Shown here: positions 1-37,545 of the stretch, piece by piece
How the letters are laid out: every line of letters begins with the position of its first letter
How positions within the stretch are numbered: the stretch's first letter is position 1
NCBI GenBank assembly: GCA_029219125.1
Contig: JAQXSU010000129.1
Span: 1-37,545 of the forward strand
Reading direction: 5' to 3'
DNA length: 37,545 nucleotides
DNA from: Bacillota bacterium
Lineage (GTDB): Bacteria; Bacillota; Clostridia; Peptostreptococcales; Anaerovoracaceae
Notes under the pieces: model-generated
What the model saw: the letters and a program-made list of their open reading frames with translations, nothing else
The model's database searches: none
Told to the model about the DNA's origin: nothing
Translations under genes and position numbers: made by a program

Positions 1-1
1 C

Positions 2-379
2 TGCAAGGCACGGTGCGTGAAGCTGGTGGAGAATGAAGAAGGACGGCTGCTGCCGGTTATCGATGAGCGGGGCTGCAATAAATGCAATGCCTGCAGACTC
101 TACTGCCCGCTGTTTAACCCGGTGGATCTGCCGGATTTTGACGACTGGTATGAGTTTAACGAAGAATATTACAAGCGGGATATGCCGCCGGTTTACCGGC
201 AGACCATGCGCAGCGCGAAGACGGGACAGCATACGGAGTTTGTGGGAACCCTGTGCCAGATTGCGGCACTGAAATCCCTGATGGGAGACCGTCTGCGGCC
301 GAATCTGGTGATCTATCCGATGATCTGCACCGAAGAGACCCGGGAAAAGTACGGATGCCGGGAGTGTGCATTTTATTAA
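2..379 (+). CDS. FrhB-like [4Fe-4S] iron-sulfur protein, C-terminal part (5' cut by window)
   Basis: The reading frame is open from the window edge, so the true start lies upstream. A CxxxC remnant at the edge and the string CNKCNACRLYCP (CxxCxxCxxxCP) give two ferredoxin-type [4Fe-4S] clusters. The later segment FVGTLCQIAALKSLMG matches the 'GTPCQ(I/V)AGLK' motif of the F420 hydrogenase/dehydrogenase beta-subunit (FrhB) family. These proteins are flavin/FeS electron-transfer or reductase subunits. Full-length members carry an SSGG-containing segment of roughly 80 residues between ferredoxin and GTPCQ, plus a long C-terminal part. Both are missing here, and the protein stops just after the position of the family's ICHG motif, which reads ICTE. 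It is either a miniature relative or a decaying remnant. The family link is fairly clear but the function is unknown. Confidence 0.6.
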   Translation, partial: CKARCVKLVENEEGRLLPVIDERGCNKCNACRLYCPLFNPVDLPDFDDWYEFNEEYYKRDMPPVYRQTMRSAKTGQHTEFVGTLCQIAALKSLMGDRLRPNLVIYPMICTEETREKYGCRECAFY

Positions 380-388
380 GTTTTTCTA

Positions 389-417
389 TTGACAAGTGTA
401 TATGAATGTTATATAGT
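389..417 (+). promoter_or_regulatory. Sigma-A-type promoter of the gntR-ABC operon
   Basis: The -35 box TTGACA (389-394), a 17-bp spacer and the -10 box TATAGT (412-417) give a near-consensus vegetative promoter. Transcription would start near 424, inside the palindrome at 413-441, and the GGAGG ribosome binding site at 453-457 serves the ATG at 466. Confidence 0.8.
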
Positions 418-441
418 GTACTTATCCAATAAGTACACTAT
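413..441 (+). promoter_or_regulatory. Palindromic operator overlapping the -10 box (probable GntR/YtrA autoregulatory site)
   Basis: A perfect inverted repeat has 13-bp arms ATAGTGTACTTAT (413-425) and ATAAGTACACTAT (429-441), separated by CCA. It overlaps the -10 box and the predicted start site of the operon whose first gene encodes a GntR repressor. YtrA-type regulators usually repress their own ABC-transporter operons from such AGTGTA...TACACT sites. No T-run follows the repeat, so it is not an intrinsic terminator. Assignment to the adjacent regulator is inference. Confidence 0.7.
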
Positions 442-465
442 TGTTTTTCCCGGGAGGTATATTTA

Positions 466-849
466 ATGGATATCATTATCAGCAATACATCCAGCACGCC
501 CATCTACGAGCAGATCACCTCGCAGGTGAAGGCACAGGTCATGGACGGCACTCTGAAGCCGGGGGACTCCATCCCCTCCATGCGCGCCCTGGCGAAATCC
601 CTTCACATCAGCGTCATCACGGTGCAGCGGGCCTATGAAGACCTGCAGAAGGACGGCTTCATCGAGACAGCCGTGGGAAAGGGCAGCTTCATTTCCGCTG
701 CCGGTTCCGACTTCTGGCAGGAAGAGCAGCAGCGCATGGCCGAAGAACACCTGGCGAAGGCCGCTGACATCGGACGGAAATGCGGCATCAGTCTGGCGAA
801 GATGAAGGAACTGCTGGAACTGTTTTATGAGGAGGATTCAGATTTATGA
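466..849 (+). CDS. GntR-family transcriptional regulator, YtrA subfamily
   Basis: The protein is 127 residues. Residues 1-75 form a GntR winged helix-turn-helix with the family hallmark 'PIYEQI...G.LKPGDSIPSMRALAKSL.IS..TVQRAY..L...GFI', ending in a wing with GKGSF. Only about 50 residues follow, and this lack of a ligand-binding effector domain is characteristic of the YtrA subfamily. These proteins repress ABC-transporter operons and respond to cell-envelope stress or antibiotics in some species. The start ATG is set by GGAGG nine nucleotides upstream. The stop codon overlaps the start of the ATPase gene (ATGA), so the three genes are translationally coupled. A perfect palindrome on the promoter is its likely target. 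Confidence 0.92.
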   Translation: MDIIISNTSSTPIYEQITSQVKAQVMDGTLKPGDSIPSMRALAKSLHISVITVQRAYEDLQKDGFIETAVGKGSFISAAGSDFWQEEQQRMAEEHLAKAADIGRKCGISLAKMKELLELFYEEDSDL

Positions 850-1724
850 ATACCATTTCGAATACAGCAAATGCGCTGGAGATTCGCGGTCTGCGGAAAG
901 ACTTCGGCGATTTCAGTCTGCAGGATGTGGACCTGACCGTACCTGCCGGATCGGTGGTGGGCCTGATCGGAGAAAACGGCGCAGGCAAGACCACCACCAT
1001 TAAGACCGCCATGGAGCTGCTTCACAGAGACAGCGGCAGCGTGAAGTTTTACGGAAAAGAGCTGGCGGAGGATCCCAACGGCATCCGTGAGAAAATCAGC
1101 GTGGTTTTCGACACGCCCCATTTCAGCCCGAATCTGAACATGAAACATGCGGAAGCCATCTGCAGTTCCATCTACCGCAGCTGGGACCATCAGACGTGGG
1201 AAACCTGCATGCGGAAGTTCAATCTGCCGCAGAAAAAACCGCTGAAGGACTTCAGCAAGGGCATGAAGATGAAGTTTAATCTGGCAGTGGGCCTGTCTCA
1301 CCATGCCAGCCTGCTGATCCTTGACGAACCCACATCGGGCCTGGATCCCGTCATGCGGGACGACATACTGGACATTTTCCTGGACTTCATGCAGGACGAA
1401 AGCCATGCGATTCTGCTGTCCTCCCATATCACAACCGACCTGGAAAAGATCGCAGACTACATCGCATTCCTCCACGAAGGGAAACTGATCTTCTGCCTGC
1501 CGAAGGACCAGCTGCTGTACCAGTACGGCGTGATACGGTGCAGTCGGTCGGATTTTGCAAAGATCCGTCCGGAAGACATGGTGGCATGGCGCATGGAAGA
1601 CTACCAGTGCAGCGTGCTGACGTGCGACCGGCAGGGGGCCGGAAGGAGATATCCGGAGCTGGTCATCGATGCACCGACCATCGAAGAGATCATGCTGTTT
1701 TATGTGAAAGGAGAGCGGAAATGA
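846..1724 (+). CDS. ABC transporter ATP-binding protein (drug/lantibiotic-exporter type)
   Basis: This 292-residue nucleotide-binding subunit has Walker A GENGAGKTT (42-50), signature FSKGM (136-140) in place of LSGGQ, Walker B LLILDEP (156-162) and an H-loop in LSSH. The Q-loop position reads VFDTPHF, a variant common in the YtrB/EcsA-like ATPases paired with GntR regulators. It probably energises export by the permease encoded next. Substrates of this group include peptide antibiotics or remain unknown. It overlaps the regulator by 4 nt (ATGA) and the permease by 4 nt (ATGA), so the three form one tight operon. Confidence 0.93.
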   Translation: MNTISNTANALEIRGLRKDFGDFSLQDVDLTVPAGSVVGLIGENGAGKTTTIKTAMELLHRDSGSVKFYGKELAEDPNGIREKISVVFDTPHFSPNLNMKHAEAICSSIYRSWDHQTWETCMRKFNLPQKKPLKDFSKGMKMKFNLAVGLSHHASLLILDEPTSGLDPVMRDDILDIFLDFMQDESHAILLSSHITTDLEKIADYIAFLHEGKLIFCLPKDQLLYQYGVIRCSRSDFAKIRPEDMVAWRMEDYQCSVLTCDRQGAGRRYPELVIDAPTIEEIMLFYVKGERK

Positions 1725-2359
1725 AGGGGCTTATTCTAAAAGATATCTGCAATCAGCTGGGGCAGCTGAAGGCATTCGCCATGATGCTTGTGATTTTTAT
1801 CGTCTGTTTCGCTACTTCGTCGGAAGGCACGCTGATTATCATGTGCGCGGTGTACGCCACGGTGATGGTCATCAGCAATCTGGCTATGGACGAATCCTGT
1901 CAGTGGGAAATTTTCGCCCTGACCATGCCGGTGACCCGGCGTCAGCTTGTCCTCGCAAAATATATCGTCGCCATTTTCTATGCGCTGCTGGGGATTGTGG
2001 TGGGTACGGTGGCTACGCTGGCAATCCGGCTGTTTGGCATTAGTTCGGGAGAAGCAACCCTCTGGGAGCTGCTGCAGATTTCCCTGATCGGTATCGTCAT
2101 CGCGGCTATTTTCATCGCCCTGCTGCTGCCGGTGGACTTCAAGTACGGCGTGCAGAAGGGACGCCTGGTGCTCTTCGGCGTGGCGGCCTTCATCGGCGGA
2201 GGCGGCGTGCTGCTGTCCGGAAAAGAAGAGATGCTGGACGGCTTCTTCCGCCGGTTCAGCGGCACAGCCGACGGGCTGTTTTTCGGTGCGCTGACGCTGC
2301 TGCTGCTTCTGATTTCCTTCACCATCAGCAGCCGGATCATGGAAAAGAAGGAATTCTGA
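1721..2359 (+). CDS. ABC-2-type membrane permease of the GntR-linked exporter
   Basis: The ATG at 1721 overlaps the ATPase stop and has GGAGAG nearby, giving 212 residues starting MKGLILKD. The longer frame from 1538 is only overlap with the ATPase gene. The protein is very hydrophobic, with about six membrane segments. The early stretch 'KDICNQLGQLK' followed by a helix, and the conserved MDESCQWEIFALTMPVTR-type segment, fit the ABC-2 membrane family 5 (ABC2_membrane_5) of two-component exporters. It forms the channel partner of the preceding ATPase. The substrate cannot be read from the sequence. Confidence 0.88.
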   Translation: MKGLILKDICNQLGQLKAFAMMLVIFIVCFATSSEGTLIIMCAVYATVMVISNLAMDESCQWEIFALTMPVTRRQLVLAKYIVAIFYALLGIVVGTVATLAIRLFGISSGEATLWELLQISLIGIVIAAIFIALLLPVDFKYGVQKGRLVLFGVAAFIGGGGVLLSGKEEMLDGFFRRFSGTADGLFFGALTLLLLLISFTISSRIMEKKEF

Positions 2360-2369
2360 CCGGAACCTC

Positions 2370-2398
2370 TTCCTTTCAGGATGATTCTGTGATACAAT
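2370..2398 (+). promoter_or_regulatory. Possible extended -10 promoter for the dynamin-like gene
   Basis: TGA-TACAAT (2390-2398) is an extended -10 (TGn-TATAAT-like). The -35 position 17 bp upstream holds only TTCCTT (2370-2375). The element runs into the 5' arm of the preceding terminator. The same TGTGATAnAATA core recurs at 3796-3807 and, as TGTGATATAATA, at 20725-20737. Confidence 0.4.
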
Positions 2399-2429
2399 AC
2401 CTTTGGTCATTGGACCGAAGGTATTTTTT
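2396..2429 (+). terminator. Intrinsic terminator of the gntR-ABC operon
   Basis: The arms AATACCTTTGGTC (2396-2408) and GACCGAAGGTATT (2413-2425) pair over 13 bp with one G-U pair around an ATTG loop. A run of T (2424-2429) follows. Confidence 0.85.
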
Positions 2430-2466
2430 ATAGAAATATTTCATGGAAACAGGTAAGGAAAAAAGA

Positions 2467-3753
2467 ATGGGTGAAAATATACTGGAAAAAGTGAAACAGC
2501 TGGAAACGCTGTTCAGCAAATATGAAATCACAGGCAGGGAGCTGATGCAGGTCCGTACCCTGGCAGAAAAGATAGAAAAGCAGGAAATGACTGTCTCCGT
2601 CATCGGTCAGTTCAAACGGGGAAAGAGCACCCTGGTAAACGGCATTCTGGGGGATAAGGTGATGCCGGTGGGCATCGTGCCGGTGACTGCCGTGGTGACC
2701 ACCGTGAAGTACGGTGAGGAAAAGACCGCGAGAGTGCATTTTGAGAATGGGGCGGTGGTGACCTGCGGCTTCGATGACATCGGTGGATATATCAATGAGC
2801 AGGAAAATCAGGACAACCGTCTCGGCGTTTCCCGGGTGGAGCTTTCGGTGCCGGCGAACTTCCTGAAGACGGGGATCACCCTGGTGGACACGCCGGGCGT
2901 GGGCTCGGTCCATCAGAAAAACTCCGACGCAGCATACGCCTTCGTGAAGGAGAGCGATGCGGTGATTTTTCTGCTGTCGGTGGACAGCCCCATCAACCAG
3001 ATCGAGATTGACTTCCTCGAGAAGACCCGGGCGTTTGCCTCGAAATTCTATTTCGCCGTCAATAAGGCGGACATCGTGGACGAAGAAGATCTGGAGGCCT
3101 ACCTGACCTACTGCCGCCGGCTCATCGCCAAACTGATGGAAGTGGACGAAATACAGCTGTTTGCCGTCAGTGCGAAGAAACAGACCGGCCTCACCGAACT
3201 GGAAGAAGCGGTGGAGCGGGACTGCCGGCAGAAGGCGGCGGACATCATACAGGCGTCTGTGCGGCTGAAGCTGCGGGACATCGTCCAGAGTGCGCTGAAT
3301 CAGATCACCCTGTACCGGACTGCTCTCAGCATGACCGGGGACGAATTCGAAGAAAAGTTCGATCAGATGCACCAGACCTTTACGGCGGTGCAGGAAGAGG
3401 CGGCAGCCTTCGGGCAGGAGTTTGCCGGAAACGGAGCCATGCTCCAGGCTCAGCTGAACCAGTTCAAGAACCAGCTTTCGGACAAAGTACAGCAGCTGTT
3501 TGGCATCGAGTACCATTATGATCTGCCGGAGGTGGAGCTAGACGAAACGGCAGTGGGCAGCGACCTGGATCAGGCGGTGTTCCTCCAGCAGACCGAAAGG
3601 CTGTGCGAAGATCTGTCCCGAACGCTGAACACCATCTTTATGTACCGGGAAGAAAACGCCTATACGGTGGTGCGCCGCATCAACGACCTGAACCGGCTGG
3701 TGCGGAGCCTGGCACGGATGCGCAGCGAGCTGGCAGCAGAACCGGCAGAATAG
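2467..3753 (+). CDS. Dynamin-family GTPase
   Basis: The chosen ATG at 2467 has AAGGA seven nt upstream. The in-frame ATG at 2443 has no ribosome binding site. The product is 428 residues. The GTPase domain carries G1 GQFKRGKST (47-55), G3 DTPGVGS (141-147), G4 NKAD (199-202) and a G5-like SAK near residue 220, the pattern of the Dynamin_N family. The remainder is an alpha-helical stalk-like region. Bacterial dynamin-like proteins bind or remodel membranes and are typically 550 residues or longer. This one is short and has no obvious hydrophobic paddle. It stands alone between two terminator/promoter regions, so the partner is unknown. The family call is strong but the role is not. Confidence 0.88.
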   Translation: MGENILEKVKQLETLFSKYEITGRELMQVRTLAEKIEKQEMTVSVIGQFKRGKSTLVNGILGDKVMPVGIVPVTAVVTTVKYGEEKTARVHFENGAVVTCGFDDIGGYINEQENQDNRLGVSRVELSVPANFLKTGITLVDTPGVGSVHQKNSDAAYAFVKESDAVIFLLSVDSPINQIEIDFLEKTRAFASKFYFAVNKADIVDEEDLEAYLTYCRRLIAKLMEVDEIQLFAVSAKKQTGLTELEEAVERDCRQKAADIIQASVRLKLRDIVQSALNQITLYRTALSMTGDEFEEKFDQMHQTFTAVQEEAAAFGQEFAGNGAMLQAQLNQFKNQLSDKVQQLFGIEYHYDLPEVELDETAVGSDLDQAVFLQQTERLCEDLSRTLNTIFMYREENAYTVVRRINDLNRLVRSLARMRSELAAEPAE

Positions 3754-3776
3754 AAAAAATCTTTCCTTTCAGGGGG

Positions 3777-3805
3777 TTACATAATATCAGACTTTGTGAT
3801 AGAAT
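3777..3805 (+). promoter_or_regulatory. Promoter of the cobalamin-riboswitch operon
   Basis: TTACAT (3777-3782), a 17-bp spacer and TAGAAT (3800-3805), with an upstream TG (3797-3798), form an extended -10 promoter. A start near 3812 would place the whole riboswitch in the leader. Confidence 0.6.
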
Positions 3806-3831
3806 AAGAGCGGTATGAGAACTGAAAATTC

Positions 3832-4009
3832 TTTTCATGTTCTTTCTTTCCGGTATCTGCCGGATCGAGAGCTAAGAGGGAAGCAGGTGAGATTCCTGCA
3901 CGGTACCCGCCGCTGTATGGGAGGAGTTCCGGCCGGATGCCACTGGAAACGCAGTTTCCGGGAAGGTGGTCGGGATGATGATACCTGAGTCAGAAGACCT
4001 GCATGAAAA
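3832..4009 (+). promoter_or_regulatory. Cobalamin (AdoCbl-type) riboswitch aptamer
   Basis: The conserved order of the cobalamin riboswitch is visible: GGGAAGCAGGTG, CCTGCACGGT, CCCGCCGCTGTA, the core B12-box GCCACTG (3939-3945), GGGAAGG, then GATGATACCTGAGTCAG and AAGACCTGC near the 3' end. The outer helix P1 can form between TTTTCATG (3832-3839) and CATGAAAA (4002-4009). Corrinoid binding normally lowers expression of downstream transport or synthesis genes. It is followed at 4062 by an intrinsic terminator and then by an importer operon, so the operon is almost certainly B12-repressed. The exact corrinoid form sensed is not readable. Confidence 0.93.
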
Positions 4010-4061
4010 AACTGTAGGCCGCGGTGACTCGGCTGAATCAGAGAAAAGCATTGAAAAAACG

Positions 4062-4089
4062 GGCTGCAGCTTTTGCTGCAGCCTTTTTT
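4062..4089 (+). terminator. Riboswitch expression-platform terminator
   Basis: A perfect stem GGCTGCAGC (4062-4070) / GCTGCAGCC (4075-4083) has a TTTT loop and is followed by six T. It lies between the aptamer and the first gene, so it is the attenuator that ligand-bound aptamer would allow to form. Confidence 0.9.
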
Positions 4090-4118
4090 AAACGGGGAAA
4101 GCAGCATCGGAGGGTAAC

Positions 4119-4988
4119 ATGGACGAAAAAGAACTGGAAAAGCAGCTGAAAAGAAAGAAACTGCGAAAATACATTATACTTGCCCTGGCAGCTGCCATGG
4201 CAGTTTACGGCATCGTACACCTGACCGTGGAGGGAAAGGATGCAAAGCTGGCTGACGGACAGGGAAACCTTCCGGTGGCAGAAAGCCTGACTGCGGACGG
4301 AGACGCTGACAACAGCAGGTCAGAGACAGAAGAAAACGGAAAGAACGAAGAAGGCAGCGATGCGGAAGACGAGACTGCTTCCGGGCAGAAGGATGAGAAA
4401 ACAGAAACTAAGGGCAGTGCTTCCGGAAGCAGCGGATCAGAATCTGCGAAAAAAGATCCTGCCGGAAGCAAGGATGCCGGCGGCAAGACTTCACAGGAGC
4501 TGAAGGTTGACAACAGTGAAGATCCTACGGCTTCCAACAGCGGCAACAGCGCGTATCGGCCGAAGGAGCCGGAGAATGTGACGGTGACCATCAGCATCAG
4601 TTGTGCGACCCTGGCCGGTGACATGAGCAAGCTGGAAAATCCGGCGATCCGGGATTACATTCCGGAGGACGGGTGGATCCTGAAAACCGTGTCTTACGCA
4701 GGGACGACAGAGAACACCGTGTTTGATGTGCTCAACACCGTCTGCAGGAACAATGACATACAGCTGGAATTCAGCTATACGCCGCTGTATGAATCCAATT
4801 ATATTGAAGGTATCAATTATCTGTATGAGTTTGACGGCGGAAACCAGTCCGGGTGGATGTACAAGGTGAACGGATGGTTCCCGAATTACGGCTGTTCTTC
4901 CTATTATCTCAGCGACGGGGATGTGATCGAATGGGTCTATACCTGTGATCTGGGAAAAGATGTGGGAGACAATTCCATGGCAGAGTGA
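4119..4988 (+). CDS. Membrane-anchored DUF4430 (transcobalamin beta-domain-like) protein
   Basis: The protein is 289 residues with GGAGGG ahead of the ATG. Residues 1-17 are charged, 18-36 form one membrane helix, and no cleavage site is apparent, so it is probably an N-terminal anchor. Residues 40-150 are a low-complexity Ser/Glu/Lys/Gly-rich spacer. Residues 150-280 form a DUF4430 domain, with hallmarks such as SGWMYKVNGWFPNYG and LSDGDVIEWVYT. DUF4430 is the family of the C-terminal beta domain of intrinsic factor and transcobalamin. First in a B12-riboswitch ECF operon, it is inferred to bind corrinoids, or the neighbouring toroid protein, outside the membrane and deliver them to the S component. 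The domain call is strong and the binding role is inferred. Confidence 0.85.
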   Translation: MDEKELEKQLKRKKLRKYIILALAAAMAVYGIVHLTVEGKDAKLADGQGNLPVAESLTADGDADNSRSETEENGKNEEGSDAEDETASGQKDEKTETKGSASGSSGSESAKKDPAGSKDAGGKTSQELKVDNSEDPTASNSGNSAYRPKEPENVTVTISISCATLAGDMSKLENPAIRDYIPEDGWILKTVSYAGTTENTVFDVLNTVCRNNDIQLEFSYTPLYESNYIEGINYLYEFDGGNQSGWMYKVNGWFPNYGCSSYYLSDGDVIEWVYTCDLGKDVGDNSMAE

Positions 4989-5007
4989 AAATGAAAGGAA
5001 GGAAAAT

Positions 5008-6285
5008 ATGATGAAGAAAAAAGCAATCTCCATACTTCTGATTCTGGCTCTGGTGCTGACACTGTGTCTGGGCAGTATCGGCAGCGTATCGGCTGCCTCC
5101 TACAGCGGAACGAAGACCATCATGGAAAAGATCGGCAGCAGTCTGTATGCGAAAGTGAAAACACCGGCATTCGGCTCCATCGGCGGAGAGTGGCTCATGT
5201 ACGGCTTCGCAGAAGCGGGCTTCAAGCTGCCGGATACTTATGTGAAGTCCTATCAGCAGACCGTGGAACAGGCGCTGGAGGACGGATACCGGGGACAGAA
5301 GGGAATTCTCCATGACAGAAAATATACGGAGTATTCCCGGGTCATCATCGCATATTCCGCACTGGGGCTGGATCCGACCAATATCAGCGGATATAACATG
5401 GTGGAGAAGCTTGCGGATTTTGAGAAGGTTATCTGGCAGGGAATCAACGGACCGATCTGGGCACTGCGGGCCCTGGACAGCGGAGACTACTCGGTTCCAA
5501 AGGTCAGCGGAATCGAGAATGTGACGACCCGCCAGAAGCTGGTGGACTATATCCTGGAAAACCAGCTGTCGGACGGCGGCTGGGATCTCGGCGGCAAAAC
5601 GGCGGATCCGGATCTGACGGCCATGGCACTGGAATCACTGGCGCCGTATTATCAGCAGACGAAGGTAAAGAAGGCCATGGACAGCGCTATCAGCTGCTTA
5701 TCGAAGATGCAGCAGGCAGACGGCGGCTATGCCAGCGTCGGCACCGCCAATCTGGAAAGCTGTGCCCAGGTGGTCAGTGCACTGTCCAATGTGGGGATCA
5801 ACGTCAATGCGGACAGCAGATTTAAGAAAAACGGCAAGTCGGTCCTCGATGCCATGCTGACCTATTACGATGAAAAAGAAGGCGGCTTCCGCCATGTGAA
5901 TTCAGCCGGCGGCGGGTATGAACCTGTCGTAAATCAGATGGCGACAGAGCAGGGCTATTACGCTCTGGCACAGTATTTTGAGAATGTACCGGGTCAGATT
6001 ACCGATGTGAAAGTGTCCAGCCCGAAGGCGAAAAATCTGAAGGTATCATGGACCAGTCAGAAAACGGCAGACGGCTATCAGATCGTGATTGCGTCCAACA
6101 GCAGCTTTACGAAATCCGTGAAGAAAACGACGGTATCGGCCGGCACTGCCAAAACCCGGACGAAAACCATCTCCGGCATGACGAAAGGAAAAACATATTA
6201 TGTGAAAGTACGTGCATATAAGACTGTAAACGGCAGGAAGGTGTACGGACTGTACAGCAGCGTGAAGAAAGTGACTGTAAAATAG
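5008..6285 (+). CDS. Secreted alpha/alpha-toroid protein with C-terminal fibronectin type III domain
   Basis: The start ATG at 5008 has GGAAGG upstream (5011 is also an ATG), giving 425 residues. Residues 1-30 are a signal peptide (MMKKKA, hydrophobic core, cleavage after VSA-A). Residues 35-330 contain repeats with DGGW, DGGY and EGGF turns, typical of the prenyltransferase/terpene-cyclase alpha6/alpha6 toroid. That superfamily also contains the alpha domain of transcobalamin and intrinsic factor. Residues 335-425 are a fibronectin type III domain ending in YSSVKKVTVK. There is no sortase motif. No DxDD cyclase motif was noticed, so an enzymatic terpene role is unlikely. With the adjacent DUF4430 protein it would make up both halves of a transcobalamin-like corrinoid binder; this is inference from domain content and the riboswitch. 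Confidence 0.82.
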   Translation: MMKKKAISILLILALVLTLCLGSIGSVSAASYSGTKTIMEKIGSSLYAKVKTPAFGSIGGEWLMYGFAEAGFKLPDTYVKSYQQTVEQALEDGYRGQKGILHDRKYTEYSRVIIAYSALGLDPTNISGYNMVEKLADFEKVIWQGINGPIWALRALDSGDYSVPKVSGIENVTTRQKLVDYILENQLSDGGWDLGGKTADPDLTAMALESLAPYYQQTKVKKAMDSAISCLSKMQQADGGYASVGTANLESCAQVVSALSNVGINVNADSRFKKNGKSVLDAMLTYYDEKEGGFRHVNSAGGGYEPVVNQMATEQGYYALAQYFENVPGQITDVKVSSPKAKNLKVSWTSQKTADGYQIVIASNSSFTKSVKKTTVSAGTAKTRTKTISGMTKGKTYYVKVRAYKTVNGRKVYGLYSSVKKVTVK

Positions 6286-7197
6286 ATGAAAGAAATTCTG
6301 AAACAGGGACTGGGGGAAAGCAGCAGTTTTGCATCATTCCATCCCGCCGTAAACTTCATATATTTCGCCATTGTCATCGGGATTACCATGTTCAGCATGG
6401 ATCCGGTGTTTCTGGCTGCGACGCTGGCTGCGGGGTGGTTCTGGTCTCTGGTGCTTTCCGGAAAGAAAGCGCTGAAGTTCAATCTTCTGCTGACATTGCC
6501 CATCGTAATCGTCATGGCTGTGGTAAATACATTGTTCACCCATAACGGAGCGACGGTGCTGTTTTACCTCAACGGCGGCAGAATCACCCTGGAGGCCTTC
6601 CTGTACGGGCTGGCTGCAGCTGCCATGATTTCGGCGGTCATTATCTGGTTTTCCTGCTTCAATGTGGTCATGACGTCGGATAAATTTATTTATCTGTTCG
6701 GAAAGGCGGCGCCTGTGCTGGGACTGACCCTTTCCATGGTGTTCCGGTTTCTGCCGCTTCTCAAAACCCGCTATCAGGAGATCTCCATGGGGCAGAAGTG
6801 TATGGGACGTCATGGGCAGAAAGGGCTCCTGGCCAGGGCAAGGCAGACGGTGAAGGAGGTTTCCATACTGATTTCCTGGTCCCTGGAGGCATCCATTGAA
6901 ACATCAGACTCTATGGAAGCGCGAGGATATGGTCTGCCGGGGAGGACAAGCTTTCATCTGTTCCGGTTTACTCACAGGGACAGAAATCTGCTGCTTGCAC
7001 TGCTGGCAGCAGGGCTTCCGGCGGCGGCCGGATGCATGGCGGGGCTGACCTCGATTTATTATTATCCTAAAATTGCACTTTCATGGGAACCGCTGAAGTT
7101 TGCGGTGCTGGCAAGTTACATCATATTGCTTCTGCTGCCCGCTGTGATTGATTTATCAGGAGAAAAGAAATGGCAAGCATACAAATCCGAAATCTGA
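6286..7197 (+). CDS. ecfT: ECF transporter transmembrane coupling subunit EcfT (CbiQ-like)
   Basis: The 303-residue protein starts with the ATG directly after the previous stop codon. Five or so hydrophobic segments surround a cytoplasmic region, with the coupling motif SMEARGYG near residue 210 (the A-R-G motif that docks into the ATPases). It links the substrate-binding S component to the fused ATPase encoded downstream. It overlaps the ATPase gene by 28 nt, indicating translational coupling. In a B12-controlled operon this T subunit is likely dedicated to corrinoid uptake rather than shared. Confidence 0.92.
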   Translation: MKEILKQGLGESSSFASFHPAVNFIYFAIVIGITMFSMDPVFLAATLAAGWFWSLVLSGKKALKFNLLLTLPIVIVMAVVNTLFTHNGATVLFYLNGGRITLEAFLYGLAAAAMISAVIIWFSCFNVVMTSDKFIYLFGKAAPVLGLTLSMVFRFLPLLKTRYQEISMGQKCMGRHGQKGLLARARQTVKEVSILISWSLEASIETSDSMEARGYGLPGRTSFHLFRFTHRDRNLLLALLAAGLPAAAGCMAGLTSIYYYPKIALSWEPLKFAVLASYIILLLLPAVIDLSGEKKWQAYKSEI

Positions 7198-8939
7198 CCT
7201 TTACCTATCCGCTGGCAGATCATCCTGCTCTGAAGCAGGTGAACCTGACGGTGAGCCAGTCTGAGTTTATCGTGGTCTGCGGCAAATCCGGCTGCGGCAA
7301 AAGCACGCTGCTGAGGCAGCTGAAAAAAAATCTGACGCCCTTCGGAGACAGAGAGGGAGAGGTGCTCTATCGCGGGACGGAGGTCAGCGAACTTCCGGAC
7401 CGTCTCAGTACCACCGACATCGGTTTCGTCCAGCAAAATCCGGACAACCAGCTGGTGACGGACAAGGTATGGCATGAACTGGCATTCGGTCTGGAGAGTC
7501 TGGGGCTTTCCAACAGTGCGATTCGCAGACGTGTGGCGGAGATGGCCAGCTTTTTCGACATGCAGAGCTGGTTCAGAAAGGGCGTGGCGGAACTTTCCGG
7601 CGGTCAGAAACAGCTTCTGAACCTGGCATCTGTGATGGTGATGCAGCCGAAGGTTCTGATTCTGGATGAACCGACGTCACAGCTGGATCCCATTGCCGCA
7701 GAGGAATTTCTCAAGACAGTATATAAGATCAACCGGGATCTGGGAACTACGGTGATTATCTCTGAGCACCGGCTGGAGGATCTGATCCCCATGGCGGACC
7801 GGGTGGTGGTCATGGATGGAGGAAGGATTCTTGCGGACGACAGTCCGTGGAAGATCGGCGACTTTCTGGCAGGAGATACGCCGGAAACAAGGCATCCGAT
7901 GTTTTACGGGCTCCCATCGGTGATGAAAATTTACTCAGCCTGCGGCGGCAGCAGGATGGAAAGAGGACTGAAGAGAAGCGAGGACGGAGAGCGGATCGCA
8001 CCGCTGACCATCCGGGACGGCAGACTTTGGCTGGAAGCAGTTCTGGGAGAGCCGGATGAGTCGAAACCGTTTGACATACAGGAGGAAAGCGAATCCCTTT
8101 CTCCGGCACAGGATCCGAAGAAAGAGGAGACTTCCATTCTGACTATGAAGGACGTATGGTTTCAGTATGACCGCGGCAGTGAGCCGGTGCTGCGGGGGCT
8201 GAACCTGGATGTGAAAGAGGGAGAGCTTTTCTGCCTGATGGGAGGAAACGGCGCAGGAAAATCCACGACGCTGAAGGCAGCCGCAGGGATTCTGAAGCCA
8301 CAGCGGGGAAAGGTGACGGTAGACGGACTGACGGTGACGAAGGATAATCTGCCGAAGCTTTCCGGCAGCATCATGGCCATGGTACCGCAGAATCCGCAGG
8401 CGTTGTTCACGGAGATCACGGCAGAGGAGGAACTGGCAGAAGCACTGTATTACCGAAAAATTCCGGAGGCGGAAAAAGCAAAGCGTGTGCGGGAGATGCT
8501 GGATACCATGGAAATCAGCCATCTGGCAAAAACACACCCCTATGATCTTTCAGGCGGTGAGCAGCAGCGGCTGGCCCTGGGAAAGATTCTGCTTCTGGAG
8601 CCGAAATTGCTTCTGCTGGATGAACCGACAAAAGGACTGGATCCATTCTTCAAAATCACGCTGGCGAAAATTTTCGACCGGCTGAAGGCAGATGGCATGA
8701 CGTTGTTCATGGTGTCTCATGATGTGGAATTCTGTGCGCAGTACGGAGACCGGTGCGCCATGTTCTTTGACGGTGAGGTGGCTTCCCAGGGCTGCGCACG
8801 GGAATTTTTCGCGGGAAACAGTTTCTACACCACGACCGCAAACCGGATCGTACGTCAATGGAACAGCAGTCTTGTCACATGGGAGGAGGTGGCTGCATGG
8901 GCAGAACAGAATATGATCCCATCCGAAGAAAGGCAGTAA
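7170..8939 (+). CDS. ECF transporter ATPase, EcfA1-EcfA2 fusion
   Basis: The protein is 589 residues with two complete ABC ATPase domains in one chain. The first has Walker A CGKSGCGKST (about 32-41), signature LSGGQKQ and Walker B VLILDEPTSQLDP. The second (from about residue 325) has GGNGAGKST, LSGGEQQRLAL and LLLLDEPTKGLDP. ECF transporters usually encode the two ATPases separately, and fused forms occur in dedicated systems. GGAG precedes the ATG at 7170. It powers transport through EcfT. The linker of roughly 80 residues between domains is acidic and polar. It overlaps EcfT by 28 nt and the S component by 43 nt. Confidence 0.94.
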   Translation: MASIQIRNLTFTYPLADHPALKQVNLTVSQSEFIVVCGKSGCGKSTLLRQLKKNLTPFGDREGEVLYRGTEVSELPDRLSTTDIGFVQQNPDNQLVTDKVWHELAFGLESLGLSNSAIRRRVAEMASFFDMQSWFRKGVAELSGGQKQLLNLASVMVMQPKVLILDEPTSQLDPIAAEEFLKTVYKINRDLGTTVIISEHRLEDLIPMADRVVVMDGGRILADDSPWKIGDFLAGDTPETRHPMFYGLPSVMKIYSACGGSRMERGLKRSEDGERIAPLTIRDGRLWLEAVLGEPDESKPFDIQEESESLSPAQDPKKEETSILTMKDVWFQYDRGSEPVLRGLNLDVKEGELFCLMGGNGAGKSTTLKAAAGILKPQRGKVTVDGLTVTKDNLPKLSGSIMAMVPQNPQALFTEITAEEELAEALYYRKIPEAEKAKRVREMLDTMEISHLAKTHPYDLSGGEQQRLALGKILLLEPKLLLLDEPTKGLDPFFKITLAKIFDRLKADGMTLFMVSHDVEFCAQYGDRCAMFFDGEVASQGCAREFFAGNSFYTTTANRIVRQWNSSLVTWEEVAAWAEQNMIPSEERQ

Positions 8940-9934
8940 AAAAGCGTACTGCAGTTTCTGCGGTGCTGATCTTTCTCGTCATTCCGGTAATCATCGGTCT
9001 GAGCACGATGCTGGACGGCGGAAGCCTGTATATGCTGGGGAGCCTTGCTGTGGTCATCTGCTGCATGGCTCCGTTTTTCATGGTGTTTGAAAAACGGAAG
9101 CCGAAAGCACGGGAGATTGTGCTGGTGGCCATGATGAGTGCCATTACTGTGGCAGCGCATATGTTTTTTCACGTGACAGTACCGCTGCAGATCGGTACTG
9201 CCATGGTTATCATCGCAGGAATTTCCATGGGACCGGAAGCCGGATTTCTGGTAGGGGCACTTTCGAGATTCATCTGCAACTTCTATATGGGCCAGGGACT
9301 GTGGACGCCATGGCAGATGTTCTGCTGGGGACTTCTGGGATTTCTGGCAGGGCTGGCATTTAACAAGGTGGATCTGACGAAGACGACGGATCAGGTGAAG
9401 TCCCGGAGCTTTCATGTGATCATGGGTCCTGTGCTCTGTATGATCGCAGCAGAAGTGGCGGCGTTTGTGACGTTTCTGCTGTGGCCGGGAAGCGAAGCAA
9501 TGGACCTGACCGGCGGTACTTTTTCCGGATTTATGGATGCACTGGGACAGGCAGATGGGCTGCAGGGTATATTGAATGTGCTTGGTATGGTCATCGGATG
9601 GCGGTTTTATGCTTTCGGTGCTGCCGGCCTGATTGCCGGCGTGCTGCTGCAGAGAAAACGGATGCCGGTAGATAACCTGACACTGACCATCTTCACATTC
9701 TTTACAACGGTGATTCTGTATGGAGGACTGATGAACCTCTGTGCCATGTTCACCTCTGCCGGCATCCCGGGCGGCGGCGGAATCAGCTGGAATACGCTGC
9801 GGCTGCTTTACATTACGGGGCTGCCGTATGACCTGGTACATGGTGCAGCAGCGGCGCTGTGCATTTTTCTCATCGGAAATCCCATGATACGGAAAATCGA
9901 GCGAATTAAGATCAAATACGGAATCTATAAATAG
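8897..9934 (+). CDS. ECF transporter substrate-binding S component (probable corrinoid specificity)
   Basis: The start at ATG 8897 is chosen because GGAGGAGGTGG lies at 8881-8892. The ATG at 8858 has no such site. The product is 345 residues with about eight hydrophobic segments. The S-component core (from about residue 75) includes MGPEAGFLVGALSRFICNF and a following GLLGFLAGL helix, typical of ECF S subunits. Two extra membrane helices precede the usual six-helix core. Substrate specificity is inferred as cobalamin or cobinamide from the riboswitch and from the two transcobalamin-like extracellular proteins in the operon. I could not match it firmly to BtuM, CbrT or CblT. Confidence 0.85.
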   Translation: MGRTEYDPIRRKAVKKRTAVSAVLIFLVIPVIIGLSTMLDGGSLYMLGSLAVVICCMAPFFMVFEKRKPKAREIVLVAMMSAITVAAHMFFHVTVPLQIGTAMVIIAGISMGPEAGFLVGALSRFICNFYMGQGLWTPWQMFCWGLLGFLAGLAFNKVDLTKTTDQVKSRSFHVIMGPVLCMIAAEVAAFVTFLLWPGSEAMDLTGGTFSGFMDALGQADGLQGILNVLGMVIGWRFYAFGAAGLIAGVLLQRKRMPVDNLTLTIFTFFTTVILYGGLMNLCAMFTSAGIPGGGGISWNTLRLLYITGLPYDLVHGAAAALCIFLIGNPMIRKIERIKIKYGIYK

Positions 9935-9953
9935 AAGCGGGAGGATAAAGTAA

Positions 9954-10745
9954 ATGAAGGACCGCATATTTATCGCGACCTTTTCAGACAACGCAGTTTC
10001 GGTGATCCGCAGTTATGGAGTGGGGATTGAACTGAACGATCTGTGCATTTCAGAAAATCTGGATCCGGAGCGGCTGCAGACCACAACGGATGCCATACGG
10101 GAGGAAATCCGCAGTTCCGGCGCAGGAGCGCAGCAGATCATTGCCCATGGACCGTTTACGGAGATCTGTCCGGCCTCCATCGATCACAGAGCGGTGGAGA
10201 TGGGAAGAAGGCGGCTGGATGAGGCGTGGAACGTTCTGCAGGACCTGGGAATCTGCAGGATGGTGGTACATACCGGCTATATCCCTCTGATCTATTATCC
10301 GCAGTGGCAGCTGGAAAAGTCCATTAAATTCTGGAAAGACTTCCTGAAAGATAAACCTTCTGATTTCAGATTATATATTGAAAATGTATTCGAAGATTCA
10401 CCGGAGCAGCAGCTGCAGCTGATCCGCGGGCTGGATGATCCGAGAGTTTCTGCCTGCCTGGATGTGGGTCATGCCCATGCGGTCACGCGGCCGGAATATC
10501 CTGTCTGCCGTTGGATCGAAGAACTGGGACCTTTCATCGGACATTTTCATCTGCACAACAATGATGGAAAGCAGGATCTGCACAGTCCGCTGACGGAAGG
10601 AAACATGAACATGGAAGAAGTGCTCCGTGCCATCGGTACATACTGCAGCCCGGATGTCACCATGACCATTGAAAGCAGAAGCTGTGAAGACAGCGTGCGG
10701 TGGCTTCTGCAGCAGGATAAGCTTCTGCATATGGCAAATTGCTGA
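9954..10745 (+). CDS. TIM-barrel protein of the sugar-phosphate isomerase/AP endonuclease 2 family
   Basis: The protein is 263 residues with GGGAGG before the ATG and lies 19 nt after the S component, so it is probably the last gene of the riboswitch operon. Xylose-isomerase-like TIM-barrel features are present: AHGPF, a metal-binding Glu in IENVFE, CLDVGHAH, FHLHNND and a final IESRS. These residues would coordinate a divalent metal in an isomerase, epimerase or endonuclease IV-like fold. The substrate is unknown. A role in corrinoid metabolism, for instance acting on a ribose-containing lower-ligand precursor, is speculation from position only. No terminator is visible between it and the next promoter. 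Confidence 0.75.
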   Translation: MKDRIFIATFSDNAVSVIRSYGVGIELNDLCISENLDPERLQTTTDAIREEIRSSGAGAQQIIAHGPFTEICPASIDHRAVEMGRRRLDEAWNVLQDLGICRMVVHTGYIPLIYYPQWQLEKSIKFWKDFLKDKPSDFRLYIENVFEDSPEQQLQLIRGLDDPRVSACLDVGHAHAVTRPEYPVCRWIEELGPFIGHFHLHNNDGKQDLHSPLTEGNMNMEEVLRAIGTYCSPDVTMTIESRSCEDSVRWLLQQDKLLHMANC

Positions 10746-10774
10746 TTGCTATCTGTACTTATATCATGTATAAT
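10746..10774 (+). promoter_or_regulatory. Promoter upstream of the Cys-rich small protein
   Basis: TTGCTA (10746-10751), a 17-bp spacer and a perfect TATAAT (10769-10774), with TG immediately upstream (10767-10768). The start would be near 10781, with the gene at 10820. Confidence 0.7.
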
Positions 10775-10819
10775 GAGTTCGCATAGGAACAATCGAATGT
10801 ATGTTTTGGGGGATGTAAA

Positions 10820-11095
10820 ATGAAAGAAATAAAAACGGAAAATTATAAATTCACACAGCATAAAGCATGTGAGTTCTTCCCATGCCACGATACAAACAAA
10901 CCGGAAGAATTCAACTGCCTGTTCTGCTACTGTCCGCTGTATGCGCTGGGGGATCAGTGCGGCGGCAATTTCAGATATCTGGAGAACGGGGTGAAGGACT
11001 GCTCTTCCTGCATGGTTCCCCATGTGAAGGATAAGGGCTACGATCACGTGATGAGCAAATTCGGCGAAATCATGGAACTGGCAAAAAAGAAATAG
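10820..11095 (+). CDS. Cysteine-rich small domain protein (probable metal-binding)
   Basis: The 91-residue protein has eight cysteines in a fixed pattern: KACEFFPCH, FNCLFCYCPLY, DQCGG and KDCSSCMVPH. This matches the Pfam 'cysteine-rich small domain' family, a presumed zinc or iron-sulfur binder of unknown role. From memory, members of this family are often found next to cobalamin genes in anaerobes, which would fit its place right after the B12 importer operon; I have not checked this. It has its own promoter. GGGGG upstream serves as ribosome binding site. Confidence 0.75.
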   Translation: MKEIKTENYKFTQHKACEFFPCHDTNKPEEFNCLFCYCPLYALGDQCGGNFRYLENGVKDCSSCMVPHVKDKGYDHVMSKFGEIMELAKKK

Positions 11096-11158
11096 GCTGG
11101 TTTTCGAGGGAATCTGGACGGGACCTTCTTCATACAATAGGCGAAGGAGGTATGGAAT

Positions 11159-11797
11159 ATGTTTCTGGGGATTATCGGAAGCGGAACCATGGGAGCGGTT
11201 CTGCGGGATTATGCGAAAGAAGACGGAACGTTTGATGAGATCGTGATGCTGGAACCTTTATCGGATCAGCCCTGGCCGGAAAAACGGCCGGATCTCCTGG
11301 TGGATTTCAGTCATCCGAAAGCGATCGGAAGGATTTATGATTACTGCCGGAAAAAAGGGGGTAATATACCGGTAGTTCTGGCATCCACCGGATACGGACC
11401 GGAGGAGGAAAAGCTGATCCAGCTGCTGGAAAAAATCTGTCCCCTGGTGCGGAGCAGCAATTTCTCCAGAGGTATGGAGGTCATGAACCGTCTGTGCCGT
11501 GAGGCGAAAAAGGAACTGGGTGATCAGTGTGACATCAGGATGACAGAAGCACATCATACGAAAAAACAGGACCGGCCCAGCGGTACGGCGGTGAGTCTGT
11601 GTCGTGTGCTTGGACTGGATCCTTTTGATGAGAGCCAGGTGCAGAGCCTTCGTATGGGCAGTGTCTGCGGCCAGCATACAGTGTATTTCGCACTGGAGGA
11701 TGAGATTCTGGAGATACGCCATACGGCCATGTCGAAGAAAATTTTCGCCATTGGTGCGCTGGAGGCAGGAAAAAAACTCATGAAGGAATTGACTTGA
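11159..11797 (+). CDS. dapB: 4-hydroxy-tetrahydrodipicolinate reductase (compact DapB)
   Basis: The protein is 212 residues with AAGGAGG before the ATG. The N-terminus GIIGSGTMG is the dinucleotide-binding glycine motif, VDFSHP corresponds to the family's conserved DFS/T-x-P, and EAHHTKKQDRPSGTA is the DapB signature with catalytic His and Lys. It reduces the DapA product with NAD(P)H in lysine/diaminopimelate synthesis, needed for peptidoglycan. At 212 residues it is at the short end of the family (often 225-270). No other lysine gene is adjacent. Its 3' end carries the promoter of the next gene. Confidence 0.9.
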   Translation: MFLGIIGSGTMGAVLRDYAKEDGTFDEIVMLEPLSDQPWPEKRPDLLVDFSHPKAIGRIYDYCRKKGGNIPVVLASTGYGPEEEKLIQLLEKICPLVRSSNFSRGMEVMNRLCREAKKELGDQCDIRMTEAHHTKKQDRPSGTAVSLCRVLGLDPFDESQVQSLRMGSVCGQHTVYFALEDEILEIRHTAMSKKIFAIGALEAGKKLMKELT

Positions 11798-11817
11798 TGA
11801 AATAAATATGATACAAC
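11789..11817 (+). promoter_or_regulatory. Promoter of the CYTH gene
   Basis: TTGACT (11789-11794), a 17-bp spacer and TACAAC (11812-11817), with an upstream TG at 11809-11810. The -35 box lies in the last codons of dapB. Confidence 0.6.
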
Positions 11818-11864
11818 AGATACACATGATATTTGGGTATTGAATTCACAATGGAGAAAGTAGT

Positions 11865-12488
11865 ATGGAAATTGAACTGAAATATCTGGTGGAGGATTCT
11901 TTCGCCAGAGAGCGTATTTTCGATGACCGGCATCTGCTGGCCCTGACGGACGAAAACGGTCTGGAAACGATTCCCATGAAGGCGGTGTATCTGGACACGG
12001 AAGACAGACAGCTGCTGAAACAGGAAATCGCGTTTCGAGTGCGGTTCGAAGACGAGCGTCTGGTAGCGACCCTGAAATGGGGAGGCGGCGTGGAAAACGG
12101 CCTGCATACCAGAGGGGAACTGAATGTTACAGTGGATGAAGCCTTTCTGTCGGCTCCGTCACTGGATATATTCCGGGGCAGTACGGTCTACGAAGAAGTG
12201 GGACCTCTGCTGGAGGGGAAACCGCTTCTGCCGGTGATGGAAATGGAGTTTGTCCGGAAACAGATGCATATTGATACCGGCAAATCCATCAGCATGCTGT
12301 CATATGATGAAGGAGAAATACGGACCACCTGCGGAAATGCACCGATCTCCGAACTGGAGATTGAACTGTATTCCGGTGACCAGGAAGACATGATTGCCCT
12401 GGGCAGTGAGCTGGCTTCCAAGTATAATCTGAAGCCGGGAAACAGAAGCAAGTACCAGCGTGGGCTGGAATTGCTGGGAATTCTCTGA
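11865..12488 (+). CDS. CYTH-domain protein (triphosphatase-like)
   Basis: The protein is 207 residues. The N-terminal MEIELKY contains the ExExK signature of the CYTH superfamily, and alternating charged beta strands follow: RVRFED, VATLKWGG, EMEFVRKQ, SELEIELYSGD. CYTH proteins fold into a beta-tunnel that hydrolyses triphosphates (inorganic triphosphate, thiamine triphosphate), while some are class IV adenylate cyclases. Firmicute single-domain members are mostly inorganic triphosphatases, so that is the best guess. GGAGAAAG precedes the ATG. It is a single-gene unit between its own promoter and a terminator. Confidence 0.85.
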   Translation: MEIELKYLVEDSFARERIFDDRHLLALTDENGLETIPMKAVYLDTEDRQLLKQEIAFRVRFEDERLVATLKWGGGVENGLHTRGELNVTVDEAFLSAPSLDIFRGSTVYEEVGPLLEGKPLLPVMEMEFVRKQMHIDTGKSISMLSYDEGEIRTTCGNAPISELEIELYSGDQEDMIALGSELASKYNLKPGNRSKYQRGLELLGIL

Positions 12489-12500
12489 TAAAAAAGAAAA

Positions 12501-12548
12501 AAACTGCTTTTGAGACTGATTTTTTACCAGCAAAGGCGGTTTTTTTTC
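12501..12548 (+). terminator. Intrinsic terminator after the CYTH gene
   Basis: AAACTGCTTTTG (12501-12512) pairs with CAAAGGCGGTTT (12531-12542), 12 bp with two G-U pairs and an 18-nt loop, followed by eight T. Confidence 0.75.
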
Positions 12549-12598
12549 TGACCGGGTGAATAATAAAGTGAAAATGTGGTGAAATCGGAGCATTTTCC

Positions 12599-12627
12599 TT
12601 TACTTTACCAGAAAAACGAGTTATAAT
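12599..12627 (+). promoter_or_regulatory. Promoter of tig
   Basis: TTTACT (12599-12604), a 17-bp spacer and TATAAT (12622-12627). A second TATAAT at 12646-12651 has no good -35 partner but could be an additional start. Confidence 0.65.
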
Positions 12628-12681
12628 ATCATGTAATTGTCTTAGTATAATAAGGTTTCACGAATCAGGAGGATATATTTA

Positions 12682-13965
12682 ATGAAAGCAACTTTTATTT
12701 CCAGAGAGAAGAACGATGTAAAGTTTACCATGGAGTTCACTGCAGAGGAATTCGATAATGCACAGATCAAGGCATATCAGGCTGCCAAAGGCAATATCGA
12801 GATTCCGGGCTTCAGAAAAGGCAAGGCTCCGAGAAGCATCATCGAAAAGCATTTCGGAGAAGGCGTATTCTTCGAAGATGCCATCGATGAACTGTTCAGA
12901 GAAAATTATGTAAAGGCCATCAGAGAACTGGAACTGGACATCATCGACAGCCCGGCAGCAGAATTCACCCAGCTGAAGAAGGGGGAAGGCTTCACTGCTA
13001 CCATCACCGTGGCCTGCTCTCCGATTGTAGAAGTAAAGAACTACAAGGGCGTTGAGATCGAAAAGATTGAAAACGAAGTGAAAGACGAGGATGTGGAAAA
13101 TGACATCAAGAGTCTGCAGAAGAGAAATGCCCGCATCGTCAGCGTGGAAAGACCGGCACAGGACGGTGATACCGTTCTGCTGGACTATGCAGGCTTCGTA
13201 GGTGAAGATCAGTTTGAAGGCGGCACTGCAGAAGGTCAGGAGCTGGTTCTGGGTTCCGGTATGTTTATTCCGGGATTTGAAGAACAGCTGGTGGGCGTAT
13301 CTGCCGGCGAACAGAAGGATGTAGTTGTGACTTTCCCGGAAGAATACCATGCAGAAGATCTGGCTGGAAAGGAAGCAGTATTCCACTGCACCGTTCACGA
13401 AGTGAAGGAAGAGCAGCTTCCTGAACTGGACGATGAATTTGCCAAGGATGTCAGCGAATTTGATACATTAGAGGAATTAAAAGCTTCCACCAGGGAAAGA
13501 CTAGAATCATATGCCAAAGCCGGTGCAGAGAGCCAGATGAAGGACGCTGCAGTAGGCAAGGTTGTGGAGTCCAACGAAGTGGATATTCCGCGCATCATGG
13601 TGGAAGATGAAATCGACAGAATGATGCAGGAGCTGGATCAGCAGATGCGGTATCAGGGTCTGAGCCTGGAGCAGTATCTGGCATTCACGCAGAAGGATGC
13701 TGCTGCATTCCGCGATGAAATCAGAGCAGATGCAGAAAAGGCAGTAAAGACCAGACTGATCATGAACGGTATCGTGGAAGCTGAAAAGTTTGAAGTGACA
13801 CCGGAAGAACTGGAAGAAGAACTGAAGGTTATGGCGATCCAGTATCAGATGACAGCAGATAAGGTGAAAGAACTCATCGGCGAAGAAAACATGAAGTATC
13901 TGGAAAAGGATCTGAAGACGAAGAAGGCGATTGAATTCATCTTCGAAAATGCAGTGATCAAATAA
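12682..13965 (+). CDS. tig: Trigger factor (ribosome-associated chaperone, peptidyl-prolyl isomerase)
   Basis: The 427-residue protein has the full family length. The N-terminal ribosome-binding domain contains GFRKGKAPRS (the GFRxGKxP ribosome-docking loop). The central FKBP-type isomerase domain (about 150-245) contains GDTVLLDYAGFV and GSGMFIPGFEEQL. The C-terminal helical chaperone arms follow. It binds nascent chains at the exit tunnel. AGGAGG precedes the ATG. It leads the conserved tig-clpP-clpX-lon order of Firmicutes. Codon use (many GAA, AAG, GTA) looks like that of a highly expressed gene. Confidence 0.97.
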   Translation: MKATFISREKNDVKFTMEFTAEEFDNAQIKAYQAAKGNIEIPGFRKGKAPRSIIEKHFGEGVFFEDAIDELFRENYVKAIRELELDIIDSPAAEFTQLKKGEGFTATITVACSPIVEVKNYKGVEIEKIENEVKDEDVENDIKSLQKRNARIVSVERPAQDGDTVLLDYAGFVGEDQFEGGTAEGQELVLGSGMFIPGFEEQLVGVSAGEQKDVVVTFPEEYHAEDLAGKEAVFHCTVHEVKEEQLPELDDEFAKDVSEFDTLEELKASTRERLESYAKAGAESQMKDAAVGKVVESNEVDIPRIMVEDEIDRMMQELDQQMRYQGLSLEQYLAFTQKDAAAFRDEIRADAEKAVKTRLIMNGIVEAEKFEVTPEELEEELKVMAIQYQMTADKVKELIGEENMKYLEKDLKTKKAIEFIFENAVIK

Positions 13966-13983
13966 GAAAATCAATGCAGGAAA

Positions 13984-14054
13984 CCGCTGCTTCAGCGGCG
14001 GCAGTAAACATAAAACAAGTGGAGCCGGGCGGATTATTTAGTCTTCCCGGCTTC
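13984..14054 (+). other. Two hairpins in the tig-clpP intergenic region
   Basis: CCGCTG/CAGCGG (13984-13989 with 13993-13998, loop CTT) and GGAGCCGGG/CCCGGCTTC (14021-14029 with 14046-14054, nine pairs including one G-U). Neither is followed by a T-run, so they are not typical terminators. They could be RNA-processing or stability elements between tig and clpP. Confidence 0.35.
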
Positions 14055-14091
14055 TGTAAAAGATTACCGAAAGAAAGTGAGGGGTATCAGT

Positions 14092-14673
14092 ATGGCATTA
14101 GTACCTTATGTAATTGAACAGACCAGCAGAGGGGAGCGGTCTTATGACATTTATTCCAGACTTTTAAAGGACAGAATCATCTTTCTGGGAGAACAGATCG
14201 ATGAGCATGTGGCCAGTCTGGTGGTAGCGCAGCTGCTGTTTCTGGAAGCGGAAGACAGTGAAAAGGATATCTGCATTTATATTAACAGCCCGGGCGGTTC
14301 TGTGACTGCCGGTATGGCAATCTACGATACGATGCAGTATATCAAACCGGATGTTTCCACGATCTGCATCGGCATGGCTGCCAGCATGGGGGCATTCCTG
14401 CTGTCCTCCGGAGCCAAAGGAAAAAGATTTGCACTGCCAAATGCGGAAATCATGATTCATCAGCCGCTGGGCGGGGTAAACGGACAGGCAGAGGATATTA
14501 AGATCCACGCAGAATGGATCCTCAAGACAAGGGAAAAGCTGAACAGAATCCTGTCGGCCAATACAGGTCAGGATCTTGCCACCATTGAAAAGGATACTGA
14601 CCGTGACAATTTTATGGGTGCAGAAGAAGCCTGCCGATATGGTCTGATCGACAGAGTGATCACATCCAGATAG
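14092..14673 (+). CDS. clpP: ATP-dependent Clp protease proteolytic subunit
   Basis: The ATG at 14092 ([10 protein letters not shown]) is preferred over the GTG at 14077 because it matches the usual ClpP start, with GAGGGG upstream. The product is 193 residues. The catalytic triad is Ser98 (GMAASMG), His123 (MIHQP) and Asp172 (DRDNF). Fourteen subunits form the barrel that degrades substrates unfolded by ClpX, encoded 15 nt downstream. The protein is full length with no oddities. Confidence 0.97.
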
Positions 14674-14688
14674 CTAGGGGGAATTTGA

Positions 14689-15966
14689 ATGAGTAAATAC
14701 GATGAAAATAAACAGCTGAAGTGCTCCTTCTGCGGTAAGCCGCAGAGTCAGGTACGGAGACTGGTGGCCGGTTCCGGCGTTTATATCTGCGATGAATGTG
14801 TACACCTGTGCATGGACATCATAAATGATGACATAAATGAAGGTAACGCAGCGCCGAAAGAAGAAAAGTACCGTCTTCCGAAGCCAAAGGAAATTACGCA
14901 GACCCTGTCCGATTATGTCATCGGTCAGGATAATGCCAAAAGAGCGCTGGCTGTTGCTGTATACAATCACTATAAAAGAATCAACAATCCGAAAAAAGAA
15001 AAAGAAGGCGATGATGTTGAACTGCAGAAGAGCAATATCGTTATGATCGGGCCGACCGGCTCCGGGAAGACGCTGCTTGCCCAGACGCTGGCAAAAATCC
15101 TTGATGTGCCGTTTGCCATTGCCGATGCCACGGCTCTGACCGAAGCAGGATATGTGGGAGAAGATGTGGAAAATATTCTGCTGAAGCTGCTGCAGGCTGC
15201 GGATTTTGATGTGGAAAAAGCCCAGAAGGGAATCATCTATGTGGATGAAATCGATAAGATCTCCCGGAAGTCTGACAATCCTTCCATCACGAGGGATGTC
15301 AGCGGTGAGGGCGTGCAGCAGGCTCTGCTGAAGATTCTGGAGGGTACGGTTGCCAACGTGCCGCCGCAGGGCGGACGGAAGCACCCGCATCAGGAATTCA
15401 TCCAGTTTGATACGACCAATGTATTGTTTATCTGCGGCGGTGCGTTTGACGGTCTGGACAAGATCATTCAGAGAAGAATGGGTGAGAAGGTTATCGGTTT
15501 TAACTCCGAACAGAAGAACGCCAAAGTGGATGAAAAGGAAATCCTCAAGCTGATCCAGCCGGAAGACCTGCTGAAGTTTGGTCTTATTCCGGAATTCATC
15601 GGCCGTCTGCCTGTGATCGTGACGCTGGAGGAACTGTCCGAGGATGCGCTGATCCGCATAATCCGGGAACCGAAGAATGCGTTGCTGAAGCAGTACAGAA
15701 AGCTGTTTGCAATCGATGATGTAGAACTGGAAATCGAAGATGAGGCGGTACGTGCAGTCGCCCGTAAGGCACTGGAGAGAAAGACAGGTGCCAGAGGTCT
15801 GCGCAGCATTTTCGAAAAGGCTATGACAGAGATCATGTATGAGATCCCATCCAGAGATGATGTGGAGAAGTGCATTATCACGAAAGAAACCATTGAGGAC
15901 GGCAGACAGCCGAAGCTGGTGCTGACCGACGGAAGAATAAAAGAACTGGAAGCTACGGCTTCCTGA
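14689..15966 (+). CDS. clpX: Clp protease ATP-binding subunit ClpX
   Basis: The protein is 425 residues. The N-terminal zinc-binding domain has Cys12, Cys15, Cys34 and Cys37. The AAA+ core has Walker A GPTGSGKT near residue 120, Walker [11 protein letters not shown], sensor regions and the C-terminal [10 protein letters not shown]. It also contains the IGF-like ClpP-docking loop (VIGFNSE). It unfolds tagged substrates and feeds ClpP. AGGGGGGAA precedes the ATG. It is co-transcribed with clpP. Confidence 0.97.
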
Positions 15967-15969
15967 ACA

Positions 15970-15990
15970 GGGGGGCTGTAAGCCCCTTGT
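15970..15990 (+). terminator. Weak hairpin after clpX
   Basis: GGGGCT (15972-15977) pairs with AGCCCC (15981-15986) around GTA and is followed by only TTGTT. It may be a partial terminator separating clpPX from lon. Confidence 0.4.
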
Positions 15991-16065
15991 TCTGATTTCA
16001 CAGCCGAATCTGTTCAGCCGGAATTCCAACGGGCAGGGCAGGAGCAGGCGGGAAGGAGGAGAAAA

Positions 16066-18492
16066 GTGAGCGAATTTGACGAAATGAAAGATGAGCTGCA
16101 TGAAAAAGCGGAACCGGCAGGAACAGCGGAAGCTGCAGAGACAGTGGAACCTGTGGAAGCGGAAGCTGAGGAAGAAACGTCCACGTTTCCCTGCATTCCC
16201 CTCCGAGGTCTGACGATTTTCCCGCGGACCATCATGCATTTTGATATAGGAAGAGAAAAATCCATCAAGGCACTGGATTTCGCCATGAAAAACGGGAAGG
16301 AAATCTTCGTGACTTCTCAGATGGATGACAATATCCTGATCCCTACAGTGGATGATTTCTACCATGTAGGTACGGTGGTTAAAGTAAAGCAGATGCTGAA
16401 AATCCAGGGAGACAGCATCCGTGTGCTGGTGGATGGACAGTACCGTGCGGTACTGAGATCCATATCCTGTGAGGAGCCGTTTCTGATGGCGGAGGTGCAG
16501 GAGGCAGAGATTCTGCCGGCATCCGCTGAGGAAACAGAGATCCAGGCTCTCATGCGTGCAGCGCTGGATAACTTTGACGAGTATCTGGATTATGATACCG
16601 GGCTGAAGGACAGTGCGTATGATGTGGTGGCTGCCATAGAAGAGCCCGGACTCTTTGCAGACACCCTTGCCACACAGCTGAACATCAAGGTATCGCAGAA
16701 GCAGCTGGTGCTGGAAGCTTTCGATGAGAAGGAACGTCTGGAAGTGATGAACCGGATCCTGGTGGAGGAAAACCAGATCCTGGGTCTGGAACGGGATATT
16801 AATCTGAAGGTGCAGGAAAGCATCAAGAATAACCAGAAAGAATATTTCCTCCGGGAGCAGATGAAAGCAATTCAGACTGAACTGGGCGTGGATGAAGATG
16901 CAGGTGAAGAAGCCGATAAGTGGCTTGAAGCACTTGATCAGCTGGGACTTTCGGAAAAAACAGATGAAAAAGTGCGGAAGGAAATCCGGAAATTCCGGAA
17001 GATGGCACCGTCTTCTGCAGAAAGCAGTGTCATTCGCAACTATGTGGAGACCATTCTGGATCTGCCGTGGAACCGGCAGTCCAAGACAAATACAGACCTG
17101 AAAAAGGCGGAGAAAATTCTGAATGAAGATCACTATGGCCTGGAAAAGGTGAAGGAACGTGTGCTGGAATACCTTGCTGTGATTCATCTGTCCAAAGGAA
17201 TCAAGGGTCCGATTCTCTGTCTGGTGGGACCGCCGGGGGTAGGAAAGACCTCCATTGCCCGGTCCATTGCACGGGCAACCGGCAGAGAATTCGTTCGGAT
17301 GTCTCTTGGCGGTGTACGGGATGAAGCAGAGATCCGCGGCCACAGGAGAACATATATCGGCGCTATCCCGGGCAGGATCATTGCTGCCATGCGGGATGCG
17401 GGTACATCCAATCCGGTATTCCTTTTCGATGAAATCGATAAGATCGGTGCGGATTTCAAGGGTGATCCGGCGTCTGCTCTGCTGGAGGTGCTGGATCCGG
17501 AGCAGAATAAGGAGTTTACAGATCATTTCCTTGAAGTTCCGTTTGACTTGTCTAAGGTCATGTTCGTCACGACAGCCAATACCACGGAAACCATTCCAAG
17601 ACCCCTTCTGGACAGAATGGAGGTGATCCAGGTATCCGGCTATACGGAAGAGGAAAAGGTGCATATCGCACAGAAATATCTGATTCCGAAGCAGGCGAAG
17701 GCCCACGGACTGAAGGGAAAGAGCTTTTCCATTACGGAAAAGGGCCTGCGGGATCTGATCAATTACTATACCAGAGAATCCGGCGTCCGGAACCTGGAAC
17801 GGGAGATCGGCAGTCTGTGCAGAAAGGCGGCACGTCAGAAGGTGACGAAAAAGACGGCCAGCTGTAAGATCACACCTGCAAGCCTGGAAAAATATCTTGG
17901 AAAAAAGAAGTTCCATTATGATATAATAGAAGGTGAGAGCGAGGTCGGCGTGGTAACCGGCATGGCCTGGACCCAGGTGGGCGGCGACACGCTGTTTGTG
18001 GAAACTGCCCGCATACCGGGAAGCGGAAAGCTGCAGCTGACAGGGCAGCTGGGAGATGTAATGCAGGAATCTGCCAGAGCGGCAGTGACATATATCCGTT
18101 CCATTGCGGAGGAATACGGACTGGAAGAAGACTTCTACAAGAAGTATGACCTGCATATCCATGTACCGGAAGGTGCAGTGCCGAAGGATGGTCCTTCTGC
18201 CGGTGTGACCATGTTTACATCTGTCGTATCTGCGCTGACAGGGACACCTGTCCGTAAAGATGTGGCCATGACCGGAGAAATCACTCTCCGGGGGAAGGTA
18301 CTTCCGGTGGGCGGCATTAAGGAAAAGGTACTGGCAGCCCACAGGGCCGGTATCCGGACCATTCTGCTGCCGAAGGAAAATGAGCCGGATATTGATGATA
18401 TCCCGCAGAGCGTACGGCGTCAGCTCCATTTCGTGCTGCTGCAGCAGGCGCGCGAAGCTCTGGAGTATGCCCTGGTAAAAGAACAGAAGTAA
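16066..18492 (+). CDS. lon: ATP-dependent Lon protease
   Basis: The 808-residue protein starts at a GTG preceded by GGAAGGAGGAG. An acidic, Ala/Glu-rich N-terminal extension of about 40 residues comes before the usual LON start ([14 protein letters not shown]). Next are the LON N-domain, a coiled-coil segment, AAA+ with Walker [10 protein letters not shown] and Walker [11 protein letters not shown], and the protease domain with the Ser711 (KDGPSAG) and Lys754 (GGIKEK) dyad. It degrades misfolded and regulatory proteins. It lies 13 nt upstream of yihA, as in Bacillus lonA-ysxC. Confidence 0.97.
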
Positions 18493-18505
18493 GACAGGAG
18501 ACAGT

Positions 18506-19096
18506 ATGTTAAAGATTAAAAAAGCAGAGCTGGAAACCGTAGCAGTGAAACCTGCCCAGTATCCTCCGGATACCATGCCGGAGGTGGCATTCGCAGGACG
18601 ATCCAATGTGGGAAAGTCCTCTCTGCTCAACCTGCTTACGGGAAGAAAGAGTCTTGCCCGTGTCTCGGGAAGCCCGGGAAAGACCAGAACCATCAATTTC
18701 TATAAGGTCAACGATGCCTTCCGCATTGTAGATCTGCCGGGCTACGGTTATGCAAAGGTATCCAGATCCGTAACCGAAAACTGGGGTGAGATGATGGAGA
18801 CCTATCTGCGGGGCAGAGAGGGTCTGAAAAAGGTCATCCAGCTGGTGGATGTACGCCATGCGCCATCCGCACAGGATGTGCAGATGTATGAATATCTGAA
18901 GCATTACGGGCTGGACGGTATTGTGGTGGCGACCAAGGCAGATAAGGTTTCCCGAAATGAACTACAGAAATGTATCCGCGTGATACGAAATACCTTGGAA
19001 CTTTCCCCGGAGGACCTGGTCATTCCCGTATCTGCGCTGAAGCGCACGGGACAGGATATTTTGCTGGGAGAGATTGAGAAACTTTTGGAGGAGTAA
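18506..19096 (+). CDS. yihA: Ribosome biogenesis GTP-binding protein YihA/YsxC/EngB
   Basis: The protein is 196 residues. GTPase motifs are G1 GRSNVGKSS, G2-region GKTRTINFY, G3 DLPGYGYA, G4 TKADK and G5 VSALK, all in the TrmE-Era-EngA-EngB pattern. It acts in maturation of the large ribosomal subunit and is essential in many Firmicutes. It directly follows lon, with AGGAGA ahead of the ATG. Nothing is unusual. Confidence 0.96.
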   Translation: MLKIKKAELETVAVKPAQYPPDTMPEVAFAGRSNVGKSSLLNLLTGRKSLARVSGSPGKTRTINFYKVNDAFRIVDLPGYGYAKVSRSVTENWGEMMETYLRGREGLKKVIQLVDVRHAPSAQDVQMYEYLKHYGLDGIVVATKADKVSRNELQKCIRVIRNTLELSPEDLVIPVSALKRTGQDILLGEIEKLLEE

Positions 19097-19426
19097 ATGC
19101 AGTTCATCAGTTACAGAGTGATTCTCGGCAGGCTGAAAGCCATAAAGGCCATGATGGCTGACAAAACCGTACCGAAAAGGAAAAAGCTTCTTGTGATCCT
19201 GGGGATCATATATCTGTTCCTTCCGGTGGATATTATTCCGCCGGTGCTGTTTCCGTTCGGGTTTCTGGATGACCTGGTTCTGTGGATCTGGATTCTCTGG
19301 CATCTGAAGGATACACTGGATGCATACTGGGTCGGCGAAAAAGTCGATGATTTTTCCAAAAAATATAGTGGAAAAGATCTGGTAGAAGGTGTAGAATTTA
19401 CTGTAGATGATGGAAAGGAGCAGTAA
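19097..19426 (+). CDS. DUF1232 (YkvA-type) small membrane protein
   Basis: The 109-residue protein has its ATG immediately after the yihA stop and a ribosome binding site (GGAGGAG) within the end of yihA, so the two are translationally coupled. The core LGIIYLFLPVDIIPP followed by GFLDDLVLWIWILWHLK is the DUF1232 signature (hydrophobic, PxDxIP...DD). It has one or two membrane helices. The function of the family is unknown. Confidence 0.85.
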   Translation: MQFISYRVILGRLKAIKAMMADKTVPKRKKLLVILGIIYLFLPVDIIPPVLFPFGFLDDLVLWIWILWHLKDTLDAYWVGEKVDDFSKKYSGKDLVEGVEFTVDDGKEQ

Positions 19427-19429
19427 TAC

Positions 19430-19960
19430 ATGGAGAAGAGCAATATAGTAGGAAATATTCTGTTTACAGAGGAGCAGATCCGCCAGCGCGCTGCGGAAAT
19501 CGGTCGGCAGATTGCAGAAGATTATGCCGGTGAACCTGTCTATCTGATAGGAACCCTGCGGGGTGCTGTGGTCTGGATGGCAGATATCATGAAGGCGATC
19601 CCCAATGAGACAGAAGTGGATTTTGTCATGGCATCCAGTTACGGTTCAGGTACGACGACCACCGGTGTGGTGAAAATCAAAAAGGACCTGGAAGGGGACA
19701 TCTACGGCAAGAATGTGATCATCATCGAAGATATCGTCGATACGGGAACCACGCTGAAGCACCTGAAGGCGTACCTTGCCGACAGGAATCCGAAGAGCAT
19801 CCGTATCTGTACACTGCTGGACAAGCCGTCCAGACGGATTGCAGATATTCAGGCGGATTATATCGGGTTTGAAATCGAGAATCTCTTTGTCATCGGCTAT
19901 GGGCTGGACTATGACCAGAAATACAGAAATCTGCCGTACATCAGCTATCTGGAAGGCTGA
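19430..19960 (+). CDS. hpt: Hypoxanthine phosphoribosyltransferase
   Basis: The protein is 176 residues. The PRPP-binding signature VIIIEDIVDTGTTL and the upstream LRGAVVWMADI loop identify a type I phosphoribosyltransferase of the HPRT family. It salvages hypoxanthine (and guanine) to IMP/GMP. GGAAAGGAG precedes the ATG. It is four nt downstream of the DUF1232 gene, so yihA-DUF1232-hpt is probably one transcript. Confidence 0.95.
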   Translation: MEKSNIVGNILFTEEQIRQRAAEIGRQIAEDYAGEPVYLIGTLRGAVVWMADIMKAIPNETEVDFVMASSYGSGTTTTGVVKIKKDLEGDIYGKNVIIIEDIVDTGTTLKHLKAYLADRNPKSIRICTLLDKPSRRIADIQADYIGFEIENLFVIGYGLDYDQKYRNLPYISYLEG

Positions 19961-20014
19961 TGCTGATATTGTTTTACCAAATTAAAAATTTACATAAAGG
20001 AGATACAAAAAGAA

Positions 20015-20587
20015 ATGGCTTACGAAGTAAAAATCGGATTATCCAACAAGCACTTACATTTAAGTGAGGAACACATTGAAGCGCTGTTCGGCAAGGGTCA
20101 CCAGCTGACTCCGACCAAGCCGCTGGTTCAGCCGGGACAGTTCGCCTGTGAAGAAAAGGTTGATATCGTAGGACCGAAGAGCACCCTGAAGGGTATTCGT
20201 GTTCTGGGACCTGCCAGAAAAGAAACGCAGGTTGAACTGGCTATGACCGATGCAAGAACCATCGGCATCAAGGCACCGGTAAGAGAATCCGGCAAGCTGG
20301 AAGGAACTCCGGGCTGCAAGATTATCGGACCTTGCGGTGAGATCGAGATCGACCATGGTGTGATCGTTGCATTAAGACATGTTCATCTGAATGATGAGCA
20401 GGCTGCAGAAGCCGGCGTAAAGGACGGCGATGTGGTAAGCATCAAGATCGAAGGTGAAAGAGGACTGGTATTTGACAATGTACTGGTAAGAGCCGGCGTA
20501 AAGCACGAAAGAGAAGTGCATCTGGATACCGATGAAGGAAATGCAGCCGGCTGCGGTCCGGATACTGTCTGCACTATCATTAAATAG
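20015..20587 (+). CDS. pduL: Phosphate propanoyltransferase, PduL type
   Basis: The protein is 190 residues. Two PduL half-domains carry the zinc-binding signature: NKHLHLS near the start, then ALRHVHLN and EVHLDTDEGNAAG toward the end. PduL interconverts acyl-CoA and acyl-phosphate, replacing Pta in many anaerobes and feeding acetate kinase. It lacks the N-terminal encapsulation peptide and no microcompartment shell gene is present, so it is a free cytosolic, likely acetate-forming enzyme. AAAGGAG precedes the ATG. A terminator follows, so it ends a transcription unit. Confidence 0.92.
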   Translation: MAYEVKIGLSNKHLHLSEEHIEALFGKGHQLTPTKPLVQPGQFACEEKVDIVGPKSTLKGIRVLGPARKETQVELAMTDARTIGIKAPVRESGKLEGTPGCKIIGPCGEIEIDHGVIVALRHVHLNDEQAAEAGVKDGDVVSIKIEGERGLVFDNVLVRAGVKHEREVHLDTDEGNAAGCGPDTVCTIIK

Positions 20588-20611
20588 TGAGAGCACACTG
20601 AAAAAATATTT

Positions 20612-20646
20612 GGAGCAGAAGCAGTTTCTGCTCCATTTGTTTTTTT
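20612..20646 (+). terminator. Intrinsic terminator after pduL
   Basis: A perfect 9-bp stem GGAGCAGAA (20612-20620) / TTCTGCTCC (20626-20634) has a 5-nt loop and is followed by ATTTG and seven T. Confidence 0.88.
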
Positions 20647-20705
20647 CGGCAGGAACCGGACAGGCTGTGACCGGAAATGAGTAAGCAAAAGGTATGAAAA
20701 AACAA

Positions 20706-20734
20706 TAGCAAGCTGCATATAACTGTGATATAAT
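20706..20734 (+). promoter_or_regulatory. Extended -10 promoter of the DUF1461-like gene
   Basis: TG (20726-20727), A and TATAAT (20729-20734) form a perfect extended -10. The -35 position holds only TAGCAA (20706-20711), as expected for extended -10 promoters. Confidence 0.6.
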
Positions 20735-20772
20735 AATTTTGTATGAGTAAGTATTGAGAGAGGACGGAAAAC

Positions 20773-21441
20773 GTGAACAGATTAAAAACAGTGAGCAGAA
20801 TCATTTTGATAATTGCAATTCCGATCCTGATTATGACGTTGAGTCAGAACCTGATTTACAGGCTGCCGGATGCATATCTGTATTACTTTAATGATTCCCA
20901 GTGTCTGAATAAGCTTTATCTTTCCATGTCCAATTCGGAAATGGCAGATGCACTGACGGATCTGTTGAACCGGTTTCGGCCGGATCCGGAAACCTTTAAT
21001 ATATACGTAGATACAGGTTATGATGAGCTGGGTATCTTTGACAGCCGGGATGCTTACAATCTTCAGATGATGAAGAAGGCACTGGATATGAGCAGTCTCT
21101 TCTGCATTATCTCGCTGATTCTGGTGACCGCAGTGTATGTTTTTCTTCTGCGTCAGGAAGAAAAGAAAATGCTGCGAACCAGTTTCGTAATCGGGGCGGG
21201 CATTTCCGTGATACTGATGATCGCACAGGCGGTTGTCCTGCCGGCACCTGCCATGAGGGAGCGGATTTTTACAGTGATTGGCGTGCGTCCTTTTTATGAG
21301 GATTCGGCCCTGAGCATGATTCTGACGGACAGTTTCTGGAATATGATCACTGTATTTCTGACCGGCGTTACCCTGATAATCCTTGGCATCACAACGTATG
21401 TACAGTACAGACTGACCCGTCCGCCGAGAATATTTTATTAG
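20773..21441 (+). CDS. DUF1461-like integral membrane protein (possible inactive Lit relative)
   Basis: The 222-residue protein starts at a GTG preceded by GAGGACGG. Membrane helices lie at about 8-24, 105-128, 137-157 and 185-208, with an extracytoplasmic segment between the first two. The layout, length and the strings SRDAYNLQMMKKAL and RPFYEDSALSMILTDSFW resemble the DUF1461/TIGR01906 family, which includes Lit, the lipoprotein intramolecular transacylase. The histidines I would expect in the corresponding E-x-x-H-M and F-H motifs are replaced by Asn and by Gly/Val, so it may be inactive as a transacylase. The family call is tentative. Confidence 0.45.
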   Translation: MNRLKTVSRIILIIAIPILIMTLSQNLIYRLPDAYLYYFNDSQCLNKLYLSMSNSEMADALTDLLNRFRPDPETFNIYVDTGYDELGIFDSRDAYNLQMMKKALDMSSLFCIISLILVTAVYVFLLRQEEKKMLRTSFVIGAGISVILMIAQAVVLPAPAMRERIFTVIGVRPFYEDSALSMILTDSFWNMITVFLTGVTLIILGITTYVQYRLTRPPRIFY

Positions 21442-21481
21442 ATATCAGAGAAAGAAAAAGAACAGAGAGTGAGGGGAATAT

Positions 21482-22027
21482 ATGGTTCTGATTCATCTGG
21501 CAACAGGATTCGAAGAAGTGGAAGCACTGACCGCGGCAGATCTGCTGCGGAGAGCAGAGATAGACTGCCGACTGGTTTCCGTCACAGGGGAACGGGTGGT
21601 TGCGGGTACCCATGGTATTCGCGTGGAGGCAGACTGCCTCTTTGAAGATGCAGACTATGATGCATGTGAGATGATCGTTCTGCCGGGAGGTATGCCAGGT
21701 GCCCAAGGTCTGCGGGATCATGCCGGGCTCGGCAGAGAAATCGTGCGGTTTGCGGAAGAAGGAAAGCCGCTTGCCGCCATCTGTGCCGCACCGCTGGTGC
21801 TGGGGTATCATGACGTGCTTCAGGGACGAAAGGCCACCATTTATCCGGGCATGGAGGAATTTCTCACTGGCGGCATCCATGTGGACAAGCCCGTGGTACG
21901 TGACGGCAGCCTGATCACCGGTCAGGGACCGGCGTTTGCCATGGAGTTTGCTCTGGAACTTGCGGCATTCCTGAAAGGGGAAGAACTTGCGAAAAACATG
22001 CGGAAAGACTTACTTTTGGAAAGATGA
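21482..22027 (+). CDS. DJ-1/PfpI family protein
   Basis: The protein is 181 residues. The nucleophile elbow AAICAAP holds the conserved Cys101, FEEVEA supplies the conserved acidic residue (Glu14), and LPGGMPGA and TGQGP are also typical of DJ-1/YajL/ThiJ proteins. Members act in carbonyl or oxidative stress defence, and the deglycase claim is disputed. GAGGGG precedes the ATG. It is 10 nt before the PHP gene and probably co-transcribed with it. Confidence 0.93.
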   Translation: MVLIHLATGFEEVEALTAADLLRRAEIDCRLVSVTGERVVAGTHGIRVEADCLFEDADYDACEMIVLPGGMPGAQGLRDHAGLGREIVRFAEEGKPLAAICAAPLVLGYHDVLQGRKATIYPGMEEFLTGGIHVDKPVVRDGSLITGQGPAFAMEFALELAAFLKGEELAKNMRKDLLLER

Positions 22028-22036
22028 GAAGAGAAA

Positions 22037-22840
22037 ATGAGTGACAGCTACAAAGTAGATTACCACATTCATTCATGGTACTCCGACGGCACCATGAAGC
22101 CAACAGATCTGGTACGCAGGTACTATGATATGGAATACGACATGATCTCCATTACCGACCACGACGGCATCGACGGCGTACAGGAAGCCCTGATTGCAGG
22201 AGAAGCACTGAAGATAAAAGTGATCTCCGGCGTGGAGCTGGCAGTGGAGCATGAAGGAAAGGAACTGCACCTTCTGGGGTATCAGTTTGATCCGGAGAAT
22301 CCTGCCCTTCGGGCGAAGCTGGAAGAACTGCGGCAGTACCGGGACGAAAGAAATGAAAAAATGCTGGCTAAACTGCAGGAAATGGGATATGCACTGACTA
22401 TGGAGGATCTGAAGCAGAGACCCGGACAGACGTATATCGGGAAGCCGAATTTTGCCCGGGCACTGGCGGCCAAAGGATATATTTCATCTCCGTCAGAGGC
22501 CTTTGCACCGGGAAAACTGCTGGACTCTCCGGAACTGAAAGCCATCAGCCGAAAAAAGATTTCCGCAGAAGAGGCCATTTCTCTTCTGAAGGAAGCAGGC
22601 GGCATGGCAGTGCTTGCCCACCCGATGAAGATTCGAAAACTGGGGCTGCGGGGCAGTGAGGAATTCTGGGAAAACCTGGACATCATGCTGCGGCAGCTGA
22701 AAAAAATGGGGCTCTCCGGGATGGAATGCATATACCCGTCTCACAGTGAAGAGGAAATCATAAAACTGGTGAATCTGGCGGGAAAATACCATCTGCACAT
22801 TACAGAGGGATCCGATTACCATGGGGATGACCTGCAATAA
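22037..22840 (+). CDS. PHP-domain phosphoesterase, TrpH/RNase AM-like
   Basis: The protein is 267 residues. PHP motifs are YHIHSWYSDG (HxH), ITDHDGIDG (DH), a Glu in ISGVELAVEH, AVLAHPMKIRK and the terminal GSDYHGDD, together forming a trinuclear metal site. The arrangement matches YciV/TrpH, shown in E. coli to be a 5'-3' exonuclease (RNase AM) acting on short RNA and nucleotide 3',5'-bisphosphates. The C-terminus ends right after the last motif, a little shorter than average. It is between the DJ-1 gene and glpP in a close run. Confidence 0.88.
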   Translation: MSDSYKVDYHIHSWYSDGTMKPTDLVRRYYDMEYDMISITDHDGIDGVQEALIAGEALKIKVISGVELAVEHEGKELHLLGYQFDPENPALRAKLEELRQYRDERNEKMLAKLQEMGYALTMEDLKQRPGQTYIGKPNFARALAAKGYISSPSEAFAPGKLLDSPELKAISRKKISAEEAISLLKEAGGMAVLAHPMKIRKLGLRGSEEFWENLDIMLRQLKKMGLSGMECIYPSHSEEEIIKLVNLAGKYHLHITEGSDYHGDDLQ

Positions 22841-22854
22841 GGAGGAGAAGGAAA

Positions 22855-23415
22855 ATGAGTGAGAGAGCAGTTTTTGAAGGAAGGCGGGTTGCCGCGGCGG
22901 TGAGAACGGAAGAAGATTTTACCGAGGCGCTGGAATCAAAGGTCGAAGTGATCTTTATGCAGTACTCCAGCATTCTGACGGTGGAGGATCTGATCCGGCG
23001 ATGCCATGAAGCAGGGAAAAAAATCTTTATCCATATGGATTTTACAGATGGCATCGGCAAGGACCGGGCAGGCCTGGAATACCTGAAAAAACTGGGTGCT
23101 GACGGTATTCTGACAACGAAGACCAGCATGATCCGTCTTGCCAGAGAGCTGGGACTGGCTACGGTACAGCGGTTTTTTATCGTGGATTCCCATTCTGTAG
23201 ACACAGCGGTGGAATCCATCCGCATCGCCAAGCCGGAGATGGTGGAAATCATGCCGGGTGTGGTAGTGAAAAAGATCCGGGAATTCGCAGAACGGGTGAA
23301 TACTCCGATTCTTGTGGGAGGCCTCCTGGAGTTCCGGGAGGAAGTGGACGCTGCACTGGATGCAGGTGCGACGGCGGTTTCCACAGCATGCAGGGATCTC
23401 TGGAACTACAAGTAA
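22855..23415 (+). CDS. glpP: Glycerol-3-phosphate-responsive antiterminator GlpP
   Basis: The 186-residue protein is a small TIM-barrel with the GlpP hallmarks FMQYSSILTVEDL, IFIHMDFTDGIGKD, GILTTK, QRFFIVDS and PILVGGLL. In Bacillus, GlpP binds glycerol-3-phosphate and the leader RNA of glpD and glpFK to prevent termination. No glycerol gene or matching leader is nearby, so any target is elsewhere in the genome. AAGGAGGAG precedes the ATG. Confidence 0.93.
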   Translation: MSERAVFEGRRVAAAVRTEEDFTEALESKVEVIFMQYSSILTVEDLIRRCHEAGKKIFIHMDFTDGIGKDRAGLEYLKKLGADGILTTKTSMIRLARELGLATVQRFFIVDSHSVDTAVESIRIAKPEMVEIMPGVVVKKIREFAERVNTPILVGGLLEFREEVDAALDAGATAVSTACRDLWNYK

Positions 23416-23467
23416 ATAATGCAGCAATAAACAGCAATATCCAATATATACAACAGGAGGTACGAAG

Positions 23468-25144
23468 ATGAAGATTCAGTTTTGCGGTGCATCCATGGGG
23501 GTAACCGGATCCTGTCACCTGCTTTCCACGGAGAATCATAAGATCCTTCTGGACTGCGGACAGTTTCAGGGCGGGAAAGAGATGGAGAAGCTCAACGAAG
23601 AGCCTTTTCCGTTTGATGCAGAGGAAATCGAATGCGTGCTGCTGAGCCACGCTCATATCGACCATTGCGGCCGTCTGCCGCTGCTGGTAAAGCGTGGATT
23701 CAAGGGCAGCATTTACTGCACAGACGCTACGGCTGATCTGCTGGAGGTCATGCTGAAGGACAGTGCGTATATACATGAAAAGGATGCGGAATGGCAGTCC
23801 AGAAAAAATGCCAGAACCGGTAAGCCGCCGGTGGAACCGCTGTATACAGCCCGCGACGCAGAGGCGGCACTGAAGCTGGTGAAGCCGGTCCTCTACGATC
23901 AGCTGATCGAGCTGAATGAAAGCATGCGTATCGTGTTCAACGATGCCGGACATATTCTGGGATCCGCCATTACAGAACTCTGGGTAGATGAAGGAGAAAC
24001 AACTTCCAAAATCGTTTTCTCCGGGGATCTGGGCGTCATGGACAGACCGATTCTGCGAAACCCTGTGAAGATCAAAAAGGCCGATTATGTCATCATGGAA
24101 ACTACATACGGCAATCGTCTGCATCCGCAGAATGCAACCAGCATCGACCAGTTGATCCAGATTACCCTGAAGACGGTGAAACGGGGAGGCAACGTGATCA
24201 TCCCGTCCTTTGCTGTGGGCAGAACCCAGGAACTGATTTATCAGTTCAACATGTTCTATGAGCAGCATAAGGAATATCAGGAAGATCTGGAAAATGTCAA
24301 TGTCTATATTGACAGCCCGATGGCAACTACGGCTACCGAGGTGTTTAAAAAGAATGCGCAGGTCTTCGATGAAGAGACCAGAAACTATATCCTCAGCGGA
24401 GACAATCCACTGGATTTCAAGAATCTGAAATTCACCAGAAATACAGCGGATTCCCAGATGCTGAATACGGACAGAACGCCGAAAATCATCATTTCCGCCA
24501 GCGGTATGTGCGAAGCGGGACGAATCCGTCATCACCTAAAGCACAATCTGTGGGATGCGAGAAACAGCGTGATTTTCGTGGGCTATCAGGCAGAAGGAAC
24601 CCTGGGACGGTCCCTGGTGGAAGGCGCGAAGGAAGTAAAGCTCTTCGGCGAGACCATCAGCGTCAATGCAGAGATCTATAATCTGGAAGGCTTCTCCGGT
24701 CATGCAGACCAGAAAGGACTGCTGGACTGGCTAGGCGGTTTCCAAGTGAAACCGAAACAGATCTTCCTCGTTCACGGCGAAGCAGACTCCAAGCATGACT
24801 TTGCAGAGAAAATCCGGGAAGTCTATGGCTACGAGCCTGTTGTTATCGAAGGAAATTCCGAATTCGAACTGGAAACAGGCGCACTCCTGAGCAAGGAAGA
24901 GATCATCCGGGATGCCATCGATGAGGATGATGTGGCGAGCCTGAAAGAGAAGATCGCCGATGTGGAAAAGAACCTGCAGAACCTGCTGGAACATACGAAG
25001 GGTGCGGTGAACAGCAGAATCTCCCCGGAGAAGCTGCAGAATATCAACAATATCATGTTGGAGCTGGAAAAGGCATCCCTCAATCTGGGATCTTCCATCA
25101 CAGCAGAAGACAGAGATACTACGCCGCTCAGCGAGCAGAAGTAA
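23468..25144 (+). CDS. Metallo-beta-lactamase/beta-CASP/RMMBL ribonuclease-like protein
   Basis: The protein is 558 residues. MBL motifs are LSHAHIDHCG (HxHxDH), DAGHILGS and FSGDLG. The beta-CASP region contains IIPSFAVGRTQEL and ISASGMCEAGR, and the RMMBL end has GFSGHADQ and FLVHGE. These are two-zinc RNA nucleases of the CPSF-73-like bacterial group (YSH1/Int11-like, distinct from RNase J). A helical C-terminal tail of about 95 residues (from about 465) has heptad-like character (SLKEKIADVEKNLQNLL) and could mediate oligomerisation. AGGAGG precedes the ATG. The substrate is unknown. Confidence 0.9.
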   Translation: MKIQFCGASMGVTGSCHLLSTENHKILLDCGQFQGGKEMEKLNEEPFPFDAEEIECVLLSHAHIDHCGRLPLLVKRGFKGSIYCTDATADLLEVMLKDSAYIHEKDAEWQSRKNARTGKPPVEPLYTARDAEAALKLVKPVLYDQLIELNESMRIVFNDAGHILGSAITELWVDEGETTSKIVFSGDLGVMDRPILRNPVKIKKADYVIMETTYGNRLHPQNATSIDQLIQITLKTVKRGGNVIIPSFAVGRTQELIYQFNMFYEQHKEYQEDLENVNVYIDSPMATTATEVFKKNAQVFDEETRNYILSGDNPLDFKNLKFTRNTADSQMLNTDRTPKIIISASGMCEAGRIRHHLKHNLWDARNSVIFVGYQAEGTLGRSLVEGAKEVKLFGETISVNAEIYNLEGFSGHADQKGLLDWLGGFQVKPKQIFLVHGEADSKHDFAEKIREVYGYEPVVIEGNSEFELETGALLSKEEIIRDAIDEDDVASLKEKIADVEKNLQNLLEHTKGAVNSRISPEKLQNINNIMLELEKASLNLGSSITAEDRDTTPLSEQK

Positions 25145-25198
25145 CAGCCAAGAAGAGAAAAGAACAGAAAAAACAGATAAGAACAGACGGGGGAATCC

Positions 25199-25843
25199 AT
25201 GCAGAATGTCATCGTAATCGGAATTGCCGGCGGGACAGGCTCCGGCAAGAGTACCATGATCCATAAGATTAAAGAGGAATTTCATGACGATATCGCCATC
25301 CTCAGCCATGATTTTTATTATAAGTCACATAACGAGATACCTTTCGAAGAACGAAAAAAACTGAACTATGACCATCCGGACGCCTTCGATACGGATCTGA
25401 TGATCCGGCATATTCATCAGCTGAAAAACTGGCAGACGGCTGACCGGCCGGTCTATGACTTCACCATTCACAACCGGATCGATGAGACGGTGCGTGTCAA
25501 TCCTGCCAAGGTGGTGGTGGTGGAAGGAATCCTGATTTTCGAGAATAAACAGCTGAGGGATCTGTGTGATATCAAGGTTTTCATCGACACGGATGCGGAT
25601 GTGCGGATCATCCGCCGTATCCTCCGCGACGTGCGGGAAAGAGGCCGGACTCTGGACTCGGTGGTGAGCCAGTATCTGACCACTGTAAAACCCATGCATG
25701 AGCAGTTCGTGGAGCCGAGCAAAAAATACGCGGATGTCATCATTCCGGAGGGCGGCTACAACCGGGTCGCGCTGGAAATGCTCAATGAGAGGATTCATGC
25801 GCTTCTGAAAAAAAGTGAAGAAGAGGGAGGCAGACGCATTTGA
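25199..25843 (+). CDS. udk: Uridine kinase
   Basis: The protein is 214 residues. P-loop GGTGSGKST (about 10-18), the substrate-binding stretch LSHDFYYK, DHPDAFD and VYDFTIHNR, and the regulatory VVVEGILIF segment identify uridine/cytidine kinase. It phosphorylates uridine and cytidine with ATP or GTP in pyrimidine salvage. GGGGGAA precedes the ATG. It overlaps the next gene by 4 nt (TTGA). Confidence 0.95.
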   Translation: MQNVIVIGIAGGTGSGKSTMIHKIKEEFHDDIAILSHDFYYKSHNEIPFEERKKLNYDHPDAFDTDLMIRHIHQLKNWQTADRPVYDFTIHNRIDETVRVNPAKVVVVEGILIFENKQLRDLCDIKVFIDTDADVRIIRRILRDVRERGRTLDSVVSQYLTTVKPMHEQFVEPSKKYADVIIPEGGYNRVALEMLNERIHALLKKSEEEGGRRI

Positions 25844-26733
25844 CCTGGCTTCTGATTCTGGTTCTCTGCATGCTGTGGGGTCTCTCCTTCCTCGGGACGA
25901 AGGTGCTGCTGGATGTCCTGGCTCCCATGGAAATCCTGGCAGTCCGGTGGATGCTGGCGTTCCTTATGTTTGCCCTGCTTGTGGCCCTTCGGGTCATTAA
26001 AGTGGATTACCGGGGCAAGCCGGTGGGAAAGCTTCTGGCTGCGGCGGCTCTGCAGCCATGTCTGTATTCCATCCTGGAAACCTGGGGTGTGAAACTGACC
26101 ACCGCTTCGGAGACCTCGATTTTCATCGCTCTGGTACCGCTGGTGGTTGTGCTCATGAACCGCCTGTTTTTCAAAAGAAATGTCAACAGGAAGGTGCTGT
26201 TTGCCATCGTTCTGTCTTTCGCCGGGGTGCTGGTCTGTGTACTCTTTTCGCCGGATTTTTCGGCGGGCAGCAAGCTGCTGGGGTATCTGATCCTTATCGG
26301 AGCTGTTACGGCAGGCTCGGGCTATACGGTGTATTCGGCTCGTCTCGGCGCAAAATTTACTCCCATGGAGATCACTTTTGTGCTGACCATTGCGGGAAGC
26401 CTGTTTTTCAATGTACTGTCGCTGGCAGAGGGCAACGGTCTGCAGGCTTACACAGTGTTTTTCAGTGACTTCCGGGTCATGGGGGCGCTGCTGTATCTTG
26501 GTATCGGCTGCTCCTGTGTGGCATACATGATTTTCAACTTCGTCTTATCCCGTATGAAGACGGAGATTGTGGCCACTGTGCAGACCAATCTGATCACTGT
26601 TATCGGTGTGGTGGCGGGAATCCTTCTGGGCGGTGAACCCTGGGGATGGCATACTGTGGCGGGACTTCTGATGACCGTTACGGGCATCTGTATTTCGGCG
26701 CTGGAGGACAGCAGGCAGAAAGCATTGCCCTGA
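25840..26733 (+). CDS. EamA/DMT-family transporter
   Basis: The 297-residue protein starts at TTG 25840, overlapping the udk stop with GGGAGG about nine nt upstream; an ATG at 25870 is the alternative. There are ten hydrophobic segments in two EamA repeats. The early WGLSFLGTKVLL and the second-half GAVTAGSGYTVYSARLG are characteristic. These drug/metabolite exporters move amino acids, nucleosides or other small molecules. Its coupling to udk hints at a nucleoside-related substrate, which is speculation. Confidence 0.87.
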   Translation: MTWLLILVLCMLWGLSFLGTKVLLDVLAPMEILAVRWMLAFLMFALLVALRVIKVDYRGKPVGKLLAAAALQPCLYSILETWGVKLTTASETSIFIALVPLVVVLMNRLFFKRNVNRKVLFAIVLSFAGVLVCVLFSPDFSAGSKLLGYLILIGAVTAGSGYTVYSARLGAKFTPMEITFVLTIAGSLFFNVLSLAEGNGLQAYTVFFSDFRVMGALLYLGIGCSCVAYMIFNFVLSRMKTEIVATVQTNLITVIGVVAGILLGGEPWGWHTVAGLLMTVTGICISALEDSRQKALP

Positions 26734-26809
26734 TGACAGGGAAATCTGTCCTGATGGCAGAAACAGAAATGTGAAAATGAAATAAGTGGATATACATCGC
26801 AGGACGGGC

Positions 26810-26836
26810 TTCTGATCTCATCAGGAGGTATCAGAA
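26810..26836 (+). promoter_or_regulatory. Inverted repeat bracketing the ribosome binding site of the phage-type regulator gene
   Basis: TTCTGAT (26810-26816) and ATCAGAA (26830-26836) flank the GGAGG of the next gene. The alternative hairpin CTGAT-CTC-ATCAG (26812-26824) uses the same left arm and would leave the ribosome binding site free. The two structures are mutually exclusive and could control translation. They are short, so chance is possible. Confidence 0.35.
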
Positions 26837-27240
26837 TGAAGGACTATCAGCTAAAGTCTCTCAAGTCCTGCAAACTGCCGGAAACCGTTTATCGTCAGGC
26901 ATTATGGGCGGTGAAGGATCTTCCGCGGATGAAGGAAAAACTCATGGAACTGGAGGAGATGGCAGACTGCCTTCCGTCGGCATATGTGGATATACCGAGG
27001 AAAAGCGGCGGTACGGTCAGTGACCAGACGGCACAGCTGGCCAGCCGGATGGCGAATCTGGCGTTTCGGATTCAGATGATTGAGGGAAGCCTTCAGGCTG
27101 TCCCGGCAGTGTACCGGGATGGGATTCTGGGAAAGCTGGCATATGGCATTCCCTACAGCGACCGCTTTCATGCCAACACATGGAAGCGGTGGCAGCAGGT
27201 CTACCTGTATCAGGTGGCCATGGAGCTGCACTTGTATTGA
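26836..27240 (+). CDS. Orphan RinA/ArpU-like phage transcriptional regulator
   Basis: The 134-residue protein has AGGAGG before the ATG. It begins with a helical segment (PETVYRQALWAVKDLPRM), passes through a low-conservation SGGTVSDQTAQLASRMANL region, and ends with VYRDGILGKLAYG and HANTWKRWQQVYLYQVAMEL. This resembles the small sigma-region-4-like regulators of Clostridia prophages (RinA/ArpU-like, '...HxNTWxRWKQxFIYxVA...'), which control late or packaging genes. No other phage gene is nearby. It may be a domesticated remnant. The match is by recalled pattern only. Confidence 0.55.
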   Translation: MKDYQLKSLKSCKLPETVYRQALWAVKDLPRMKEKLMELEEMADCLPSAYVDIPRKSGGTVSDQTAQLASRMANLAFRIQMIEGSLQAVPAVYRDGILGKLAYGIPYSDRFHANTWKRWQQVYLYQVAMELHLY

Positions 27241-27255
27241 AGGAACAGTTGGGAG

Positions 27256-27300
27256 GAGCCCCATGGGGTGCGGAAGCACCCCATGGGGCTCTTTCTTTTT
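27256..27300 (+). terminator. Strong intrinsic terminator with a 16-bp perfect stem
   Basis: GAGCCCCATGGGGTGC (27256-27271) pairs perfectly with GCACCCCATGGGGCTC (27276-27291) across a GGAA tetraloop, followed by TTTCTTTTTT. Each arm contains the self-complementary CCCCATGGGG. It isolates the phage-type gene from the Tad operon. Confidence 0.95.
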
Positions 27301-27358
27301 TGTTGTATTCGCCGGGTTTCATGACAGAAACAGGGAAGCTGTAAATAAATGGACGTTT

Positions 27359-27425
27359 TGTCGTTTGCCGTCGAATACTGTCGGATGTGGGCAAAGTATG
27401 TCAGTTTATGTCGAAATATGCAATA
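27359..27425 (+). promoter_or_regulatory. Array of 10-bp-phased Spo0A-box-like repeats
   Basis: Seven units begin exactly every 10 bp: TGTCGTT (27359), CGTCGAA (27369), TGTCGGA (27379), GGGCAAA (27389), TGTCAGT (27399), TGTCGAA (27409) and a degenerate TGCAATA (27419). The unit at 27409 is a perfect Spo0A box (TGTCGAA) and two others differ by one base. Spo0A dimers bind two tandem boxes with 10-bp spacing, as at abrB. The array lies about 110-170 bp upstream of the first Tad gene, a position suited to activation or repression. That Spo0A is the binder is inference. Confidence 0.7.
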
Positions 27426-27472
27426 AAATACATGTAAATTTTTTCTAAACTGTGCTGAAAGTAACGTTTAAA

Positions 27473-27481
27473 TGTGATAAT
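27473..27481 (+). promoter_or_regulatory. Possible -10 region of the Tad operon promoter
   Basis: TG (27473-27474), T and GATAAT (27476-27481) form an extended -10 with one mismatch. No recognisable -35 lies 17 bp upstream (TGCTGA), which would fit an activator-dependent promoter. An alternative TAAAAT at 27424-27429 would put the phased boxes over the -35 region. Confidence 0.4.
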
Positions 27482-27526
27482 CTGTTAGTGTTCAGAAATG
27501 GATAAGAAAACAGGAGGTAAGCGGGA

Positions 27527-28123
27527 ATGAAAAAACGAATCGCCGGGCTGATTCTGATTGTGGCATCTCTGGGATGTCTTGGATTCTGGGAATTCTGGGG
27601 AAGGGAACATCTTTCTTATGAGAAAGTTCTGGTTTTCCGCCAGGATACCGCGAGAAACACTGCAGTAGAGGAAAGTATGCTGGAGGTTGTTTTTATGGAA
27701 GAACCACCGGACGGAGCACTGCGGGCAGAAGATGCATCGAGTCTGATGAATCTGGAAACGGTGCAGTATGTTCCGGCGGGGACACCGCTGTTTTCAGAAT
27801 TCTTTCAGGATCCGAGGTTGTCGGTGGGAGGAACCAGCGGACAGTATGTGCTTTCCATTCCCAATCAGTGGCTTCTGTCTTATCCTCAGACCCTGCGGCG
27901 GGGAGATACGGTTCGTTTCTACTGCGAAGAAGAAATCGTGCTTTCTGCTGTGGTGGCTTATGCCAGGGACAGCAGCAATCAGGAGGTGGTATCTGCAGAT
28001 GATGATCGTCTGAAGGCATCTGCACCGGTCAGTCTTGTGGAAGTCATCGTCGACGAAGAAAAAGCTCTGAAGCTGGGAAAGCTGGGAGAGGAAGGAAAGA
28101 AATTTGTCCTTCTGTACAGCTGA
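27527..28123 (+). CDS. CpaB/RcpC-like SAF-domain protein of the Tad system
   Basis: The 198-residue protein has AGGAGG before the ATG. The N-terminal membrane helix is at about 4-22. A divergent SAF-like beta-clip follows (VQYVPAGTPLFSEFF, YVLSIPNQWLLSYPQTLRRGDTVRFY). CpaB proteins sit at the cell surface of Tad pilus machines; in diderms they work with the secretin, and in Gram-positives they may span the wall. It is assigned by its position first in a Tad operon plus the SAF pattern. Sequence similarity is modest. Confidence 0.7.
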   Translation: MKKRIAGLILIVASLGCLGFWEFWGREHLSYEKVLVFRQDTARNTAVEESMLEVVFMEEPPDGALRAEDASSLMNLETVQYVPAGTPLFSEFFQDPRLSVGGTSGQYVLSIPNQWLLSYPQTLRRGDTVRFYCEEEIVLSAVVAYARDSSNQEVVSADDDRLKASAPVSLVEVIVDEEKALKLGKLGEEGKKFVLLYS

Positions 28124-28175
28124 CACGACTGTCGGAGACAGAAGGTAAAAGACAGGAAAGAATGGAAGACGTGAA

Positions 28176-28958
28176 ATGAAGAAATGTGTGGTATTTTATG
28201 GCGGTGACAGTCAGACGGGGACTACCATGATTGCAGTCTCCGCTGCAGAACTTCTGGCAGGTGCCGGGAAACGGATCCTGCTGATCGGAGCATCCTCCCA
28301 TCCCCTGGATCCATGGCTGCCCCAATCTGCGGAAGCATCTCTGGACGATCTTAACCTGGCATTAAAAGCAGGAACACTGTCGGCAGCGGAAATACGTCAG
28401 ACAGTGATGACAGTACGGGGTGTGGATATTTTGCCGGGTATGCGGAGAGGAAGCAGAGACGGCTTTGGGCATGAGGAAATGAAATCGATCTGCGGCCTGA
28501 TATGGGAAGACTATGACTGGATCCTGGTAGACGGAGGGTGCGAACCGGCGTGCGGTCTGACGATGGCTGCGCTGCAATGCGGACAGAAGGCGGTTCTGGT
28601 GCTTACCCAGCAGGAGAAATGCCTTCTGCGGTTTGAGGCAAAAATCAGTGCTCTGGAACGGGCACTTCCGCCGGAGCAGCTGTATGTGGTGAATAAATTC
28701 AATGCTTCCGGGGCATTTTACACAGAAAAAGAAATGGCAGGAAGAATTGGCTGCAGACCGGATGCAGTGAAAACCATTGCTTATGTACCTTTTGGCTGGC
28801 AGGCGGAAATGGACCGGCTTCCTCTTCTGAACCACCGGAAATTCAGAAGAGATATGGAAAAGATCACTGATTGGATCGAGGAGGATGAAGAATTTGATGA
28901 CAGGCGGACAGGAAGAACGATACGAAGGGTTTTATCAGCTTTGCCGCATGGCAGATAA
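28176..28958 (+). CDS. TadZ/CpaE-like MinD-family protein with altered P-loop
   Basis: The protein is 260 residues. Its fold pattern is SIMIBI/MinD-like: VVFYGGDSQTGTTM at the P-loop position, ILLIGASSHP for the switch I strand, DWILVDGG for Walker B, and LVLTQQEKCLLR. The canonical deviant Walker A KGGxGKT is replaced by GGDSQTGTT, losing both signature lysines, so ATP binding is doubtful. TadZ proteins localise the Tad machine to a cell pole. It has no N-terminal receiver domain, unlike many CpaE/TadZ. It overlaps the CpaF gene. Confidence 0.8.
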   Translation: MKKCVVFYGGDSQTGTTMIAVSAAELLAGAGKRILLIGASSHPLDPWLPQSAEASLDDLNLALKAGTLSAAEIRQTVMTVRGVDILPGMRRGSRDGFGHEEMKSICGLIWEDYDWILVDGGCEPACGLTMAALQCGQKAVLVLTQQEKCLLRFEAKISALERALPPEQLYVVNKFNASGAFYTEKEMAGRIGCRPDAVKTIAYVPFGWQAEMDRLPLLNHRKFRRDMEKITDWIEEDEEFDDRRTGRTIRRVLSALPHGR

Positions 28959-30303
28959 CCTGTTTGAAGAAGACTGGAGGGATACAGATGAGCTGGCCAA
29001 GGCCAGGAAACTGGAGAAAGAAAAACGAGCGATTATGGGATATGAGAAGGAGCGGATGTTTTTCCAGTCCCGGATTGGAGATATGATACGGGAAAGAGGC
29101 TGGCACACAGAGGTCCCGCCGTGGTATGGCAGTCTGGAAGAGGGGATTTTTCATGAAGTATACGGTCTGGCCGGGCTGGCACCCTGGGCATATGACCGAA
29201 CAGAGGAGTATCGGAAGTCATCCTCTGCGAAGCTGATCGGCGACAGGCTCTACTGCCTGATTGACGGAGTTTCTCAGCTGCAGCCTCAGCGCATTCCTGC
29301 AGAGCGTAGGGAGCAGCTAAAGCGTGCATTGCTGCTGGCCACACCCCGGGAACGGCTGGAGGAAGGCTTTCACGAGGTATATCTGCATAATGGGATACGA
29401 ATCACAATTTATTCCGGAGAACGCACGAAAAATGGGCAGGATGTCATGGTATTCCGAAAGTATATCATGGAAGAACTGTCCTTTGAGGAACTGGCAGCTC
29501 TGGGAACGATTCCTGCAGAAGCCATCCCCCTGTTTCGATCTATGATCCGTGTCGGTTTCAATATCCTCATCACCGGACCCGTCCGCTCCGGGAAAACCAC
29601 TTTCCTGCAGGTCTGGCAGAAGCAGGAGGACCCGACGCTGGAGGGACTTGCTGTTTCCACTGATCCGGAAACTCCCTGGCATGACCTGATGCCGCAGGCT
29701 CCCGTCATGCAGCTGGTGGCTGACGGAAAAGAACTGGAGGTTATTTTTAAATCTCTGCTGCGGGGTGATAATGACTACATTCTGCTGGAGGAAATGCGGG
29801 ATGCAGCCGCTTACCGTCTGGCTCTGGAAATCACATCCACCGGCACCATGCGGTGCAAGGCTACCATTCACAGCAGCGGAGCGGTGCAGATTCCGTATAA
29901 GATGGCATCTGCCATATGTGAAACATACGGCGGAAATCTCCAGAATCTGGTGGCACGGGTATTTCAGAATTTTCATCTGGTGTTTCTTTTTCGACAACTC
30001 CCCGGAGACCGGTCACAGAAACGGCTGGCAGAAATCAGTGCATATCGGTACGATGAGGAAGCGGACCAGGTGTCTGTCCATGTGCTCTGCCGTTACATAC
30101 CCGCTGAAGACAGGTGGCACTGGAAAGCCGGCCTGCCATGGCATTCCCTTTATGACGGAGGAATGGACCGGTGGGAGGAAAAGGAGTGGGAGAACATGGA
30201 GAACATCCTGAAAAAACTGGAGCAGCGCAATCCGTTGATGGAAAAGACAACCATTTATCCGCGGTATTACCGGCCGACAGAACGAAGGGAGATACCGGAA
30301 TGA
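28897..30303 (+). CDS. cpaF: CpaF/TadA secretion ATPase of the Tad system
   Basis: The ATG at 28897 has GGAGG 12 nt upstream; the ATG at 28885 touches that site and cannot use it, and the TTG at 28894 is possible. It gives about 468 residues. The C-terminal half is the type II/IV secretion ATPase: Walker A ITGPVRSGKTTF (near residue 225) and Walker B region DYILLEEMRD, followed by TIHSSGAVQIP. The N-terminal region with coiled-coil character (ELAKARKLEKEKRAI) resembles TadA/CpaF. It powers assembly of the Flp pilus-like fibre. The A-box is intact, unlike TadZ. It overlaps TadZ by 62 nt and TadB by 4 nt. Confidence 0.92.
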   Translation: MTGGQEERYEGFYQLCRMADNLFEEDWRDTDELAKARKLEKEKRAIMGYEKERMFFQSRIGDMIRERGWHTEVPPWYGSLEEGIFHEVYGLAGLAPWAYDRTEEYRKSSSAKLIGDRLYCLIDGVSQLQPQRIPAERREQLKRALLLATPRERLEEGFHEVYLHNGIRITIYSGERTKNGQDVMVFRKYIMEELSFEELAALGTIPAEAIPLFRSMIRVGFNILITGPVRSGKTTFLQVWQKQEDPTLEGLAVSTDPETPWHDLMPQAPVMQLVADGKELEVIFKSLLRGDNDYILLEEMRDAAAYRLALEITSTGTMRCKATIHSSGAVQIPYKMASAICETYGGNLQNLVARVFQNFHLVFLFRQLPGDRSQKRLAEISAYRYDEEADQVSVHVLCRYIPAEDRWHWKAGLPWHSLYDGGMDRWEEKEWENMENILKKLEQRNPLMEKTTIYPRYYRPTERREIPE

Positions 30304-31271
30304 AAAAAGGAATGACAGAGGGAATTCTGCTGATTCTGCTGACAGCAGGACTGGTGACAGCGGTTTTGCCGGAACTGGAGGATCTGTACCGGATGGTCAT
30401 GCACAGGATCACGCTGTGGGGGCGCAGTTTTCACAACGAAGATGACTGGCTGTCTATTCGAAGAGAACAGTATGGAAATCGTTTGCCGGAGCATGTGCGA
30501 AGAATGCTGCAGATGACCCTTTCCCTGGGGACCAGACGCAGCGTTCGGGCATTTTTCCTGCTGTCAGGCGGTATGGCGGTTCTGCTGCTGCTTCTTGCTG
30601 CACGCTGGGTTTCCTTCCTGCTGGCCATGACAGCAGCTATCTGCAGCGGTTCTCTTCCGTATCTGCTGCTGCGGTGTATGGTGCAGGAGCGCAGGGTGGC
30701 CAGTTCTATGGAAGGAGAGGTTCTGGTCACGGAGATTCTGAATCATTATAAGATCCATTACTGCAACATGCAGGAAGCCATCGAGACGGCGGCATTACAT
30801 ATGGAAGATGCGCCTCACAGCAGGCAGCTCCTTCTGAACCTTTCAAGAGGTCTGCAGAAGGCATCTACAGCAGCGGAAATGAAGGGACTGATGGAGGACT
30901 TCCGCTTTTCCATAGGAACGTCCTGGGCGTCGATTCTGACAGAAGATATGTACCTTGCATGTTCATCAGGGCTTCGGGTTACAGATTCGCTCAGCGACCT
31001 GGCTGCATCCATGCGTGAAGCCAGAAAACTGGAGGAATTAAACCGCAGGGAGAATAATGAAGCCCGTCTGATCCTGAAATATCTGGTTCCTGCAGGCAGT
31101 CTGCTGATGACAGTTGGAGGAGTCCGCTTCTTTGGGCTTTCCATGGAAGAATTTCTCAGGTACCAGTTCAGAACCGGACCGGGAATCACATGGTTCCTGC
31201 TGACCTTCGTGACGTATCTTGCGGCCATCTTTGTCCATCTGCTGCTTTCCAGAAGAAAGTTTGATCTTTAA
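30300..31271 (+). CDS. tadB: TadB-like inner-membrane platform protein
   Basis: The ATG at 30300 overlaps the CpaF stop (ATGA); a longer in-frame start at 30171 would lie inside CpaF and is rejected. The product is 323 residues. Membrane segments lie near 8-22, 85-120 and two at the C-terminus (about 255-275 and 290-315). The cytoplasmic helical region (EARKLEELNRRENNEARLILKYL) fits a T2SSF/TadB platform protein. It couples the CpaF motor to the growing fibre. Recognition rests on topology and position more than on strong motifs. Confidence 0.72.
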   Translation: MKKGMTEGILLILLTAGLVTAVLPELEDLYRMVMHRITLWGRSFHNEDDWLSIRREQYGNRLPEHVRRMLQMTLSLGTRRSVRAFFLLSGGMAVLLLLLAARWVSFLLAMTAAICSGSLPYLLLRCMVQERRVASSMEGEVLVTEILNHYKIHYCNMQEAIETAALHMEDAPHSRQLLLNLSRGLQKASTAAEMKGLMEDFRFSIGTSWASILTEDMYLACSSGLRVTDSLSDLAASMREARKLEELNRRENNEARLILKYLVPAGSLLMTVGGVRFFGLSMEEFLRYQFRTGPGITWFLLTFVTYLAAIFVHLLLSRRKFDL

Positions 31272-31299
31272 ACGTTGACACGGGGAAAGGAGGAAAACC

Positions 31300-31971
31300 A
31301 TGAGGGAAGCTGTGTTTCCTGCATTCTGTCTGCTGCTGTACGGTACGGGAGGACTGAGCTTTTTTATGGGCAGGACAAGTGAGCCGGCTGATCGGAGCAC
31401 TCTGGCGGGATGGATCAGAATGCTGGGCAGAAGAATGAAAGAAAATCTCTCTCTCTGGCCGTCAGCTGCTGCGGCGCTGGAAAAACGACACCGGCAGACG
31501 CAGGGGAAAAAACTGGAGCCGGAAATCTACAACAGCGGTCTGCTTCTGAAAAATCTGGCCCTGACAAGAAAGGAGGCAGCGTTTTCCGCGGACTATCTCT
31601 ATGAAAAGCTGATGGAACATTCCGAAAAGCTCCGCCCTGTTTATGCGGAAATGCTGTCTTTATACCGGGCCGGAAAGGATCGGGATGCCTTTCGGCTGGT
31701 GGCAGAGCGCTGCCCCACCAGGGCGGGAAGAAATTTCAGCCTGGTTCTGGAAAAGGTGGGTACAATCCGACCCGACGAACTGGTGGATCAGATGGAGGTG
31801 TTTCAGGAGATGATACGGCAGCAGAAAATGACAGAAGATATCCGAAGGGTACAGAGAAACAGTCTGATCACCACGGTCATGGCCACTGCAGCGGTATTTC
31901 TGCTGGTCATAGACTTCGCTGTTGTGGTGGTATTCATGCATACCATGACAATACTTGAATTTGTGTTTTGA
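31300..31971 (+). CDS. tadC: TadC-like inner-membrane platform protein
   Basis: The protein is 223 residues with AAAGGAGG before the ATG. There is a short hydrophobic N-terminus (to about 25), a long helical cytoplasmic stretch and a final membrane segment (about 190-217). It occupies the usual TadC position right after TadB. It is shorter than typical TadC (about 280-320), suggesting a reduced platform. Assignment is by context and topology. Confidence 0.65.
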   Translation: MREAVFPAFCLLLYGTGGLSFFMGRTSEPADRSTLAGWIRMLGRRMKENLSLWPSAAAALEKRHRQTQGKKLEPEIYNSGLLLKNLALTRKEAAFSADYLYEKLMEHSEKLRPVYAEMLSLYRAGKDRDAFRLVAERCPTRAGRNFSLVLEKVGTIRPDELVDQMEVFQEMIRQQKMTEDIRRVQRNSLITTVMATAAVFLLVIDFAVVVVFMHTMTILEFVF

Positions 31972-31987
31972 GAGGAGCGATGAGAAA

Positions 31988-32164
31988 ATGAAAAACCTGA
32001 TCATTATTATCGGAACGATTATACTGGGTGCAATCATCGTAAATACGCTGGTGCTGGGAGACGGAAACTCCCTGAAAACGGCTGCTTCTGATATCATGAG
32101 CCGGGGAACGGCAGCCATTTCAGAAAATCTGACCTTTGGCGGAGCGGCACAGGGAGGCGAGTAG
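31988..32164 (+). CDS. Flp-like small pilin, paralog 1
   Basis: The 58-residue protein starts at ATG 31988 (the earlier in-frame ATG at 31955 overlaps TadC and lacks a ribosome binding site). It is MKNLIIIIG, a hydrophobic helix to about residue 25, then GDGNSLKTAASDI and a short hydrophilic tail. It is in the Flp pilin position after TadC. There is no classical type IVb prepilin leader (no charged leader ending G, then E at +5), so a processing peptidase may not be needed. It shares MKNLII...LGA.I...GDG..SLK with the next gene, so the two are duplicates. Confidence 0.7.
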   Translation: MKNLIIIIGTIILGAIIVNTLVLGDGNSLKTAASDIMSRGTAAISENLTFGGAAQGGE

Positions 32165-32165
32165 A

Positions 32166-32324
32166 ATGAAGAATCTGATTATCGTACTGGGGCTGATGCT
32201 GCTTGGCGCTGTCATCTTTCAGATGATGGTCGGTGACGGACCGGATTCACTGAAAAGTACAGTGGCCATGGTAATGCGTCATCAGATCAGTCAGTATGCC
32301 GGTCAGGAGGTGGGTACCCTGTGA
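32166..32324 (+). CDS. Flp-like small pilin, paralog 2
   Basis: The 52-residue protein has a start ATG two nt after the previous stop codon and a ribosome binding site (GGGAGG) inside the previous gene's end. It reads MKNLIIVLG, membrane helix, GDGPDSLKSTVAM. It aligns with its neighbour over the N-terminal 35 residues. It overlaps the next gene by 4 nt (GTGA). Too short for a standard gene caller to favour, but supported by conservation with the upstream paralog. Confidence 0.68.
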   Translation: MKNLIIVLGLMLLGAVIFQMMVGDGPDSLKSTVAMVMRHQISQYAGQEVGTL

Positions 32325-32758
32325 AAGATCTGATTACAGCGGTGGCTTCTCTGATGCTGCTTCTGCTTTTCGTCCTTCAGTTTGCCGGCAATCAGAACCT
32401 GCATACCCGGATGTTCCGGGCAGATATGGCCATCGAAAACTTCCGGGATGCTGCCGGACTGCAGGGATACATCAGCGATGAGAACCGAAGTCTGCTGTCG
32501 GAAAGCCTTGCAGGGATCTGCGGCTGCAGTCCGGAGGAGATTCTGGTTGAAGCAGAAGACAGCAGGCAGCCGAAGCCGGAAGGCACGCTGCTTCATTACC
32601 GGGTCGGATATCCGCTGAAGGATCTGGTGGCTGCCGCTGCCATGCTGGGCATTTTACCGGAGGAAAACCGTGTCTGGATGGAGGACGAAGGATGGGTAGT
32701 AAGCCGGTTTTACATCTCGGAAAAACCGTCGGTGTCTGAAGAGGAAAATGCAGAATGA
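32321..32758 (+). CDS. Tad-operon single-pass membrane protein (TadE-like pseudopilin candidate)
   Basis: The 145-residue protein starts at a GTG overlapping the previous stop, and GGAGG lies upstream. It begins MKDLITAVASLMLLLLFVLQF, a single membrane helix, then a soluble domain containing RADMAIENFRDA and a paired-cysteine CGCS. A TadE/TadF-type minor pilin or pseudopilin is likely from its place and N-terminal helix, although the usual GxxxxE motif of TadE is absent. It shares the MK(N/D)LI start with its three neighbours. Confidence 0.6.
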   Translation: MKDLITAVASLMLLLLFVLQFAGNQNLHTRMFRADMAIENFRDAAGLQGYISDENRSLLSESLAGICGCSPEEILVEAEDSRQPKPEGTLLHYRVGYPLKDLVAAAAMLGILPEENRVWMEDEGWVVSRFYISEKPSVSEEENAE

Positions 32759-33138
32759 AGAATCTGATCCTGACCATGGGAATCCTGCTGCTCATGATTA
32801 CGGGCATGATATATGACCAGGACTGCAGAAACCTTATAGACACAGAACGGCGGCTGAGATGGGTATGTGAAGAGGCTGCTTACGGAGCCGCCGTAAAGCT
32901 GTGGCGGGAAGGAAAGAGCATGCAGGAGGCAGAAGCTGCGGCAGATGAGATTTTGCAGAGAAATCTGGATCCGGTCCAATGGGAGATGGAAATGAAGGAC
33001 GGCGTTGTGGAAATTCGGGCGGATCTGGGAGAAGCAGATTTCCATCTGCCTTTTCTGCAGGGGCTGGTTCGGGCAGAACGAAAGGAATCATTTGATTTTT
33101 ATGAAAAATTTTTTGGGAAAAGGGCTGAAACATCTTGA
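32755..33138 (+). CDS. Tad-operon single-pass membrane protein (TadF/G-like candidate)
   Basis: The 127-residue protein overlaps the previous stop (ATGA). It begins MKNLILTMGILLLMITGMIYD, one membrane helix, then a mixed alpha/beta domain of about 100 residues (ERRLRWVCEEAAYGAAVKLWREGK). It is the last gene of the Tad operon, and the purB promoter overlaps its end. A minor-pilin role is inferred from operon position and the shared N-terminal motif. I do not recognise its family. Confidence 0.58.
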   Translation: MKNLILTMGILLLMITGMIYDQDCRNLIDTERRLRWVCEEAAYGAAVKLWREGKSMQEAEAAADEILQRNLDPVQWEMEMKDGVVEIRADLGEADFHLPFLQGLVRAERKESFDFYEKFFGKRAETS

Positions 33139-33163
33139 AAAACAGTGCAAAAGCATATAAAAT
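33135..33163 (+). promoter_or_regulatory. Promoter of purB-purA
   Basis: TTGAAA (33135-33140), a 17-bp spacer and TAAAAT (33158-33163). Its -35 box overlaps the last gene of the Tad operon, and the start of purB is at 33214. No purine riboswitch or PurR box was recognised. Confidence 0.55.
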
Positions 33164-33213
33164 ATCTATGTTGTTTTTGTAACTTTGAAATCAGGGAAGA
33201 GAGAAACGAGCCT

Positions 33214-34644
33214 ATGAAAACCAATTATACAAGTCCATTATCCGAAAGATACCCGAGTAAGGAAATGCAGTATCTGTTTTCACCGGAAAAGAAATTCAGA
33301 ACCTGGAGACGTCTGTGGATCGCACTGGCGGAAGCAGAACAGGAACTGGGTCTGGACATTACCAACGAGCAGATTGCCGAACTGAAAGCACACCAGGATG
33401 ACATCAACTACGATGTGGCAAAGGAGCGGGAAGCGCTGGTACGCCACGATGTTATGTCTCACGTCTATGCTTACGGCACACAGTGCCCGTCTGCCAAAGG
33501 CATTATCCATCTGGGTGCTACAAGCTGCTATGTGGGCGATAACACGGATATGATCATTATGGCAGAAGGATTGAAACTGATCCGCGTGAAGCTGGTCAAT
33601 GTAATTTCTCAACTGGCTAAGTTTGCGGAAAAATATAAGGATCTGCCGACCCTGGCCTTTACCCATTTCCAGCCGGCACAGCCGACTACGCTGGGAAAGC
33701 GGGCGACACTGTGGCTGCAGGATCTGGTGATGGACCTTTCCGATCTGGATTATGTGCTGGATTCACTCCGGCTGCTGGGTTCCAAGGGAACCACCGGAAC
33801 GCAGGCAAGTTTCCTCGACCTTTTTGAAGGTGACCATGAAAAGTGCAGAAAGCTGGATCAGCTGATTGCGGATAAAATGGGATTTCCGGGCTGCTATCCG
33901 GTATCCGGACAGACCTATTCCAGAAAGGTGGACAGCCGTGTGGTAAACGTGCTGGCAGGGATTGCGCAGAGTGCGCATAAATTCTCCAATGATATCCGGC
34001 TGCTGCAGCATCTGAAGGAAGTGGAGGAACCGTTTGAAAAGAACCAGATCGGTTCTTCAGCCATGGCATATAAGAGAAATCCGATGCGCAGTGAGAGAAT
34101 GGCGTCTCTGGCCAACTACGTGATCAGCGATGCATTGAATCCTGCCATTACCGCATCGACCCAGTGGTTCGAAAGAACCCTGGACGATTCTGCCAACAAG
34201 CGGATCAGTATCAGCGAAGCATTCCTGGCTACAGACGGCATCCTGCAGCTGTATCTGAACGTTTCCGAGGGTCTGGTGGTTTATCCGAAGATGATCGAAA
34301 GACGGTTGATGGATGAACTGCCGTTCATGGCAACAGAAAACATTATGATGGAAGCCGTTAAACAGGGCGGCGACCGGCAGGAACTGCACGAAAGAATCCG
34401 TGTACATTCCATGGCAGCCGGAAAGATGGTGAAAGAGGAGGGCAAGCCAAACGATCTTCTGGAAAGAATTGCGGCAGACCCTGCCTTTCATATAGAACTT
34501 GAGGCTTTACAGAAGGTTATGAAGCCAGAAAATTTTGTCGGACGAGCACCGCAGCAGACGACTGAGTTTCTAAACGGGGTCATAAAGCCTATACTTGCAG
34601 CCAATGCAGACGTTTTGGGTGCGGAGGCTGAGATTACAGTTTAG
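33214..34644 (+). CDS. purB: Adenylosuccinate lyase
   Basis: The ATG at 33214 (MKTNYTSPLSERY) is the conserved start; the frame open from 33145 is upstream sequence. The product is 476 residues. The fumarase/aspartase signature SSAMAYKRNPMRSE and the catalytic loop region THFQPAQPTTLGKR identify PurB of the longer, animal-like class. It releases fumarate twice in purine synthesis: SAICAR to AICAR, and adenylosuccinate to AMP. It is 12 nt before purA, so the two adenylate-branch enzymes are co-transcribed. Confidence 0.96.
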   Translation: MKTNYTSPLSERYPSKEMQYLFSPEKKFRTWRRLWIALAEAEQELGLDITNEQIAELKAHQDDINYDVAKEREALVRHDVMSHVYAYGTQCPSAKGIIHLGATSCYVGDNTDMIIMAEGLKLIRVKLVNVISQLAKFAEKYKDLPTLAFTHFQPAQPTTLGKRATLWLQDLVMDLSDLDYVLDSLRLLGSKGTTGTQASFLDLFEGDHEKCRKLDQLIADKMGFPGCYPVSGQTYSRKVDSRVVNVLAGIAQSAHKFSNDIRLLQHLKEVEEPFEKNQIGSSAMAYKRNPMRSERMASLANYVISDALNPAITASTQWFERTLDDSANKRISISEAFLATDGILQLYLNVSEGLVVYPKMIERRLMDELPFMATENIMMEAVKQGGDRQELHERIRVHSMAAGKMVKEEGKPNDLLERIAADPAFHIELEALQKVMKPENFVGRAPQQTTEFLNGVIKPILAANADVLGAEAEITV

Positions 34645-34656
34645 GAGGAAAATAAA

Positions 34657-35931
34657 ATGGTCAGAGCAATCGTAGGAGCAAACTGGGGCGATGAAGGCAA
34701 AGGGAAAATTACGGACAGCCTGGCAAAGGAGTCGGATATTGTAGTACGCTTTCAGGGCGGAAGCAATGCGGGACATACCATTGTCAACGAATATGGAAAG
34801 TTCGCACTGCATACCCTGCCTTCCGGCGTATTCTATCAGCACATCACCAGTGTCATCGGCAATGGTGTGGCACTGAATATTCCGATTTTAATCAATGAGA
34901 TCGCGTCTCTGGTGGAACAGGGTGTACCGGCACCCCGGCTTCTGGTTTCCGACAGAGCCCATGTGGTAATGCCGTATCATATTTTATTCGACCAGTATGA
35001 AGAGGAACGTCTGGGAGGTAAGTCCTTCGGTTCTACCAAATCCGGCATCGCACCGACTTATTCCGATAAATATGCCAAGATCGGATTTCAGGTCTGCGAA
35101 CTGTTTGATGATGCATATCTGAAAGAGAAATTAACCAATGTAGTGACCCAGAAAAACGTGATTCTGGAACACCTGTATCATAAGCCGCTTCTGGATGCAG
35201 AGGATCTTTACAAGACTTGTGTAGAGTATCGGGAAATGATTCGTCCGTATGTGGGTGATGTATCCGTATTCCTGCATCAGGCGCTGAAGGAAGGTAAAAA
35301 TATTCTTCTGGAGGGTCAGCTCGGCTCCCTGAAGGATACTGACCACGGCATTTATCCGATGGTCACCAGTTCTTCGACGCTGGCTGCGTTCGGTGCCATC
35401 GGCGCGGGAATTCCGCCTTATGAAATCAAGAACATCACCACGGTTGTGAAAGCTTATTCCAGTGCCGTAGGAGCAGGTCCGTTTGTTTCTGAACTCTTCG
35501 GCGAAGAAGCGGACGAACTACGCAGAAGAGGCGGAGACGGCGGTGAATATGGTGCAACCACAGGCCGTCCGAGACGTGTGGGCTGGTTCGATGCAGTGGC
35601 AACCAGATATGGCTGCAGAATGCAGGGAACGACGGAAATCGCCCTGACAGTACTGGACCCTCTGGGTTATCTGGATGAAATTCCAATCTGCGTGGGCTAT
35701 GAGATTGACGGAAAGGTGACGGAAGACTTCCCGAACACCATCGACTGCAACAAGGCCAAGCCAGTGCTGAAAACCATGCCGGGTTGGAAATGCGATATCC
35801 GCGGCATCAAGGAATTCGATGATCTGCCGGAAGCAGCGAAAAACTATGTGAAGGAAATTGAGCGTCTGGTTGGCTATCCGATTAAATTCGTTTCCAACGG
35901 ACCGGGAAGAGATGATCTGATTCGGCTGTAG
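34657..35931 (+). CDS. purA: Adenylosuccinate synthetase
   Basis: The 424-residue protein has the N-terminal GTP loop GANWGDEGKGK, and the phosphate/aspartate-binding strings QGGSNAGHT and GPFVSELFGE are present. It joins IMP and aspartate with GTP hydrolysis, making the substrate for PurB. TAGGAGGAAA precedes the ATG. Full length, with no oddities. Confidence 0.97.
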   Translation: MVRAIVGANWGDEGKGKITDSLAKESDIVVRFQGGSNAGHTIVNEYGKFALHTLPSGVFYQHITSVIGNGVALNIPILINEIASLVEQGVPAPRLLVSDRAHVVMPYHILFDQYEEERLGGKSFGSTKSGIAPTYSDKYAKIGFQVCELFDDAYLKEKLTNVVTQKNVILEHLYHKPLLDAEDLYKTCVEYREMIRPYVGDVSVFLHQALKEGKNILLEGQLGSLKDTDHGIYPMVTSSSTLAAFGAIGAGIPPYEIKNITTVVKAYSSAVGAGPFVSELFGEEADELRRRGGDGGEYGATTGRPRRVGWFDAVATRYGCRMQGTTEIALTVLDPLGYLDEIPICVGYEIDGKVTEDFPNTIDCNKAKPVLKTMPGWKCDIRGIKEFDDLPEAAKNYVKEIERLVGYPIKFVSNGPGRDDLIRL

Positions 35932-35944
35932 AAAGCGGAATCTG

Positions 35945-35966
35945 GTCGGCGAAGCCGACTTTCTTA
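35945..35966 (+). terminator. Probable terminator after purA
   Basis: GTCGGC (35945-35950) pairs with GCCGAC (35954-35959) around GAA and is followed by TTTCTT, a short but plausible intrinsic terminator. Confidence 0.55.
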
Positions 35967-36001
35967 GCAAAACCTTATAGACATTCCGCCCTCTTTGTCT
36001 A

Positions 36002-36031
36002 TTGACACTGAGGGCTGTCTTATAGTAAAAT
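36002..36031 (+). promoter_or_regulatory. Promoter of the Mn riboswitch/P-type ATPase unit
   Basis: A perfect -35 TTGACA (36002-36007) with an 18-bp spacer leads to TAAAAT (36026-36031). An imperfect inverted repeat brackets the -35: AGACA (35979-35983) and GCCCTC (35988-35993) against GAGGGC and TGTCT (36010-36020). This could be an operator or just a hairpin. Confidence 0.6.
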
Positions 36032-36040
36032 TATAAATTG

Positions 36041-36150
36041 TAAAAGGGAGTAACTGGCACCTTATGGTGTGGTATTTTGCGTCAGGACAATCGGATCTGC
36101 CGTTACTGGGAGCAGAAAGAGGCAGATTGGTTCGCTGATATCTTAAATAG
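36041..36150 (+). promoter_or_regulatory. yybP-ykoY-type manganese riboswitch aptamer
   Basis: The 5' signature AAAGGGAGTAACTGGC matches the conserved GGGGAGTA(A/G)C entry of the yybP-ykoY motif. The 3' edge TTAAATAGTAAGACTTTTACC matches the usual ...AGCAAGACCTTTGCC ending that leads into a terminator. The family senses Mn2+ and turns on MntP, TerC or P-type ATPase exporters. Here it directly precedes a P-type ATPase. Interior stems were not folded by computation. Confidence 0.8.
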
Positions 36151-36151
36151 T

Positions 36152-36198
36152 AAGACTTTTACCGTATATTTTTATGTATATGGTGGAAGTCTTTTTTT
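36152..36198 (+). terminator. Riboswitch terminator before the P-type ATPase
   Basis: AAGACTTTTACC (36152-36163) pairs with GGTGGAAGTCTT (36182-36193), with two G-U pairs and a loop of 18 nt, followed by seven T. It is the expression platform, expected to be disrupted when Mn2+ is bound. Confidence 0.85.
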
Positions 36199-36243
36199 AT
36201 GGGCTTTTACCGGAATCCCCATTGGGAGAAAGAGAGGAAGCAG

Positions 36244-37545
36244 ATGCAATACTATTTGAAAAGCACAGAAGAAACCATGACGCAGCTTAAGTCACAGAAA
36301 GAAGGCCTCAGCGGAACAGAAGCGCAGACGAGAATGGAAACCTGCGGGAAAAACAAACTGCAGGAAGCGGAGAGAGAATCCCTGCTCCATCGTTTCTTTG
36401 CCCAGATGGCGGATCCGATGATCCTGATTCTGATCGCGGCAGCAGTGATCTCTGGCGTAACTTCGTTTTATGCAGGGGAGAGTTTCGCAGATGTAATCAT
36501 CATTCTTGCAGTAGTCATCATCAACGCGGTTCTGGGCGTTTATCAGGAAAGCAAAGCGGAAAAGGCCATTGAGGCATTGCAGGAGATGGCTGCAGCCACC
36601 AGCAAAGTACTGCGGGACGGAAAGATGATTTCAGTGAAAAGTGAAGATCTGGTGCCCGGCGATGTGGTGATTCTGGAGGCCGGAGATGCAGTTCCTGCGG
36701 ACGGTCGTATTATCCAGTGCGCCAGTATGAAAATAGAGGAAGCAGCCCTCACCGGTGAAAGCGTCCCTGTTGACAAGACAGAAGAAATACTGACCCTCGG
36801 CGATGGAAAGGATGTGCCGCTGGGTGACAGAAAAAATATGGTATATATGGGAAGTACCGTGGTTTACGGCAGGGGAAGCGCAGTGATCACTGCCACCGGC
36901 ATGAAGACGGAAATGGGAAAAATCGCCGATGCGCTGGCAAATGCGGAGGAAGGCAAGACGCCGTTGCAGTTGAAACTGGCCCAGCTTTCCAAAATCCTCA
37001 CGGTTCTGGTTCTTGCAATCTGCGTGGTGATTTTCGCGGTCAGTCTGCTTCGGGCGGACGCAGTGAACGGACTGGTGCTGCTGGATACCTTCATGATCGC
37101 AGTCAGCCTGGCCGTCGCTGCCATTCCGGAAGGGCTGGTTGCGGTGGTAACCATTGTCCTTTCCATGGGCGTCACGAACATGAGTCGGAGAAATGCCATC
37201 ATCCGCAAGCTGACCGCAGTGGAAACTCTCGGGTGTGCGCAGATCATCTGTTCAGATAAGACAGGAACTCTGACCCAGAACAAGATGACTGTGGTGAAGC
37301 ATTATGGTGAGGATGAAGTACTTCTTGCCACGGCGATGGCATTGTGCAGTGATGCGAAGATCGAACCGGGGGATACGCAGGCCACAGGGGAGCCGACAGA
37401 ATGTGCACTGGTAAACTATGCGTATCAGATGAATCTGGATAAAAATGAAATAGAAAGCCGGATGCCGCGGGTGGGCGAAGTACCTTTCGACAGCAGCCGG
37501 AAAATGATGTCCACGATTCATGAGAATTTGTCAGAAGGAAAATAT
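36244..37545 (+). CDS. Cation-translocating P-type ATPase (Ca/Mn type), cut by window end
   Basis: The frame from ATG 36244 (GAGAGGAAG upstream) stays open to the window edge (434 residues seen; families run to about 850-900). Present are the N-terminal cation-ATPase domain, the actuator motif LTGES (near 175), the M4 segment VAAIPEGL that binds the transported ion, and the phosphorylated Asp338 in SDKTGTLTQNKM. This is the P2A/P2B (SERCA/PMCA-like) group. With an Mn2+ riboswitch in front, manganese efflux is the likely job, as for similar riboswitch-linked P-type ATPases. The nucleotide-binding and last membrane regions are beyond the window. Confidence 0.92.
   Translation, partial: MQYYLKSTEETMTQLKSQKEGLSGTEAQTRMETCGKNKLQEAERESLLHRFFAQMADPMILILIAAAVISGVTSFYAGESFADVIIILAVVIINAVLGVYQESKAEKAIEALQEMAAATSKVLRDGKMISVKSEDLVPGDVVILEAGDAVPADGRIIQCASMKIEEAALTGESVPVDKTEEILTLGDGKDVPLGDRKNMVYMGSTVVYGRGSAVITATGMKTEMGKIADALANAEEGKTPLQLKLAQLSKILTVLVLAICVVIFAVSLLRADAVNGLVLLDTFMIAVSLAVAAIPEGLVAVVTIVLSMGVTNMSRRNAIIRKLTAVETLGCAQIICSDKTGTLTQNKMTVVKHYGEDEVLLATAMALCSDAKIEPGDTQATGEPTECALVNYAYQMNLDKNEIESRMPRVGEVPFDSSRKMMSTIHENLSEGKY

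Follow-up and report, generated by a model that had tools for sequence, protein, structure and literature searches.

Phased arrays of predicted Spo0A boxes upstream of a Tad-like pilus operon and of cpaF in a group of Clostridia

Tandem 0A boxes at a spacing of 10 bp are an established arrangement, and the abrB and spoIIG promoters of Bacillus subtilis carry 0A boxes with a TGTCGAA core, the upstream box lying next to the -35 element. At B. subtilis sinI, an activating 0A box is centred at -46 (PMC11264516, accessible portion). Spo0A of C. difficile recognizes the same TGTCGAA core, in which G2, C4 and G5 matter for binding and represent the contacted bases; there is a box about 75 bp upstream of C. 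difficile spo0A, and others have been described at sigH, lplA and ssuA (PMC3485338, accessible portion). Autoregulation of Spo0A is likewise on record (PMC12090719, PMC3485338), and a modelling study inferred higher-order cooperativity of 0A~P (PMC12090719), as far as the accessible portions of these sources go. In the accessible portions of open-licence papers, we found none joining Spo0A to Tad pili or cpaF and no description of 0A-box arrays as long as those presented below. What appears new here is the proposed Spo0A-Tad pilus link and the array length, whereas Spo0A boxes, their 10-bp tandem spacing and autoregulation are known.

The window analysed in this work is a stretch of 37,545 nucleotides, contig JAQXSU010000129.1 of a member of the Anaerovoracaceae (assembly GCA_029219125.1). 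It contains the following repeat.

27359..27415, plus strand: phased array of six TGTCGAA-like 0A boxes (predicted), start-to-start distance 10 bp
27359, plus strand: unit 1, TGTCGTT, 5/7 matches to TGTCGAA
27369, plus strand: unit 2, CGTCGAA, 6/7
27379, plus strand: unit 3, TGTCGGA, 6/7
27389, plus strand: unit 4, GGGCAAA, 4/7, weak
27399, plus strand: unit 5, TGTCAGT, 4/7, weak
27409..27415, plus strand: unit 6, the perfect box, TGTCGAA, 7/7, 46 bp upstream of the start of the -35 element
27419..27425, plus strand: position of unit 7, 3/7, degenerate here, at -36

The original prediction had placed seven units at 10-bp intervals from 27359 to 27419, one perfect and two with a single mismatch, at the spacing of tandem 0A boxes. 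Six of these units stand, head to tail (27359 to 27409), including the perfect one at 27409 and the single-mismatch ones at 27369 and 27379, and period 10 proved to be the best in the window as well as in the family; the seventh, at 27419, is no box in this genome. G2, C4 and G5 are all retained in units 1, 2, 3 and 6; units 4 and 5 retain G2 and C4 without G5, and position 7 retains G2 only. In a scan of the window, the seven-unit score was 35/49. The minus strand gave no more than 24 at period 10, and no period between 7 and 15 other than 10 exceeded 31. The best six-unit sum, 32, was attained in none of 300 dinucleotide-preserving shuffles of the whole window (shuffle maximum 28), and the observed six-unit sum in none of 5000 such shuffles of the intergenic stretch 27241-27526. 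Tandem Repeats Finder made no call at 27359-27425, so the array is no plain satellite. Clearly, it is an actual phased repeat, beyond chance.

By comparing the upstream regions of orthologous operons in relatives, we located the promoter that the array precedes.

27252..27295, plus strand: terminator-like hairpin after the upstream gene, separating that gene from the array and promoter
27455..27460, plus strand: -35 element CTGAAA, a poor match to TTGACA, conserved inside and outside the genus
27475..27483, plus strand: extended -10 element, TGA followed by TAATCT, after a 17-bp spacer; TGNTATNAT or TGNTAATNT in most relatives

The conserved pair in these regions consists of CTGAAA, 17 bp and an extended -10 element (TGN followed by TATNAT or TAATNT). 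This comparison is the sole basis for the assignment; a scan of 27200-27700 for the sigma-70 consensus found no promoter. A promoter abutting the array (TAAAAT at 27424), considered by eye, was set aside, since conservation falls on the CTGAAA/-10 pair farther downstream. The pair is also present in four relatives without boxes (L006, L007, L009 and L015). Even in these four, the bases following the -35 element (AGTAACGTTT in several relatives) are unusually conserved; this stretch between -35 and -10 may be a site for another factor, beyond plain spacer.

The genes downstream are as follows.

27527..28123, plus strand: CpaB/RcpC-like first gene, 198 aa, with one N-terminal helix (predicted fold)
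28176..28958, plus strand: BcsQ/MinD-like ATPase, candidate CpaE/TadZ (weak match only)
28885..30303, plus strand: divergent T2SSE ATPase, TadA/CpaF-like (PF00437)
30171..31271, plus strand: ORF in place of a Tad membrane component (no family match)
31300..31971, plus strand: ORF, candidate membrane component (no family match)
31988-32164 and 32166-32324, plus strand: two small ORFs encoding 58 and 52 residues and occupying the place of Flp-type pilins (no family match)
32321..33138, plus strand: two ORFs, 145 and 127 aa long, that may encode pseudopilins (no family match)

The first gene product has no match in Pfam or NCBIfam. Its predicted structure (pLDDT 86.6) finds RcpC (9gzr) as the best fold match in the PDB, with a Foldseek E value of 2.2e-8 and a TM-score of about 0.3; the low TM-score perhaps reflects a different domain arrangement or an imperfect model. 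The ATPase encoded at 28885..30303 scores 45 bits against PF00437, over the cut-off, and only 35.8 bits against TIGR03819. Candidates for the Flp pilin, TadB/TadC and TadE fit in ORF order and size, with no convincing family match at E values up to 5, so that 'Tad-like, divergent' is a fair name. The array had been described as lying upstream of a Tad operon, and the RcpC/CpaB-type predicted fold of the first gene together with the divergent TadA-type ATPase of the third supports a Tad-like identity.

Conservation of the array was followed in a genus set of five genomes (L002, the source of the window, and L003, L004, L005 and L010) and in relatives outside it. Presence of the array in close relatives carrying the same operon, on which the original prediction could have failed, was found in 5/5 members of the genus, but genus g69 showed no box with at least 6/7 matches upstream of the window-type operon in 4/4 genomes. 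All five genus members share a box phase of 6 (mod 10) with respect to the -35 element, and each has a box at -46 (7, 7, 6, 6 and 7 of 7 matches). The -36 position, occupied by the degenerate unit 7 in the window, holds a perfect box (7/7) in L004 and L012, and in L003 one with 5/7 matches. L004 carries an unbroken run of five units, at -36 to -76, and L005 and L010 carry two strong boxes each; just two strong boxes are left at the window-type operon in G106 and G180. Outside the genus set, two boxes occur in genus g86 in L012 (-36/-46) and in L016 (-37/-47), with no box of at least 6/7 in L018 (L126) of the same genus, and two metagenome loci (L119 and L121) carry a box at -47 or -46. In genus g69, which has Spo0A, the three loci checked for the promoter (L006, L007 and L009) all have it. 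Separately, in G028 a second four-unit array (contig C41, L103:2251-2287) precedes a 146-aa ORF in front of a Tad-like operon; this ORF occupies the position of the 134-aa gene at 26836-27240 of the window, at whose copy no such array was seen.

Whether the genome encodes Spo0A bears directly on the regulator proposed for these boxes, and it does. Its one protein with a Spo0A_C domain (PF08769) is a full-length Spo0A of 285 aa with receiver and Spo0A_C domains (152 bits; assembly 86% complete). Residues 170-284 align end to end with the DNA-binding half of B. subtilis Spo0A (structure 1LQ1), and the recognition helix of the latter, SRVERAIRHAIE-AW-RG, is nearly unchanged. The genus looks spore-forming, since SpoIVA scores over its cut-off in 4/5 members, the fifth having it split across two contigs. 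SigF scored below its cut-off. Matches to SpoIIE in the genus (L178-L183) cover only the C-terminal part, in frames of about 250 aa, though SpoIVA is intact, so SpoIIE looks truncated in these apparent spore formers. In the window's own genome (G000), a five-unit phased array (C122:7011-7057, L063:2512-2558) lies on the opposite strand about 180 bp upstream of spoIIAA in spoIIAA-spoIIAB-sigF, and a further two boxes lie at a distance of about 80 bp. spoIIA did not serve as a conserved positive control: no array scoring at least 4 was found there in the other four genus members.

The same genome contains a canonical TadA/CpaF on contig C153, with 288 bits against TIGR03819 (curated cut-off 373) and 170 bits against PF00437. 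This cpaF is preceded by a nine-unit array (C153:3565-3651). Among the other four genus members, the orthologous gene follows 9, 8 and 8 units in three and two box pairs in G028. The last box at these genes starts 16 bp upstream of TTGCAA or TTGCAT, again in phase 6. When all heptamers were scored at period 10 without a preset motif, TGTCGAA ranked first of 16,384 in both promoter sets, with scores of 56 (mean 16, sd 6) and 81 (mean 18, sd 8); periods other than 10 reached half the score or less. We propose from these promoter sequences that the canonical Tad operon may be under the same Spo0A control as the window operon.

Based on matches at E <= 1e-60, cpaF is present in 181/197 genomes of the family. 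After noticing that several exact box pairs lie near cpaF, we sampled 130 cpaF loci, 30 from a search and 100 picked by hand down the list with some rows omitted; 127 were used, three with less than 300 bp upstream (L186, L219 and L164) being dropped, and up to 1.5 kb upstream was examined. Genomes, mostly incomplete metagenome assemblies, were classed as having full Spo0A (a match at E <= 1e-40) or as divergent (weaker matches only, including G035 with a 264-aa frame at E 7e-35). Pairs or arrays at period 10 with a score of 5 or more were found upstream of cpaF in 25/54 genomes with full Spo0A, 2/32 with divergent proteins only and 0/41 with none. Fisher's test for full against none gave 3.6e-8, a value to be read with the counts not independent of phylogeny: Spo0A presence follows phylogeny, and the 54 genomes are therefore not 54 independent events. 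Counted by genus, the figures were 14/25 against 0/28 (p 1.9e-6). All 27 pairs or arrays lie on the operon strand; five other periods gave two such scores altogether, both in genomes without Spo0A.

The distance to the promoter is equally regular. Among offsets of 8 to 25, 26/27 cases have a TTG starting precisely 16 bp from the last box start, and the lone other has it at 17. The full architecture, TGTCGAA-N3-TGTCGAA-N9-TTGnnn with a -10 box after 17-18 bp, is present in 32/54 full, 3/32 divergent and 0/41 Spo0A-less genomes, counts that allow slightly weaker boxes than the pair count, and the reversed motif gave 0 in every class. Under the same rule, 22/54 genomes with full Spo0A are without the architecture at cpaF. 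The motif spans 16 genera. Many family members without full Spo0A (e.g. G004, G016, G102 and G142) encode Spo0A_C proteins that stand alone or are divergent, often in frames of about 115-190 aa.

Relative to this family layout, the window promoter is without the proximal boxes at -16 and -26; its boxes start at -46 and farther up, two to three helical turns farther upstream with the phase unchanged. With +1 assumed 7 nt after the -10 element, the two boxes of the family are centred near -48 and -58, and the nearest strong box of the window near -78, on the same helix face. Though laid out differently, the window promoter may work like the proximal-box class.

Phased boxes also occur elsewhere in the genomes. 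With up to one mismatch, TGTCGAA-N3-TGTCGAA pairs occur 88 times in the five genus genomes and the reversed pattern 7 times. Allowing up to three mismatches, the whole-genome count is 172 for the motif and 271 for the reversed pattern; enrichment is confined to 0-1 mismatch. Among the 150 matches listed for exact TGTCGAA pairs in the 197 family genomes (7-33 bp from start to start), 45 have period 10, and the next most frequent spacing accounts for 12. By comparison of coordinates, an exact pair lies just upstream of spo0A in at least five family genomes (G110, G120, G071, G153 and G008). Pair matches of the window's own genome within long ORFs (L065, L070 and L071) were treated as chance. In the same genome, a nine-unit phased array (C103:698-784, L066) is directly upstream of a PC4-domain gene (855-1316), and a four-unit array (C155, L064:2857-3034) adjoins a terminator-like hairpin, after which comes a group II intron carrying a reverse transcriptase. 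Exact box pairs within 33 bp are numerous in G045 (at least 25) and G187 (at least 12); no Spo0A match was obtained in G187, whose assembly, however, is just 78% complete and whose genus relatives have Spo0A.

With the same boxes at a fixed promoter distance before Tad genes in many relatives, the pili are probably under the sporulation switch. Our main reading, to which we assign a probability of roughly 0.8 on sequence comparisons, is that Spo0A~P binds the boxes and activates Tad pilus promoters across the family, and that the genus expanded two boxes into arrays of 6-9. The array would then be a head-to-tail set of Spo0A binding sites, with Spo0A~P dimers occupying neighbouring boxes on one DNA face, and bound Spo0A~P would turn on a weak sigma-A promoter (CTGAAA-N17-extended -10) and with it the Tad-like pilus operon. 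The basic unit of the family would be two boxes, the last starting 16 bp upstream of the -35 hexamer, a distance at which a bound dimer is expected to adjoin sigma region 4. The genus would have extended this unit to 8-9 units at cpaF, and along such arrays Spo0A~P may spread cooperatively. The sequences themselves establish the boxes, their phase, their conservation and their association with Spo0A; that Spo0A~P occupies them, that it activates and does not repress, and that it binds cooperatively are the parts of this reading that we infer.

Repression is its main rival: Spo0A may bind the array and shut the Tad-like operon down, so that pili are off once cells commit to sporulation. Spo0A is known to act both ways depending on box position, with the -46 box activating and downstream weak boxes repressing at sinI (PMC11264516, accessible portion), and the window array does contain graded weak boxes. 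However, all boxes lie upstream of the -35 element, none overlapping it, at the window promoter and at 26/27 cpaF promoters, and the -35 elements (CTGAAA, TTGTAA and TTGCAA) are poor, as expected for activator-dependent promoters; activation by contact with RNA polymerase is therefore favoured, and we consider repression unlikely. That another DNA-binding protein with a similar site, such as a stand-alone Spo0A_C-like protein, uses the boxes appears quite improbable. Such proteins exist in family members lacking full Spo0A, and 3/32 divergent-only genomes have the cpaF architecture; yet the only Spo0A_C protein of the window's own genome, in an 86% complete assembly, is the full-length Spo0A, and the architecture tracks full-length Spo0A (32/54 against 3/32 and 0/41). 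A 10-bp periodicity arising by chance or mutation, through curvature or slippage and with no regulator, could account for imperfect units, and A/T tracts at this period can bend DNA, but it would not put TGTCGAA at the top of 16,384 heptamers with other periods at half the score or less, keep the promoter phase across species, or repeat the motif at a second Tad promoter and in 16 genera. This explanation is in effect refuted.

If activation by Spo0A~P is correct, a surface pilus is predicted to be a direct target of the sporulation master regulator in at least 14 genera with full-length Spo0A, which would explain when largely uncultured gut Clostridia make Tad pili. The promoters of 2 to 9 units would also form a natural series for studying how Spo0A concentration is read by cooperative arrays. 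More tentatively, and with somewhat less than an even chance in our judgement, Tad pili could be a core ancestral branch of the Spo0A regulon reached through the two-box promoter, with the arrays acting as cooperative chains that set a sharp threshold for two Tad systems; pilus attachment or DNA uptake would then be set against sporulation at both systems together.

The promoters described here resemble B. subtilis abrB, spoIIG and sinI in the TGTCGAA core and in an upstream box adjoining the -35 element, and the last box of the family, centred near -48, is close to the -46 of sinI (PMC11264516, accessible portion). They differ from the B. subtilis boxes in that the targets are Tad pilus operons, the boxes are all head-to-tail in the sense of the operon, the units in this genus number 6-9 in phase, and the window boxes begin farther upstream. 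As in C. difficile, boxes are found upstream of spo0A, here as exact pairs in the family genomes mentioned above; unlike here, no Tad pilus target is among the C. difficile boxes described at spo0A, sigH, lplA and ssuA in the accessible portion of PMC3485338. A further likeness is to Caulobacter CtrA at the Tad pilin gene pilA (PMC11264516, accessible portion), where, as proposed here for Spo0A, Tad pilus expression is controlled from several sites by a response regulator of cell fate; regulator, DNA site, phylum and pilin promoter are all unrelated.
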